Below are positions 1 to 51,219 of a stretch of 51,219 bases of DNA, one piece after another. Origin of the DNA: a virus; IMG/VR virus record IMGVR_UViG_3300019871_000003, positions 1 through 51,219 of that record; one strand, given 5' to 3'. The stretch's first letter is position 1, and every line of letters starts with the position of its first letter. The notes beneath the pieces are model-generated. The model did no database searches and had not been told where the DNA came from. It worked only from the letters and a program-made list of their open reading frames with translations. The translations under genes and the position numbers were made by a program.

Positions 1-1
1 T

Positions 2-433
2 GCAACGACATCCGGTTATCAAGGCGCTGCAACGGCATCCGGTTATCAAGGCGCTGCAACGGCATCCGGTTATCAAGGCGCTGCAACGGCATCCGGTTAT
101 CAAGGCGCTGCAACGGCATCCGGTAACAGAGGCGCTGCAACGGCATCCGGTGATCAAGGCGCTGCAACGGCATCCGGTTATCAAGGCGCTGCAACGGCAT
201 CCGGTTATCAAGGCGCTGCAACGACATCCGGTTATCAAGGCGCTGCAACGGCATCCGGTTATCAAGGCGCTGCAACGGCATCCGGTTATCAAGGCGCTGC
301 AACGGCATCCGGTTATCAAGGCGCTGCAACGGCATCCGGTTATAAAGGCGCTGCAACGACATCCGGTTATCAAGGCGCTGCAACGGCATCCGGTTATCAA
401 GGCGCTGCAACGGCATCCGGTGATCAAGGCGCT
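2..433 (+). repeat. Tandem 27-bp coding repeat, 16 copies
   Basis: Sixteen back-to-back 27-base units, each encoding the nonapeptide A-T-(A/T)-S-G-x-x-G-A, with Tyr-Gln, Asp-Gln, Asn-Arg or Tyr-Lys at the two variable positions. Changes are confined to a few bases: GGC/GAC at codon 3 and the two variable codons. The unit is a multiple of three, so copy-number change never shifts the frame. Five more units of the same repeat end the window (51084-51218). Confidence 0.97.
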
Positions 434-622
434 GCCGTTTCGCTAGGTATAGATGCAAAAGCAAGAGGCATTATAGGGATGTGGTTGACTATAGCCGAAT
501 GGAAAAACGATTCTAAAGGTAATTGGCAGCGTATTGATATTCAAACAATAAAAGTTGATGGAGAAAATACCAAAGAAAATACCTGGTATCGCCTGGTTGA
601 CGGTAAGTTTCAGGAAGCATAA
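2..622 (+). CDS. C-terminal part of DUF7666-like repeat protein (partial)
   Basis: Open frame with no start in the window, the continuation of the gene that begins at 50688. It has 16 A-T-A-S-G-Y-Q-G-A nonapeptides, then a conserved-looking end of about 63 residues (V-S-L-G-I-D-A-K-A-R-G ... W-L-T-I-A-E-W-K ... D-G-K-F-Q-E-A). From memory, phage proteins annotated DUF7666 share this plan: an N-terminal domain, a variable number of Gly/Ala-rich repeats, and a tail ending in an AEWK-like block. The regular G/A/S/T nonapeptides suggest a beta-solenoid stalk (inference). If bases 1-2 (TG) are the same as the last two bases of the window, the joined protein is 383 residues. Function unknown. Confidence 0.85.
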   Translation, partial: ATTSGYQGAATASGYQGAATASGYQGAATASGYQGAATASGNRGAATASGDQGAATASGYQGAATASGYQGAATTSGYQGAATASGYQGAATASGYQGAATASGYQGAATASGYKGAATTSGYQGAATASGYQGAATASGDQGAAVSLGIDAKARGIIGMWLTIAEWKNDSKGNWQRIDIQTIKVDGENTKENTWYRLVDGKFQEA

Positions 623-737
623 ATAGATACTCAATAAAAGCAGTTGTAGACATCGCGCTACACTCGCCAACCCTAACGCTTTTCGAGGCTTAGGTAGATC
701 CCGCACTTATTTAAAAAAGCAATCAAAAATTAAAAAA

Positions 738-1250
738 ATGGCTAAAAGTAAAACAGAACACGTAGTTATCAGAAATCAAAAGCTTTTTTGTTCTAATTGC
801 GGCAGAGAGCAAACAGTTCCTTACCCAATTGAAATACCTGTTTTTGTAGCAATGGGTAAAGCATTTTCAAAAAGTCATGCCAATTGCCCCAAAACATGGT
901 CTGAGCCAGTTGTTAATCCAAGCTTATCCGAACGTCAAAGAGCTGTATTTTGGTTGCAACATGGTGAACATGGGAGTAGCTCTGAATTTATGTATAGTGT
1001 TCTATCTGGTGCTAGATCTATTCACAGTGGTTCATTTCCTTACGATCCATCTGATTTTAAAAGGTGTCACGGCCTACTGGAAATGGTGCCTGAATGGCGA
1101 AACAAACTTGATATGTTAAAGCCGGCTTCTAAAACTTGGAGCAAGTTAGTTGATAACTGGGACAAGCTTACAGAAATGCTCAAAGAGCAAATGATCACTG
1201 GTAAATCCAATGGCATGTATGAATTTATGCATTCACTTAGATCTGAATAA
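738..1250 (+). CDS. Conserved phage protein with CxxC zinc motif
   Basis: 170 residues. A Cys-x-x-Cys pair near residues 18-21, with a His and Cys near 47-50, could form a zinc site. The middle holds S-E-R-Q-R-A-x-F-W-L-x-x-G-E-x-G-S-S-S-E and then D-P-S-D-F-x-R-C, which I recall from uncharacterised phage proteins of the same length. It opens the rightward early block after the repeat gene and is 5 bases from the MazG-like gene. Function unknown. Confidence 0.75.
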   Translation: MAKSKTEHVVIRNQKLFCSNCGREQTVPYPIEIPVFVAMGKAFSKSHANCPKTWSEPVVNPSLSERQRAVFWLQHGEHGSSSEFMYSVLSGARSIHSGSFPYDPSDFKRCHGLLEMVPEWRNKLDMLKPASKTWSKLVDNWDKLTEMLKEQMITGKSNGMYEFMHSLRSE

Positions 1251-1255
1251 TAGCT

Positions 1256-1570
1256 ATGCAAACATCCCTACAAATAACCACCGAAAGCCCCGAAGAAGCT
1301 ACACTGCTGATAGAAATATTAGCGGAGTTAAGAAGCGCCAAAAAACAATATCCTATATGGCCTAAAGACCCTGTTAAAAGAGCCGCTATTGTAATGGAAG
1401 AAGCGGGCGAAGTAGTTCGTGAAGCAAACCACATTGATGAAGGTAAAGGCAATCCTAAAGCCTTAAGAATGGAACTTATCCAAACCGCAGCAATGTGTAT
1501 CAGGATGGCAAACTTAATGGATGCCGAAAAGCAAAACTGCAGAATGGCTGGTGTAGTAGTAACCGATTAA
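1256..1570 (+). CDS. MazG-like nucleotide pyrophosphohydrolase
   Basis: 104 residues, the size of a single-domain all-alpha NTP pyrophosphatase. The metal-binding signature is visible as E-E-A-G-E (residues 48-52) and a second helix with M-E-L (72-74). Family members hydrolyse nucleoside triphosphates, often non-canonical dNTPs, to the monophosphate and pyrophosphate; phage versions may clean the nucleotide pool or lower alarmone signals. It lies in a tight cluster with an HTH gene and two DNA methyltransferases. The substrate cannot be told from sequence. Confidence 0.8.
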   Translation: MQTSLQITTESPEEATLLIEILAELRSAKKQYPIWPKDPVKRAAIVMEEAGEVVREANHIDEGKGNPKALRMELIQTAAMCIRMANLMDAEKQNCRMAGVVVTD

Positions 1571-1582
1571 AATTATCACAAG

Positions 1583-1816
1583 ATGGAAAAGTCTATAGAT
1601 CATTCAACCAATTTAAAAGCGATTAGAGAGCAGCTTATTCGCGGGTGGCGTATCACTGTGCAAAGTGTACTTCAATCAGTAGGCACGCAGGAAGCTCGTA
1701 CTTATATAGCGATTTTGCGAAAGGATCCTGAGTTGAAAATTAAAGATCGATGGATTTCCAAAAACGGAAAGCATTTCAAAGAATATTTCCTTGATGTTCA
1801 TCAAAAAGTAGCATAA
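1583..1816 (+). CDS. Small winged-helix (HTH_39-like) protein
   Basis: 77 residues. The middle (about 20-50) reads as a helix-turn-helix with the pattern T-V-Q-S-V-L-Q-S-V-G-T-Q-E-A-R-T-Y-I-A-I-L-R-K, followed by a beta wing (D-R-W-I-S-K-N-G-K-H-F-K-E-Y). This matches the short phage winged-helix proteins grouped as HTH_39. It probably binds DNA, with target unknown. It lies between the MazG-like gene and a 30-residue membrane peptide. Confidence 0.65.
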   Translation: MEKSIDHSTNLKAIREQLIRGWRITVQSVLQSVGTQEARTYIAILRKDPELKIKDRWISKNGKHFKEYFLDVHQKVA

Positions 1817-1827
1817 ACCATAAAGCC

Positions 1828-1920
1828 ATGATAGCACTAATCATTATCGCAGTTTTAGATGTAGCCTGTGCTTGGATTGCTTATAAACGGGCTATTCCTG
1901 ATCCGGATGAAAAGGATTAA
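1828..1920 (+). CDS. 30-residue membrane peptide
   Basis: Short frame of 30 codons starting 12 bases after the HTH gene. Residues 1-18 are hydrophobic (M-I-A-L-I-I-I-A-V-L-D-V-A) and the end is charged (D-P-D-E-K-D), as in a single-pass membrane peptide. Similar small membrane peptides stand at 7498, 15545, 38996 and 42726. Coding status rests on the clean start, the TM pattern and the operon fit. Confidence 0.5.
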   Translation: MIALIIIAVLDVACAWIAYKRAIPDPDEKD

Positions 1921-1969
1921 CGCCGAATAAAATAACTATTGATAACCCTTTTAAAATAATAATTGAGTA

Positions 1970-2647
1970 ATGGTAAGTGAAGCTAAAAATATTGATAATA
2001 TGGCTTTCATGGCTAAATATCCGGATGGGTTTTTTGATCTCGTTTTAGATGATCCACCCTATGGCGGGTCAATAATGGCTAAGAATAAATTTCAGCGTCA
2101 TAAGACCAAAGCAACATCATACAGGAATAAATCAATACCTAACCCTGAATACTACGACGAATTGTATCGGGTTAGTAAAGAGCAAATAATTTGGGGATGC
2201 CAATATCAAATGTCCTTTTTAAAGCCACATGGATCATTTATAGTTTGGGATAAAAAAGCAGACCCGGACTTGCATAATATGTCCAGCTGTGATATTGCAT
2301 GGTATTCAAAGCGTAAGCAGATTAAAACATTTAACGGCCATTGGTGCGGTGCTGTTAAGTTTGAAAATGAACCGACAATACATATACATCAAAAGCCTGT
2401 AGGTCTTTATGTATGGCTTTTAAATAACTATGCCGAGCCTGGAATGAAAATATTTGATCCACATATGGGAAGCGGAAGCAGTAGAATAGCTGCTTATGAT
2501 TTGGGGTTTGATTATTATGGTTGTGAACTCGACCCAATTAACTTTCAAAACCAACAGGATAGATTTAATAGGCATACAGCACAGCAAAAGTTATTCGCGC
2601 CCGAAACTGTTAAACAAAATTTTATACAAACTTCAATTCTTGACTAA
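1970..2647 (+). CDS. DNA methyltransferase (adenine-N6 or cytosine-N4, DPPY type)
   Basis: 225 residues. Motif IV D-P-P-Y is at 28-31 and the S-adenosylmethionine motif F-D-P-H-M-G-S-G-S comes late (around 160), the order of beta-class amino-methyltransferases. The H-Q-K-P-V block before it is also typical. It would methylate an exocyclic amino group of A or C in viral DNA, probably against host restriction. No restriction enzyme lies beside it, so it appears to be an orphan. Its stop overlaps the next methyltransferase start by one base (TAATG). Confidence 0.9.
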   Translation: MVSEAKNIDNMAFMAKYPDGFFDLVLDDPPYGGSIMAKNKFQRHKTKATSYRNKSIPNPEYYDELYRVSKEQIIWGCQYQMSFLKPHGSFIVWDKKADPDLHNMSSCDIAWYSKRKQIKTFNGHWCGAVKFENEPTIHIHQKPVGLYVWLLNNYAEPGMKIFDPHMGSGSSRIAAYDLGFDYYGCELDPINFQNQQDRFNRHTAQQKLFAPETVKQNFIQTSILD

Positions 2648-3468
2648 TGATAGACGATATAGCCATAAGCGGTCAAAGCAAAGTTAATAAGCGCGAAATA
2701 GATCATAACGCTTATATCCCGCATCTTTTTAATGACCATTTCCAAAACTATAAACCATATAACATTCCAAAGGCTCAACTGATCATTGCAGATATACCTT
2801 ATAATATTGGTAAAAACGCATACGGTTCAAATCCAAGTTGGTATATTGATGGGGACAATAAAAACGGTGAAAGTAAACTGGCGGGTAAAGAGTTCTTTGA
2901 TACGGATAAGGATTTTAGAATTACAGAGTTTCTTCACTTCTGTTCAACCATGTTGATTAAAGAGCCAAAGGAAAGTGGTAAGGCACCATGTATGATAGTA
3001 TTCTGCGCTTTTGAGCAGCAATTTGAGCTTATTGAAAAAGCTAAAAAGTATGGCCTCAATAATTACATCAACCTGGTTTTTAAAAAGAATTTCTCTGCCC
3101 AGGTATTAAAAGCAAACATGCGCATTGTTGGGAATTGTGAGTATACAATTTTGCTTTACCGGGATAAGTTGCCAAAGTTTAACAATCGTGGCAAAATGAT
3201 CTTTAATTGCTTTGATTGGGCAAGAGATACGGCGGTAGAAAAAATACACCCTACGCAGAAACCATTAAAAGTATTGGAACAACTGATCGATGTTTTTACG
3301 GACCCCGGTGACGTTGTTATTGATCCTGTTGCTGGAAGTGGATCTACATTATTAGCCGCCATTCTTTCAGGGAGAAAAGCCTATGGGTTTGAGATTAAAA
3401 AAGATTTCTTCAAACTGGCCAATGAGAAAATGCTATCTAAATATCAACGTAAATTATTCGTGTCATGA
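2647..3468 (+). CDS. DNA methyltransferase (beta class, DIPY motif)
   Basis: 273 residues. The catalytic motif is D-I-P-Y (49-52) rather than D-P-P-Y, followed by N-I-G-K-N-A-Y. Late in the protein come H-P-T-Q-K-P and D-P-V-A-G-S-G-S-T (around 225), the SAM-binding loop. I recall a family of Bacteroidota phage methyltransferases with this DIPY signature, so it is probably active. It is coupled to the preceding methyltransferase by TAATG and overlaps the next gene by ATGA. Confidence 0.9.
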   Translation: MIDDIAISGQSKVNKREIDHNAYIPHLFNDHFQNYKPYNIPKAQLIIADIPYNIGKNAYGSNPSWYIDGDNKNGESKLAGKEFFDTDKDFRITEFLHFCSTMLIKEPKESGKAPCMIVFCAFEQQFELIEKAKKYGLNNYINLVFKKNFSAQVLKANMRIVGNCEYTILLYRDKLPKFNNRGKMIFNCFDWARDTAVEKIHPTQKPLKVLEQLIDVFTDPGDVVIDPVAGSGSTLLAAILSGRKAYGFEIKKDFFKLANEKMLSKYQRKLFVS

Positions 3469-3821
3469 TCAAACAAACTATGACCCCCGAAAAGAAAGCC
3501 AGGATATATAAGTCTGTTCAGTTCTTAGCTGTCATGGCTGAAGTAATTAAGATGGAACATTTAACAGACCTGATAGATACTGATTTTAAGAACCCGCAAG
3601 CGAACCAATTCGCTAAACGGATAAAAGCAGATGCCGAGGCTATTCAATTTCATTTAAAGTGCAACGACCGTGTTAAAATCGAATTTAAAGACCTTGAATT
3701 CATTCAGGAGTATGCCGGGGAGTTATACCGTGTTTTCCATTTCTTTATCGGACTTGGAATAACGCAAATCAAAGAGGTGATGGATAATATAGAGCAGATA
3801 GCTGAGGGGGTTGAAGCGTGA
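3465..3821 (+). CDS. Hypothetical helical protein
   Basis: 118 residues, start overlapping the methyltransferase stop (ATGA). Predominantly alpha-helical in appearance, with many Lys/Glu and several Phe/Tyr near the end (Y-R-V-F-H-F-F-I-G-L-G). No recognised motif. Its coupling to the methyltransferases suggests co-expression; function unknown. Confidence 0.7.
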   Translation: MIKQTMTPEKKARIYKSVQFLAVMAEVIKMEHLTDLIDTDFKNPQANQFAKRIKADAEAIQFHLKCNDRVKIEFKDLEFIQEYAGELYRVFHFFIGLGITQIKEVMDNIEQIAEGVEA

Positions 3822-4090
3822 CAAACAAAGATGTTTTATATCTCCAGAATGCCAGTAAATGCCGAAGCATGGGCCATTGTCTGGAATTACTGGTCGAGGA
3901 AATGAAGTATTACGAAACTACCCTGGATGTATATAATAAAGAGCTTACACTAATTAAAATCAATGATGTAAAGCAAGAGTACAACCAGTTATTCGATCAG
4001 CAGCTTGATCTATTCTTTGAAATAAAAGAGCATAATACAAAAAGAAGCCGGGATGTAATGTTAGAAATAAACCGGCCGCATAAAGTGTGA
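3818..4090 (+). CDS. Hypothetical protein, GTG start
   Basis: 90 residues. The GTG start overlaps the previous stop (GTGA), the usual coupling pattern in this block. Helical and acidic/basic mixed, with Leu-rich stretches that could form a short coiled coil. No family recognised. Confidence 0.65.
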   Translation: MTNKDVLYLQNASKCRSMGHCLELLVEEMKYYETTLDVYNKELTLIKINDVKQEYNQLFDQQLDLFFEIKEHNTKRSRDVMLEINRPHKV

Positions 4091-4119
4091 TTTAAACTAA
4101 CCCTAATTATAATTATATA

Positions 4120-4518
4120 ATGGCTAACTACACTAATCTTCTTAAAGACCCTCGCTGGCAAAAGAAACGTCTGGAAATAATGGATAGGGATAGTTTTACC
4201 TGTACCATGTGTGGTGATACAAAGGAAACTTTGAACGTTCATCACAAGGATTATGAAAATAAGAAATTCCCTTGGGATGTTTCGAACGAAAATTTAATAA
4301 CAGTTTGCGAAACCTGTCATCAAATAATAGAAGGTTGTAAAAAATCTGGATTTATCGTTTTTTCAACGGCCAAAAATGATGATCAGTTATTAGCATTCGG
4401 AGTATTTAAGAACGAAAAATGCATTGCAATAGCGAATATGGATGATCAATCATCCTCATCTTATTCTATTGATACGCTCGAAAAATGGGTAGAAAAATTA
4501 AAAAAAATTACTGTTTAA
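4120..4518 (+). CDS. HNH endonuclease
   Basis: 132 residues. The N-terminal half is an HNH fold: D-P-R-W-Q-K-K-R near 10-17, Cys-x-x-Cys near 28-31, N-V-H-H near 40-43, then C-E-T-C-H near 67-71. The histidines and zinc cysteines needed for a beta-beta-alpha-metal nuclease are all present. Phage HNH proteins may be homing enzymes or assist packaging; this one sits among methyltransferase and replication genes, so a recombination or host-DNA role is as likely. The last 50 residues resemble nothing I know. Confidence 0.85.
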   Translation: MANYTNLLKDPRWQKKRLEIMDRDSFTCTMCGDTKETLNVHHKDYENKKFPWDVSNENLITVCETCHQIIEGCKKSGFIVFSTAKNDDQLLAFGVFKNEKCIAIANMDDQSSSSYSIDTLEKWVEKLKKITV

Positions 4519-4519
4519 T

Positions 4520-5362
4520 ATGGCAAAACAACCTTACATACCGCTATATATTGGTGACTGGGAAAAGGACACAAATTGCCTTACACCGATGGCAGAATTT
4601 GCTTTATTAAAATTGACTTTTAAGCTATTTAATGCTGAAAAAAGAGGTGTTTTTGAGGCAAATTTTCGCACACTTTCTGTGCTTTTTAAGTGTAGTTTGG
4701 ACGAAACCAAAGAGATTTTTAAGGAATTAATAGAAAATAAAATTTTAGATATTTCTGACATTCAAGATGGTAAATTTTGCATAAAAAGCCGCCGTATGTT
4801 ACGGGAAACGGAAATTTCTGAAAAGCGCGCAACGTCTGGTAGAAAAGGTGGCGAAAGTAAAACTAAAGCAAAACCTAAGCAAACTAAAAGCAAAAGCGAA
4901 GCAAAACAACAGCAAAACCCTGATAATGATATTGATAATAATAATGTAATTAATGAAGCAGTATATAAAAAAATAATAGGTGTCGAAAATTCTGATTTTG
5001 ATGAAATACTTGACGAGTACTGCGAATCATTAACCGAAAATATAAAAACTGATCCGGAAGAAATAATTCCTTCGATCAACATGGCCATTGAACATCTTTC
5101 TGAAATGTCCTATTGGAGAACAGTAGTTGAGCATCACAAAATTTCTGAAACTGAACGCCTTGATTATTTCAAAATATTCTATGAGCAAAATCAAGACTCT
5201 TACCTGGTAAGATATCCAACATGGCTTGATATGGCTAAGCATTTTTACAACTGGGTGCCAGTTTATAAAGCCAAGAATAGACCAATCGCCACGTTGGGAA
5301 AGGGCCCTACTGTAGTGATTGAAGCCGGACAAATTGAAATTAAAAGAATGCCAAGAATATGA
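4520..5362 (+). CDS. DUF1376-like phage replication protein
   Basis: 280 residues. The start (Y-I-P-L-Y-I-G-D-W-E-K-D-T ... L-T-P-M-A-E-F-A-L-L-K-L) fits DUF1376, the winged-helix domain of phage replisome organisers. A Lys/Ser/Gln-rich linker spans about 105-135, and the C-terminal part is helical with an aromatic cluster (W-L-D-M-A-K-H-F-Y-N-W). By analogy it binds the origin and helps load the host helicase. It overlaps the next gene by ATGA, which may be its partner. The window holds no phage DNA polymerase, so host replication enzymes are probably recruited. Confidence 0.75.
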   Translation: MAKQPYIPLYIGDWEKDTNCLTPMAEFALLKLTFKLFNAEKRGVFEANFRTLSVLFKCSLDETKEIFKELIENKILDISDIQDGKFCIKSRRMLRETEISEKRATSGRKGGESKTKAKPKQTKSKSEAKQQQNPDNDIDNNNVINEAVYKKIIGVENSDFDEILDEYCESLTENIKTDPEEIIPSINMAIEHLSEMSYWRTVVEHHKISETERLDYFKIFYEQNQDSYLVRYPTWLDMAKHFYNWVPVYKAKNRPIATLGKGPTVVIEAGQIEIKRMPRI

Positions 5363-6183
5363 ATGAATTACAAAAAACTCAAAGCAATTTGCCTGTAAAA
5401 ATCATAGGCGTTTTTTCGAAGCCCAACGCATTGCAGGAAGCTGAGCAAACTCTAATTAATGCGATTGATAAAGCGGTTTTGACGTGTTATTTTGAACTCA
5501 ATCAAAATGTGCCTAACCAAACTGATCGTACCGTCCTGGTTAATAAAATTCTTGATAGTATCCTTGATAGGTATACTTCAATAAGAGCTGATGAGATCGC
5601 GGAGGCTTTTTCAAATGGTGTAAGAAAACATTACGGCGAATACTTTGGACTCTGTTTAATTTCATTTGAGCAATTTATTAAAGGCTATCTCGAAAGCGAA
5701 AAGCGCAAATGTATGGCTAAGGAATATATCAAGTCTCAATCCGAAACCAAAAACGAGCCCTCTATTGACGAAAAATTCACAACTGCAAAAGGCCTTTGCC
5801 TGGAAGCTTTTGAAAAGGTTAAACAGGGTAAATCTATTGGATTAACAGCTGTAGCGGTTTATACTTTCCTGAACGATATTCAACTCATTGACCCGGATTA
5901 TAAAAAAGGAATCATGCCGCAAGCCCTGGAAGAACTGGTAAAAGAAAAAGAGGCCGAAGCTATCAACTGCTTTGAACTTTTAAAGCGCCGGCGATTAAAC
6001 GCTGATCTGGAATTATTGAAGTTAAACATTCAGGCAGACGGTATTACCTCGGGTCAGTACAACGAATGCAAGCGGGTAGGCAAAAGGATCATCTTAAATA
6101 ACTGGATGCGTGATATAATTCTCAATGAAGATAATCTGTCAGAGCTTATTGATGGTAAAAGGTTATTCTATAAATCAAAGTAA
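5359..6183 (+). CDS. Putative replication accessory protein
   Basis: 274 residues, helical. It has an R-A-D-E-I-A-E-A-F-S-N-G-V-R-K-H-Y-G-E-Y-F-G-L block that I associate with Bacteroidota phage proteins found beside DUF1376 replication genes. The start overlaps that gene by ATGA. No Walker motif is visible, so it is not an ATPase loader of the DnaC type. Role as helicase-loading or origin partner is inferred from position only. Confidence 0.6.
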   Translation: MNELQKTQSNLPVKIIGVFSKPNALQEAEQTLINAIDKAVLTCYFELNQNVPNQTDRTVLVNKILDSILDRYTSIRADEIAEAFSNGVRKHYGEYFGLCLISFEQFIKGYLESEKRKCMAKEYIKSQSETKNEPSIDEKFTTAKGLCLEAFEKVKQGKSIGLTAVAVYTFLNDIQLIDPDYKKGIMPQALEELVKEKEAEAINCFELLKRRRLNADLELLKLNIQADGITSGQYNECKRVGKRIILNNWMRDIILNEDNLSELIDGKRLFYKSK

Positions 6184-6185
6184 CC

Positions 6186-6653
6186 ATGCAAGTAAAACTT
6201 AAAATATGTTCTGTCTGCAACGATCCCTGCGTCTTATGGGTAAGTACCCCAAAGATGTGCCGTAACTGCGCTGTCCTTTCTAAAGCAAAGGAGAAACAGC
6301 AACAAGCAAGGTTAACACAAACCGAAGACGGAGCAGAAGCAAAAGTGTTTCCAGTCAAGAAATACCAGACGGTTCAGATTAAAAAGGTTTCGACCAGGCA
6401 ACAAAGATTAAACACGGCTTATAATGTTCAGGCCAAGGTTTATAAAAAGAACAATCCAGTTTGTAAGGCCCGGGTAAAGTGTATAGGGTCACAGACTACC
6501 GATGTTCACCATAAAAAAGGCCGGGGCGAATATCTACTTGATGAAAGTACCTGGTTACCGGTTTGCCGGGAATGCCATAACTGGATTAACGAAAATAATA
6601 AACAAGCTATGGCTTTAGGGCTGTGTGAATCAAGATTATCAAAAGCAATATGA
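6186..6653 (+). CDS. HNH-type zinc nuclease
   Basis: 155 residues. An N-terminal zinc ribbon (C-S-V-C near 8-11, C-R-N-C near 25-28) is followed by a Lys/Gln-rich stretch. The C-terminal HNH domain has C-K-A-R-V-K-C, D-V-H-H-K-K-G-R-G and C-R-E-C-H-N-W. From memory, this architecture is common in phage replication/recombination modules. It overlaps the cytosine methyltransferase start by four bases (ATGA). Confidence 0.8.
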   Translation: MQVKLKICSVCNDPCVLWVSTPKMCRNCAVLSKAKEKQQQARLTQTEDGAEAKVFPVKKYQTVQIKKVSTRQQRLNTAYNVQAKVYKKNNPVCKARVKCIGSQTTDVHHKKGRGEYLLDESTWLPVCRECHNWINENNKQAMALGLCESRLSKAI

Positions 6654-7501
6654 AGCACGGATCATTATTTTCAGGTATTGGCGGCTTTGATCTTGCTGCT
6701 GAATGGATGGGGTGGGATAATGTGTTTCATTGCGAATGGAACGAGTTCGGACAAAAAGTATTAAAATATTACTGGCCTAAAGCTATAAGTTATGCAGACA
6801 TTACAAAAACAGACTTCACTATTCACAGAGCAACAATTGATATACTTAGTGGAGGATTCCCTTGCCAACCCTATTCAGCCGCGGGAAAGCGAAAAGGGAC
6901 AGAAGATGAACGCCATCTATGGCCGGAAATGCTTAGAGCAATTGGAGAAATTCAGCCAAGTTGGGTCGTTGGTGAGAATGTTCCCGGCCTTGTTAATTGG
7001 TCAAATGGGTTGGTATTCGAACAGGTGCAAATTGACCTGGAGGCTAAGGGCTACGAAGTCACACCGTTTTTACTTCCAGCTGCGGGTGTCAACGCTCCGC
7101 ACACAAGAGATCGCATCTGGTTTATTGCACACTCCGAGAGCAATTCACGGAACAATGAATTTAGAAATGAAAGACCACAATCACATACGGTTTCGGAAAA
7201 ACGACCTGATGAATATTTCCCTTTTGCCAACTCCAACGAAAAGCGATTATGTGACCAGGAACAAATCGGACAATTGGGAAGGTGGGGACATAGTTTCGAC
7301 GGTATCGGAAATCTATGGGAGGAATTCCCGACTCAATCACCGGTTTGTATTGGAAATGATGGGCTTTCCGGTGAACTGGACGGAATTACCTTTTCTAAAT
7401 GGCGAAACGAATCAATCAAAGCAGGAGGAAACGCAATAGTCCCGCAGGTCGCTTTACAAATATTCAAGTCAATTGAACAATACAATAACCTGACCCCATG
7501 A
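6650..7501 (+). CDS. C5 cytosine DNA methyltransferase (Dcm family)
   Basis: 283 residues, compact for the family. Motifs in order: SAM loop S-L-F-S-G-I-G-G-F-D (5-14), catalytic F-P-C-Q-P-Y-S (70-76, nucleophile Cys 72), E-N-V (109-111), H-T-R-D-R (151-155), and the closing G-G-N-A-I-V-P-Q block near 260. The target-recognition region between is short, so specificity is probably a short site. It transfers a methyl group from SAM to cytosine C5 and is the third methyltransferase in this block. A second open frame of 215 codons lies inside it (see 6792-7439). Confidence 0.95.
   Translation: MKHGSLFSGIGGFDLAAEWMGWDNVFHCEWNEFGQKVLKYYWPKAISYADITKTDFTIHRATIDILSGGFPCQPYSAAGKRKGTEDERHLWPEMLRAIGEIQPSWVVGENVPGLVNWSNGLVFEQVQIDLEAKGYEVTPFLLPAAGVNAPHTRDRIWFIAHSESNSRNNEFRNERPQSHTVSEKRPDEYFPFANSNEKRLCDQEQIGQLGRWGHSFDGIGNLWEEFPTQSPVCIGNDGLSGELDGITFSKWRNESIKAGGNAIVPQVALQIFKSIEQYNNLTP
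6792..7439 (+). CDS. Overprinted frame within the C5 methyltransferase gene
   Basis: 215 codons in a different frame, wholly inside the methyltransferase gene. The translation is not random: S-L-A-N-P near 28, then G-W-Y-S-x-R-C-K-L-T-W-x-L-x-A-T-K-S, F-Y-F-Q-L-x-x-S-T, repeated L-L-x-T-P, and an end reading L-N-x-R-F-V-x-E-M-M-G-F-P-x-N-W-T-E-L-P-F. I recall phage proteins with these same blocks (GLLPTP, MMGFPxxWTELPF) annotated near or as methyltransferase-associated proteins. Whether it is translated here, or the similarity only mirrors conserved methyltransferase codons, is open. Confidence 0.45.
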   Translation: MQTLQKQTSLFTEQQLIYLVEDSLANPIQPRESEKGQKMNAIYGRKCLEQLEKFSQVGSLVRMFPALLIGQMGWYSNRCKLTWRLRATKSHRFYFQLRVSTLRTQEIASGLLHTPRAIHGTMNLEMKDHNHIRFRKNDLMNISLLPTPTKSDYVTRNKSDNWEGGDIVSTVSEIYGRNSRLNHRFVLEMMGFPVNWTELPFLNGETNQSKQEETQ

Positions 7502-7590
7502 AACATTACCTACGCTACTTCACCCTACCTACTTTAATAATACTATTAACTACTTCTATTTACTATACACTTAAAGATAAATTGAAATGA
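7498..7590 (+). CDS. 30-residue membrane peptide
   Basis: Thirty codons linked at both ends by ATGA overlaps: to the methyltransferase stop and to the next gene start. The centre (L-P-T-L-I-I-L-L-T-T-S-I-Y-Y) is one membrane span with a Lys-rich C-terminus. The double coupling is good evidence of translation; function unknown. Confidence 0.55.
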   Translation: MKHYLRYFTLPTLIILLTTSIYYTLKDKLK

Positions 7591-8057
7591 ATAAGAAAGC
7601 TTATCAATGGCAAGGAGAGCCAGTAGAAACAAGATTCGGCTATGTATTACAGCAAGAAAATAAAGAAAAGCCAATGTACTGGTATAACTTCGAATGCTTC
7701 AATAAACAGAAGATTGATGATTCTTTCGAGCCGGATCATTTCGTTAGAGATAATGGCAATCATTTTTCTTTAATATCTGCCATTGAAGTAACTCAACACG
7801 GGCAAACTTTCTTACTTGCGAACCATTGCGGCATAGGTGTTCATAAGCTTTTAAATGGCGGCTGGCCTAACTATGCTCATTTCTCATTAAGTGGCAAATT
7901 CGAAGAAGATCCGGCACCATACTTTGCTATCAAAAAGTTCAACCTTGAAGAATATGAGTCGCATGAAAGTGAGCGTAGGAAGTGGCAGAAGAAAGAATAT
8001 CCAGAGCAATTTGAAAAGATGGAGCGGTTACGAAATTCATTTATTAAAAGGCTTTAA
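7587..8057 (+). CDS. Hypothetical phage protein
   Basis: 156 residues, acidic and aromatic, with a charged helical end (S-E-R-R-K-W-Q-K-K-E-Y-P). The core contains a hydrophobic strand pattern around H-G-Q-T-F-L-L-A-N-H-C-G-I-G. No family recognised. It is the last gene of the first rightward block before the leftward regulator. Confidence 0.7.
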   Translation: MNKKAYQWQGEPVETRFGYVLQQENKEKPMYWYNFECFNKQKIDDSFEPDHFVRDNGNHFSLISAIEVTQHGQTFLLANHCGIGVHKLLNGGWPNYAHFSLSGKFEEDPAPYFAIKKFNLEEYESHESERRKWQKKEYPEQFEKMERLRNSFIKRL

Positions 8058-8091
8058 CCTATGTATATAAGCATAGTGAGATTAAAGGGGA

Positions 8092-8256
8092 TTAGTGTTT
8101 CGCATCCGGTTTAATTCCGCGAGAATCGGCTTCCTTTTTAATAAGGTATTCAATGAGATTAGCCATACTTCTACCCTCGATAGTGCATAGCTTGTCGAGT
8201 AGTTGTTTAGAAGTCTCAGAGAGGCGTATAGCGGTTTGCTTAACTTTTTTTTCCAT
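8092..8256 (-). CDS. Ribbon-helix-helix (Arc/CopG-like) regulator
   Basis: 54 residues on the minus strand, in an otherwise rightward region. The start K-K-V-K-Q-T-A-I-R-L-S is the DNA-contacting beta strand, E-T-S-K-Q-L-L-D-K-L is helix 1 and R-S-M-A-N-L-I-E-Y-L-I-K-K-E is helix 2 of a ribbon-helix-helix fold. Such proteins dimerise and bind short palindromes. One lies 16 bases upstream of its start (8272-8288), with another half-site over its -7 box, so it probably represses itself and perhaps the rightward genes that follow. Confidence 0.75.
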   Translation of the reverse strand: MEKKVKQTAIRLSETSKQLLDKLCTIEGRSMANLIEYLIKKEADSRGIKPDAKH

Positions 8257-8271
8257 TTCCCTTGTTTATAT

Positions 8272-8324
8272 GTTATACATTGTATAACTTAGAGCATTAA
8301 TTACAATAACACAAAGTTATACAA
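8272..8324. promoter_or_regulatory. RHH operator: palindrome, extra half-site and leftward -7 box
   Basis: A perfect 17-base palindrome, GTTATACA-T-TGTATAAC, spans 8272-8288. A third half-site, GTTATACAA, lies at 8316-8324. On the minus strand TAACTTTG (8319 down to 8312) matches the Bacteroidota -7 consensus TAnnTTTG and overlaps that half-site; no clear -33 box is seen. The arrangement suits autorepression by the ribbon-helix-helix protein. Confidence 0.65.
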
Positions 8325-8328
8325 AAAT

Positions 8329-8538
8329 ATGAAAAATTTGAAACTGCCACGAAAATTTAAAAAAGGCTTGAAAAAAGCCGTGAAAGCCAAATTTCCTAAC
8401 TGGAATACCAGGTTTATAGGAATTTGCCAAATATCAAATACGCAAAGATGCTTGAGTAATCGATCTGCGATTACATTTAATGGATATGCTGTGACAGCTC
8501 ATTCAATGGGTGTAAATCCCGTAGGTGCTTACAAATAA
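8329..8538 (+). CDS. Small very basic protein
   Basis: 69 residues. The first 24 are almost all Lys/Arg with hydrophobics (K-L-P-R-K-F-K-K-G-L-K-K-A-V-K-A-K-F), which suggests nucleic-acid or membrane binding. It starts right after the RHH operator and diverges from that gene, so it may be under its control. No family recognised; coding status moderate. Confidence 0.45.
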   Translation: MKNLKLPRKFKKGLKKAVKAKFPNWNTRFIGICQISNTQRCLSNRSAITFNGYAVTAHSMGVNPVGAYK

Positions 8539-8601
8539 CTACAAACAGTTATCCTCAGCCTGCCTAACACGCGGGCTTTTGGTGGCAAAAGCAAATCTAT
8601 T

Positions 8602-8802
8602 ATGACATACGATTTCGATTATTACGGCAACATGGTTAAGTACAGCATCGAAGGCGATGTTGACGGCCATATAGTAACTATAGAAAGTACTCAGTTCCCA
8701 ATAGAAGATTCTGACGAAGAAGAAGATATTAAATTCCATTGCGGGATGGATTACGCAGACAAGGCCCATCAGCACTATTTAAAAACTGGCGAACCGCTGT
8801 AA
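8602..8802 (+). CDS. Small acidic hypothetical protein
   Basis: 66 residues, rich in Asp/Glu (D-S-D-E-E-E-D near 37-43). Predicted beta-rich start (Y-D-F-D-Y-Y-G-N-M-V-K-Y-S-I-E-G). No known motif. Confidence 0.6.
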   Translation: MTYDFDYYGNMVKYSIEGDVDGHIVTIESTQFPIEDSDEEEDIKFHCGMDYADKAHQHYLKTGEPL

Positions 8803-8884
8803 GAACTAATGAGCCAACCCCACATAGCACCCCCTACCAGGTATTAAACCAGTAGGCTTATAATAGAAAACTAAAATAAACGAT

Positions 8885-9145
8885 ATGAAAAAAGGAATTG
8901 ATCAAATCACGGTCAGGATAACATCTGAGATTGCTAACTGCTTTGAAGATAATGATAACGGCAGTTCATTGTTGGATGAAGACAACTACGAGGAAAGCGT
9001 AAAAGACTTCATGTACGGCTTGATATTGGCGACAGGAGTAATACTTGATAAGTTGACAGGCAATAGCGGTGATAATATTGATACTATTTCCATGCTCACC
9101 CGTATTGTTTTTGAGTACTCAAATAAAGAAGTTGATAGCGAGTAA
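8885..9145 (+). CDS. Hypothetical protein
   Basis: 86 residues, acidic, with a helical central part (Y-G-L-I-L-A-T-G-V-I-L-D-K-L). Its stop and the next start share one base (TAATG). No family recognised. Confidence 0.6.
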   Translation: MKKGIDQITVRITSEIANCFEDNDNGSSLLDEDNYEESVKDFMYGLILATGVILDKLTGNSGDNIDTISMLTRIVFEYSNKEVDSE

Positions 9146-9318
9146 TGTCCACCATACCCCACATAATAACCTACCGGGCGAATCATTACAGGATCGGCGA
9201 TAAGAGACTATCAGAAGCCGGAGAGAGCGCAAAGCTGGCTCTTAAAATGCCGCTCTGGTGGAAGCTTCAAAGCTTCAGGTGGAGAGGTAAGCCGGTAAAG
9301 AGATTTGAATTTATTTAA
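9145..9318 (+). CDS. Small basic hypothetical protein
   Basis: 57 residues, start overlapping the previous stop (TAATG). The C-terminal half is basic and Trp-rich (P-L-W-W-K-L-Q-S-F-R-W-R-G-K-P-V-K-R-F). Translational coupling supports it as a gene; no function recognised. Confidence 0.55.
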   Translation: MSTIPHIITYRANHYRIGDKRLSEAGESAKLALKMPLWWKLQSFRWRGKPVKRFEFI

Positions 9319-9328
9319 TTAACGAGAT

Positions 9329-9625
9329 ATGAAAGCACAAATTGATAAATTAAACGATTGGGTTGACTATGCCGATAATTTCGGTGATCATAAATTAGTC
9401 GTGCCTATTGACAGGGCTATTGAAGCCATTAATATGATTTGGCAGCCAGCCGAAACAGCGCCAAAAGATGGAACAGAAATAATAATCTATGACACCGATA
9501 CGGAAAGCCAATATATGGCTTCATGGTGTAAATCAATGGGTAATGGATGCTGGAATATTGGCATGATACCATATATACCAATGGGTGTTACTCACTGGCA
9601 CCATAAACAAGAAAACCCCAAATAA
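9329..9625 (+). CDS. DUF551-like protein
   Basis: 98 residues. The C-terminal half has the DUF551 pattern: W-Q-P-A-E-T-A-P-K-D-G-T-E-I-I-I at the start of the domain, and G-V-T-H-W-H-H at its end. DUF551 is a small domain widespread in phages, with no known activity. Two more copies occur at 10943 and 17467. It is coupled to the next gene by TAATG. Confidence 0.7.
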   Translation: MKAQIDKLNDWVDYADNFGDHKLVVPIDRAIEAINMIWQPAETAPKDGTEIIIYDTDTESQYMASWCKSMGNGCWNIGMIPYIPMGVTHWHHKQENPK

Positions 9626-9876
9626 TGAAAGATTGGTCAACTGAGCTAATCCAACAGGAAGATGGGAAGCTTTATTTTAATACCGAAGATGGCCTTATTG
9701 AGGCATCATTAACAGATGTATGTAAGCATTATAGGAACATGCAGTATAATCTTATTACGACGTTGGGTAATTGGGCAACCGATTGTATCAATGAAGTTGA
9801 ACCGAATTTAAAGGAACGGGCATTTTGGAAGCTTGAATATTGTGAGCAGCCGGATTGCTGTATTAGGATTAAATAA
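9625..9876 (+). CDS. Hypothetical protein
   Basis: 83 residues, start overlapping the DUF551 stop. Four cysteines, three of them in the last 13 residues (C-E-Q-P-D-C-C). Acidic; no family recognised. Confidence 0.6.
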   Translation: MKDWSTELIQQEDGKLYFNTEDGLIEASLTDVCKHYRNMQYNLITTLGNWATDCINEVEPNLKERAFWKLEYCEQPDCCIRIK

Positions 9877-9946
9877 TTCACTGGACAGATTTAAGATATT
9901 AACCCACTTACCCATTTAGGGTGCTAAAACAATAGGAAAAGAGAAA

Positions 9947-10159
9947 ATGGCATTAAAAGTAAAATTTACAGGAGTTGGAGTAGACGATCAATTTAAGGGC
10001 AGAGTTTGCCTCACTGGCTGTATTCACGATTATACATTATGCGGTATAACATTGGATGGTGATACAGCAACCGCCGGAGATTACGAGGCTACAAATGAAA
10101 AAGTTAATTGCTCTGACTGTATTGCAATTGTAAAATACAGTAAAACTATTAAGCTTTAA
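9947..10159 (+). CDS. Small Cys-containing hypothetical protein
   Basis: 70 residues, beta-rich in appearance, with five cysteines (two as C-L-T-G-C, one in L-C-G, two as C-S-D-C) that could hold a metal or a disulfide. No family recognised. Confidence 0.55.
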   Translation: MALKVKFTGVGVDDQFKGRVCLTGCIHDYTLCGITLDGDTATAGDYEATNEKVNCSDCIAIVKYSKTIKL

Positions 10160-10194
10160 TTAACTCCCCTAAATAACAATAAGTAAAATAAGAT

Positions 10195-10341
10195 ATGGAA
10201 AAGCGAATCGGGATATTTATCTACAGGATAAATATATACACTGTTCAATACAGGTACTATGATATCTCTAATGTACGTACTAGGTATTATTTGGGAATGT
10301 GTGAGACTTTTTTAGATGGTAAAACGTGGTACCCGGCTTAA
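10195..10341 (+). CDS. 48-residue aromatic protein
   Basis: Short frame, Tyr/Arg/Ile-rich, starting after an A-rich leader (ATAAGTAAAATAAGAT) like that of its neighbours. It precedes 10362 by 20 bases. No domain recognised; coding status moderate. Confidence 0.45.
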   Translation: MEKRIGIFIYRINIYTVQYRYYDISNVRTRYYLGMCETFLDGKTWYPA

Positions 10342-10361
10342 TAAGTAAAACAACCAAAATT

Positions 10362-10613
10362 ATGAAAACTGAAACCAAAGAAGCTACGCCATATCAAAAA
10401 TGGCTATTCATGCAAAGTAAAGGCCATCCGGTTGCACTGGCACAATTAATAGTCAACGAAGTTATGCAGCAAAATCACGCTGCCTTTGAGATACTGGAAA
10501 TGACCGGGGACAAGGAATATACAGCCGAAACAATGATTAAAGCTGCTAAAATACTTTGTGATCTGTGCGGGGAGTGGACACCTAATTATACCATATTTCC
10601 ACAGGGGAAGTAA
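10362..10613 (+). CDS. Hypothetical helical protein
   Basis: 83 residues from the ATG at 10362. An upstream GTG (10326) would overlap the preceding small gene and lacks a leader, so I prefer the ATG after the A-rich stretch. Helical, with P-Y-Q-K-W-L-F near residue 10. No family recognised. Confidence 0.6.
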   Translation: MKTETKEATPYQKWLFMQSKGHPVALAQLIVNEVMQQNHAAFEILEMTGDKEYTAETMIKAAKILCDLCGEWTPNYTIFPQGK

Positions 10614-10639
10614 AAACAACCAATTAATATATAAGGACA

Positions 10640-10933
10640 ATGGAAAACCTGAAATTGAGACACGAGCTAACAAAAAAAGACGTAGCATGGGCTATATTCG
10701 ATAATTTTGATGGTTCGTATACCATGCATCATCTGCTGTATAATGTTGAACGCAAAGAAGGGTGGACTGGAACTCCATACATATCTAACGCTTTTATATG
10801 TAATAAAAAATGTCGGGTACTGGACGAAAACGAAAATGCATCCCCAATTGAAACATGCGAGGCTTTAACTCACTTGCGCGAAAATATGGCCTGTAAAAAG
10901 TGTCTTAAATTCTATAATATTTTACCTGAATAA
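10640..10933 (+). CDS. Cys-rich hypothetical protein
   Basis: 97 residues with six cysteines arranged C-N-K-K-C, a lone Cys, C-K-K-C plus spacing, a possible zinc site in the C-terminal half. No catalytic motif seen. Confidence 0.6.
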   Translation: MENLKLRHELTKKDVAWAIFDNFDGSYTMHHLLYNVERKEGWTGTPYISNAFICNKKCRVLDENENASPIETCEALTHLRENMACKKCLKFYNILPE

Positions 10934-10942
10934 ACTTTAACC

Positions 10943-11506
10943 ATGCAACAAAACCCAACTCTAATAACAATATCAGATCATGTAGGGAGAGAGTGCAACC
11001 CGCATTGGGATGCGCCAGTAGACGAAAGTGACCCTGAAAACATTTACGATGCTGTTAGTTCGAATAGGTATCGAAAGTTTGAAGAATCCGTTCAATCATA
11101 CCAATGCCCAGAACTAAAAGATACAACTGAACCAGTTGAGGCGGTGTTAGTAAATCAATATCAAGTTACTTTAGGCATAAGAAAAGGTGAATGGAATGAT
11201 TTCTTAGAGCAAAATGAATCAGAGCATTTTAATAATTCAGGTACACCTACCCGCCAAATATGGAAAATTTGCCCCTCATCAGAAAAACAGATTGAACCTA
11301 AGTTTGGAGAATGGGTGGATGTGAAAGTACCTCCTAAGCAAGAAGGTAGATATTTATGCTATTTCAATACACGTCAAGATAAAACATTTCATATTTCAAT
11401 ATTATCTTATAAAAATATATTAGGTTTTAACGGACAATTTTTAGTCACCCACTGGATGCCATTGCCGCCATTACCCACCTCACCAAATAAAGGAGAAAAG
11501 AAATGA
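10943..11506 (+). CDS. DUF551-domain protein
   Basis: 187 residues. The C-terminal 65 residues form a DUF551 domain, from G-E-W-V-D-V-K-V-P-P through G-R-Y-L-C-Y-F to the closing V-T-H-W-M-P-L-P. The N-terminal 110 residues are acidic and unlike anything I know. It overlaps the next gene by ATGA. One of three DUF551-type proteins in the accessory block. Confidence 0.75.
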   Translation: MQQNPTLITISDHVGRECNPHWDAPVDESDPENIYDAVSSNRYRKFEESVQSYQCPELKDTTEPVEAVLVNQYQVTLGIRKGEWNDFLEQNESEHFNNSGTPTRQIWKICPSSEKQIEPKFGEWVDVKVPPKQEGRYLCYFNTRQDKTFHISILSYKNILGFNGQFLVTHWMPLPPLPTSPNKGEKK

Positions 11507-11808
11507 TAAACAATAACAGGCCAACGGACGATCAATCAGAAGCAATTGCTTTTACTGAAGCTCAAAATAAAGCTATTAAGGCAATTGATATCGCTATGCG
11601 AAAATGTGATAAGTTAGGAGTTGCGTTTTGGGATAATTACGGTAGTCTCACAGCTTATAATGCTAAAAAAATAACTTGTCCAGACGTTACAGAAACTGGC
11701 GAATTTGGGTATGAAAGCATTGATTACTATGAGTATATTACCGAAGTATATTCACGTAATTTCCACGCAGGAAATGCAGATGACCCCCTATCTTTTGATA
11801 TTAAATAA
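11503..11808 (+). CDS. Hypothetical protein
   Basis: 101 residues, coupled by ATGA to the DUF551 gene. Helical start (A-Q-N-K-A-I-K-A-I-D-I-A-M-R-K-C), then a Tyr-rich acidic part. No family recognised. Confidence 0.55.
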   Translation: MINNNRPTDDQSEAIAFTEAQNKAIKAIDIAMRKCDKLGVAFWDNYGSLTAYNAKKITCPDVTETGEFGYESIDYYEYITEVYSRNFHAGNADDPLSFDIK

Positions 11809-11826
11809 CCAATCAGACAACCAATA

Positions 11827-11862
11827 ATGGAAACACTTGAATTGAAACAAAATGATGAATAG
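11827..11862 (+). CDS. 11-codon leader or truncated copy of the 12404 gene start
   Basis: Eleven codons reading M-E-T-L-E-L-K-Q-N-D-E. The first eight match, except one, the start of the protein at 12404 (M-E-T-L-Q-L-K-Q), and the DNA is alike around both starts. Its stop lies inside the first codons of the SPFH gene, so it could couple that gene's translation. It may equally be a scar of SPFH-gene insertion at the front of an ancestral gene. Confidence 0.4.
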   Translation: METLELKQNDE

Positions 11863-12397
11863 TATAAAAGACTTATTGGATTATATTCTGAATGTATTTA
11901 AATTTTGGATAATTATACAACCATGGGAACAGGCAGTAAGAACACGTTTTGGTAAAAACAAAAAAGTTATATATGCCGGTACTCATTTTAGAATACCATT
12001 TATGGATAATTTTTATATCCAATGCGTTAGACTTAGGGTGGCTAATTTACCAATGCAAAACCTAACTACAAAAGACCTTAAAACAATTACACTTAATGGG
12101 TCTATAGGTTATGAAATAAAAGACATTGGAGTATTGTATAGCACAATGTACGAGCCTGAAGCCACTATATCAAGTATAGCAATGGGCGCAATAGCTGATT
12201 ATATATACGCTCATTCAAGTGAGAATATAGATATACTTGATATAGAAAAAAGTGTACTTAAAAGTCTTGATCTAGACAAGTACGGGATATTTGTGTCTTA
12301 TTATAAACTCATAAATTTTGCGGTAGTTAAAACATACAGACTGATACAGGATCAGTCACAAATTTATAGAAGCGAGACTTTAAACAATTCAAAATAG
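11852..12397 (+). CDS. SPFH/Band-7 (stomatin-prohibitin-like) membrane protein
   Basis: 181 residues. An N-terminal hydrophobic helix (about 7-23) leads into an SPFH core: P-W-E-Q-A-V-R-T-R-F-G-K, G-T-H-F-R-I-P-F-M-D, a middle strand with T-T-K-D-L-K-T-I-T-L-N-G-S-I-G-Y-E-I, and the helix S-S-I-A-M-G-A-I-A-D-Y-I. SPFH proteins form membrane-anchored ring assemblies that organise proteases and membrane zones; host HflK/HflC act on FtsH and lambda lysogeny. This version lacks the usual long C-terminal coiled coil. A phage copy could interfere with or join a host SPFH complex (inference). Confidence 0.75.
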   Translation: MMNSIKDLLDYILNVFKFWIIIQPWEQAVRTRFGKNKKVIYAGTHFRIPFMDNFYIQCVRLRVANLPMQNLTTKDLKTITLNGSIGYEIKDIGVLYSTMYEPEATISSIAMGAIADYIYAHSSENIDILDIEKSVLKSLDLDKYGIFVSYYKLINFAVVKTYRLIQDQSQIYRSETLNNSK

Positions 12398-12403
12398 AAA
12401 TCA

Positions 12404-12913
12404 ATGGAAACACTGCAACTAAAACAAATATTGCCATTTGCCGAGTATAATCTTACAGGCATTTGGAAAGATAATAAGAAATACATTTGGCGTGTAACCA
12501 ATGTATGTGTTGCAAACGAAGGCAATATTTCAATAGGACGGTCAACTAAAACCAGGTATCACCATGAGATACATAGGCCGTTAAATGAGTTCAAGCCCCT
12601 ACTCATCCCCTTATCCCAATTAACAGAAGATCAGTGGAGAGAGGTGTTTAAGGCGGGATTTGCAGGAACGATTAATGGTGGATGGAAAAATATTGATCAG
12701 TTCTATTTTGAAAGGCACGATGATAAAGCAATCGAATTGGGGCTTAGGGAAATTTCATTAGTTTTTGAATTTGATAATCAACAGTTCGGAACGGGGCCTT
12801 ACGCCTTTAATCAACTTCGAGCCTTCGAAAAGATATACGAACTACACGGGGATGTTGACGGGCTGATTAAGCGGGGACTGGCCTTGAATAAATTAGACTA
12901 TATCAAACAATAA
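12404..12913 (+). CDS. Conserved Bacteroidota phage protein
   Basis: 169 residues. The central P-L-L-I-P-L-S-Q-L-T-E-D-Q-W and the end E-L-H-G-D-V-D-G-L-I-K-R-G-L-A recall hypothetical proteins common in Bacteroidota phages and prophages. Function unknown. Its first eight codons are echoed by the short frame at 11827. Confidence 0.7.
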   Translation: METLQLKQILPFAEYNLTGIWKDNKKYIWRVTNVCVANEGNISIGRSTKTRYHHEIHRPLNEFKPLLIPLSQLTEDQWREVFKAGFAGTINGGWKNIDQFYFERHDDKAIELGLREISLVFEFDNQQFGTGPYAFNQLRAFEKIYELHGDVDGLIKRGLALNKLDYIKQ

Positions 12914-12919
12914 ATAGCA

Positions 12920-13315
12920 ATGGAAGCAAGAGAACTGAGAAGCGGAAACCTTTTACAGGGCAAACCATTTAGTCATCCGCGTATGGGAATGTGGAGCAAT
13001 GGCATAACCCGTATAACAGCTTACGGCATAGCTGAGATCGAAATCGGTAACATACCCAAAGATCATTACTCACCCATCCCTCTTTCGCCTGAAATACTTG
13101 AGAAAGCAGGGTTTAAATATGTGGATGGTGAGGAAGATGGCATGTACTGGTATGAAACCGAATGGCCTATAGTTGGCGAACTGATTACATGCGATAAGGA
13201 ACGAGGCAACTATGTTTTTGATGCGGACACCGATACATTACGGATAACGTCTTTACATCAGCTTATGAACCTCTATTTCGCCCTTACAGGCAACGAATTA
13301 AATATTAACCTTTAA
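12920..13315 (+). CDS. Conserved Bacteroidota phage protein
   Basis: 131 residues. E-L-R-S-G-N-L near the start, P-I-P-L-S-P-E-I-L-E-K-A-G-F in the middle and L-H-Q-L-M-N-L-Y-F-A-L-T-G at the end form a pattern I recall from a very common family of unknown function in Bacteroidota mobile elements. It follows the 12404 gene by six bases. Confidence 0.75.
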   Translation: MEARELRSGNLLQGKPFSHPRMGMWSNGITRITAYGIAEIEIGNIPKDHYSPIPLSPEILEKAGFKYVDGEEDGMYWYETEWPIVGELITCDKERGNYVFDADTDTLRITSLHQLMNLYFALTGNELNINL

Positions 13316-13340
13316 AAGCACAATCAAAACAATAGATAAA

Positions 13341-13589
13341 ATGAAAACAGCAGAAACTTTAAGGATTAATGAGGGCGATCTATTTGTAGCGGATATAATA
13401 GGCCCAGGCATTTACGAAATGGTTAAGCATGGTGTTAATAACTCTAATGAATACTTTGCAAATGTCCGGCTTAAGAAACTATTCTGTCAGGGATTTAAGT
13501 GGATTGGACATATTACAAACTGCCATCCCGTAAATATCAGCCAATGGAATAATCTTAAAGTTATCAAAAAATATGCGATCAATTCATAA
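13341..13589 (+). CDS. Hypothetical protein
   Basis: 82 residues, beta-rich in appearance, no motif recognised. It starts after an A-rich leader like its neighbours. Confidence 0.55.
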   Translation: MKTAETLRINEGDLFVADIIGPGIYEMVKHGVNNSNEYFANVRLKKLFCQGFKWIGHITNCHPVNISQWNNLKVIKKYAINS

Positions 13590-13623
13590 AGTAACTCACC
13601 CCCTATATAAAACAAGTAAAAAG

Positions 13624-13845
13624 ATGAAAACAGTCCAACAGATAGCAGAAGGAAATAAATTTTTACAGGGTTACGCCTGTTGCCTTGCCTGCTTTATTAA
13701 TTATGAAGGTGGCATTCAGGCTATACATAAAGAGGCTTACGGTGCATGTTTTGGAAATATGACAGAACACCAATTAATAAAAACAGGAATAGAACAGAGT
13801 GATATAGATTTGTTTAAGGAGCATAAGCTTTTAACCAATAAATAA
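13624..13845 (+). CDS. Hypothetical protein
   Basis: 73 residues from the ATG at 13624. The upstream ATG at 13573 lies inside the previous gene, while 13624 follows the A-rich leader typical here. Contains C-C-L-A-C near residue 20. Function unknown. Confidence 0.55.
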   Translation: MKTVQQIAEGNKFLQGYACCLACFINYEGGIQAIHKEAYGACFGNMTEHQLIKTGIEQSDIDLFKEHKLLTNK

Positions 13846-13850
13846 CCCCC

Positions 13851-14024
13851 ATGAACGAAAACAAACCACCAATAGGAATGCAATGCGAGTACGGAAATTG
13901 TAAACGTAAAGGCGCAGATTACATAAAGCCAAAACACCTTAAAGAAAAAGGATGGGAAGATGAGCCTATTTATCTATGTGAATATCATGCAAATGAATTA
14001 AAATGCACCGAATTAGTAAAATGA
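13851..14024 (+). CDS. Small Cys/His zinc-type protein
   Basis: 57 residues. Cysteines in C-E-Y-G-N-C and C-E-Y-H, plus one more, could form a zinc finger (C-x4-C ... C-x2-H). The stop overlaps the next start (ATGA), which supports translation. Confidence 0.55.
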   Translation: MNENKPPIGMQCEYGNCKRKGADYIKPKHLKEKGWEDEPIYLCEYHANELKCTELVK

Positions 14025-14356
14025 TTATGAAAGAAAATACAGAAGACACTCCTGAATTGAATGCTGAAAGGTATGTAGTCAATGCATACGGATTCAATTG
14101 CGCTAATCCTAATTATAAGCAAATTATTAATGCCGAACAGAAAGCATTCATAGCTGGCGCTAATTGGCAATCCCAACAATCCATAGAACATATAGTAGAA
14201 GAAACTTTAAACGCCATAGTCAACATGAAAAATGCTAAACGGATAAATTTTGGCGAAGATACATTGTTAGAAGATGGTGGGCCCGTTTTAATTGTCGTTG
14301 TTGAGGAAATTCTATCCATGAAACAATCAATTATAGATAAACTTAAAAACAAATGA
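14021..14356 (+). CDS. Hypothetical protein
   Basis: 111 residues from the ATG at 14021, which overlaps the preceding stop as ATGA; an ATG at 14003 would lie further inside that gene. The middle (A-F-I-A-G-A-N-W-Q) recalls short phage proteins with an F-x-A-G-A-x-W motif. It overlaps the next gene by ATGA. Confidence 0.55.
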   Translation: MIMKENTEDTPELNAERYVVNAYGFNCANPNYKQIINAEQKAFIAGANWQSQQSIEHIVEETLNAIVNMKNAKRINFGEDTLLEDGGPVLIVVVEEILSMKQSIIDKLKNK

Positions 14357-14679
14357 AAAATAGCATGTATGAAATAACAAGGAATATACCATTGGGGCCA
14401 AGTGAACATAACCCACCAATATCAGAAGAAATAAAGCAATTCAGCCATCAAAAAGTTGATCCTATTTGTTGGTATACTATAATTGCTACAGTTCATGACA
14501 TTCCATCTAAGCTAAAAGAGTGGCGACTTTGTAGAGATTTTACATTGCGAATGGTGGAAGAAAAAACAAGTATTTCCAATGCTTATTTATCCCAACTGGA
14601 AACAGGTAAAGTTAAAAAGCCATCATTTGACGTGGTGGTAAAGCTTTGTAATCTATATCAGGTAAAAGTCATTATTTAA
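14353..14679 (+). CDS. XRE-family HTH regulator
   Basis: 108 residues. The C-terminal 60 residues form a HTH_3 domain: L-K-E-W-R-L-C-R-D-F-T-L-R-M-V-E-E, the recognition helix S-N-A-Y-L-S-Q-L-E-T-G-K, then P-S-F-D-V-V-V-K-L-C-N-L-Y. The first 45 residues are extra. It lies in the accessory block, away from the lysogeny region, so it may act as a second-tier or late regulator; its target is unknown. Confidence 0.8.
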   Translation: MKNSMYEITRNIPLGPSEHNPPISEEIKQFSHQKVDPICWYTIIATVHDIPSKLKEWRLCRDFTLRMVEEKTSISNAYLSQLETGKVKKPSFDVVVKLCNLYQVKVII

Positions 14680-14720
14680 CCCCCATATTCAAAAGTGAGT
14701 AACACCTAAAGAGAAAAAGT

Positions 14721-15266
14721 ATGACACAATCACAATATATCGATCTAAAGTTTGCCATCATTGATGCAGGCTACGAGCATGAAATTACTTGGATAGAAAA
14801 TATTCAGCCGTGCATGAGTTCGGACGACTTCTTCGGAGAAGCAGTATGGGTAATTCTAAATTCAGGCATGAAAGAGCAAATTGCACGGCAAATTTGGAAT
14901 CGTATACAAAAGGCATGGGGCGACAGTAAACCTACTTCATCAGCATTTAGGCATGAGGGGAAAGTTAAAGCTATAGACTTTATCCGTAAAAACAAACAGG
15001 ATATTTTCGATCAATATTTTGGATGTGCCGAGCCTTTGATATTTTTAGAAAGCCTACCATTTATCGGCTCAATCACAAAATACCACCTTGCCAAAAACTT
15101 AGGCATTGATTGCGTGAAACCAGATAGGCATTTAGTCAGAATAGCAAAAGAGTATAACTTCAAAGACTGTTTCGAAATGTGCAACTTGATAAGTTCAATT
15201 ACAGGGGATAAAGTTTCTCTTATTGATATGGTACTTTGGAGAGCGGCCAACTTAGGAATGATTTAA
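14721..15266 (+). CDS. HhH-GPD-type DNA glycosylase
   Basis: 181 residues. A helix-hairpin-helix, L-P-F-I-G-S-I-T-K-Y-H-L-A-K-N-L-G (112-128), is followed by K-P-D-R-H (133-137), whose Asp matches the catalytic Asp of the HhH-GPD superfamily (Nth, MutY, AlkA). An earlier helix, F-G-E-A-V-W-V-I-L-N-S-G, is also typical. No iron-sulfur cysteine cluster is present, so it is closer to the AlkA/Tag side. It would excise a damaged or modified base; in a phage this could mean repair or attack on modified host DNA. Confidence 0.75.
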   Translation: MTQSQYIDLKFAIIDAGYEHEITWIENIQPCMSSDDFFGEAVWVILNSGMKEQIARQIWNRIQKAWGDSKPTSSAFRHEGKVKAIDFIRKNKQDIFDQYFGCAEPLIFLESLPFIGSITKYHLAKNLGIDCVKPDRHLVRIAKEYNFKDCFEMCNLISSITGDKVSLIDMVLWRAANLGMI

Positions 15267-15297
15267 CCAATTAAGTAACACCTAATAGTAAACAAAC

Positions 15298-15525
15298 ATG
15301 AAAACAACACACGAAGGAATCGAAATCGATTTTGATGACATGGAATTCAGGAAACTGGACTCCGTAGATCATAGCACGTTTTACGAGTGCCGAGGCGAAG
15401 ATAAAGACGGCAATCTATATTCAGGCACCGTTGAAAAATGCTGTGGCGAATATGATAGCATCCAAGATATTGATTTGATTATAAAATCTACCGATAGACC
15501 GTCTTTTAACTTTGACCCTTACTAA
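15298..15525 (+). CDS. Small acidic hypothetical protein
   Basis: 75 residues, acidic, with D-F-D-D-M-E-F and a C-C pair. The leader before it shares AGTAACACCTAA with the leader of the glycosylase gene (about 14699 and 15275). No family recognised. Confidence 0.55.
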   Translation: MKTTHEGIEIDFDDMEFRKLDSVDHSTFYECRGEDKDGNLYSGTVEKCCGEYDSIQDIDLIIKSTDRPSFNFDPY

Positions 15526-15544
15526 CCCTTTAATCCCTCATTGA

Positions 15545-15619
15545 ATGATACTTAACTTAATAGCTTTAACCATTGTATTATGTGGTTATCTTAACCCATT
15601 TAAAAATAAAACACCATGA
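15545..15619 (+). CDS. 24-residue hydrophobic peptide
   Basis: Twenty-four codons, the first 15 hydrophobic (M-I-L-N-L-I-A-L-T-I-V-L-C-G-Y). Its stop overlaps the next start (ATGA). V-L-C-G resembles a lipobox, but the protein would be very short. Possible membrane peptide or translational coupler. Confidence 0.4.
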   Translation: MILNLIALTIVLCGYLNPFKNKTP

Positions 15620-16032
15620 CTATAAACAACGATCTAAAAAGCAAGTATTTTGCAATGTACTTAGGGCAAAAAGTATACTGTAAAACCAAAGAATCGCAGC
15701 GTAAGTTTGAACTTACGCCTATTTATCTATCTTCTGAATATGTTTGGATGGGTATTCTCGAATTAAGATCAATAGAAAGCCTAACATCAATCGAGTTACA
15801 AAAAACATCCGAAATAGTTGGACAATCGCAAATAGGCGAACAGCAAACTAAAATATTGCTCGATAAATACATGGATAGCCGTCATTGCAACCTCACAGCG
15901 TGGGAGTGGTATCAGGTATTTGAATATCTTAAATCCATCAGCATCGCCCTCCCTCTTTTCGACCAATCCACAAACACCCTCATCTCAGTCGACGAGTTAA
16001 TTAAAGAGGGGATAGTAAAAATAACCAGGTAA
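15616..16032 (+). CDS. Conserved Bacteroidota phage protein
   Basis: 138 residues. Features such as Y-F-A-M-Y-L-G-Q-K-V, the central Y-M-D-S-R-H-C-N-L, and the end L-P-L-F-D-Q-S-T-N-T-L-I-S-V-D-E-L recall hypothetical proteins frequent in Bacteroidota phages. Function unknown. Confidence 0.65.
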   Translation: MTINNDLKSKYFAMYLGQKVYCKTKESQRKFELTPIYLSSEYVWMGILELRSIESLTSIELQKTSEIVGQSQIGEQQTKILLDKYMDSRHCNLTAWEWYQVFEYLKSISIALPLFDQSTNTLISVDELIKEGIVKITR

Positions 16033-16040
16033 ATGTTTGG

Positions 16041-16074
16041 TTTTTAAGTATAAAATGATTATTTTTAAGTATAA
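16041..16074 (+). repeat. Pair of 13-base direct repeats before the DUF4326 gene
   Basis: TTTTTAAGTATAA occurs at 16041-16053 and 16062-16074, 21 bases apart (two helical turns), the second running into the ATG. The spacing could suit a regulator on one DNA face; no promoter box is clear. Confidence 0.5.
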
Positions 16075-16442
16075 TGCCAGTAAGAATTCAGAGACGAAGG
16101 GTTAAGGGTTGGACAAAGCCAGTCGGTGCGGTTAATTGTACCAGGCCAAGTAAATACGGTAATCCGTTTTCAGTAGAAAAATATGGATTAGATCGGTCAT
16201 TGAAGTTATTTCAACAAATGATCGATGAGTTTACATCTATAAAACAATTCTCGATAGATGCCCAAGAAGATGCTTTAAACAGCCCACTTTTTAAGGCGTT
16301 CAGAAAAAGCAATGAATTATCGCTTAGGGATATGATAAAAAGCGATTTACGGGGCAAGGATTTAATGTGCTTTTGTGAATTTGATAAACCATGTCATGCA
16401 AATATTCTTTTATGCATAGCTAATCAACCAAATGACCAGTAA
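16074..16442 (+). CDS. DUF4326 protein
   Basis: 122 residues. P-V-R-I-Q-R-R-R-V-K-G-W at the start, N-C-T-R-P-S-K-Y-G-N-P-F near 25, and G-K-D-L-M-C-F-C-E-F-D-K-P-C-H-A near the end match DUF4326. This phage-enriched family carries conserved Cys/His residues, and some authors have linked it to nucleoside or ADP-ribose chemistry (not certain). It overlaps the next gene by 11 bases. Confidence 0.8.
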   Translation: MPVRIQRRRVKGWTKPVGAVNCTRPSKYGNPFSVEKYGLDRSLKLFQQMIDEFTSIKQFSIDAQEDALNSPLFKAFRKSNELSLRDMIKSDLRGKDLMCFCEFDKPCHANILLCIANQPNDQ

Positions 16443-16944
16443 TGAGGGTCGCGCCCTAATAAACAAATTAATCGATAAGGGGCATGTTATGAGCGGCAAC
16501 CGACTCTACACCCCAACCGAAGCAAAACTATTAAACCTAAGCCCTGAAAAGAAGCCACGAGCCAAAAGACAGACAAGAACCTATGACACTAACGATCATT
16601 TAAACATAGCTAATAAAGCTAAACACTGTGATCAGTTTACCAGGTTGTTAGAAATAGAGATAGGTGTAGCAGTTTGGCCAGAATATCGGTTTAGCGCTGA
16701 GAAAGGTTATAAGTTGGATTACGCCATCCCGGAATATCGAATAGGAGTAGAATGTGACGGTGGCATCCATAAGAAAGGCAAAAGCGGGCATAGCTCTGGC
16801 ACTGGTATTCAAAGGGATATAAACAAAGCAAGTTGCCTAGCCGCAAACGGGTGGTTACTAATAAGGCGTACCCCTCAGCAATTAATAACATCTGAGACTA
16901 TTGAATTGATTAAAAGAGCTATACAAAATACTAAATTCGTATAA
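16432..16944 (+). CDS. DUF559/Vsr-like endonuclease
   Basis: 170 residues. The core L-D-Y-A-I-P-E-Y-R-I-G-V-E-C-D-G-G-I-H (about 98-116) has the D ... E-x-D-G-x-x-H layout of Vsr/DUF559 nucleases in the PD-(D/E)xK class, followed by R-D-I-N-K-A and a closing hydrophobic strand (W-L-L-I-R-R-T-P-Q-Q-L). It probably cuts DNA: nicking, mismatch-linked cutting, or resolution of recombination intermediates. The N-terminal 60 residues are basic and may bind DNA. Confidence 0.75.
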   Translation: MTSNEGRALINKLIDKGHVMSGNRLYTPTEAKLLNLSPEKKPRAKRQTRTYDTNDHLNIANKAKHCDQFTRLLEIEIGVAVWPEYRFSAEKGYKLDYAIPEYRIGVECDGGIHKKGKSGHSSGTGIQRDINKASCLAANGWLLIRRTPQQLITSETIELIKRAIQNTKFV

Positions 16945-17108
16945 TGGAAAAAGTTGATTGCATAAAAATTATATCATCAGGGGTTATTTATTTCATAATT
17001 GATCCCACTGAACCACTCCCTATTCTGGTTACCATGACTATGAATACGGTCAAGTCCGAAGTAAAAACCAGAAAGGAAATACAGGAATTGCTTACAGCAT
17101 TGAATTAA
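16944..17108 (+). CDS. 54-residue hypothetical protein
   Basis: Start overlaps the nuclease stop by one base (TAATG). The sequence alternates hydrophobic strands and ends in a helix (K-T-R-K-E-I-Q-E-L-L-T-A-L). No family recognised. Confidence 0.5.
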   Translation: MEKVDCIKIISSGVIYFIIDPTEPLPILVTMTMNTVKSEVKTRKEIQELLTALN

Positions 17109-17126
17109 TAAAGAAAGCTATACAAG

Positions 17127-17423
17127 ATGCCATTCGATAAGAAATATTATAAACAGATAAAAGCTTTTGTAGCCGAGCAACTTCAGCAGCCCTCATTTCT
17201 ATATACAGGTAAATGCCCCTTTGAATGGGCTAAAACGTTTTTACCTTTGGTTAAGGATTGCGAACACCGGGAAGATTACGAAGCGGCACAGGCCACAAGT
17301 GATGCCATAATGGAGTTTTTAAATCAGTTCTTACCAGCCGATCAGCAATTAACCAAGGAAAAGGATATATTAAAGCTGCCGGAATATAAAGAAATTATAA
17401 TATACGGGCATATTAGTTATTAA
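17127..17423 (+). CDS. Hypothetical protein
   Basis: 98 residues, helical, with paired acidic/basic residues. It has Y-E-A-A-Q-A-T-S-D-A-I in the middle. No family recognised. Confidence 0.55.
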   Translation: MPFDKKYYKQIKAFVAEQLQQPSFLYTGKCPFEWAKTFLPLVKDCEHREDYEAAQATSDAIMEFLNQFLPADQQLTKEKDILKLPEYKEIIIYGHISY

Positions 17424-17466
17424 ATATGCAAGGCCGTTCGGGATTAAATTATAATTATCGCAAAAT

Positions 17467-17835
17467 ATGAACTCAATAACCACCTTAATCAAAAAATACC
17501 AGGATCTGATCAAAAAGGAAACTGATTATTTAGCCAGCCCGGAAGGACAGGCAGCCCCGGAAGCTCAGCGTTTATTCGCTACTCAGAAAATAATGGACTG
17601 GAAGGGGTTTGTGGATAATCTGGAGAAAGTGGATAATTGGATTGATGTAATAGACGAGCCGCCGGAATATTATAAAATCTTTCTATGTCTAAATAAACAC
17701 CATAATTTACAATGCGTGGCATGGCGGGCATCTGATGGGGATAACGACATTTACACTATATACCAAACAAATATAATTGTAAGAGATATCACCCATTGGC
17801 GTCCACTACCAGTAAATAATTTTGAAGAATTTTAA
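17467..17835 (+). CDS. DUF551-like protein with helical N-terminus
   Basis: 122 residues. Residues 1-55 are helical; from W-I-D-V-I-D-E-P-P-E-Y-Y (about 58) to T-H-W-R-P-L-P the sequence fits DUF551. It is the third such protein in the accessory region. No activity known. Confidence 0.65.
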   Translation: MNSITTLIKKYQDLIKKETDYLASPEGQAAPEAQRLFATQKIMDWKGFVDNLEKVDNWIDVIDEPPEYYKIFLCLNKHHNLQCVAWRASDGDNDIYTIYQTNIIVRDITHWRPLPVNNFEEF

Positions 17836-17860
17836 AAACCAATAAGGGGGATAGAACAAC

Positions 17861-18031
17861 ATGGTAGCTAATCCTAAAATAGAATCATTGATCTTCATGT
17901 TTAGGCATTATGAAGCATTAGCAAAGAAATGCTTTGAAATTTATCCCGATATTGTAGACGCTTACTTTATGTACGATTATTATATTGGAAAGGCTGAAAT
18001 GTACGAGGATATTTTATTAAGAGTTTTATGA
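17861..18031 (+). CDS. 56-residue aromatic protein
   Basis: Short frame after a GGGGG-containing leader, rich in Phe/Tyr/Met and acidic residues (Y-F-M-Y-D-Y-Y-I-G-K-A-E-M). Last gene of the accessory block before the late control region. Function unknown. Confidence 0.5.
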   Translation: MVANPKIESLIFMFRHYEALAKKCFEIYPDIVDAYFMYDYYIGKAEMYEDILLRVL

Positions 18032-18050
18032 TACCAAGCCCTAATATTTA

Positions 18051-18076
18051 ATCAACTACAGTTTATCAAGTTTACA
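18051..18076 (+). promoter_or_regulatory. Late-control element, copy 1
   Basis: ATCAACTACAGTTTAT (two half-sites, 18051-18066) and a third half-site AGTTTACA (18069-18076) starting 9 bases after the second. It lies 62 bases upstream of copy 2, so the terminase unit has two elements. See the consensus under copy 2. Confidence 0.6.
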
Positions 18077-18112
18077 AATCAAAACATAGTTTCAAATAAA
18101 AATGAATATTTA

Positions 18113-18138
18113 GTAAACTATAGTTGACAGAGTTTACA
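18113..18138 (+). promoter_or_regulatory. Late-control element, copy 2
   Basis: GTAAACTATAGTTGAC (18113-18128) plus a third arm AGTTTACA (18131-18138). All five copies fit RTMAACTRYAGTTKAY. In four of them an AGTKTACA arm starts exactly 9 bases after the second half-site. Two half-sites face each other and the third repeats the second, as in sites that bind a dimer plus a further monomer. It overlaps the -33 box of the terminase promoter. Confidence 0.7.
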
Positions 18139-18154
18139 ACATTACTTATATTTG
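18124..18154 (+). promoter_or_regulatory. Bacteroidota-type promoter for the terminase/structural unit
   Basis: TTG at 18124-18126 and TATATTTG at 18147-18154, separated by 20 bases, fit the Bacteroidota sigma factor pattern (TTG-N19/20-TAnnTTTG). The -33 box lies inside the second arm of late-control copy 2. Transcription would start near 18161, ten bases before the terminase small-subunit ATG. Confidence 0.75.
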
Positions 18155-18170
18155 GGTATAATATTTAATT

Positions 18171-18629
18171 ATGCCAGCCGCTAAAGGAAATAAGCACGCC
18201 AAGGGGAATACCGGAGGCAGGCCAACGCTTTACAAACAAGAGTACAATCAGTATGCTTATAAGCTTTGCTTACTTGGGGCTATGGATGCCGAATTGGCTG
18301 ATTTTTTCAATGTAGAAGAAAGTACTATTAATAATTGGAAAAAGGATCATAAAGAGTTTTTGGAGTCCATAAAAAGAGGCAAGATCCAGGCAGACGCAGA
18401 AGTAGCCTCTAAGCTATTTCATCGCGCCAAAGGATACGATCATCCGGAGGATAAAATATTTAATGATCAAGGATTCCCCCTTATTATACCTACAACAAAA
18501 CATTACCCGCCTGATACTACAGCTGCTATATTTTGGCTTAAAAACAGACAGCCGTCTAAATGGCGAGATAAAACAGAAATAGACTTGAAAGCTAATGTTA
18601 GCCTTTCTGATTTGGATGTTGAGTTTTAA
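18171..18629 (+). CDS. Terminase small subunit
   Basis: 152 residues. A basic start (K-G-N-K-H-A-K-G-N-T-G-G-R-P) precedes a homeodomain-like HTH (Y-A-Y-K-L-C-L-L-G-A-M-D-A-E-L-A-D-F-F), then S-T-I-N-N-W-K-K-D-H. A later P-P-D-T-T-A-A-I-F-W-L-K-N-R is typical of this small-subunit family. It recognises the packaging site on phage DNA and delivers it to the large subunit. First gene of the late operon, three bases before the large subunit. Confidence 0.85.
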   Translation: MPAAKGNKHAKGNTGGRPTLYKQEYNQYAYKLCLLGAMDAELADFFNVEESTINNWKKDHKEFLESIKRGKIQADAEVASKLFHRAKGYDHPEDKIFNDQGFPLIIPTTKHYPPDTTAAIFWLKNRQPSKWRDKTEIDLKANVSLSDLDVEF

Positions 18630-18632
18630 AAT

Positions 18633-19979
18633 ATGGAAGTTGCTGAGCCACTAAAAAAACGTAAGGTGCTACCCAATGCGGAACCTGAATATAAAATACT
18701 ATATGAAGAAAACAGGCCGCCTGAAATAAATCTTTATATATGTATTGGCGGCCGAGGCGGCAAGAAAACTTTCGAGGTGTCAAAGTTTGCGGCTTATTCA
18801 GCATCGATAAAAAAGAAAAGAATTGTTATCCTTCGAGATGAAAAAGCCCTTATCAAAGAATCTATACTTAATGAAATATGGTCACGGTACGATAAGGCCA
18901 ATATTAACGGTGCACTGGATGCTGAATGCGTAAAGAATGAAACCGAGCTAAAGGACATTAAAACCGGCAAAACATTAATATACACAAAGGGGTTCAGGGC
19001 GTCTGATCTGCAAAAGAAAGCTAATCTAAAAGGTCCATCTGATATTGATATTGCAATAATTGAAGAGGGTGAAGATATCCGCGACAAAACCAAATATGAT
19101 ACTTTCGTTGATGGGTTAAGAAAAGAAGGTTGCATAGTGATCATCATGCTAAACACCCCAGATATTCAACACTTCTTAGTAAAGCGGTTTTTTAACCTGG
19201 AGCAAGTTGAAGACGGTTATTTTAAACTGATCCCTAAAAACATACCTGGCTTTATAGCTATACAAACCTCATACAAAGATAACCCACACTTACCTGCTCA
19301 TATCATTTCAAGGTATGAAGGATATGGCGACCCAAACCACCACCTTTACGATAAACATTATTATCTGACTTCTATCTTGGGTTATGCCAGTACCGGGCGC
19401 AAAGGGCAGATATTTTCAAAAGTTAAGCCTATCAGCAGATCAGAATATATGTCGCTGCAACTTATAGAGCATTACGGGCAGGATTTTGGCACTGCATCAC
19501 CTGCGGCTTTAGTGGGAGTTAAATTAGATGGCAACCGGGCATATGTAAGGCTTTTAAATTATAAACCATTAGAGGCATTGGAATTAGGTAAGCTTTATTG
19601 CACGTTAGGATTTGGGCCAAATGATGAGATAATATGCGATTACGCAGAGCCGATAACAATTGCAAAACTATCTAACGGGTGGCATGATCTTTCGCCGGAT
19701 GAATATTTAAAGTACCCGCAGTTAGCCACTGGCTTTTATGCTGTACCATGTGCATCAAAAGATATACCAGCCCGTATAGGACTAATGAAGGGCATGGAGC
19801 TTTACGCCGTAGAAGAGGATATTGAGCTATGGGAAGAGATAAATAATTTTGCCTATGAGCAAAATAAATACATGGAATATACCAATTACCCTGAGGACAA
19901 ATGGAACCATGCTTTTTTTGATGCTGCGGGGTACGTTATCGTTGCAAAAAGAGGTTATAGTGATTCGCGCGCTTATTAG
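18633..19979 (+). CDS. Terminase large subunit
   Basis: 448 residues. ATPase half: Walker A-like G-G-R-G-G-K-K-T (39-46), Walker B I-I-E-E (142-145). Nuclease half: Q-D-F-G-T-A-S-P (283-290), a second acidic site C-D-Y-A-E-P, and a final Asp in F-F-D-A-A-G-Y near 430, as in RNase H-like terminase nucleases (Terminase_3/PBSX type). It translocates DNA into the prohead and cuts it. The order small subunit, large subunit, portal, capsid is standard. Confidence 0.93.
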   Translation: MEVAEPLKKRKVLPNAEPEYKILYEENRPPEINLYICIGGRGGKKTFEVSKFAAYSASIKKKRIVILRDEKALIKESILNEIWSRYDKANINGALDAECVKNETELKDIKTGKTLIYTKGFRASDLQKKANLKGPSDIDIAIIEEGEDIRDKTKYDTFVDGLRKEGCIVIIMLNTPDIQHFLVKRFFNLEQVEDGYFKLIPKNIPGFIAIQTSYKDNPHLPAHIISRYEGYGDPNHHLYDKHYYLTSILGYASTGRKGQIFSKVKPISRSEYMSLQLIEHYGQDFGTASPAALVGVKLDGNRAYVRLLNYKPLEALELGKLYCTLGFGPNDEIICDYAEPITIAKLSNGWHDLSPDEYLKYPQLATGFYAVPCASKDIPARIGLMKGMELYAVEEDIELWEEINNFAYEQNKYMEYTNYPEDKWNHAFFDAAGYVIVAKRGYSDSRAY

Positions 19980-20013
19980 TTAGATTTTTAAAATAGTATA
20001 GTTATAAAACATT

Positions 20014-21786
20014 ATGGCGGTAGTTCAATTTCCAAAAATACAGGAAATAATACTGAGTAACCCAAACAAGGCAATTATAGCCGAGGCAAGAATTATCGCC
20101 GATAAGCTCATGCTTCATGTTTTTGGGAAAGGGCTTAGTAGCGCCCTTCAGCGTTCAGATTATTTCGAGAATGAAGATGTGTTTAAAGTTCGTAACAAAG
20201 ATGCAGTATCTAACAGAGATCTTTTTACCCGCATACTACAGCGGGAGGAAATGGTATTTACCGCCAAGGGTGGATCATCTTACTACAAAGGGCTATCGCC
20301 TGAGCAAACCATTCAAATGGATGCCACACTTGACCAGATACGGTTTAATATGACTATTCGCAAATGGGTAAAAGAATTTGCACTTAAAGCTTATAGGGTG
20401 GATCCAATGTCGGTATTATTCATTGAGGTAGATAATATCGGTAATATTTATCCAACGTACAAATCCATTGATTCTGTTTACGACTATAAGACAAATGGCA
20501 GGAAGCTTGAATATGTATGTTTCCGGCTAAAGGCTCAAGAAGTAAGACAGTTTTATCAAGACATGAACCTGTCTATCCCAACGGATATAGCCGATATACC
20601 AGGAACAAAGTACACGCAGTATTACCGCTTTGTTGATGACGCTGAGGATAGGATATGTAAGTCAAACGGAGTAACTGTTACCGAGGAAAACTCTATTAAA
20701 ATAGCATTCAGTGCGCTGCCTGCAATTATTGCATCGGATATTATAGATTTTAACAATACGCAGTGTTTCCTATCGCCTATTGAGCCAACTATAGAATTAG
20801 CGCACACTTATTTAAACGATCGGTCAATACGGGATCTATCAAAGAAATATAGTGGGTTTCCAAAAGGGTATGAGCCGCTACTGACATGCTCTACATGCTT
20901 AGGAACAGGGCTATTAGCAGCTAAAGCATGCCCTGAATGCTCTGAGGCCGGAGCCACAAGGGGCACGGGTTATAAATTGCGTACAAAGGTGTCTGACGTC
21001 GCACGATTCCCATTGCCTAAAGAAGGGCAAACAGGTGGTGTAAGCGATCCATCTAAGTTTTTCGGGTATATATCACCAGATATAAAGACATGGGATAAGC
21101 AGGACACCTCATTAGTAGATATTGAGAACTTAATGCAGGATGTTTATTGGGGCACCGTAAATAAACAATCTACTACCGGCCCGACTACAAGCCAGGGCAA
21201 TACCGGATCATTCCAAGAGACGGCAACAAAAACTCTTGCCGACTTGCAGCCGATATATGCCAGACTAAACGAAACAGCGGATTGGGCTGAGGGTACTGAA
21301 AATGCATTATGTCAGTTTATTGGCGAGTATTTATTTCCGGGATCATTCAAGAAATCAACAAGGACATACGGCAGGTATTACATACTGGAGACGCCGGATG
21401 AGTTGATTGAAGAATACCTTGACATGAAAACAAAAGGTGCACCACAGGCAACATTATTCGATACGTTAAGGAAATATTACCATTCTGTGTACGCTAATGA
21501 TCCTGTTCAATTAGCAATTAAGCTAAAACTAATCAACATAGAGCCTTTTGTGCATCAAACAGTTGTACAGGTACAGGCGGCCAATCCATCGCGGATTGAC
21601 TTTTTTATGAAGATGTATTTTTCTGAATGGCTGGCTACCAAAGATGATAATTACTTGCTTGCTTCATCTGAAGAAGCATTGCTTGCCGATTTAACATTAT
21701 TTGCAACTAGTAAGATGGTAGAACCGGCTGAGCTATTAGTACCGCCTACCGTTGGAATAAGCGAAACAGTAAGAAATATAAATTAA
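20014..21786 (+). CDS. Portal protein with a DnaJ-type zinc-finger insert
   Basis: 590 residues, between terminase and capsid genes, the position of the portal, the dodecameric ring through which DNA enters the head. Length and the D-K-Q-D-T-S ... G-S-F-Q-E-T-A-T-K-T-L-A-D-L-Q-P-I-Y region agree with SPP1-like portals in general. Odd: near 290-310 it carries C-S-T-C-L-G-T-G and C-P-E-C, a DnaJ-like CxxCxGxG plus CxxC zinc motif rarely seen in portals. Portal identity rests on size, position and the helical C-terminus. Confidence 0.75.
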   Translation: MAVVQFPKIQEIILSNPNKAIIAEARIIADKLMLHVFGKGLSSALQRSDYFENEDVFKVRNKDAVSNRDLFTRILQREEMVFTAKGGSSYYKGLSPEQTIQMDATLDQIRFNMTIRKWVKEFALKAYRVDPMSVLFIEVDNIGNIYPTYKSIDSVYDYKTNGRKLEYVCFRLKAQEVRQFYQDMNLSIPTDIADIPGTKYTQYYRFVDDAEDRICKSNGVTVTEENSIKIAFSALPAIIASDIIDFNNTQCFLSPIEPTIELAHTYLNDRSIRDLSKKYSGFPKGYEPLLTCSTCLGTGLLAAKACPECSEAGATRGTGYKLRTKVSDVARFPLPKEGQTGGVSDPSKFFGYISPDIKTWDKQDTSLVDIENLMQDVYWGTVNKQSTTGPTTSQGNTGSFQETATKTLADLQPIYARLNETADWAEGTENALCQFIGEYLFPGSFKKSTRTYGRYYILETPDELIEEYLDMKTKGAPQATLFDTLRKYYHSVYANDPVQLAIKLKLINIEPFVHQTVVQVQAANPSRIDFFMKMYFSEWLATKDDNYLLASSEEALLADLTLFATSKMVEPAELLVPPTVGISETVRNIN

Positions 21787-21798
21787 AAACAAACTATA

Positions 21799-22209
21799 AT
21801 GTCAAGACAAAAACAAACAACCAGGCCCGATGTAAGCCAATTTGATTATTCAAAGATGGCGGCACAATCAACCAATGATGCTATTTACGAAAAGGAAAAA
21901 CTACATTTTGCAAGTTACCAGGAAGTAGTTCAATCGCTTATGAACAACGAAAAGTATGATTATGAAATGTGGCTTGCCTCTGCAACATTCGAAGAGGTAA
22001 TGGTACGCCAAAACGGCAAACAGGTAAAGGCTATTAAACTTGTTGGTGTACGCCTGAACGGCAACAAGCCGATACAGCTAACAAGGATGACGAAGATACA
22101 GGCTGACGAAATCAATAAGCATGTTAGTATCGACGGTCATACTTCAAAGTATCTGTTCTTAGCTAAAGAAGTAGTTAAAGTAAAAGAAAGTGAGGCTGTA
22201 AATGTATAA
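21799..22209 (+). CDS. Structural-region hypothetical protein
   Basis: 136 residues between portal and scaffold candidate. Mixed alpha/beta; contains V-R-Q-N-G-K-Q-V-K-A-I-K-L-V-G-V-R-L-N-G-N-K-P. No family recognised. It overlaps the next small gene by eight bases. Confidence 0.6.
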   Translation: MSRQKQTTRPDVSQFDYSKMAAQSTNDAIYEKEKLHFASYQEVVQSLMNNEKYDYEMWLASATFEEVMVRQNGKQVKAIKLVGVRLNGNKPIQLTRMTKIQADEINKHVSIDGHTSKYLFLAKEVVKVKESEAVNV

Positions 22210-22375
22210 CTGGATAGCGATGGGGCCGGGAGCGATTACATATCAAATATCAGCTGATGCAATATCAATAGAAAGTGATTGTTCTGTTTTCTGGCTTAAC
22301 AATGAAATGGTCGCAATATTGCCTTTGTCAATCCCTGTTTTACGTCAGGGTAAATCTGAAAGCGAGGCTACATAA
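22202..22375 (+). CDS. 57-residue structural-region protein
   Basis: Starts inside the end of the previous gene and ends two bases before the next ATG, so the spacing fits an operon member. Beta-rich in appearance, no motif recognised. Confidence 0.5.
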   Translation: MYNWIAMGPGAITYQISADAISIESDCSVFWLNNEMVAILPLSIPVLRQGKSESEAT

Positions 22376-22377
22376 TA

Positions 22378-22659
22378 ATGATACTGCCATACTTAGAACT
22401 GCCCCTTGCTATAGGATACGCCGGGCAGGAAGATAAAATAGTTGTAGGTAAATTTCAGCCTTCACGAATAACAGCATACCATGAAGGTTTTAACTCCGAT
22501 ATAGGCATGTTTATTTACCAGGACGGGCAACCATTCCAAATTGCTTTAAGTTTAGCTCAATACGAAAGTAAAATAAATGCTTACTGGGATATATTATCAA
22601 AGCAACAAGCGAAACAGGCCGCGAATCAAACAATTAAACAAAGACTTAAAATAAACTAA
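22378..22659 (+). CDS. Hypothetical protein
   Basis: 93 residues with a helical Gln/Ala/Lys-rich end (K-Q-Q-A-K-Q-A-A-N-Q-T-I-K-Q-R-L). It ends two bases before the scaffold-candidate ATG. Function unknown. Confidence 0.55.
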   Translation: MILPYLELPLAIGYAGQEDKIVVGKFQPSRITAYHEGFNSDIGMFIYQDGQPFQIALSLAQYESKINAYWDILSKQQAKQAANQTIKQRLKIN

Positions 22660-22661
22660 CC

Positions 22662-23477
22662 ATGTTAAAATCAGATATTAAAAAGAAGTTCAAAGACTTG
22701 GGCTTTGATATTGATAAACTTGTAGCAGCCGCAACCCACGCCGAAGAGCAGGACTTTACATTCCCAGAAATAAACAACCTCAGTGACGAGCAGCTAGCCG
22801 AGCGTGATAAGCAAGTAATTGCCACCGCGAAGCCTGAAATATTAAAAGAGGGCAAGCAAACAGGTATTGAGATCGCCAATAAAGCCATCGCAAAGAAGTT
22901 CAACCTGGCTGATGTTGACACCAAAGATCCTGATAAAATAATTGCAGCATTAGAAGGTAGCGTGGCAAAAGGTGATCTTGGACTAAAAGAACAAATATCG
23001 CTGTTGCAAAAAGATAAGACACGCCTAGAGGCTGATATCGAACAAGAACGCACTATTGGTAAACAAGCCAAGCAAGATACCGACCTGATCAGTTACTTCC
23101 CTGCAAAGCGTACAGGGATGACAGATAAAGAGTTCCTGGCACTTACCCGTATGAACCTATCTATTGAGGACCTTGACGGAGTGACAGTTGTTAAAAAAGA
23201 TGGCGCTGTTTTAAGGGACAGTAAAACACAATCTCCTGTTCCAGTAAAAGACGCTATAGCTAATCTGTTTACTGAAAAGAAATGGATTGCGGCAGAAGGT
23301 AAAGGCGGCAGAGGTGGTGATGACCAGCAAAGCAGCGCTTCAGGATTAAAGAAGTTTAGCCAGGTACAGGAGCAATATATTAAGGATAACCCAAAAGGCA
23401 GTGTTATTTCGCCTGAGTTTCAAACCCATGTTGCCGAAGTAGCAAAAGCGACAACAGACTTTGATTGGGATAATTAA
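22662..23477 (+). CDS. Scaffolding-protein candidate
   Basis: 271 residues, highly charged and helical. A coiled-coil stretch near 105-135 (L-G-L-K-E-Q-I-S-L-L-Q-K-D-K-T-R-L-E-A-D), then a G-K-G-G-R-G-G-D-D-Q-Q linker near 220. It is the last rightward gene of any size before the major capsid gene; gp20-type minor structural/scaffold proteins look like this. They guide prohead assembly and leave or are cleaved. No protease gene is seen nearby. Identity by composition and position. Confidence 0.6.
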   Translation: MLKSDIKKKFKDLGFDIDKLVAAATHAEEQDFTFPEINNLSDEQLAERDKQVIATAKPEILKEGKQTGIEIANKAIAKKFNLADVDTKDPDKIIAALEGSVAKGDLGLKEQISLLQKDKTRLEADIEQERTIGKQAKQDTDLISYFPAKRTGMTDKEFLALTRMNLSIEDLDGVTVVKKDGAVLRDSKTQSPVPVKDAIANLFTEKKWIAAEGKGGRGGDDQQSSASGLKKFSQVQEQYIKDNPKGSVISPEFQTHVAEVAKATTDFDWDN

Positions 23478-23482
23478 AAATT

Positions 23483-23614
23483 ATGGTAATGATATTCTTA
23501 TATGCTAACGTAATTAGTAAAAAGCATAGTATGAATGTCATTACCGTTAATGATTTTTACCTTTGGGACGGATACACAGTAGCTTATCAGCATACTTTTA
23601 TATCAGCAAATTAA
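23483..23614 (+). CDS. 43-residue hypothetical protein
   Basis: Starts five bases after the scaffold candidate's stop. Tyr/Val/Phe-rich (D-F-Y-L-W-D-G-Y-T-V-A-Y-Q-H). No motif; plausible but weakly supported. Confidence 0.35.
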   Translation: MVMIFLYANVISKKHSMNVITVNDFYLWDGYTVAYQHTFISAN

Positions 23615-23631
23615 CTATTCCTTTTCAGTTG

Positions 23632-23808
23632 TTAATTAGCGCAAATCTCATTAGAATAGTAGTATTTGCCTTTAATGTACACTTTAAGACATTCACGAGC
23701 CGAGATCGTACCCTGATGTAAAAAGGCTTCAGGCATTAGCCTTACAGGGATAAATCGGGCGTGCTTTTTTGTTATGTCGCCCCTGTAACGTGGGTTTAGT
23801 CCGTACAT
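23632..23808 (-). CDS. Antisense 58-residue gene in the capsid region
   Basis: The only leftward frame with coding look in the 18-43 kb late region. It encodes M-Y-G-L-N-P-R-Y-R-G-D near the start, then R-F-I-P-V-R-L-M-P-E-A-F-L near 20-30 and V-Y-I-K-G-K-Y-Y-Y-S near 43. The regular alternation of polar and nonpolar residues and its tail-to-tail fit with the gene ending at 23614 support it. No family recognised. The two direct repeats at 23826-23877 lie just upstream of its start. Confidence 0.5.
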   Translation of the reverse strand: MYGLNPRYRGDITKKHARFIPVRLMPEAFLHQGTISARECLKVYIKGKYYYSNEICAN

Positions 23809-23825
23809 ATTTAGTTGGGTGTAAG

Positions 23826-23877
23826 ATAAAATTACTAAATTAATTCGGTCTGTAAAATAAATTACTAAATTATTTGG
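23826..23877. repeat. AT-rich direct repeats between antisense gene and capsid element
   Basis: Two copies of ATAAA-TTACTAAATTA-TTYGG with an exact shared AAATTACTAAATTA at 23829-23842 and 23859-23872, period 30. They lie between the antisense gene start and late-control copy 3, so they could bind a regulator of either side. Confidence 0.5.
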
Positions 23878-23882
23878 TAATG

Positions 23883-23900
23883 TGTAAACTATAGTTTACA
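23883..23900. promoter_or_regulatory. Late-control element, copy 3 (perfect palindrome)
   Basis: TGTAAACTATAGTTTACA is a perfect 18-base palindrome, the most symmetric of the five copies; the third arm is degenerate. It lies 100 bases before the major capsid ATG. No good TAnnTTTG box follows at the expected distance. The 100 bases downstream hold no gene and may be an untranslated leader. Confidence 0.65.
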
Positions 23901-24000
23901 TTTATAGTCATTAGCGTCGTACGTTAATCAACGGTTGTACCGCCATTCCGAGCAGTGCTCAAATAATCAAATTTTTCACGTTTATTAAAGCACAAGCAGC

Positions 24001-25053
24001 ATGGCAAATTACGCCGCTTCGGTTTTGGCTAAAGGTCAGGCCAAGATTTCAGCAAAATTTAATGCCCCTGAATTAAGGGCGCAGATGCCTACCGTTATGG
24101 GTATGGCATTGAAAAATCAATCTATTTCAATACCAAATGCGCAGGATTTACGTGTATCGCCATTAAGGCCGGTTGACGTTAACTTCTTCACTAATATTGC
24201 TCCTGGCAATGCAACAGCAAAAACAGCACTACATACAGGTACTATAGCAGATTCATCTGTAATTAACCTTACTTATGTTTCCGTTGTTGAAACCTTTTCG
24301 CTTCCTGCAAAATTAGCAGATAATAATATATATGCTTATCAGGAGCTGTTCAACAACCAGTATGAGCAGAAATGGCGCAACCTGCGTACACGTCAGGATA
24401 ACGCAGCATTAGCATTCTTATTTGCCAACCGCTGCCAGTTATCAGCCGCAGTTGTAAATGCACGTGCCGCATCTGCAAACGCAGGCGCATGGTCTGACGC
24501 TAACCTGGCTTTGGAAATAGCGCAAGGTAACCAGAAGCTATTTATGCAGTATGCTAAATCATTCATGGCTGCTCAGTTTTACACTGGCCCATATGATATG
24601 CTTGCCGATCTTCAAATTGCGCGTGGTTTCGAGTTTGAAAAGAACCAGGGATCAAGCAACGCTAATAACTTCTCATTTCAGTTTGGTGATGCCTCTGTTT
24701 ATCAGACTCAAAGCATCATTGATCCTGCCTACACTCAGGGAGTATCATTGATTATGCCACAGGGTATATTTGCAGGTTTAAACTGGAACGAAGCATTGAA
24801 CCGTAGAGGATGGGGTAACGATCCTAATACTTCTTTGGGTATGGTTGGAACAACAGCGGATCCTTTGGGTTCGGGTGCAGTAGCGGATATTTCTATCTAC
24901 TCACAGCGTGCTGATACTTCAGCAAACGCAACTGGTGGTTCAACTCAGGATTTTGTTGATCAGTACGAATTGACTTTAACAATTGGATATGCTACTCCAC
25001 CGCTTTCATTAGTAGGTGACAGTGCAATATTCGAAATAGCACAATCAGTATAA
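24001..25053 (+). CDS. Major capsid protein
   Basis: 350 residues, alpha/beta, Ala/Asn/Gln-rich, low in Cys. It follows the scaffold candidate and has its own upstream control element and leader, as expected of the most highly expressed structural gene. F-S-L-P-A-K-L-A-D-N-N and Y-T-G-P-Y-D-M-L-A-D-L fit a HK97-like coat protein of 300-400 residues. Bacteroidota phage coats of this length are known to me, but exact family is not certain. Its stop overlaps the next gene by one base. Confidence 0.75.
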   Translation: MANYAASVLAKGQAKISAKFNAPELRAQMPTVMGMALKNQSISIPNAQDLRVSPLRPVDVNFFTNIAPGNATAKTALHTGTIADSSVINLTYVSVVETFSLPAKLADNNIYAYQELFNNQYEQKWRNLRTRQDNAALAFLFANRCQLSAAVVNARAASANAGAWSDANLALEIAQGNQKLFMQYAKSFMAAQFYTGPYDMLADLQIARGFEFEKNQGSSNANNFSFQFGDASVYQTQSIIDPAYTQGVSLIMPQGIFAGLNWNEALNRRGWGNDPNTSLGMVGTTADPLGSGAVADISIYSQRADTSANATGGSTQDFVDQYELTLTIGYATPPLSLVGDSAIFEIAQSV

Positions 25054-25472
25054 TGAAAAGTTTAATTATAGCAATAGCATTGTGCATCGTTGGTACGGTA
25101 GCACATGCGCAGTTCAGCACAGGGGTAAAGATGCCTCTTGCCATTGGTGATACTATTTTGAATACTACCACAGTAAGCAAGGTTATAAACGCAACTGCGG
25201 GGTATCCGGGTTCTATCATTCAGGTTTTGGCAACATCGCAAACAGGAACGGTTGCCGGGGTAGCGAGATTATTCGGCTCTACCGATGGCGGCACCACATA
25301 CGACCGCATTAACCCGACTGACAGTGTTATTTTGAGCGCAACAACCTTACACTATAGCTTTAAAGTATTGGGGCCTTTGCCGCCAAAGATTAAGGTAGCC
25401 GTAGTTGGGTCAGGCACACAGCACACGCTTATAAAAGTTTGGTACGTATTACGAAAAAGCATCACTGAGTAA
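25053..25472 (+). CDS. Signal-peptide protein next to the capsid gene
   Basis: 139 residues. The first 20 form a classic signal peptide: K, a hydrophobic core, then A-H-A-Q with cleavage after Ala. The mature part is beta-rich and Gly/Thr-rich, resembling a small beta-sandwich. It starts at the last base of the capsid stop and is followed directly by another structural gene. A virion decoration protein would not need export, so either the peptide is used for surface delivery (exclusion, adhesion) or the gene is a captured host one. Unknown family. Confidence 0.65.
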   Translation: MKSLIIAIALCIVGTVAHAQFSTGVKMPLAIGDTILNTTTVSKVINATAGYPGSIIQVLATSQTGTVAGVARLFGSTDGGTTYDRINPTDSVILSATTLHYSFKVLGPLPPKIKVAVVGSGTQHTLIKVWYVLRKSITE

Positions 25473-26632
25473 TGAACTATTCGAACGGGTTTGATATTGA
25501 CCAGGTATTGCCAGCTTTACAGCAGCGGTTAGGATGGATGCAGCCAACATTGGCAGGCAGTCCAACCTTAAGCCAGGATAATATTACGTCAAAATCAAGC
25601 CGGTTCTTTAATGATGGTTCATTTCATGCCCTTTGTACGATAGAAAATATAAAGGCTACTCAGGAAGACCCCGCAATAAGCGAAGAGGATTTTAATACCT
25701 ACCTGTTCAAATTGCAATCCGCATTAATTATGCGGTCGCTTAACGAGGTATTTCGCAAGCCTGAACTAATTGAACAGGTACTGCTATATACCCGGTATGG
25801 ATGGAATGATATTGCGGTAGCTAATGCCGGTCAGTGGATCGGGTGGATGATAAACGTTGGCAATGACCAGTCAATCAGCACACAGCTAAGCTTTGCCACT
25901 CTGTATTTCGATACTGATGTAGATTTCAATCTGTATTTATTTCAGGACGGCGTACGCGAGCCGCTAAAGACTATACCAGTGATAGTATCAGCCTTTGCCC
26001 ATACTGAGGTTGATTTAAACCTGGTTCTGCCATTTAAAACAGGTAGTAAATATTATCTGGTTTATGATCAGTCAGAATTGGGAGACGCAAAAGCCATTCG
26101 TGAACAGGTAGAAACCTATGCCATGACACGTTGTTTTGAAGCGATTATGTTTCAGGCAGCAGCCATAGATGACGGGACATTTTTCAACCATAATCAAAAG
26201 CAGTATCCTGGATTACCGCAGGGTATCAATTTGGAAGTGGTAACGTTCAGGGATCATACACAAAGAATACTTCGCAAGGCTAATCTATTTGATGAGGTGC
26301 AGGGGCTACAGATGGCGGTTATGGCTATTGAGGGAATAAATAACTCAAACAGGGCTAATTTAACGCAAAGAAATGCCGAGCAGCACTCACAGCAGATGTA
26401 TGCCGATTTAAATCAGGCATACGCTACTAAAGAAGTTCCTATTTCACCCGGGCTAAAGTCGCGTGTGTATTCAGAATTTAAACGATTGCGCGAAACATTC
26501 TTTCCTAAGGACGTACCAATATCATCTGATATGTCACAGAATTGCGGCGGGTTAGACGCTTACGAACAGCAATGGGCTAAAATAAACTGGAATACAATGA
26601 ATAATCCCGGTATGTTGGTAACTACCGAATAG
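25472..26632 (+). CDS. Structural protein, unknown
   Basis: 386 residues in the head-to-tail interval. Contains Q-W-I-G-W-M-I-N-V-G-N and Y-F-D-T-D-V-D-F-N-L-Y-L-F-Q-D-G. No family recognised. Position and length suggest a virion protein. It starts on the last base of the preceding stop. Confidence 0.65.
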   Translation: MNYSNGFDIDQVLPALQQRLGWMQPTLAGSPTLSQDNITSKSSRFFNDGSFHALCTIENIKATQEDPAISEEDFNTYLFKLQSALIMRSLNEVFRKPELIEQVLLYTRYGWNDIAVANAGQWIGWMINVGNDQSISTQLSFATLYFDTDVDFNLYLFQDGVREPLKTIPVIVSAFAHTEVDLNLVLPFKTGSKYYLVYDQSELGDAKAIREQVETYAMTRCFEAIMFQAAAIDDGTFFNHNQKQYPGLPQGINLEVVTFRDHTQRILRKANLFDEVQGLQMAVMAIEGINNSNRANLTQRNAEQHSQQMYADLNQAYATKEVPISPGLKSRVYSEFKRLRETFFPKDVPISSDMSQNCGGLDAYEQQWAKINWNTMNNPGMLVTTE

Positions 26633-26634
26633 GT

Positions 26635-27186
26635 ATGAATATAGCAAAAGATAATGTTACTGGCGTTGACATACCGATAAAAAGATTACAGGACGTGTTA
26701 TATCCTGCACTTATAAAAAAGTGGAATCTAACAGATAGTTCTTTTAATATGTATAGCCGGGCTTACCGCAACCAAACTAAAGACGGGTATACGCCTGAAA
26801 TATATACTGGCAATAATGAATATAAAGAGGTTTACTTCGATGACTCATTATCGGCAAGTGCATTTTTTGGGCTAGGTGATGATACTAAGATAGTACAATC
26901 CAGTTCAACTACCGCACAAGTATACCTGATATTCATGATTGACCTGAATAAGATAAAGCCTGGTGATACCCGGAATGACGAAGAGGCAAGGAACGACGTA
27001 GAGCGGATATGCTTATCGGCAGGGTTCGGATTTACCATGACGGATATTATCATAGGCATCGACAAGGTGTTTAGCGAGTATTCAGGCTGGAAGCAGACAG
27101 ACGGTATTAAGTATCTGGATACACATCCGCTGCATTGCTTCAGGTTAAATTTTAAATTATTATACAGTGTTTACGCATGTAACTAA
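26635..27186 (+). CDS. Head-tail connector or tail-completion candidate
   Basis: 183 residues, three bases after the previous gene. Alpha/beta with D-L-N-K-I-K-P-G-D-T-R-N-D-E-E-A-R-N-D-V near the middle. Position just before the tail-tube candidate suggests a neck or tail-terminator role. Confidence 0.5.
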   Translation: MNIAKDNVTGVDIPIKRLQDVLYPALIKKWNLTDSSFNMYSRAYRNQTKDGYTPEIYTGNNEYKEVYFDDSLSASAFFGLGDDTKIVQSSSTTAQVYLIFMIDLNKIKPGDTRNDEEARNDVERICLSAGFGFTMTDIIIGIDKVFSEYSGWKQTDGIKYLDTHPLHCFRLNFKLLYSVYACN

Positions 27187-27223
27187 CATGTATTTGTTTC
27201 AAAAAAAGTAAAAATTAAATAAA

Positions 27224-28183
27224 ATGGGAATTAAAAATGTACTAACGAGCTGCCTTGCAAGCTCTGGTAACACCGGATTCGGCCAATGCTTCACTGATAT
27301 AGGTATGCCAAGAGGTGTGCTGTTTGTACCGAAAGGCGCAGTATATAGCACTTCTGATATCCCTACTCTAAAAGCTACAATCCAAGCTGCTATTATGGCT
27401 GATTCAAAAAGTCAGCGTATATATCCCCTAAATAACATTATCAATATTACCGATAGCACTGAGGCCCCGGTTATCCAAACGTTCAATACCGGCGCTAAGT
27501 CAGTTGTTCGTAACGGGTTTTATGATCTTACGCTGCAATGGGAAAACGGTGGTTTCTGCGTGTTATATGCACTATTGAAATCACAAGGCCAAAATAGCCC
27601 GTTCCTGATCTATACCGATAAGGGGTTACTAATCGGTACTGATGCCGGTACTGCTGAAGAGCCTGAACAATTTAAGGGCATCAACCCGAACCTTGTTTAT
27701 GTTAACATGTTCAAATTCTCTGACGGATCAAAGGTGACCGAGTATAGCGTAACGCTGAACTTCGAGCCTACACAGATCAATCAGGGTATTGCATTTGTTG
27801 ACTTTAACCAGGATGGCGGTTTGGCTTATCTATCTGGATTGAGTGGGTTACAAAACGTAACGCTGTCACAGCTTGTTGCGCCAACATCGACCGTAGTTAA
27901 GATCGGTGCAACAACCGCTTGCGGATCGGTAAACCTTCACGATGTTTTCGCTTCTGAACTAGCTAAACCTGGAGCGTGGGTAGTTAAAAACGCTGCCACA
28001 GGTGGAACGATCACCGTTAGTGCGGTTGCCGATGATCCGACAGATGGCGGTTGGGCATTGACATTAACCGCGGCTACTGGTTTAACAGTAAATGTTTCAT
28101 TGGCCGGGCCTACTGAGTTAGCCGGATTAACTCCACCAGTTGCTGGGTACGAATCAAACTTATTATCACAAATCATACCGTAA
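27224..28183 (+). CDS. Major tail (tube) protein candidate with C-terminal Ig-like domain
   Basis: 319 residues. Beta-rich N-terminal 220 residues in the tail-tube position, before the tape measure. From about 240, the Thr/Val/Ala-rich part (A-T-G-G-T-I-T-V-S-A-V-A, L-T-A-A-T-G-L-T-V-N-V-S) looks like an Ig-like add-on, as in other tail tubes, exposed on the tail surface. Followed with one-base overlap by a small acidic/basic gene and a terminator. Confidence 0.65.
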   Translation: MGIKNVLTSCLASSGNTGFGQCFTDIGMPRGVLFVPKGAVYSTSDIPTLKATIQAAIMADSKSQRIYPLNNIINITDSTEAPVIQTFNTGAKSVVRNGFYDLTLQWENGGFCVLYALLKSQGQNSPFLIYTDKGLLIGTDAGTAEEPEQFKGINPNLVYVNMFKFSDGSKVTEYSVTLNFEPTQINQGIAFVDFNQDGGLAYLSGLSGLQNVTLSQLVAPTSTVVKIGATTACGSVNLHDVFASELAKPGAWVVKNAATGGTITVSAVADDPTDGGWALTLTAATGLTVNVSLAGPTELAGLTPPVAGYESNLLSQIIP

Positions 28184-28350
28184 TGGTTGGGTTTAATAAA
28201 GAATACGCACAATGTGTATCTAAAGAACAGTGGATAAAAGAGCATTCGCACATTGAATGTGATTTATCTGCTGAGTACGATAAGATGGTGCCAAAGAAAA
28301 AGACCGAAGCCAAACCGAAAGAAGAGGCTGAGATTAAAGAGCAGGGTTAA
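28183..28350 (+). CDS. 55-residue charged protein
   Basis: Starts on the last base of the tail-tube stop (TAATG). A Cys-containing N-terminus is followed by a Lys/Glu/Pro-rich tail (P-K-K-K-T-E-A-K-P-K-E-E-A). It could be a small tail-assembly partner. Function unknown. Confidence 0.55.
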   Translation: MVGFNKEYAQCVSKEQWIKEHSHIECDLSAEYDKMVPKKKTEAKPKEEAEIKEQG

Positions 28351-28383
28351 TAATTGTGTTCATGGTTTAGTTTGTTAGTTGAG

Positions 28384-28421
28384 GCCGTATGGATTCGCAA
28401 ATGCAGCCATACGGCTTTTTT
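28384..28421 (+). terminator. Intrinsic terminator after the tail-tube genes
   Basis: GCCGTATGG (28384-28392) and CCATACGGC (28407-28415) form a perfect 9-bp stem with a 14-base loop, followed at once by six T. It closes or attenuates the terminase-to-tail-tube unit before the tape-measure group. Confidence 0.85.
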
Positions 28422-28432
28422 AATATTATCAA

Positions 28433-28849
28433 ATGAGTACGATAGCTGATTTCAACAGAAGGATTCAGGCGGTAGAAATAGAGCAGGTGATCAGGGTTAG
28501 TATAGATGAAACCAGCGAAGACGCAGCGCAATATAATAGGGACGATCTGTCAGAGGGGCTACTAGCAACATCAAACCCAATTGTCCCTGGATATTCGCCG
28601 GCATACGCAAAGAAAAAGGGCTTTTTAACCCCTGATTTATATGTGACAGGTGATTTTTACCGGGGAATATTCGCAAAGGTAAAAGACAAGACAATAGAAT
28701 TTGACAGCACGGACCCCAAAGCTGGGGCATTAAAGGCAAAATATGGCAAATTTATTTACGGCATCACACAGGAGTCAAAGTCTGCGTATGCTAAGGGCTC
28801 GCTCAGACCAGTCCTTAACAAAAATCTCAGAACCGCCATTGGTATATAA
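28433..28849 (+). CDS. Minor tail or neck protein candidate
   Basis: 138 residues, just after the terminator. Contains S-P-A-Y-A-K-K-K-G-F and D-L-Y-V-T-G-D-F-Y-R-G, a pattern seen in small virion-assembly proteins that shape the head-tail joint. Alpha/beta. Assignment by position only. Confidence 0.5.
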   Translation: MSTIADFNRRIQAVEIEQVIRVSIDETSEDAAQYNRDDLSEGLLATSNPIVPGYSPAYAKKKGFLTPDLYVTGDFYRGIFAKVKDKTIEFDSTDPKAGALKAKYGKFIYGITQESKSAYAKGSLRPVLNKNLRTAIGI

Positions 28850-28853
28850 ATCT

Positions 28854-29396
28854 GTGTATGAGTTGCCATTATACAACTTTATACAGATTTCATTAACTGG
28901 TGACACTGAAAAATGGGGTGTAATGCCTGATATATGGAATACCATTACTGAACAGTATGCTGAGTTGTCCGGCGATAAATCAATGGGCAGGGCATTTGTG
29001 TTAACCAGGCAAATCACATACCTGAAAAACCGCCTAAACATTATACAATTGGTTGTAAATCAATTATCAGTAACCCGAAATGAAGAACTAATTAAAATAC
29101 TACAGAACGATCTTGGTTTTAGGCTAAAATTCGATGACCTGCAAGGTGATTTGGTGCGTGTTGTTTCACTGGCAAAGCCGGATTTTGTAAAGCTAAAGCA
29201 GGCTGAAGCCCAATATAATGATCTTAAAAAAGATGAAAAAGCGGCAACAGAAGCAGATTGGGATGACGAGTTAACGCATTTGGGGAAGTTCCAGGCGTTT
29301 AAGATCGATAAAAAACAAACCACAGTAAGCGAATATCTATCCATAAAAAAAGCATTCAAGGCACACGTTGATTATATGAACCGTAATGGGAAATGA
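28854..29396 (+). CDS. Tail-assembly protein (start uncertain)
   Basis: About 180 residues from the GTG at 28854. An ATG at 28743 would overlap the previous gene by 107 bases; the N-terminal V-Y-E-L-P-L-Y-N-F-I-Q looks like a natural start and follows that stop by four bases. A TTG at 28839 is also possible. Largely helical, with D-L-K-K-D-E-K-A-A-T near 120. Directly upstream of and overlapping the tape measure, so a tail-chaperone role is possible. Confidence 0.6.
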   Translation: MYELPLYNFIQISLTGDTEKWGVMPDIWNTITEQYAELSGDKSMGRAFVLTRQITYLKNRLNIIQLVVNQLSVTRNEELIKILQNDLGFRLKFDDLQGDLVRVVSLAKPDFVKLKQAEAQYNDLKKDEKAATEADWDDELTHLGKFQAFKIDKKQTTVSEYLSIKKAFKAHVDYMNRNGK

Positions 29397-32300
29397 AGAA
29401 ATAATTGATTCCGTTGTTGACCCTATAGCCATTAAGCAGTTTAATGACTTAAAAGCTGTTGCCGCTTCTGCTACAGAACAAATGGTAATTGCTACTAAGG
29501 CAGCTATCGCTTTAAATAATGCTACTGGTGGATCGCAATCATTTACTGTATTTAAGAAAAACGCCGATGCTGCTAATGACGCTGTTAATACCATTATAGT
29601 CAATTCCAACAAAGCACAGCAAGCGCAGGATAAAGCCAGAGCATATAAAGCTGATATGGACGAAAAAGCGATGAATAAATATCTCGTTTTATTGTCCAAA
29701 CAAGAGGCTTACCGTCAGGCACAGGATGATAAAGAAATTGCAGCAGCGAAAGTAAAGGCTGATAAGCTTGCTCAGATACAAGACCAGGTCGCAGCTAAAC
29801 AATCTGCAATAGATGCTAGAAAAGCAAATGCTAAATTCCAGCCAATAGACCCATCTAATCCACATAACCTAAGTAACCCATCTATAACCGAAGAGCCATC
29901 TCAGCCAGTAGTAAGACATGAACCTATTATTACTGGCAATGAGAATATGAGCCTATCGGCCAAAAATGCGACCGTATCCATTAAGGAAGAAACAGAAGCT
30001 TTAACAGAACAACAGCGTGTTTTAAATAGCGTTGCAGGAACATTTGAGCAAAATGTATCCCTTCAACTAACGCTACAGTCAGAGCTTGCAGCCGTTCGCG
30101 CTGAAATGAAGCTAACAACAGGTGATGATGCAAAAAGCATAGCTACTAAAGAAAGGTTGACAGCCGAAGAAATACGGCTTAAATCTGCTATACAGGCAAA
30201 TGGAACTACATTAAGGCAACAGGCCAAGGATCAACTAAATGCCGATGGCAGTGCAACACAGCTTAACGCAAGGTTGACACAGCTACGGGCAGCCTATGAT
30301 TCACTATCTGCAGCAGAGCAAAAGAACGTGGCTACGGGCGGGGTATTGCTTACTGAAATTAAAGCGTTGGACGCTGAAACAAAAAAACTTGCGGCTGATC
30401 AGGGAGTACATAATAAAGAGGTTGGAAATTATGGCAATGCAATTACAAAATCGGTGGGAGGAGCTTTTTCAGTACTTAGGAAAATAGCATATGTACTACC
30501 AGGAGTTGGATTAGCTGGATTAATTGGGTTTGCTGTTGATCCTATAATAGAGTATATAAGTAAACTGGACATTGTTAAAAAACTTTTAGAAACACTTACT
30601 ACTGCTCAAAAGGATTATTCTATCGCATTTCAGGATACCGGATATCAAAAAGCGATTTCCAATATAGCTGAACTGACCGAAAATATAACACTTGCTAAGG
30701 AAGGGTTTTTGGATAAAACAAAGGTTTTAAGAGAGTATAACACTGCGCTTGGAGCTTCAATAGGCTATGCAGATGATTTAGACCAGGCAGAAAGGAATAT
30801 AATCAGGAATGGGAAAGATTATATTCAGATAACGCTATTAAAGGCTGCAGCTCAAATAGCCTTGAACGATTCGGCTAAAAAGCTAGCAGAATCTGCTCAG
30901 GTTGCTGCTAAGCCGACCAATACGTTTGTATCAACAAAGAGCGAATCTTTACAGGCATTAAATCTATTAGCACAGGGTCGATTTACTAAACAGGTTGCAG
31001 CTGCTCAAAAGGAAGACCAGGATAAACAGGTTAAAGACTTAAAAGATTCCGCTGATTCGCAATTGAAGATATTTGATGATTTCCAAAAAAGGGCTGCTGA
31101 AATTGCGAAGAAAAATGGGCAAATAGACTTTTTTGATGGCACACAGGATGCTAAAGGATCAAAAGGTAAAAAACCAGATGATCATGCCAATACAGATTTG
31201 TTGGAGTATTACAGACTGCAATTAGAACAGGTTAAAAAAACCTCAAAAATAGTATTAGATGACGAGACGCAAAGCTACGAAGCAAGAAAGGCAGCGTTAA
31301 ATATATACCTTAAGTCAAGTGCAGACTTAGTAAAAAACGCACAAGATATTGCCTTGACCGACACTAACCTACGCGGGCAGCAACGTAAAAATATTGTGTT
31401 GAAATTTAACAATGAATTACTCGATGTTCAGCGCGATGGAATAAATGAAACTGAAAAATTACAAAACTCAGTCAGTGCAAAACTAAAAAAGAATCTCGAG
31501 GATATTTTAAAAGCCAATGAAGATGCTGAAAAGTTAGCGATAGAGGGATTAACCCAAAGCAGAGATGAGCAGGTATCATTAATACAGGATGCAGCAGATA
31601 AAGAACTTGCTATAGTAGCTGATAAGTATGCTAAAGGTAAGATCAATGAAAAGCAATATCAGAAAGAAATAACAGCTATTCAGGATCAGGCAAATATTGA
31701 CCGGTTGGGGCAAGAGGCTTTTTATGCACAATCGGTATTGGCGATCAAGGAAGCTGCTGAAAATAACGCGATAAACCAGAATGGGCCAAAAACGCCGGAA
31801 CAGATAGCTACTATAAAAGCACATAGCGGAGTTAGTGAGGCTAAAACAGCCGTTTCAAAAGCAGGGAATGCCTTACAGAAGGCTTTAAATGAGCAGACGC
31901 AACATGAGTCAAAGCCAGATAAAGACATATCAGATTTTGAAAAAAAGGCAGCTGAAGAAGCTATACAAGCTATTGACTTGGTTACAAAGGCCCGCGATGC
32001 AGCATATGAGCGCAATATAGAGCAATTGCAAAAACAATCAGACATGGTTGATGAAAATGCTAAGAATGAAATAAGCGCAGTAAACAGCTCCATTCTGTCA
32101 AGTGCAGATAAGCAGCGCAAAATAAATATTATTGATGCTCAGGCGGCCCAGCAAAAAGAAGCTTTATTGGCACGCGAGAATCAGTTAAAAACTAAGCAGG
32201 CAAAGGCAGACAAGGAGGCTAATATAGCAAAGCTAACTATACAAGGCGCATTGGCAGTAGTTACCGCTTTGACTGGGGGCCCAATATTAGGCGAGATACT

Positions 32301-32682
32301 AGCAATAGGCGCGGCTGCATTGGTAGCGACTGAATTAGCGATTGCCATTGCAACCCCATTGCCTAAATATGCAAAAGGTACAGGTAATCACCCAGGCGGC
32401 ATGTTCATATGGGGTGAAAAAGGTACAGAAATGGCAATAGAGCCAAGCGGTAAAACTTATATGTCACCCGACCATGCGTCTTTAGGTATGGCACCGGCAG
32501 GGACAAAGATCATACCTAACCATATGATCAGGCCCGATAAGTTAAACTATTCAGGAGGCCAGCAAGTGCCATGGAAAGAAGTAATATCTGCTATAAACAA
32601 AAGTAAGCCGGAGCCACAAAAGAGGCCAAATGTTAAGGTCACTGTAAATAATGATTCATACTACCAAAAGTTTTATAGGTAA
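29386..32682 (+). CDS. Tape measure protein
   Basis: 1098 residues, the longest gene here, almost all helical with heptad-like Ala/Lys/Gln stretches. Hydrophobic segments lie near 365-390 and 945-985, as in most tape measures. The C-terminal 100 residues (G-N-H-P-G-G-M-F-I-W-G-E-K-G-T-E) are a conserved-looking end. It sets tail length and is ejected with DNA. At about 0.15 nm per residue the tail would be near 165 nm (inference), i.e. a long non-contractile siphovirus tail. It shares one base with the next gene. Confidence 0.93.
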   Translation: MGNEEIIDSVVDPIAIKQFNDLKAVAASATEQMVIATKAAIALNNATGGSQSFTVFKKNADAANDAVNTIIVNSNKAQQAQDKARAYKADMDEKAMNKYLVLLSKQEAYRQAQDDKEIAAAKVKADKLAQIQDQVAAKQSAIDARKANAKFQPIDPSNPHNLSNPSITEEPSQPVVRHEPIITGNENMSLSAKNATVSIKEETEALTEQQRVLNSVAGTFEQNVSLQLTLQSELAAVRAEMKLTTGDDAKSIATKERLTAEEIRLKSAIQANGTTLRQQAKDQLNADGSATQLNARLTQLRAAYDSLSAAEQKNVATGGVLLTEIKALDAETKKLAADQGVHNKEVGNYGNAITKSVGGAFSVLRKIAYVLPGVGLAGLIGFAVDPIIEYISKLDIVKKLLETLTTAQKDYSIAFQDTGYQKAISNIAELTENITLAKEGFLDKTKVLREYNTALGASIGYADDLDQAERNIIRNGKDYIQITLLKAAAQIALNDSAKKLAESAQVAAKPTNTFVSTKSESLQALNLLAQGRFTKQVAAAQKEDQDKQVKDLKDSADSQLKIFDDFQKRAAEIAKKNGQIDFFDGTQDAKGSKGKKPDDHANTDLLEYYRLQLEQVKKTSKIVLDDETQSYEARKAALNIYLKSSADLVKNAQDIALTDTNLRGQQRKNIVLKFNNELLDVQRDGINETEKLQNSVSAKLKKNLEDILKANEDAEKLAIEGLTQSRDEQVSLIQDAADKELAIVADKYAKGKINEKQYQKEITAIQDQANIDRLGQEAFYAQSVLAIKEAAENNAINQNGPKTPEQIATIKAHSGVSEAKTAVSKAGNALQKALNEQTQHESKPDKDISDFEKKAAEEAIQAIDLVTKARDAAYERNIEQLQKQSDMVDENAKNEISAVNSSILSSADKQRKINIIDAQAAQQKEALLARENQLKTKQAKADKEANIAKLTIQGALAVVTALTGGPILGEILAIGAAALVATELAIAIATPLPKYAKGTGNHPGGMFIWGEKGTEMAIEPSGKTYMSPDHASLGMAPAGTKIIPNHMIRPDKLNYSGGQQVPWKEVISAINKSKPEPQKRPNVKVTVNNDSYYQKFYR

Positions 32683-35099
32683 TGTCGCAACTATCATTCA
32701 AACGTTTCAAATGGTTTCTTAACCCGCGTGGTACTGGTGATGTTGAGTTAGAAAACTCACCTGACGGGTGGATGGATACTAATATCACTTATACCAGGTC
32801 GCAAAAGTATTCAGGTTTACTGCGTTCGTTCACCATACCGTTAAAGTTAGTTAGGCAAGGGGCGTTCATAGCCAGGTTAGAGTTTTATGTTCATATACTT
32901 ACCTCAAACGTGACATTCACAGTCACGCGGCTTGTTGATGGTATTACCAACTACAAAACGATGTTCACTGGCAAACTTGATTTCTCAAAGGCGGTTGATA
33001 ATCTCACAACTTTTGATGTTCCTGCAATACCGAATGATTTTAGCGTCAATATAGACGCTTATGATGGTGTGCAATATGCTATTCCATTAAATGTAGATAA
33101 TGCGATTAACCTGGAGCTTACACCAATAACTTTAGATGAAATCGCCAATCTATTACCCGGTCTACCATCAGACGGCAACAGGCATTCGGATTACTTTCCC
33201 CCTATACAGGTTGTCAATAATCAGCAGAATAGTATTAATACCTCTGTAAAAACGGTGCCTTATGGACAGTTGCGTAATCCTGATTTTTCAACTTTTGATA
33301 ACTGGTTCTATAAATGCAGGATTTCAGGTAAATTATTAATATCTGGTAGTCTTAGCCTTACTATTTTCGACGGAGGCGGCGGCCATCATTTACAACTGGC
33401 AATATTTAACCAGACCGGAGCCATTGTTTACGCTTTTTATGATGATACGCCCTCATCGGAGACAACCATTAATGTAAATGTAAACATAGCGTTAACCGTA
33501 ACTGTTGGCGATCGTTTGTTTTTATACATGAGGCAGGTTGATTCTGAGACAAGCAATACCGGCATTCAAATAAACGGCGGTGAGATTGATTTGTCTTATA
33601 AAACCATTACGCCAGCTTCAATGTGTAAGGCATTACGAGGGCATAATCTGTTCGCAGCAATCTTACAAGCGATGAACGTAAATAATGATTCAGCGCCTAA
33701 TCTTCCTGTTCCTAATCAATCATTTTTACTCGATAAGATGAAGCAGGTAGTTTATACAAGTGCGGATTCTATAAGAGCGGCAACGGGTAGTATTTACAGG
33801 GAAACTGACCCTTTAGCCCCCGGCATATTCACGGTATTATCGGGAACTGCGAACTACGATAGCGGCGTTTTTACAATAGGCGAAAAGTTTACTTATGTTA
33901 ATGGTGTAGAAAACTTTATGGGTGACGGTGTGGTACAAAAGACCGCAAGTATAGCGGTAGGGTCTGTTTATAATGCGGGTGATCCATTGCAGCCAGGTGG
34001 CGTTTATTTAGTTCATGGACCTGACGGTGAGTCTGCTAATTATAATGGGGTCACTGTGCCTGTGGGTGATGAATTTAAATTTGTCTTAGGGCAAAGTTCG
34101 TTTACTGGCAGTACTGATTCTGTTTTCGTTACGCAGATATCAGAAGATCCGCAAATAATTATTTCATTGTCGGACTTCTTTCAAGATGTTTTGTCTCAGC
34201 AAGGTGGCCAGGCGGCATTAGGTGTTGAAAATGGTAAAGTGTTCCTGGAAGATTTAAACTATGTATATCGTAAAGGAATCAATAATGTGTCGTTGGGATT
34301 GGTAGATAACACCACTAAGTTTGAGCCGGCTATTGATTTGATGTATAACTCTATAAAGGCTGGGTACAATGATCCGCAGTTAGATTCAATAAACGCCTTT
34401 AAAGAGGTTAATTCTACTCAAAACTACACTACAGTCTTATTAAACCCTCAAAAAGAGCTTAATTTAATATCTCCGTTTTCCGCTGCGCCATATTATATTG
34501 AGTGCATAAGAATCACTCAAAATGATTCTGTTGCCAGCAGATCAAATAATGACACGATAAAGGTTTATATCAAAGACGGACCTGAACCTGCCATAGGTGG
34601 CACTGGTATTTTCGCCGGGTTTAAATACTGGCATCCATTGCGTACAGAGGGGTATATATCATTAACAGGGGTCGATTCATCATATTATAATTATTTATTA
34701 AGCCCTAAACAATGCCTGTTACGTGGCGGCGCTTACCTGTCAAGTATATTTTACAACATGAAAGGTTTCCACATCAACATGACTTCTGCTTTAAAGAACA
34801 GCAGCATGGTGTACGTGGGTTTGGATGGTAAACGGGTTGCAGAAAGCGATCCTATATCTATTTCGGATTTACCAGCACCATTATTTTGCCCGATTTATGC
34901 CACTGTTGTACCCGGACTAAGTAATAATGTACTGGATATGATCGATTCAACCCCGTACGCCGATCTGAACTTTGACTTTAATGGTGTGAATACAAAAGCA
35001 TTTATAAATAAGTTTTCAGTACAGGTAGGCAACGACAAACCAACGGAGACAAAATTATTATTAACGCCTGATAATGATTTGACTAAAATGATAAGATAA
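32682..35099 (+). CDS. Distal tail/baseplate protein with a duplicated module
   Basis: 805 residues after the tape measure, the place of the tail-tip hub. The middle holds two related segments of about 65 residues, one from R-A-A-T-G-S-I-Y-R-E-T-D-P-L-A-P-G (about 370) and one from G-S-V-Y-N-A-G-D-P-L-Q-P-G-G-V-Y (about 430). Both share the D-P-L-x-P-G-x-x turn. A beta-jelly part near 205-310 (D-N-W-F-Y-K, G-G-G-G-H-H) may bind carbohydrate. Late-control copy 4 follows it. Confidence 0.65.
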   Translation: MSQLSFKRFKWFLNPRGTGDVELENSPDGWMDTNITYTRSQKYSGLLRSFTIPLKLVRQGAFIARLEFYVHILTSNVTFTVTRLVDGITNYKTMFTGKLDFSKAVDNLTTFDVPAIPNDFSVNIDAYDGVQYAIPLNVDNAINLELTPITLDEIANLLPGLPSDGNRHSDYFPPIQVVNNQQNSINTSVKTVPYGQLRNPDFSTFDNWFYKCRISGKLLISGSLSLTIFDGGGGHHLQLAIFNQTGAIVYAFYDDTPSSETTINVNVNIALTVTVGDRLFLYMRQVDSETSNTGIQINGGEIDLSYKTITPASMCKALRGHNLFAAILQAMNVNNDSAPNLPVPNQSFLLDKMKQVVYTSADSIRAATGSIYRETDPLAPGIFTVLSGTANYDSGVFTIGEKFTYVNGVENFMGDGVVQKTASIAVGSVYNAGDPLQPGGVYLVHGPDGESANYNGVTVPVGDEFKFVLGQSSFTGSTDSVFVTQISEDPQIIISLSDFFQDVLSQQGGQAALGVENGKVFLEDLNYVYRKGINNVSLGLVDNTTKFEPAIDLMYNSIKAGYNDPQLDSINAFKEVNSTQNYTTVLLNPQKELNLISPFSAAPYYIECIRITQNDSVASRSNNDTIKVYIKDGPEPAIGGTGIFAGFKYWHPLRTEGYISLTGVDSSYYNYLLSPKQCLLRGGAYLSSIFYNMKGFHINMTSALKNSSMVYVGLDGKRVAESDPISISDLPAPLFCPIYATVVPGLSNNVLDMIDSTPYADLNFDFNGVNTKAFINKFSVQVGNDKPTETKLLLTPDNDLTKMIR

Positions 35100-35111
35100 A
35101 TCGTATATTTA

Positions 35112-35137
35112 GTCAACTGTAGTTTACTAAGTTTACA
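35112..35137 (+). promoter_or_regulatory. Late-control element, copy 4
   Basis: GTCAACTGTAGTTTAC (35112-35127) and a third arm AGTTTACA (35130-35137), again 9 bases on. It lies in the only non-coding gap between the tail-tip genes and starts a new unit at 35145. No TAnnTTTG box is evident downstream. Confidence 0.6.
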
Positions 35138-35144
35138 ATACAAA

Positions 35145-35309
35145 ATGAAGCATTGTTTATGTATCTGTGGCGCTATAAAAGGTATTTGTTTATGCCATAA
35201 GCCGGAAAAAACATGCGAGCAAAATGCTGATTTAAAAGAGATTAAAGAAATAAGTAGTAAAAATTTGGCAAAGATAAAACCAAATATTGCGCTACCGATA
35301 AATAAATAG
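35145..35309 (+). CDS. Small Cys-rich protein behind the late element
   Basis: 54 residues. Six cysteines in the first 24 residues (C-L-C-I-C-G, then C-L-C-H and a final Cys) could bind one or two metals or sit in the membrane as an acylated patch. The rest is a basic helix (D-L-K-E-I-K-E-I-S-S-K-N). It starts eight bases after late-control copy 4 and its stop touches the next ATG. Could be a small regulator or assembly factor; function unknown. Confidence 0.55.
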   Translation: MKHCLCICGAIKGICLCHKPEKTCEQNADLKEIKEISSKNLAKIKPNIALPINK

Positions 35310-37025
35310 ATGGCAACAACTGTATTCCAGATAACACCATATTCATCATTTAATCTGATGCGTGACGGCTTTACCATCGACGACAGGTATCACACTGTGC
35401 CGTTCGCTGATAGGCAAGACCCGACTAATTACTTTCAGAAGATTCAAAAAGATGATAATAATTTCAGGGTGCAAGTATTATCTGATTTTACGCCAACACT
35501 AAGGCTTTATGACTGCAGCGATGTATTTATTAAGAATGTGCCATTTGTCAGCCGTGTAATTTTAAATGCTTCATTCCTGGTATATGATGCTGTGCCGGAC
35601 TTTTCAGATGTTAGCGAGGGTGCTTATTATCTTAAGCTTACCTATACTGATGAAAGCGATACCGTGCAAACATATAGGACATTTATGCTTAACGTGGCAG
35701 AAGATTGGCCCGAAACTTTGCTTTTAGAATACACGAATACTTTTAATGATAAAGGAGTACTATTTGTTAATGATGATAATTCATTAATGGTATTTGGCTT
35801 CAGGATAGAATCAAGCTTTGACGAGTACCAGCCACTAAGCGCCGACATAGATTATATCGATCAGGTATATGATACTGAAGTACTGAACAACACGCCTTAT
35901 GATAATGAAAAGCTTTATATAGGAACTGACCAGGTAACAGGCGGGGCGCCTGATTGGGCTATCAAAAAGATGAACCTGATTTTTACCCTGAATAAGGTAG
36001 CTATTGATAATCAGTTTTACAACCGGGTTGAGGGCAGCAAGTTCACACCACAAAGGCCGGATCATGGGGTATTGATAGACGGACTAAATGTAAGGCCGAC
36101 CTATTGGAGCATCGATATTATCCCTAATCAGAATTTCAATTTACAGCAATTTCAAACGGGCGTAATCCCAACAGGAGATATAATTGTGATAAAAAAAGCC
36201 AAAATATACGATAGCATCGCGGCAGATTTTACGGCTACGGGGCTTTTTACAGTTAATTCAAACCTGATCAGGCTTGCTGTAACCAACAAAAACTTTGATG
36301 TTTTTACAATAAAGCTGGGCACAACTGCCGGAGATGATGATATAGCAAACATTGAAATAGTAAACAATCCCGAAACCGGCACGCCTGATTTAACAGGATC
36401 ATATGATATAGGGCATACTTTTACTGTGCCTACAGATGTATTTGTTTCAGGGATAGACGGTACAAACTTAAAGATCACATTCGATTGGAACCAATATGAT
36501 GCACCTGCAATAACACCTGTAACACCCGGTGGTGGAGTGCCAAAAGGAACAGTTACAGTGTATGAAGAGCCTACGCCAGGTGATTTTGTTTTGGATTGGG
36601 ATATAGGCACAGGGTTAGGTTTACGTGCGTGGGTTGGATGGTGTTTGTCAGGCACAAACGGGACAAAAGACAGGGCAGGTAAATATTCACAGGGTTGGAA
36701 TAAAGATGAAGTAGGACCTTCAACGCGTGGAACTGAAACTGGTAACGCAAATAACCTTGCAACTATTGAGCGGTCTAATTTGCCAGCAGTTGGAATTCAC
36801 TTATTTGATGATGCTGTAAATAACACAGCCGGGGATACGATCACGCCAACATCTAATGTTGCGCGAAATAGATCGGCGGGTGGCTCAAGTAATTACGACA
36901 TGCTTAAAGGTCGTCCCGGAGTTGAGCCAGGTATGGGGTTGTCAGAAAAATTAGGTGACGGCGATCCTATTTCAATAGAGCCAGATTCATTGATTGATGT
37001 ATGGGTAGTTAAAATTACAGACTAA
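35310..37025 (+). CDS. Tail-tip/fibre protein with collar-like C-terminus
   Basis: 571 residues. The N-terminal 300 residues are beta-rich, of baseplate/upper-tail type. The C-terminal 140 residues (A-W-V-G-W-C-L-S-G-T-N-G-T-K-D-R-A-G-K-Y-S, then S-N-L-P-A-V-G-I-H) match the style of phage tail-collar/fibre-tip domains, which contact receptors. It follows the Cys-rich protein with no gap. Confidence 0.65.
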   Translation: MATTVFQITPYSSFNLMRDGFTIDDRYHTVPFADRQDPTNYFQKIQKDDNNFRVQVLSDFTPTLRLYDCSDVFIKNVPFVSRVILNASFLVYDAVPDFSDVSEGAYYLKLTYTDESDTVQTYRTFMLNVAEDWPETLLLEYTNTFNDKGVLFVNDDNSLMVFGFRIESSFDEYQPLSADIDYIDQVYDTEVLNNTPYDNEKLYIGTDQVTGGAPDWAIKKMNLIFTLNKVAIDNQFYNRVEGSKFTPQRPDHGVLIDGLNVRPTYWSIDIIPNQNFNLQQFQTGVIPTGDIIVIKKAKIYDSIAADFTATGLFTVNSNLIRLAVTNKNFDVFTIKLGTTAGDDDIANIEIVNNPETGTPDLTGSYDIGHTFTVPTDVFVSGIDGTNLKITFDWNQYDAPAITPVTPGGGVPKGTVTVYEEPTPGDFVLDWDIGTGLGLRAWVGWCLSGTNGTKDRAGKYSQGWNKDEVGPSTRGTETGNANNLATIERSNLPAVGIHLFDDAVNNTAGDTITPTSNVARNRSAGGSSNYDMLKGRPGVEPGMGLSEKLGDGDPISIEPDSLIDVWVVKITD

Positions 37026-37483
37026 TGGCTTGGAAAGGAATATTAACCGACGGTATAAAAGCCAAACTTAGTGGTGGAATGATTGGTCATGAAAGCATAT
37101 CTACCTATGTGCCATTTTTGGGGCTGTTGGATTTTACATCCGATGACGATATTCCCAATTTAAGGGCAGTTAAATCATTGGTATTTACCCCACCATCTGA
37201 AACAATAAAGTTTGCTGCCGGCAGTGCGTTATCCGCAGGTATAATAGACATGACACTAGGTACGCGTGATTTATTCGGCCTGTATCCAACGATAATAAGA
37301 GAAATTAATAAAGTAGTTGACGGGGTAACGGATGATACCATTTTGCAGCCAGCTGACGATATAACCTATTACAAACAGTATACAGATAACACGTACGCAG
37401 TGCTTAACACAATTCAAATAAACGGGCATGATGACGGCTCAGGAAATTTTGCAGAAGATACATATATAACATTAAAGGCATAA
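37025..37483 (+). CDS. Tail protein, unknown
   Basis: 152 residues, beta-rich, between two fibre-type genes and overlapping both by one base. No family recognised. Probably a tail or fibre-attachment protein. Confidence 0.55.
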   Translation: MAWKGILTDGIKAKLSGGMIGHESISTYVPFLGLLDFTSDDDIPNLRAVKSLVFTPPSETIKFAAGSALSAGIIDMTLGTRDLFGLYPTIIREINKVVDGVTDDTILQPADDITYYKQYTDNTYAVLNTIQINGHDDGSGNFAEDTYITLKA

Positions 37484-38994
37484 TGAGAAAACTACTTATT
37501 ATAATATTATTATTCGTATCAGGAGCTTCATTTGCTCAGGTATCAACTGTTACACTACAGGTTAAAGGCGGCAATGGAGTTAATTACATGCCTATCACAT
37601 GGACGGGTAAAACAAGCCCCGACACGTTAGGAAACTTAAAGTATAATCGTGCAAATTACTTGCAACTTAGAAACTTCATAGATAGCCTGAACGCTCATGC
37701 AAGTTTCTTTTCAAATGACTTTATAGATCCTGGAACATCTACACATCCTATAAGGTTATCAACTGATACCATAGGAACAGGGCCTTTCATAGTAAGAGGT
37801 ACTACTGGTTTAAGGAAAGATACTAATCATTATGTAACTACAGGTACAACTTTAAAGAACATCTATAATGTTAACGGAAGCCTGACATCCAACCGGACAG
37901 TCAATCTAAATGGCTTTACTTTAGGATTTTCCGGCAATATTAATGTAAATGGCGCTACGTTAGGACGGGGCGCTGGTGCGGATACTTCAAGCTTTGGGTA
38001 TAATGCTTTTAGTGCTTCAGGTTATCCGGCAGGAAAATTTAATGTTTATTTTGGGGGTAGGGTATTGCAATCAAATACTACCGGAACACAAAATACAGGA
38101 ATTGGTATCAGTGCTTTGGCAGCTAATACAACAGGAGGATTAAATGTAGCGGTAGGAACATCTGCATTAACCTCTAATATTGGTGGAAGCAGCAATGTCG
38201 CTATAGGTGTAGGTTCATTAACTTCAAATACTACCGGGACATTTAATGTAGCGGTTGGGAGAAATGCTTTGAATGCAGCCACAACAGCAAGTTTCAATAA
38301 TGCATTTGGTTTTAATGCATTGGAACTAACTACAACAGGCATTCGAAATAATGCATTTGGTTCAAGTAGTCTCTTTAAAAATACAACTGGTCATAATAAC
38401 ACAGGCTTTGGGGACTCTACACTATTGAGTGTAGTTACAGGAATTAACAATACGGCACTTGGCAGTAGAGCCGGGGCGACGACTACAGGGAGTGGGAATC
38501 TTTTCTTAGGATACAATGCTGGACTTAATGAAACAGGAAGTAATAAATTATATATCGCAAATAGCCCTACTTCCACTCCGCTAATAAAGGGCGATTTCTC
38601 TGCTGAAAACCTACAAATATTCGGAACCCTACAATCATGGACGCCGACCGGAACACCTGGAGCAGATAGCTTGGTAGTAAAACATGCAGGTTTATTTTAC
38701 GCCATCGCTCCTACCACTGTAATCATATCGGCCCAAACCGTTGTGAATGGAAGCACAAGTGGTACGGCTACTTACTCAGAACCCTTTCAGGATAGCGGCT
38801 ATAAAAAAGTAATAGTTTATTGCAGTTCTTTATCAGGAACTGCAACCTATACTTTCCCTGTAGCATTCACTAACACACCGGTTGTTATTACAACAAGTGG
38901 CCCAGCGTCTAGTGTAGTTACTTCATTGAGTACCACCGCAATTACAATTACAGGTGCCACTACAACAGGCAATGTTATAATAGAAGGATTTTAA
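37483..38994 (+). CDS. Exported fibre-like protein with YadA-head-type repeats
   Basis: 503 residues. Residues 1-19 are a signal peptide ending A-S-F-A-Q. From about 185 to 360, repeats of about 22-24 residues follow the pattern N-T-T-G-x-x-N-V-A-V-G-x-x-A-L, the trimeric autotransporter (YadA/Hep_Hag) head motif, a left-handed beta-roll. The last 80 residues (S-G-T-A-T-Y-S-E-P-F-Q-D-S-G-Y-K-K-V) form a terminal domain I recall from Bacteroidota phage fibres. It is probably a trimeric receptor-binding fibre. The signal peptide is unusual for a virion protein. Confidence 0.75.
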   Translation: MRKLLIIILLFVSGASFAQVSTVTLQVKGGNGVNYMPITWTGKTSPDTLGNLKYNRANYLQLRNFIDSLNAHASFFSNDFIDPGTSTHPIRLSTDTIGTGPFIVRGTTGLRKDTNHYVTTGTTLKNIYNVNGSLTSNRTVNLNGFTLGFSGNINVNGATLGRGAGADTSSFGYNAFSASGYPAGKFNVYFGGRVLQSNTTGTQNTGIGISALAANTTGGLNVAVGTSALTSNIGGSSNVAIGVGSLTSNTTGTFNVAVGRNALNAATTASFNNAFGFNALELTTTGIRNNAFGSSSLFKNTTGHNNTGFGDSTLLSVVTGINNTALGSRAGATTTGSGNLFLGYNAGLNETGSNKLYIANSPTSTPLIKGDFSAENLQIFGTLQSWTPTGTPGADSLVVKHAGLFYAIAPTTVIISAQTVVNGSTSGTATYSEPFQDSGYKKVIVYCSSLSGTATYTFPVAFTNTPVVITTSGPASSVVTSLSTTAITITGATTTGNVIIEGF

Positions 38995-38995
38995 G

Positions 38996-39115
38996 ATGAG
39001 ACTACCACTGTTTATCTATCCAGTCCCGATCATAATCGCCCTTACGTGGTTTGGATTCAAACATGCTGTTAAGGATACGCTTGATGAATTTTATAAATTT
39101 CTTAAGCATAAGTAA
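38996..39115 (+). CDS. 39-residue membrane peptide
   Basis: One hydrophobic span (F-I-Y-P-V-P-I-I-I-A-L-T-W-F-G-F) and a basic helix after it. One base after the fibre gene. It could be a holin-like or fibre-linked peptide; unknown. Confidence 0.5.
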   Translation: MRLPLFIYPVPIIIALTWFGFKHAVKDTLDEFYKFLKHK

Positions 39116-39147
39116 GGTTTAATTGGTAACGAAATTAAAAAATAAAA

Positions 39148-40674
39148 ATGAAAAAGCTAATCTTATTACTACTATTATCAGTTAGTGCATTACTGGCTAA
39201 GGCTCAGTTCTGCGGGCCGTATACCTTTATCAATCACTTGTCCTATTCGGGGATGAGCAACTTAACGATCAGTTTTGATTCGTTACAGTACATCTCTTTA
39301 ACATCCTGTCATAACATTCACATTACCCATTGCAAGGTAGCAGGCAATGTTTTTGGCATAGGGATCGAACTTAACTCATGTACTGGCATTACGATTGATT
39401 CAACCGAGATAACTAATTGCGGACAGGGAATTATAATGACGAATGTATCATCTTATAATATTTCGCATAATTATTTTTTAAATATCATAGGCACTCCGGG
39501 CGACACATGGCATCCGTTTCAAGCGAGAAGTTGCACCGGTTCCCCTCAGATATTTAATTTTAATAAGATCGAAGAAATTGGTGTGCCGTTTTCGCACGAT
39601 CAGATTAGTTTCTTTCAATGCCATGGTTCATCCGGGCACCTTATTCAATGCTATGGTAACACTATAAGAGGCGGTCAAACGCAAATGAATGGTACTGGCC
39701 CGGGTGGCAGGGTTGCTATTCCTGGTAAAGCCCTGAATGGTGCTTGTGGTATAGGAGTAGATATAGGAACAACTTACATTTTAGTAAGGCAAAACAAAGG
39801 AATTAATACAGGTTATGCCGGTATTCAAATTATAGGCTCAGGCATTGATCATGTTACAGTAGATTCAAACTCCTTTTATAGTTCAGCTACTAATATATCA
39901 TTGATAGGTCTGTCTTACCAGGTAAGCGGCGCAACGGATGTTTTCATAGGGCATAACTATTTGAATTGGCTCACTTTTAACAACACAAGGCAAAACCTAT
40001 TTTCATCTGTAACCGCACCTCCGGGATGGACAACTAATACTGCAAATACCGTTGCAGATCCATTAGCCACATCGACCATGATCCCTAACCCTCAGGTCGC
40101 ATCATGCTTAGTGCCGCCGATAATTAATATATCCGGATCGCCTTTTGCTTATGTTTATGGTTCAACTATTGCAAATATCACTCCGGTTAATACTGGCGGG
40201 GCTGCGACCTCTTATTCACTAATTGGTACGTTGCCATCAGGTTTAAGCTTCAATACTGCCACGGGCGTTATTTCAGGAACAAACACAGGTATTAAATCAA
40301 TCACAAGTTACCAGGTCATAGCTATTAATGGATCAGGCCGCGATACTGCGACTATTTCAATAACGGTCAACAAGGCTGTTTTAACAATAGTTCCAAACCT
40401 TGCCTTTAAATTTCAAGGTCAGGTTAATCCAACTTTTACAGCCAGTTACGCAGATTTTCAATTAAGTGATAGTGTAGGATCATTAACCACGCCTGCAACA
40501 GTATCAACCACTGCCACGACAGTATCGGCAGCCGGGACTTATCGATTAACAGCATCAGGAGCAGCTGCTACAAATTACACGTTTAATTACGTTTCGGCAC
40601 CGTTTAGTTTTGTGATCCTCCCAAATACTATAGGCGTAGTAATACATACACCAGTAATAGTTTTAACACACTAA
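39148..40674 (+). CDS. Exported beta-helix protein with He_PIG and MBG-like domains
   Basis: 508 residues. Signal peptide 1-20 (ending L-A-K-A-Q). Residues about 50-300 show right-handed parallel beta-helix turns (I-S-L-T-S-C-H-N-I-H-I-T-H-C, I-E-L-N-S-C-T-G-I-T-I-D-S, I-I-M-T-N-V-S-S-Y-N-I-S), the fold of tailspikes and polysaccharide lyases. A He_PIG-type Ig domain (L-P-S-G-L-S-F-N-T-A-T-G-V-I-S-G-T) and an MBG-like Thr-rich domain follow. Possible receptor-binding or glycan-degrading spike, or a host-derived secreted adhesin. No catalytic residues can be assigned. Confidence 0.7.
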   Translation: MKKLILLLLLSVSALLAKAQFCGPYTFINHLSYSGMSNLTISFDSLQYISLTSCHNIHITHCKVAGNVFGIGIELNSCTGITIDSTEITNCGQGIIMTNVSSYNISHNYFLNIIGTPGDTWHPFQARSCTGSPQIFNFNKIEEIGVPFSHDQISFFQCHGSSGHLIQCYGNTIRGGQTQMNGTGPGGRVAIPGKALNGACGIGVDIGTTYILVRQNKGINTGYAGIQIIGSGIDHVTVDSNSFYSSATNISLIGLSYQVSGATDVFIGHNYLNWLTFNNTRQNLFSSVTAPPGWTTNTANTVADPLATSTMIPNPQVASCLVPPIINISGSPFAYVYGSTIANITPVNTGGAATSYSLIGTLPSGLSFNTATGVISGTNTGIKSITSYQVIAINGSGRDTATISITVNKAVLTIVPNLAFKFQGQVNPTFTASYADFQLSDSVGSLTTPATVSTTATTVSAAGTYRLTASGAAATNYTFNYVSAPFSFVILPNTIGVVIHTPVIVLTH

Positions 40675-40702
40675 TTTTTTTATTATATATTTTATAAATG
40701 TC

Positions 40703-41056
40703 ATGACGTTTAAGGTTGGTAAAAATGATGTTCACATAGGATTTTGGGAAGCATTCTCAATTATTTCAAGCGTAGTAATTTGCACATGGGGGGTTAGCGA
40801 ATGGAATAATTTCCGTAACAACCGGGAAGAGAAAAGGATCGAAGAGCAACACGTAATGTATCAAAAGATTAACTGGATAGCCAAACAGGATACTTTGCTA
40901 ATAGGATATAAAAATCGCCAAGACTCAATATTAACGGTAATAACGCGTAAACAGGCAGTGTTTGAGAACGTGTTTATAAAAGGGTCAAAAGAAAAATTGC
41001 AATATGTTACTGAGCAATATGATCAGAATGGCCTTCATTTTAATGTTGTAAAATAA
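40703..41056 (+). CDS. Single-span membrane protein with coiled coil (spanin candidate)
   Basis: 117 residues. A membrane span near 15-32 (A-F-S-I-I-S-S-V-V-I-C-T-W-G-V) is followed by a charged helical part. An inner-membrane spanin looks like this, but no outer-membrane lipoprotein partner overlaps it. The position before the lysis gene fits. Confidence 0.5.
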   Translation: MTFKVGKNDVHIGFWEAFSIISSVVICTWGVSEWNNFRNNREEKRIEEQHVMYQKINWIAKQDTLLIGYKNRQDSILTVITRKQAVFENVFIKGSKEKLQYVTEQYDQNGLHFNVVK

Positions 41057-41067
41057 ATCGAATAAAA

Positions 41068-41093
41068 GTAAACTACAGTTGACAGAGTGTACA
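41068..41093 (+). promoter_or_regulatory. Late-control element, copy 5
   Basis: GTAAACTACAGTTGAC (41068-41083) and third arm AGTGTACA (41086-41093), 9 bases on. It overlaps the -33 box of the lysis promoter in exactly the way copy 2 overlaps the terminase promoter. Confidence 0.7.
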
Positions 41094-41109
41094 CTTTTAT
41101 TTACCTTTA
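41079..41109 (+). promoter_or_regulatory. Promoter of the lysis unit
   Basis: TTG at 41079-41081, 20 bases of spacer, then TACCTTTA at 41102-41109, one mismatch to TAnnTTTG. The spacing and the overlap with the late element match those of the terminase promoter. The first gene starts at 41132. Confidence 0.6.
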
Positions 41110-41131
41110 ATTATTGAAATCTTAAGTTATT

Positions 41132-41434
41132 ATGTCTGATCAAACAGCCGAACCCGGCAAAGAGCCAAATACAGTTACAGTAAAGGACGCGCAGGTAACA
41201 GCGCCAACAAAAACAACTTTCGGGCTTGGCTCATTTAGCTTGCCTACGCCTGAAAGTGCGCGACAGGGATTTAAACTATTCCTTTTGTTCAATAGTATCA
41301 TAGTGCTTACTGTAAATGGATTTCCGCAGATCCCATTAGATGCAAGGAACTTAATTTTGCAGTTCTCTACTGTTGCAAATTTGGTAGCTAATAAGATTGA
41401 AGATTTTTACGGGCTATCAACTGACCTAAAATAA
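41132..41434 (+). CDS. Holin candidate
   Basis: 100 residues. One clear hydrophobic stretch near 50-65 (F-K-L-F-L-L-F-N-S-I-I-V-L-T-V), a Thr/Pro-rich soluble start and a weaker second helix near 75-90. First gene of the lysis unit, directly upstream of the endolysin, so a holin or pinholin role is likely from context. Confidence 0.5.
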   Translation: MSDQTAEPGKEPNTVTVKDAQVTAPTKTTFGLGSFSLPTPESARQGFKLFLLFNSIIVLTVNGFPQIPLDARNLILQFSTVANLVANKIEDFYGLSTDLK

Positions 41435-41444
41435 ACAAACCGTA

Positions 41445-41912
41445 ATGGATATAAGATCAGAAACGGCACTACTTACTTTGCACCCAAAATTCAGGCCATC
41501 AGCAATCGCGGCGTGGGCAGAAGCACAAGCGGCCATGCCATCTAATGTAAAAATAGTTGTTGTGCAGGGATTGAGATCGTTTTCGGAATCAGAAGCCTTG
41601 TATGCACAGGGTAGAACCAAGCCGGGACCTATTGTCACCAAAGCAACAGCAGGGCAAAGTTATCACAATTATGGGCTCGCTTTTGATTTTGCAATGATAA
41701 CGGACGGAAAGGATGATGATCAGGTAGGGCCGAATTGGTTAAAGGTTGTTTCAATAATGCAATTACACGGTATGTTTTGGGGCGGCAACTTCCCTGAAGG
41801 GTTTCATGATAACCCACATTTTGAAAATAGATATGGGCTTAACTGGCGTTTAATGCTCGCCAAACACAATGCAAAAGATTTTATTCCTGGAACTACTTAT
41901 ATAAACATATAG
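41445..41912 (+). CDS. M15 peptidase endolysin (VanY/L-Ala-D-Glu type)
   Basis: 155 residues. Q-G-L-R-S-F-S-E-S-E-A-L-Y-A-Q-G-R-T (about 41-58) and S-Y-H-N-Y-G-L-A-F-D-F (73-83) provide the His and Asp of the zinc site; the third ligand is the His of P-H-F-E near 125. The family cuts the peptide stems of peptidoglycan. No signal peptide is present, so it needs a holin for access to the wall. Confidence 0.9.
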   Translation: MDIRSETALLTLHPKFRPSAIAAWAEAQAAMPSNVKIVVVQGLRSFSESEALYAQGRTKPGPIVTKATAGQSYHNYGLAFDFAMITDGKDDDQVGPNWLKVVSIMQLHGMFWGGNFPEGFHDNPHFENRYGLNWRLMLAKHNAKDFIPGTTYINI

Positions 41913-41921
41913 CAGAGTAAC

Positions 41922-42104
41922 ATGCAACCCGGCGATAAATGCACCGTCAATAAACATTACGGCCATGCCAATACTGAAAAGGTAATGCGCATTGTAAGGA
42001 TTGAACATGCCCCGGGTTACAGATCTGGAACTAAAGTAACAGTTGACGGCCTTGATCTTGCTGTTGATAGTGGATTGATAGTAATTATTCAAACGGGCAA
42101 ATAG
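41922..42104 (+). CDS. 60-residue hypothetical protein
   Basis: Ten bases after the endolysin. Beta-rich (V-M-R-I-V-R-I-E-H-A-P-G-Y) and basic, resembling a small barrel. No motif recognised. Confidence 0.5.
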   Translation: MQPGDKCTVNKHYGHANTEKVMRIVRIEHAPGYRSGTKVTVDGLDLAVDSGLIVIIQTGK

Positions 42105-42147
42105 AGTGTAACTAATTTTTAAAAACAAATATTAAATCAAACAATTT

Positions 42148-42642
42148 ATGAGCAACAACCCATTTCAAGACTTAGGAAGCTTCCTATCGAATTTATTCAA
42201 AAAAATAGTTTCTTGGATAACCGCAGCAGAGCACGTTTTAGGTCCAGTTATTACAATAGCTGAGACACTGTTAAACGGGCTAAAATCTTTCGACAATTCA
42301 GTGGTAGGGCAAACAGTAGAAGGGCTTATAGAGCAATATATTCCTGCATCTACCGGACTGATTAACGCGTTTAAATTACAGCTACCTGTTTGGCTTATTG
42401 ATTTAGGCTGGATACAAAATGAAGCGACTAAAACACTAGATCAGCAATGGCAGGATGCATTGGCTTACCTGGCTACTATTAAAGACCCAAATGTTAAAGC
42501 GACACAACTTGCAGCCCTTAAATCATTATTCCTGCATTTCTTTGGAACTAATTCCGGGACTGTAGTTAATGGCAAGCCGTTGACCATTCAGCAAATGATC
42601 ACGTTATCGCAACCAACACACGACCCGAATATAGTGGCTTAA
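42148..42642 (+). CDS. Hypothetical protein of the lysis region
   Basis: 164 residues. Amphipathic/hydrophobic start (F-L-S-N-L-F-K-K-I-V-S-W-I-T-A-A) and a helical body; no full membrane span is certain. Proteins of this look follow endolysins in some Bacteroidota phages, but I do not know a function. Confidence 0.55.
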   Translation: MSNNPFQDLGSFLSNLFKKIVSWITAAEHVLGPVITIAETLLNGLKSFDNSVVGQTVEGLIEQYIPASTGLINAFKLQLPVWLIDLGWIQNEATKTLDQQWQDALAYLATIKDPNVKATQLAALKSLFLHFFGTNSGTVVNGKPLTIQQMITLSQPTHDPNIVA

Positions 42643-42645
42643 TAT

Positions 42646-42715
42646 TTAAAAGCCCGGCCTGAAAAAAACCGAATGCCTGATCGCTACGGAGAAATAAGTA
42701 AGAAAGGGCTTTTAA
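42646..42715. other. 10-bp inverted repeat with 50-base insert
   Basis: TTAAAAGCCC (42646-42655) pairs perfectly with GGGCTTTTAA (42706-42715). The insert can form smaller stems (GGC/GCC, CCG/CGG). The TTTT in the right arm hints at a terminator, but the loop is too long for a standard one; a small structured RNA at the end of the lysis unit is an alternative. Confidence 0.45.
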
Positions 42716-42725
42716 CTTCAACGCA

Positions 42726-42848
42726 ATGGAAGATAACGGATGGTTTATCATAGGAATAGTACTCATACGAATGGGAGTACTTGCTGTCCTTTGGGATGAT
42801 ATCTATCCGCTTATTAAGTTTATTAAACGACTAACTAGACGAAAATGA
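42726..42848 (+). CDS. 40-residue membrane peptide
   Basis: One span (F-I-I-G-I-V-L-I-R-M-G-V-L-A-V-L) and a basic tail (K-R-L-T-R-R-K). Stop overlaps the next start (ATGA). Small-holin-like in form; function unknown. Confidence 0.5.
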   Translation: MEDNGWFIIGIVLIRMGVLAVLWDDIYPLIKFIKRLTRRK

Positions 42849-43036
42849 CAATAGGCCAACTTCGAGAACATCTAAATAATAGTCCTGCACCTGATGGTTT
42901 TATTATTAAGGTTGAGATAGCGGATGAGTTGTTTGACATTGATAAGATTATCTCTACAGTATACATGCAATTGCCAATCGGTGATGATGCTTTTGAAGTT
43001 ATATCGCTTAAAAACGAAAACTCAATTAAACTATGA
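42845..43036 (+). CDS. 63-residue hypothetical protein
   Basis: Acidic; start (M-T-I-G-Q-L-R-E-H-L) followed by beta-like parts. Coupled by ATGA overlaps on both sides, so very likely translated. Function unknown. Confidence 0.6.
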   Translation: MTIGQLREHLNNSPAPDGFIIKVEIADELFDIDKIISTVYMQLPIGDDAFEVISLKNENSIKL

Positions 43037-43221
43037 AAAGATTATTACCCATATACGTTTTACTGTTATTAGTATGCGTATCTATTAGTTTTACCGTAAA
43101 AGCTCAGGCAAAAAAAGACACCACAAAAGTAAAAGACACTTACAATTACTTTGTTACTATCCCGGCAGAAGATTATATGAAAATGTCGGGGGCGATCAAT
43201 GATTGGCTTCCCTTCTGTTAA
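43033..43221 (+). CDS. Small exported protein
   Basis: 62 residues with a signal peptide (hydrophobic 5-20, ending V-K-A-Q). The mature part is about 36 residues, Lys/Thr/Asp-rich, with a Tyr-Asn-Tyr-Phe stretch. Coupled to the gene before it by ATGA. As the last rightward gene before the lysogeny region, it may act in the envelope during lysis or exclusion (inference). Confidence 0.6.
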   Translation: MKRLLPIYVLLLLVCVSISFTVKAQAKKDTTKVKDTYNYFVTIPAEDYMKMSGAINDWLPFC

Positions 43222-43480
43222 TAAAAACTAAAGAGCGTTCTGCTTTTTTTGTATCAAATTTTTTACAAACAATCCTATTTTAATACATAGTTAAGTGTTA
43301 CAGGCACTTATGAGACTAATAATGTTATACAAAGTATTTTTATTGTATTATAACTTACATTTATTAATTATGCATTAATTAATGAGTAACATTATCGTTA
43401 ATACATCGTAAAAATATTAACCTTGTTTTAAAAAGCATACCAATAAAATGAAACCAATTTAGATCGCCTTTTTACTTACC
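43222..43480. other. AT-rich non-coding stretch
   Basis: No gene seen. AT-rich, with an imperfect inverted repeat (GTTATACAA at 43324 facing GTATTATAAC near 43345) that shares the GTTATACAA half-site of the RHH operator at 8316, and a TTAATT-ATGCAT-TAATTAA near-palindrome around 43363-43381. It could hold a second RHH operator or an unwinding element. Nothing else can be supported. Confidence 0.4.
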
Positions 43481-43484
43481 TTTG
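43477..43484 (+). promoter_or_regulatory. -7 box upstream of the structured RNA
   Basis: TACCTTTG matches TAnnTTTG exactly. A transcript from here would start near 43491, just before the structured region at 43510. No clear -33 TTG lies at the usual distance, so the promoter is only probable. Confidence 0.5.
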
Positions 43485-43509
43485 AAGGGTAAAAAATATT
43501 GTACACCGA

Positions 43510-43655
43510 GTGCTGCAGCTCCAAATTACGAAAAATAAAAATCCGCAGCACTGCACAGCAGTACGCCAGCAAATGGCGTAGTTGGTATTGTTTGTGCTGC
43601 GGTAGGGCTTCGTAACCCTGGAGTTGACCATCAGTCCACTACGTCATTTTTTTTT
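43510..43655 (+). ncRNA. Strongly structured leader or small RNA before the RadC-like gene
   Basis: Perfect helices are visible: CCGCAGCAC (43543-43551) with GTGCTGCGG (43594-43602); TACGCCA (43562-43568) with TGGCGTA (43574-43580); AGGG (43604-43607) with CCCT (43616-43619). AGCTCC (43517-43522) can pair with GGAGTT (43620-43625), closing the whole fold and covering GGAG and the TTG start. An alternative helix, GTGCTGC (43510-43516) with GCAGCAC (43545-43551), excludes the first one. CGTAGT-GG (43577-43585) can pair with CCACTACG (43636-43643) just before nine T. Two exclusive folds, plus a U run, suggest a switch/attenuator or a stand-alone RNA. A 'radC RNA' family upstream of radC-like genes has been described elsewhere; I cannot tell whether this is related. 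Confidence 0.55.
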
Positions 43656-44100
43656 ACGCAAGACGTTGAAGCATTCTCAGGTAAAGGTTACCTATAACCC
43701 TAAAATCTTATCACCGCCGATCTGTTCATCATCGGAAACCTACCGTTTTTTAAATAAAATATGGGATAAGGGACTTATTAACCTACAGGAACAAGTTGTA
43801 TTTTTATTTTTGAACGGAAATAACCAGGTGATCACATGGCGCTGTATCAATACCGGAACTGATAATCAATCTCTATTCGATTTAAAATTAGCTTTATGTA
43901 TCGCTCTTAACTGCGCAGCCAGTAAAATGATTATTTCGCACAATCATCCATCGGGGCCGCTTTATCCCTCAAGAGACGATATAAATATTACTAAACGAAT
44001 GAAAAGCGCGGGCAATTTAATTGACATACCTGTGGTGGACCATATAATAGTAAACCGGGCTAATTACTTTTCATTTTTGGATAACGATTTGATGGATTAG
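43624..44100 (+). CDS. RadC-like JAB/MPN-domain protein
   Basis: 158 residues from TTG 43624, or 144 from TTG 43666; no ATG fits. The later start lies after the T run of the structured RNA and leaves the family start V-K-V-T-Y-N-P-K intact. The JAMM metal site is complete: Glu near 56, H-N-H-P-S-G (106-111), Asp near 118. RadC-family JAB proteins of this size are frequent on mobile elements; the old DNA-repair label is doubtful and an anti-restriction or mobile-element role is suspected. It converges on the integrase gene, overlapping by four bases. Confidence 0.8.
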   Translation: MTISPLRHFFLRKTLKHSQVKVTYNPKILSPPICSSSETYRFLNKIWDKGLINLQEQVVFLFLNGNNQVITWRCINTGTDNQSLFDLKLALCIALNCAASKMIISHNHPSGPLYPSRDDINITKRMKSAGNLIDIPVVDHIIVNRANYFSFLDNDLMD

Positions 44101-45251
44101 ATTTTACGTCCCTTGTCCAAGACACGCCCACGCTCAACACGGCCAAGGCTTTTTAAATATTCCATAGTGATCAGAGGTGTAGCGTGTCTGAATAACAACT
44201 GAATGTCCCTTACAGGCGCGCCATCATCAAATAAATGACAGGCCCTTGTTGACTTAAAGCAATAGAGCCCGTAATCATCCCCTAATTTAAAATGCTTTTT
44301 AACTGGCCTGAACCGCCTTGCAAAGTTATCTGTGCCAACGCGAACGGGTCCTGGTTTGTCTTTTCTGCCAAATAAATACCAGTGAGCAGGGTATTGGCCT
44401 AAATCGAGTTCTAATAATAATTCTTCAAACTCCGGGTAAATAGGCACTGGCTGCCGCACCTTGTTTTTTGCTACCCATGCATCAACAAAGAAAAGTTTGT
44501 TTTTAAAGTCGAAGTCACCACACCTTAGTTCTAAAGCTTCAGCCTCATTTCGCAAGCCGGTATAATAAATAACCTGGCAGACAAACCAAAGATATTTATC
44601 AGTTTCAATGGTATTTTTTTTAATAGCTTCAAACTCTTCGTCTGTATAAGCAATATTCCCTCTCGATTCCACTATATCGCGCGTTATTTTTGTCGCAGGG
44701 TTTCTTTCTAAATAATCGTCATAGTTATCTATGTAGTGATTGAAGAATCGCCTGAGATCATTTAAATAGTGGTTGACAGTTTTACCAGATGTAACCTTTG
44801 ATCTTTTCTTTACATATTCTATAAATTCAAAAATATGCTGCTTCTTTATTTGTCCGATGAGTAAATGAGTAAGATTGACTGATTCCAGCCAGCGTTTAAA
44901 CACATTCATTTCCAGTTCATATTTTCGCCGGGTATTTTTACGAAGCTTTGAATCTTGAATATATTGGATAAACTTATCCAGGCAGGCAATAATATTTTGC
45001 TGATCATTATCGCTGTCGGGTGATAATTCATCATGTGGAGAACCGCCTTTTTCGAGCCACATATTTACCATGTTACAATAGGTCATGGCTAACTCAAAGC
45101 GTTCTGATTTTGTTTTACGGGTATTTATGTCTTTAAAAATCTTATACCTTCGAAACTTTTTTGTCTGTTTATCTCTAAAAGAGTAGAATATAAACCACTG
45201 CTTTTTTATACTGCCGCCAGCGTCATATATTTCAGCTTTTTTATAGTTCAT
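44097..45251 (-). CDS. Tyrosine recombinase integrase
   Basis: 384 residues from the ATG at 45251. A longer frame reaches 45389, but its first 46 codons run through the att core and arm sites and look unlike an integrase, so I reject it. Arm-binding domain, then a SAM-like core-binding domain (about 95-185), then the catalytic domain: T-G-L-R-N-E-A (first Arg), K-S-T-R (second Arg), R-H-A-T near the end, and the nucleophile in M-E-Y-L. It integrates the phage into a tRNA gene (see attP). Confidence 0.92.
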   Translation of the reverse strand: MNYKKAEIYDAGGSIKKQWFIFYSFRDKQTKKFRRYKIFKDINTRKTKSERFELAMTYCNMVNMWLEKGGSPHDELSPDSDNDQQNIIACLDKFIQYIQDSKLRKNTRRKYELEMNVFKRWLESVNLTHLLIGQIKKQHIFEFIEYVKKRSKVTSGKTVNHYLNDLRRFFNHYIDNYDDYLERNPATKITRDIVESRGNIAYTDEEFEAIKKNTIETDKYLWFVCQVIYYTGLRNEAEALELRCGDFDFKNKLFFVDAWVAKNKVRQPVPIYPEFEELLLELDLGQYPAHWYLFGRKDKPGPVRVGTDNFARRFRPVKKHFKLGDDYGLYCFKSTRACHLFDDGAPVRDIQLLFRHATPLITMEYLKSLGRVERGRVLDKGRKI

Positions 45252-45253
45252 TG

Positions 45254-45430
45254 TTGTCAGTAGTTTGTCAGTGAACGGCACTAACTTGTTGATTGTCAGT
45301 GCCGTTTTCGTGGAGCCGGAGGGATTCGAAAAATCGTCTACCCCTAAAACAGGCTCAAAAGGGCATTTTTTGAGTGAATTTGATGGCATATTGAGGCTAA
45401 AAAATGGATTTTGTCAGTGGTTTGTCAGTG
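45254..45430. other. Phage attachment site attP with arm sites
   Basis: Core TGGAGCCGGAGGGATTCGAA (45311-45330) is, on the minus strand, the T loop, T-stem 3' side and acceptor 3' end of a tRNA gene (TTCGAATCCCTC...CTCCA). Arm-type repeats TTGTCAGTG (five copies, one ending in T only) lie at 45254-45261, 45265-45273, 45293-45301 on one side and 45411-45419, 45422-45430 on the other. A 9-bp inverted repeat (AACGGCACT 45274-45282, AGTGCCGTT 45298-45306) is nested in the left arm. No full tRNA is present, so this is attP, and attB should be the 3' end of a host tRNA gene. Confidence 0.85.
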
Positions 45431-45898
45431 AGATTTGTAATGTATTTTATTATGGGCAAGCGTTTTTTGCATGTCCTTTAGTTCATTTTTCAATAAATCA
45501 ATTTGCTTTTGCATGCCGGACATGATCACGTCTTTTAACTGTAATTGTGCTTTTACCTCAGCTATATCGGTTATAGAAAGTCTCGTCTTTTTTGATTTCA
45601 ACATATATCCAGTCCCGAACGTAATCCATTCTGAAGAGTAACCCAATTTATCGCAGGCATCAATAAACCTTTTGCTTACGGGTACTTTTCCCTGAATGAT
45701 CTTATAAATACCCATCCGGCTAAATTTAGTATCCTTTGCAAACTTCGCAAGGCCGCCAGTTGTACCTTCGCTATAATCCTGGTATACTGCTATAGCCCGT
45801 AATGTTTCCGCCGATATCCCAGGCCCCCCTTCAGCTTTTTTAAGAACAGGGCCCGTTCGTCCAGTAACAGCCAGTTCTTTAGTTTGTTGTGCCATCAT
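45425..45898 (-). CDS. HTH protein with coiled-coil tail
   Basis: 157 residues. The middle (L-A-K-F-A-K-D-T-K-F-S-R-M-G-I-Y-K-I-I) fits a HTH with recognition helix near 60-72, then S-S-E-W-I-T-F-G-T-G-Y-M-L, a sequence I associate with Bacteroidota phage regulators. From about 108 on it is a coiled coil. Its end overlaps one attP arm site. It lies between integrase and lipoprotein on the same strand and may be an excisionase-like or secondary regulator. Confidence 0.7.
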   Translation of the reverse strand: MMAQQTKELAVTGRTGPVLKKAEGGPGISAETLRAIAVYQDYSEGTTGGLAKFAKDTKFSRMGIYKIIQGKVPVSKRFIDACDKLGYSSEWITFGTGYMLKSKKTRLSITDIAEVKAQLQLKDVIMSGMQKQIDLLKNELKDMQKTLAHNKIHYKSH

Positions 45899-45943
45899 AT
45901 TTAGTTTGTTGTTAAATTTTATACACTCTAGTTAATAAAATGT

Positions 45944-46324
45944 TTATTCTTTTTGATAAATATCTGTTATATTATATATCGTATACCCATCTGGAGATAT
46001 AAGTTGACTTTGTAAAGAAAACTCGGTATCGCTCTTTTTTACGAGAGGGCAATTACCACCGTAAATATTTATATAACTATTGGCCCCCAATTTGTACAAA
46101 TATCCAACAGTTGAACCGCCGCTATAAACTGCATCAGAAGTGAAGGTAAATTCATTTGAAAACACCACCGTATCTGTTTTTTGTGTGGTTTCGTTATGTT
46201 CGAATCGGGCAATGTTTTTCCATTTCCCTATAATCCAGTTTTCAGGCGCTGCGGGCTGTTGGGTTTCTTTTTTTGAACATCCAAATACCGTTAAAGTAAA
46301 AGCAATAAGTAATAATTTTTTCAT
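45944..46324 (-). CDS. Lipoprotein of the lysogeny module
   Basis: 126 residues. The first 16 residues form a lipoprotein signal with a lipobox ending F-G-C, then S-K-K-E-T-Q-Q-P. The mature part (about 110 residues) looks like a lipocalin-type beta-barrel (W-I-I-G-K-W-K-N-I-A-R-F ... T-V-V-F-S-N-E-F-T-F-T-S-D). It lies between repressor and HTH gene on the leftward strand, so it is probably expressed in the lysogen. Such genes often cause superinfection exclusion or change the cell surface (inference). Confidence 0.75.
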   Translation of the reverse strand: MKKLLLIAFTLTVFGCSKKETQQPAAPENWIIGKWKNIARFEHNETTQKTDTVVFSNEFTFTSDAVYSGGSTVGYLYKLGANSYINIYGGNCPLVKKSDTEFSLQSQLISPDGYTIYNITDIYQKE

Positions 46325-46344
46325 TTTGATTAGGGTTTAATTGT

Positions 46345-47112
46345 TTAAGTTCTTTTATCCAGCCATCCTTCGATCAGCCAGATGTTGTTTATTTTAGATT
46401 TTGGGATAGTAAAATCATCATAGTTCTCATTTTCGCTTTTTAATAGAAAATGTTTATCGTCTTTATCTTTCCTGATGTACTTCAAGTATCGCCTGCCATC
46501 TGTACAGGTAATACCATATATCTGCCCGTATTCTAAATGGCTACGCCAGTCATTTATCTTTATGCCAAATAGAATATTTCCGGATCTGATCTTTGATTCC
46601 ATGCTATCCGAATAGGCCCTGAAAGCAGTGCACCCATAAAACTCAGGCACGTCCATATAGTATTCAGGATATATAGTTGCATCTTCATAATACATCTCAG
46701 CAGCCCCCGCCATAAAATCAGCATTGTAAAAAGGAATTAAGGCGTCAGATTTGCGTTTGTTTACATGGTGATTAGTAATAATTCCATCGGGCGTAATGAT
46801 ATCGCTGATTGCGGGTTTTAAGTAATCCTTACCCGGTGCTGATACTTGATTTTTACTTGAATTAGTTCTATCAATATTATCGACTACATGGGTATTAGTT
46901 TCCCCGATTGGGGAATTTGATTTTCTATTTTCCACTTGTAAAATATTGGCATATGATTTGAATAGTTTCTCTCTGAAATCCCGATCCAATACATCTTTTC
47001 TAAAATGATACCCAAGGTTCTGCCTAGTCATATTCAAGGTTTTAGCCACCTCGTTTATTTCTATACCAGCCCCCTTTAGTTGATTCTTAAGCTTTTCGCC
47101 CTCTTTTTGCAT
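46345..47112 (-). CDS. S24-family (CI/LexA-like) phage repressor
   Basis: 255 residues. N-terminal HTH: I-E-I-N-E-V-A-K-T-L-N-M-T-R-Q-N-L-G-Y-H-F-R-K near 16-38. Ser/Asn-rich linker, then a S24 peptidase fold: A-G-A-A-E-M near 133 (possible Ala-Gly cleavage site), catalytic Ser in Y-S-D-S-M near 170, Lys in R-Y-L-K-Y near 215. Self-cleavage of such repressors leads to induction. It faces the early promoter across the inverted-repeat operator. Confidence 0.88.
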   Translation of the reverse strand: MQKEGEKLKNQLKGAGIEINEVAKTLNMTRQNLGYHFRKDVLDRDFREKLFKSYANILQVENRKSNSPIGETNTHVVDNIDRTNSSKNQVSAPGKDYLKPAISDIITPDGIITNHHVNKRKSDALIPFYNADFMAGAAEMYYEDATIYPEYYMDVPEFYGCTAFRAYSDSMESKIRSGNILFGIKINDWRSHLEYGQIYGITCTDGRRYLKYIRKDKDDKHFLLKSENENYDDFTIPKSKINNIWLIEGWLDKRT

Positions 47113-47134
47113 GTAAAATGGATGTGGAAAACTT

Positions 47135-47174
47135 TTTTACAAATTATTTTACTTTTTATTTTGCATTTGTAAAA
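47135..47174. promoter_or_regulatory. Operator between repressor and early genes
   Basis: TTTTACAAAT (47135-47144) and ATTTGTAAAA (47165-47174) form a perfect 10-bp inverted repeat with a 20-base gap. Related bits recur: ATGTAAAAT at 47111-47119 and ACATTTGTA at 47184-47192. The right copy lies inside the early promoter spacer, so occupancy would block transcription. Confidence 0.65.
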
Positions 47175-47190
47175 TAAGATGTTACATTTG
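47161..47190 (+). promoter_or_regulatory. Early rightward promoter
   Basis: TTG at 47161-47163, 19 bases, then TACATTTG at 47183-47190, a full match to the Bacteroidota pattern. Transcription would start near 47197 and read into the early genes at 47230. It overlaps the repressor operator. Confidence 0.8.
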
Positions 47191-47229
47191 TACTATACTA
47201 TAATCAAATATACTAAAACAATATATACA

Positions 47230-47436
47230 ATGTCAACAATAGAAATGCCAAAGACCTATAAAGAGGAACTCGAAGAACTCGGGGTAGGGGAAAGTATTGC
47301 GATTGAAAAAGACAAAAGACAGACTTGGTCTAATGCTATTTATACCGCTCAGGGTAAAACAAACAAGCAGTTTTGCATAAGAACAATCAGGGCTACAGGA
47401 GAAATAAGGGTTTGGAGGCTCGCTGATGCAGAGTAG
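47230..47436 (+). CDS. First early gene, small hypothetical protein
   Basis: 68 residues from the ATG at 47230. An in-frame ATG at 47179 lies inside the promoter, so is excluded. Acidic start (K-E-E-L-E-E-L-G-V-G-E-S-I-A-I) and beta-rich end (C-I-R-T-I-R-A-T-G-E-I-R-V-W-R). It stands in the cro position but has no HTH I can see. Similar to small phage proteins of unknown function. Confidence 0.65.
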   Translation: MSTIEMPKTYKEELEELGVGESIAIEKDKRQTWSNAIYTAQGKTNKQFCIRTIRATGEIRVWRLADAE

Positions 47437-47578
47437 TGTTAAGCGAGAAACTATGAATTCGCTTATGCAGGAAAATGTTAATCTGATCTTATGGGTTACT
47501 CAACTGCAAACCGAAAATGACAAACTAAAGGCCGAAAATGAATTATTGATCAGCCTGATAAAAATAGAAGACATATAA
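47426..47578 (+). CDS. 50-residue coiled-coil peptide
   Basis: Starts 11 bases inside the previous gene. Leucine-zipper-like heptads (L-Q-T-E-N-D-K-L-K-A-E-N-E-L-L-I-S-L-I). A small dimer that could bind another protein; function unknown. Confidence 0.55.
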   Translation: MQSSVKRETMNSLMQENVNLILWVTQLQTENDKLKAENELLISLIKIEDI

Positions 47579-47580
47579 AA

Positions 47581-47730
47581 ATGCATATCGCTCATTCAAA
47601 TATCGAAAAGCCGGAAGTAAAAGCTAAAAAGCGGGTGCCTCTTTATAAAGATCAGGCGGTTTTAAATAGCATGTTAAAGGCGTTCACATTAGAAATGAAC
47701 GAGAAAATAAGAAAATCAAAAATCAAATAA
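47581..47730 (+). CDS. 49-residue basic protein
   Basis: Two bases after the previous gene. Lys-rich (V-K-A-K-K-R-V-P, K-I-R-K-S-K-I-K). No family recognised; coding supported by spacing. Confidence 0.5.
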   Translation: MHIAHSNIEKPEVKAKKRVPLYKDQAVLNSMLKAFTLEMNEKIRKSKIK

Positions 47731-47774
47731 ACAAAAAAGGCTACGGCTGGACCCGTAACCCATTAAACTAAAAT

Positions 47775-48065
47775 ATGATGGAAGCAAATTTAACACAATC
47801 AATTAACAAAAGCAAACTGACCTTAAAGAAAGGTGATGCTTGCTTAACCAGAAGTTACCTGGAGCTTTTTTATAAAGGCTTCAAGCACTTCTACAAAATG
47901 AATATGGGTGAGAACTTCATTGTATTCATTATACCATCGCCAGCAACAGTAAACGGAGCGGTTGAAGCGGCACAAAAAAGAATAGCCGAAAATGGATACC
48001 CATTGCAGGTTGTCAGAGTTGGTCATTATCTGACCTCTAATACATTTATCGTAAAAGCAGCATAA
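47775..48065 (+). CDS. Early hypothetical protein
   Basis: 96 residues. Aromatic helical part (L-E-L-F-Y-K-G-F-K-H-F-Y-K-M) then an alpha/beta end. No family recognised. Starts after the small GGCTACGG/CCCGTAACC hairpin-like leader. Confidence 0.55.
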   Translation: MMEANLTQSINKSKLTLKKGDACLTRSYLELFYKGFKHFYKMNMGENFIVFIIPSPATVNGAVEAAQKRIAENGYPLQVVRVGHYLTSNTFIVKAA

Positions 48066-48067
48066 CC

Positions 48068-48241
48068 ATGAAAAACGTAATAATGTTCTTCGCTATAGTT
48101 GCCGCCTGTACGGTGGTAATTATACTTCAACAAAAGGGTTATTTCAATAGTGCAGTTGCTGAGATAATAACGCTTGCAATATTTATCGGCGGTGCTACAA
48201 TTGTGGCTAAGCGTTTCGAGAAAGGCAGGAAAGACGCATGA
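48068..48241 (+). CDS. 57-residue two-span membrane protein
   Basis: Two hydrophobic segments (5-20 and 32-46) with a basic end (K-R-F-E-K-G-R-K-D-A). Stop overlaps the next start (ATGA). An early membrane protein may act in exclusion or host takeover; unknown. Confidence 0.6.
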   Translation: MKNVIMFFAIVAACTVVIILQQKGYFNSAVAEIITLAIFIGGATIVAKRFEKGRKDA

Positions 48242-48468
48242 GAACTCCACTATGTCAATCACCTGAACAGGCACTTGCTGGCTTAAAAAAGTTTCAAGCA
48301 GAATTACAAGCCCTTCAAACAAAGTATTTCTTTACTGAAATGCACTCGGCAGACGAAGATTTTAAAACAGGCGTAATGCAGCCACTTTATGAGGCCGAAA
48401 AGGCTTCAATGGCGCTACTGGACAGATTGGTATTAGTTACTACAGAAAGCAGAGGTGTACAATGCTAA
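48238..48468 (+). CDS. Early helical protein
   Basis: 76 residues, helical, coupled by ATGA upstream and overlapping the next gene by seven bases. No family recognised. Confidence 0.55.
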   Translation: MRTPLCQSPEQALAGLKKFQAELQALQTKYFFTEMHSADEDFKTGVMQPLYEAEKASMALLDRLVLVTTESRGVQC

Positions 48469-48746
48469 GCACCAACGAAATCGCCATTGTCTGGAAAACA
48501 GCTTTTAACGAATACCAGAACAATGAAGACGACCCACGTAAAATTCATGATGTGGTGATAGATTTTACTTCAGAGGTTTTAAAATCCGAAGTCAATCCGC
48601 TGATCACAGCATTAAAGAATAACTGCAGGTTGTTTGTGGTGCAGCTTAACGATCCGCTGATTCCTAAAGATCATAAAAATTATATCCGTGAATGCCTGGA
48701 TAAAACACAGGCTTTAATAAAGGGAACGGAGGCGGTTAAATGCTAA
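48462..48746 (+). CDS. Early hypothetical protein
   Basis: 94 residues, helical. Like its two neighbours it overlaps the genes on both sides by several bases, which suggests tightly coupled translation. Ends in G-T-E-A-V-K-C. Function unknown. Confidence 0.55.
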   Translation: MLSTNEIAIVWKTAFNEYQNNEDDPRKIHDVVIDFTSEVLKSEVNPLITALKNNCRLFVVQLNDPLIPKDHKNYIRECLDKTQALIKGTEAVKC

Positions 48747-48982
48747 ATCAGGGCAACATAGTTGTGGTCTGGTATCCTGAACACGGATTACGTACCCGCA
48801 ACTGTCAGACAACAGTATATCCACCGAAATATGTAAAACGTCCATCAGTTGATGCCGAAACACAGGTTAAAAATTACAATAAGTGGTCTATGTATATCAG
48901 GCGCGAAGTAGTTCTGATGGCCGGTGATGGTAACAGCCAGGTAGATGAAGCAAAACGCATCCTGGAAAAACAAATTAAATAA
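48740..48982 (+). CDS. Early hypothetical protein
   Basis: 80 residues, starting seven bases inside the preceding gene. Alpha/beta with V-V-V-W-Y-P-E-H-G near the start and a helical end. No family recognised. Confidence 0.55.
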   Translation: MLNQGNIVVVWYPEHGLRTRNCQTTVYPPKYVKRPSVDAETQVKNYNKWSMYIRREVVLMAGDGNSQVDEAKRILEKQIK

Positions 48983-49002
48983 CCTAATCAAACTTAAATA
49001 CA

Positions 49003-49593
49003 ATGGAAAAATCTCAATCTATTACAAATATCGCCAAAGCACTGATCAAGTTTCAGGGCAATGTCGATAAAATTAAGAAGGATAGTAATAATCCTTTCTT
49101 TAAATCAAAATACGCGAGCCTTTCAACTATACAGGACGAAATACAACTGCCGCTTGCTGAAAGTGGGTTAATATATACACAGCACCCTGAAAGTAATGAT
49201 AGCTTAACTACGCTACTTATTCACGGTGAAAGCGGGGAGTTCTTTCAATCGACTTATGATATGCACCCCTCTAAATCAGATCCGCAATCTTTAGGCTCAG
49301 CCATTACTTATGCCAAGCGTTATGCATTGGTTGCAATACTGGGGTTAAATATTGACGATGATGATGACGGTAACCATGCAAGCGGTAAATCCGAAAGCAA
49401 GCCAGAAGCTAAGAACGAAGCTCAGGCAGATACCCGCGAATGGCTTAATCCAAAAACTGATAACTGGACAAAGGCTATTGAATTTTTACAAAGTGAAGGC
49501 GGTTCACTGGCTAAGATCGAAAAGAAGTACAAACTATCTAAAGTAAATAAAGAACTATTAATTGAACAAGCGCAGGAGGCTTTAACAGCATGA
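49003..49593 (+). CDS. ERF-family single-strand annealing protein
   Basis: 196 residues. The ERF signature is clear: N-P-F-F-K-S-K-Y-A-S-L-S-T-I (30-43), then M-H-P-S-K-S-D-P-Q-S-L-G-S-A-I-T-Y-A-K-R-Y, and the acidic D-D-D-D-D-G-N. It anneals complementary single strands, replacing RecA in phage recombination and genome circularisation. A Ser/Glu-rich linker and a short C-terminal domain follow. It overlaps the next gene by ATGA. An annealing protein beside a tandem-repeat gene may matter for repeat-number change. Confidence 0.9.
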   Translation: MEKSQSITNIAKALIKFQGNVDKIKKDSNNPFFKSKYASLSTIQDEIQLPLAESGLIYTQHPESNDSLTTLLIHGESGEFFQSTYDMHPSKSDPQSLGSAITYAKRYALVAILGLNIDDDDDGNHASGKSESKPEAKNEAQADTREWLNPKTDNWTKAIEFLQSEGGSLAKIEKKYKLSKVNKELLIEQAQEALTA

Positions 49594-50108
49594 GTAAATA
49601 TTTAGCAATGGATATGGCTGAACAAGAAACAGCCAGCCACGAAACAGGTTTAAGCCTGGAGCTACAGGACTGGAAAGGCTTAAATAAAGCCTCTATAAAA
49701 GAAAAGGTTGATGCAGTAGTAACAACCATTCAGGAAGGCTGGGTTGATCCTGTAGAGGCTTTAATCTTCGCCAAAAAAGGAGTTGAATTATTTGGCTCAC
49801 TTGAAAAGAATGTACGCGAACTGGCTGAGGCCAAAGGCGTAGGCAAAGCAGGACTAGAGCAATTCAATGTCAAAGTAAGCGAGGCTATGACCGGTGTAAA
49901 ATTTGATTACTCAGGATGTGGTGATTTAACGCTGGACACTTTAACTAAGCAAGCTTCAGAACTTGACGCGCAAATCAAGTCGCGCCAAAAGTTTTTGCAA
50001 ACGGTAACGAGTAAGCAGATCACAGGCGATAGTAACACGGGTGAAGCATGGGAGGTTGTTGCACCTATCAAGTCTGGTAAATTAGGTTTAAAGTGTGAGG
50101 TACAATAA
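49590..50108 (+). CDS. Recombination-module protein, unknown
   Basis: 172 residues, coupled to ERF by ATGA. Helical, with coiled-coil features near 120-140 (L-T-K-Q-A-S-E-L-D-A-Q-I-K-S-R-Q). Position suggests a helper of the annealing protein or a nuclease inhibitor; no motif recognised. Confidence 0.6.
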   Translation: MSKYLAMDMAEQETASHETGLSLELQDWKGLNKASIKEKVDAVVTTIQEGWVDPVEALIFAKKGVELFGSLEKNVRELAEAKGVGKAGLEQFNVKVSEAMTGVKFDYSGCGDLTLDTLTKQASELDAQIKSRQKFLQTVTSKQITGDSNTGEAWEVVAPIKSGKLGLKCEVQ

Positions 50109-50110
50109 CC

Positions 50111-50491
50111 ATGGATAGCACACAAGAAAACTTAATAGCCATCTGTGATCAAATCGGCAATGCCCTGGCCCTGCCGATAGACCAAAGTAACCCGGCTGAG
50201 ATACTTGGGAAGTTAAACGACCTTACTAACCTGTTATCAACTTCAAGCCATGCAGTGGCCCTATCTCAGCAGATATACGCTAATAAGATAATGACCTTGA
50301 CAGAAGATAGTCAGTATTTAAAACTATCGGCTACGGACAAGAAAAACATCTTTGCGGGCCGGGCTAAACAAGAGGGCTATTATGTTGACTTGTGCGAAAG
50401 GCAATCAAGATCCATTTCTCACGCTATAGACGCTTTAAGGTCAATGCTGAGTTATTTAAAATCTGAAATGCAATATCTACCAACTAATTAA
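50111..50491 (+). CDS. Recombination-module helical protein
   Basis: 126 residues, two bases after the previous gene. Helical, with C-E-R-Q-S-R-S-I-S-H-A-I-D-A-L near the end. No family recognised. Confidence 0.55.
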   Translation: MDSTQENLIAICDQIGNALALPIDQSNPAEILGKLNDLTNLLSTSSHAVALSQQIYANKIMTLTEDSQYLKLSATDKKNIFAGRAKQEGYYVDLCERQSRSISHAIDALRSMLSYLKSEMQYLPTN

Positions 50492-50529
50492 TGCGTGGTA
50501 AGATTCCAGGCTTATTATAAAGCATAATC

Positions 50530-50655
50530 ATGGAAAATCAGAAAGCGAAAGTTTTAACAAAATGCCCGGTCTGTGATGGCGAATTGAAAATATTAGCCGA
50601 TAACTGGCTGAAATGCAAGTCTTGTAAATCTAAATACAAGTTAGGCGCTAAATAA
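50530..50655 (+). CDS. 41-residue zinc-ribbon protein
   Basis: C-P-V-C (12-15) and C-K-S-C (29-32) form a complete four-Cys zinc ribbon. Lys-rich. Small zinc ribbons of this type are common in phage early regions and may bind nucleic acid or a host polymerase. Confidence 0.65.
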   Translation: MENQKAKVLTKCPVCDGELKILADNWLKCKSCKSKYKLGAK

Positions 50656-50687
50656 AGCATAACCATAAACCAATTAAACACAATAAA

Positions 50688-51219
50688 ATGTCCAAGAAAA
50701 AACCTCAGCCTGAACAACAGGAAGTAATACATGGCTTTAAGGGCTATGATAAAGATTTAAAATGCAGGGATCATCAATACGAAACAGGGAAAGATTATGA
50801 ACTAGATGGAGATATAAAAGCCTGTGAACGCGGATTTCATTTTTGTGAGCATCCTTTAGATGTGTTCAGTTACTATCCGCCTTCAGGTAATAGATTCACA
50901 ACAGTTCAAGGATCGGGAAAAATTTCTAAACATGACTACGATACAAAAGTTGCTTGCTCAAAAATTCATATAGGCGCAGAAATTACTCTTGAAAGCTTGA
51001 CAAAAGCTGCCGTTAAGTTTGTTTTCGACCGTGCTAAATGGTCAAAAGAGCCACAATTTTATGTTACTGGCGACAATGAAGCTGCAACGGCATCCGGTTA
51101 TCAAGGCGCTGCAACGGCATCCGGTAACAGAGGCGCTGCAACGGCATCCGGTTATCAAGGCGCTGCAACGGCATCCGGTTATCAAGGCGCTGCAACGGCA
51201 TCCGGTAACAGAGGCGCTG
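50688..51219 (+). CDS. N-terminal part of the DUF7666-like repeat protein (partial)
   Basis: 177 full codons in the window, cut by its end inside the repeat. N-terminal domain (about 12-130): H-G-F-K-G-Y-D-K-D-L, then A-C-E-R-G-F-H-F-C-E-H-P-L-D-V-F-S-Y-Y, a pattern I recall from DUF7666 proteins, then V-A-C-S-K-I-H-I-G-A. From 133 the nonapeptide repeats begin. The remainder is 2-622. If the last two and first two bases (TG) are the same, the frame joins to a 383-residue protein with 21 repeats. True copy number cannot be fixed from an assembly broken inside the array. Confidence 0.85.
   Translation, partial: MSKKKPQPEQQEVIHGFKGYDKDLKCRDHQYETGKDYELDGDIKACERGFHFCEHPLDVFSYYPPSGNRFTTVQGSGKISKHDYDTKVACSKIHIGAEITLESLTKAAVKFVFDRAKWSKEPQFYVTGDNEAATASGYQGAATASGNRGAATASGYQGAATASGYQGAATASGNRGA
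51084..51218 (+). repeat. 27-bp tandem repeat, five copies at the right end
   Basis: Five units with variable pairs Tyr-Gln, Asn-Arg, Tyr-Gln, Tyr-Gln, Asn-Arg. The order of variants does not line up with that of the left end beyond three units, so the two ends are not simply the same stretch read twice. Confidence 0.95.

Follow-up and report, generated by a model that had tools for sequence, protein, structure and literature searches.

The RNA described here comes closest, by mechanism, to terminator/antiterminator riboswitches and attenuators, with which it shares two exclusive folds, one of them a hairpin plus T run before a gene. It departs from that class in re-pairing over its whole length rather than within one expression platform, and no known aptamer, T-box or leader peptide was found in it. 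Control of phage RNA by alternative pairing is also familiar from the c4 antisense RNA (RF01695) and the cI immunity RNA of phage P4, although here we found neither an Rfam match nor a separate antisense target. A functional parallel, for which no sequence relation is expected, is IsrK of the Salmonella prophage Gifsy-1, which exists both as a short terminated RNA and as a read-through mRNA, with alternative structures at the locus, and which acts through orf45/anrP/antQ (PMC4825925). The radC RNA motif, listed for Proteobacteria (RF01754; PMC2864571), is like our RNA structured, filed as cis-regulatory and associated with radC genes, but the RNA reported here also occurs without RadC, lying upstream of it in four of seven records. 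6S-Flavo RNA (RF01685) is similarly a structured Bacteroidota RNA of broadly similar size, with a different fold and no match at E ≤ 10. Little is known about the regulatory RNAs of Bacteroidota phages, and Rfam holds no family for the present one.

Identification of a structured RNA and its homologs

The window analyzed here is the whole 51.2-kb stretch of DNA formed by positions 1-51,219 of IMG/VR virus record IMGVR_UViG_3300019871_000003. The host is likely a member of the Bacteroidota, to judge from two proteins: the terminase has distant relatives in Flavobacterium, Nonlabens and Bacteroides phages, and the RadC-like protein has them on Bacteroidota plasmids. An earlier note on this DNA had described hairpins of 9, 7 and 4 bp, a closing helix, a competing 7-bp helix and a final pairing ahead of the RadC-like gene, with a -7 box just upstream; each of these pairings could be located in the sequence, and the box lies at 43477-43484. 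The features of the locus, in window coordinates, are:

43477-43484, + strand: -7 promoter box TACCTTTG, matching the Bacteroidota consensus TAnnTTTG
43490-43655, + strand: structured RNA, putative transcript of about 165 nt, conserved in seven viral records (MAFFT alignments A5/A6)
43501-43504, + strand: X, 5' GTAC, partner of GTAC 43561-43564 (part of D) in fold 2, from folding
43510-43516, + strand: A arm GTGCTGC, pairing with B in fold 2 (the early fold); A:B in all seven, arms covary
43517-43522, + strand: P2 5' arm AGCTCC, partner 43620-43625 in fold 1 (alignment columns 23-27/133-137)
43526-43532, + strand: P3 5' arm TTACGAA, partner 43609-43615 in fold 1, from covariation
43543-43551, + strand: B arm CCGCAGCAC, used in A:B (fold 2) and B:C (fold 1)
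43562-43567, + strand: D arm TACGCC, partner of E in fold 1, always paired
43573-43581, + strand: E arm ATGGCGTAG, used in D:E (fold 1) and in the E:F terminator stem (fold 2)
43594-43602, + strand: C arm GTGCTGCGG, partner of B in fold 1
43604-43619, + strand: P5 hairpin AGGG-loop-CCCT (43604-43607/43616-43619), tip of the terminator hairpin in fold 2
43620-43625, + strand: P2 3' arm GGAGTT, fold 1
43639-43655, + strand: F arm CTACGTCAT (43639-43647) and T run, base of the 75-nt terminator-like hairpin 43573-43647
43666-44100, + strand: RadC-like JAB-domain gene with TTG start (Pfam RadC, E 2e-33)

The arms combine into the 9-bp stem CCGCAGCAC/GTGCTGCGG (43543-43551/43594-43602), the closing helix AGCTCC/GGAGTT (43517-43522/43620-43625), the competing 7-bp helix GTGCTGC/GCAGCAC (43510-43516/43545-43551) and a last pairing, ATGGCGTAG/CTACGTCAT (43573-43581/43639-43647), set against the T run; a 7-bp apical stem, TACGCCA/TGGCGTA, is also present. 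This structure exceeds chance: positions 43501-43655 fold at -60.6 kcal/mol, compared with -45.5 ± 4 for dinucleotide shuffles (z -3.8), and none of 200 shuffles was as low. The same RNA is found in six other viral records (L014, L015, L120, L123, L124 and L127), with z scores of -3.0 to -5.3 against shuffles.

The homologs were reached by different routes. L014 and L015 came from a scan of viral contigs with a RadC alignment, and in both a similar RNA lies immediately before RadC. L120 was picked up by a DNA pattern drawn solely from the RNA (TGGCGT, 45-75 nt, ACGTCAT, T run); there the RNA again directly precedes a RadC-like gene. Most matches of that first pattern scan were discarded as chance, the rest of the RNA being absent. 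A looser RNA pattern, with zero matches among the unrelated loci compared, added L123, L124 and L127, so that the comparative set holds seven sequences in all, three of them close to each other. A covariance model built from these (R1) recovers each of the seven at E 6e-23 or better, as it must by construction with training sequences, and places one P2 pair a column off, which leaves the pair counts of both folds unaffected. R1 also detects a decayed second copy at L124 33-196, 1.3 kb upstream of the intact one (E 3e-11), which was absent from its training set; this copy keeps the 5' half and near-promoter region and has lost E, the 3' arm of P3 and the T run. Weak R1 matches occur in G028, W04, G040 and G032.

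Rfam 15 placed no family over the RNA in the window at the gathering score, and at permissive E-values nothing fell over it in any of the seven records except a chance mir-15 match far under the threshold (E 3.8) in the window. The earlier note had proposed a covariance search that included the radC RNA family. The RNA is not a member of it: with a criterion of more than 40 bits, the RF01754 model matched none of the seven records at E ≤ 10. No match was returned by blastn with the RNA against phage and plasmid collections, and scans with single window proteins (RadC, integrase, terminase and a 590-aa structural-region protein) revealed no close phage. A scan of cellular genome contigs returned only two Firmicutes RadC loci. 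Neither the RadC-like genes of Bacteroidota plasmids nor about 75 other viral RadC loci have such an RNA upstream, and RadC by itself is thus no predictor of the RNA. Open reading frames antisense to the RNA are dissimilar between L015 and L123, and L124 has none of at least 55 aa there.

Two mutually exclusive folds with comparative support

Fold 1 comprises the nested helices P2, P3, B:C and D:E. It is the minimum-energy structure in five of the seven RNAs (window, L014, L120, L123 and L127) and lies within 0.3 kcal/mol of the minimum in L124; L015 prefers fold 2. The balance between folds is not uniform, since six sequences favour fold 1, with margins of 2-11 kcal/mol, and L015 favours fold 2 with a margin of 7. 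On a structure-blind MAFFT alignment, 95.2% of the cells of P2, P3 and D:E are paired and eight pairs have changed on both sides; the covariation score of these three helices is 0.521, against 0.203 ± 0.037 in shuffled alignments (0 of 500 shuffles reach it), and sliding the partner arm as a control lowers pairing to 27-40%. P2 is paired in 100% of cells with two-sided change in three of five pairs, and P3 shows two-sided change in five of seven, its arms reading UUACGAA/UUCGUAA in the window, UUACCAC/GUGGUAA in L120, AGUCGAA/UUCGACU in L123 and GGUCGAA/UUCGACC in L124. D:E is always paired, with one-sided changes only. In a blind scan of all column pairs, P2, E:F and D:E ranked first, second and third; 300 column shuffles gave a best helix equal to P2 four times and never a pair of long covarying helices such as E:F and D:E. 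In nearly all seven RNAs, the A-rich stretch at 43485-43500 can pair with the T run at 43648-43655 (helix columns 18-23/191-196), which might act in fold 1 as a clamp joining the RNA ends.

Fold 2 consists of A:B and a hairpin of about 75 nt, made of the E:F stem with P5 at its tip, that directly abuts the T run. It is this hairpin (43573-43647, comprising E:F, an extension and P5), not fold 1, that RNAalifold returns as the consensus of the structure-blind alignment, with 26 pairs, 12 of which carry compensatory changes. By count, 92% of its cells are paired and 13 pairs show double changes, none of 500 shuffles reaching it on any measure; P5 has two-sided change in two of its four pairs. The hairpin measures 73-76 nt with the T run directly 3' in all seven RNAs, so that one of the two folds is predicted to end in an intrinsic terminator. 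With the E:F core held fixed, what remains of the hairpin exceeds shuffled interiors in stability in six of the seven (P 0.006-0.064); for the window P is 0.30. Forcing only E:F is enough for the best structure to include A:B and P5 as well in six of seven, and X:D (GUAC:GUAC) arises in constrained and partial-transcript folds of most homologs, being weak or absent in L015.

The A:B helix, whose arms were chosen by hand, is present in all seven; taken alone it stands at P 0.0025 in the window and 0.02-0.29 in the other six, not above chance in L014, L015 and L124. More direct support comes from the close relatives L123 and L127, between which B changes together with A and C stays constant; in other comparisons B and C change together. 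Because the arms were aligned by hand, the counts for B:C and A:B are partly so by construction, and only this between-phage swap is informative.

The two folds exclude one another, since B cannot fully pair with A and C together, nor E with D and F together, and P5 and P3 are incompatible because the P5 loop is the 3' arm of P3. With compensatory changes above controls in both, the comparison supports two complete, mutually exclusive folds that have each been kept by evolution. A lack of compensatory change in homologs had been named by the earlier note as what would refute it, and the outcome of this test favours the RNA and both competing folds. Equilibrium folding of growing transcripts, under a nearest-neighbour energy model that leaves pseudoknots out, gave A:B as the first helix in all seven, followed by B:C and then by P3 and P2. 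Conserved unpaired bases of the kind expected in a ligand pocket are few.

Putative promoter and downstream genes

The motif TAnnTTTG is the -7 consensus of sigma-ABfr, and Flavobacterium johnsoniae is another species for which it has been confirmed (PMC7366714). In six of the seven records (window, L015, L120, L123, L124 and L127) the 330 bp before the next gene contain it exactly once, at the 5' end of the RNA; L014 has no perfect box. Since this sole box sits at the RNA 5' end, the downstream gene is in these six without another recognizable promoter. No other perfect box precedes the RadC-like genes, whose starts follow the T run at a distance of about 6-12 nt, and for these reasons they most likely need read-through.

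The earlier note had started the RadC-like gene at the TTG in GGAGTTG (43624) and had the closing helix cover that start. The conserved protein instead begins at TTG 43666, exactly where homology to L014 (59% identity) and L015 (51%) sets in, TTG being the first in-frame start in both; the T run is therefore outside the gene, ahead of its start, and the helix at 43620-43625 leaves that start unmasked. The start codon is TTG in the window (43666), L014 (3001) and L015 (3001), and ATG in L120.

A RadC-like gene follows the RNA in four of the seven (window, L014, L015 and L120). The other three instead have an ORF of 65-67 aa unrelated to RadC (L123 7953-8156, L124 1570-1767, L127 6846-7049), with the motif MV(A/D)FE.KERKIIIT..GD; the L123 copy matched nothing in Pfam or PHROG. 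Among the proteins of L123 are a MuB-like transposition protein and a Mu F-like head protein, and L124 and L127 have the same gene order around the RNA as L123. The RNA is thus found in two unrelated phage types, integrase-type and Mu-like, which suggests a portable control module. Of the reading given in the earlier note, an attenuator or switch on the one hand and an independent small RNA on the other, the pair of options still stands; a role specific to RadC does not, because in three of the seven, all Mu-like phages, what follows the RNA is a small ORF unrelated to RadC.

Possible modes of action

We lean toward a bistable terminator/antiterminator leader RNA that yields either a short terminated RNA or read-through. 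From what was computed (conservation, both folds and their exclusion, promoter box and T run) we infer transcription, termination, read-through and a default state along these lines. Transcription would start at the host-type promoter, just upstream of 43490, and the first half of the RNA would fold as A:B, together with X:D. Emergence of C and the 3' arms of P3 and P2 would then allow re-pairing into fold 1 (P2, P3, B:C and D:E), which occupies E and leaves F single, so that RNA polymerase would read into the downstream gene. Should fold 1 fail to form, or be disrupted again, the E:F hairpin of about 75 nt would form before the T run and terminate transcription, releasing an RNA of about 165 nt. 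A ligand, a protein, an RNA or the state of the phage might act as the trigger.

Against this leader count the uneven balance between the folds, D:E with its one-sided changes, the scarcity of conserved unpaired bases, a comparative set of only seven RNAs and the hand alignment of some arms. A further point against it is that the downstream genes differ, as would equally be expected of a stand-alone phage small RNA of about 165 nt that acts in trans, with the next gene incidental and A:B a folding intermediate. Such an RNA would have, as read from the sequence, its own perfect -7 box (six of seven) and T-run terminator (seven of seven), and it would fit both the 65-75 nt or so that separate T run and ORF in the Mu-like homologs and the decayed L124 copy, which on its own strand is not directly followed by a long ORF. 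This main rival nevertheless seems to us the less likely of the two, as it leaves unexplained why two complete folds are kept and why RadC starts about 6-12 nt past the T run in the absence of a further -7 box.

More doubtful still is a compact pseudoknotted RNA (an aptamer, ribozyme or protein-binding element) where E would stretch from the B:C loop to the 3' tail, so that E:F forms alongside P2, P3 and B:C. E:F and B:C are both comparatively supported and topologically compatible, and the linkers look long enough; yet P3 and P5 cannot coexist, since the 3' arm of P3 fills the P5 loop, A:B and D:E are left without a role, and conserved unpaired bases are few. The nearby integrase gene in the window, L014, L015 and L120 could also bring to mind chance or DNA-level inverted repeats, such as an attachment site or protein sites. 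That explanation is very improbable: promoter and T run are strand-specific, the compensatory changes include G-U pairs, and the Mu-like homologs have a transposition protein instead of an integrase.

The leader RNA that we favour is probably, on this comparative evidence, a new kind of phage RNA switch. It is a tentative but real prospect, somewhat short of an even expectation, that it represents an RNA class of temperate Bacteroidota phages not described before, in which whole-length re-pairing would sense a cellular or phage signal and decide between a short terminated RNA and expression of a phage gene, and which would have moved between unrelated phages and become coupled to different genes. 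With comparative traces of both competing folds, the RNA lends itself well to studying how RNA switching is coupled to transcription, and the sequence pattern and model R1 should make it easier to locate in sequenced lysogens and to put to the test.

Several smaller observations accompany these genomes. Two adjoining N6/N4 DNA methyltransferase genes lie at 1970-3468 of the window. Further downstream of the RNA in the Mu-like phages, a 103-aa ORF matches phrog_17154 (function not assigned), and the Mu F-like head protein of L123 (10950-12119) carries a C-terminal PBECR2 nuclease-like domain.
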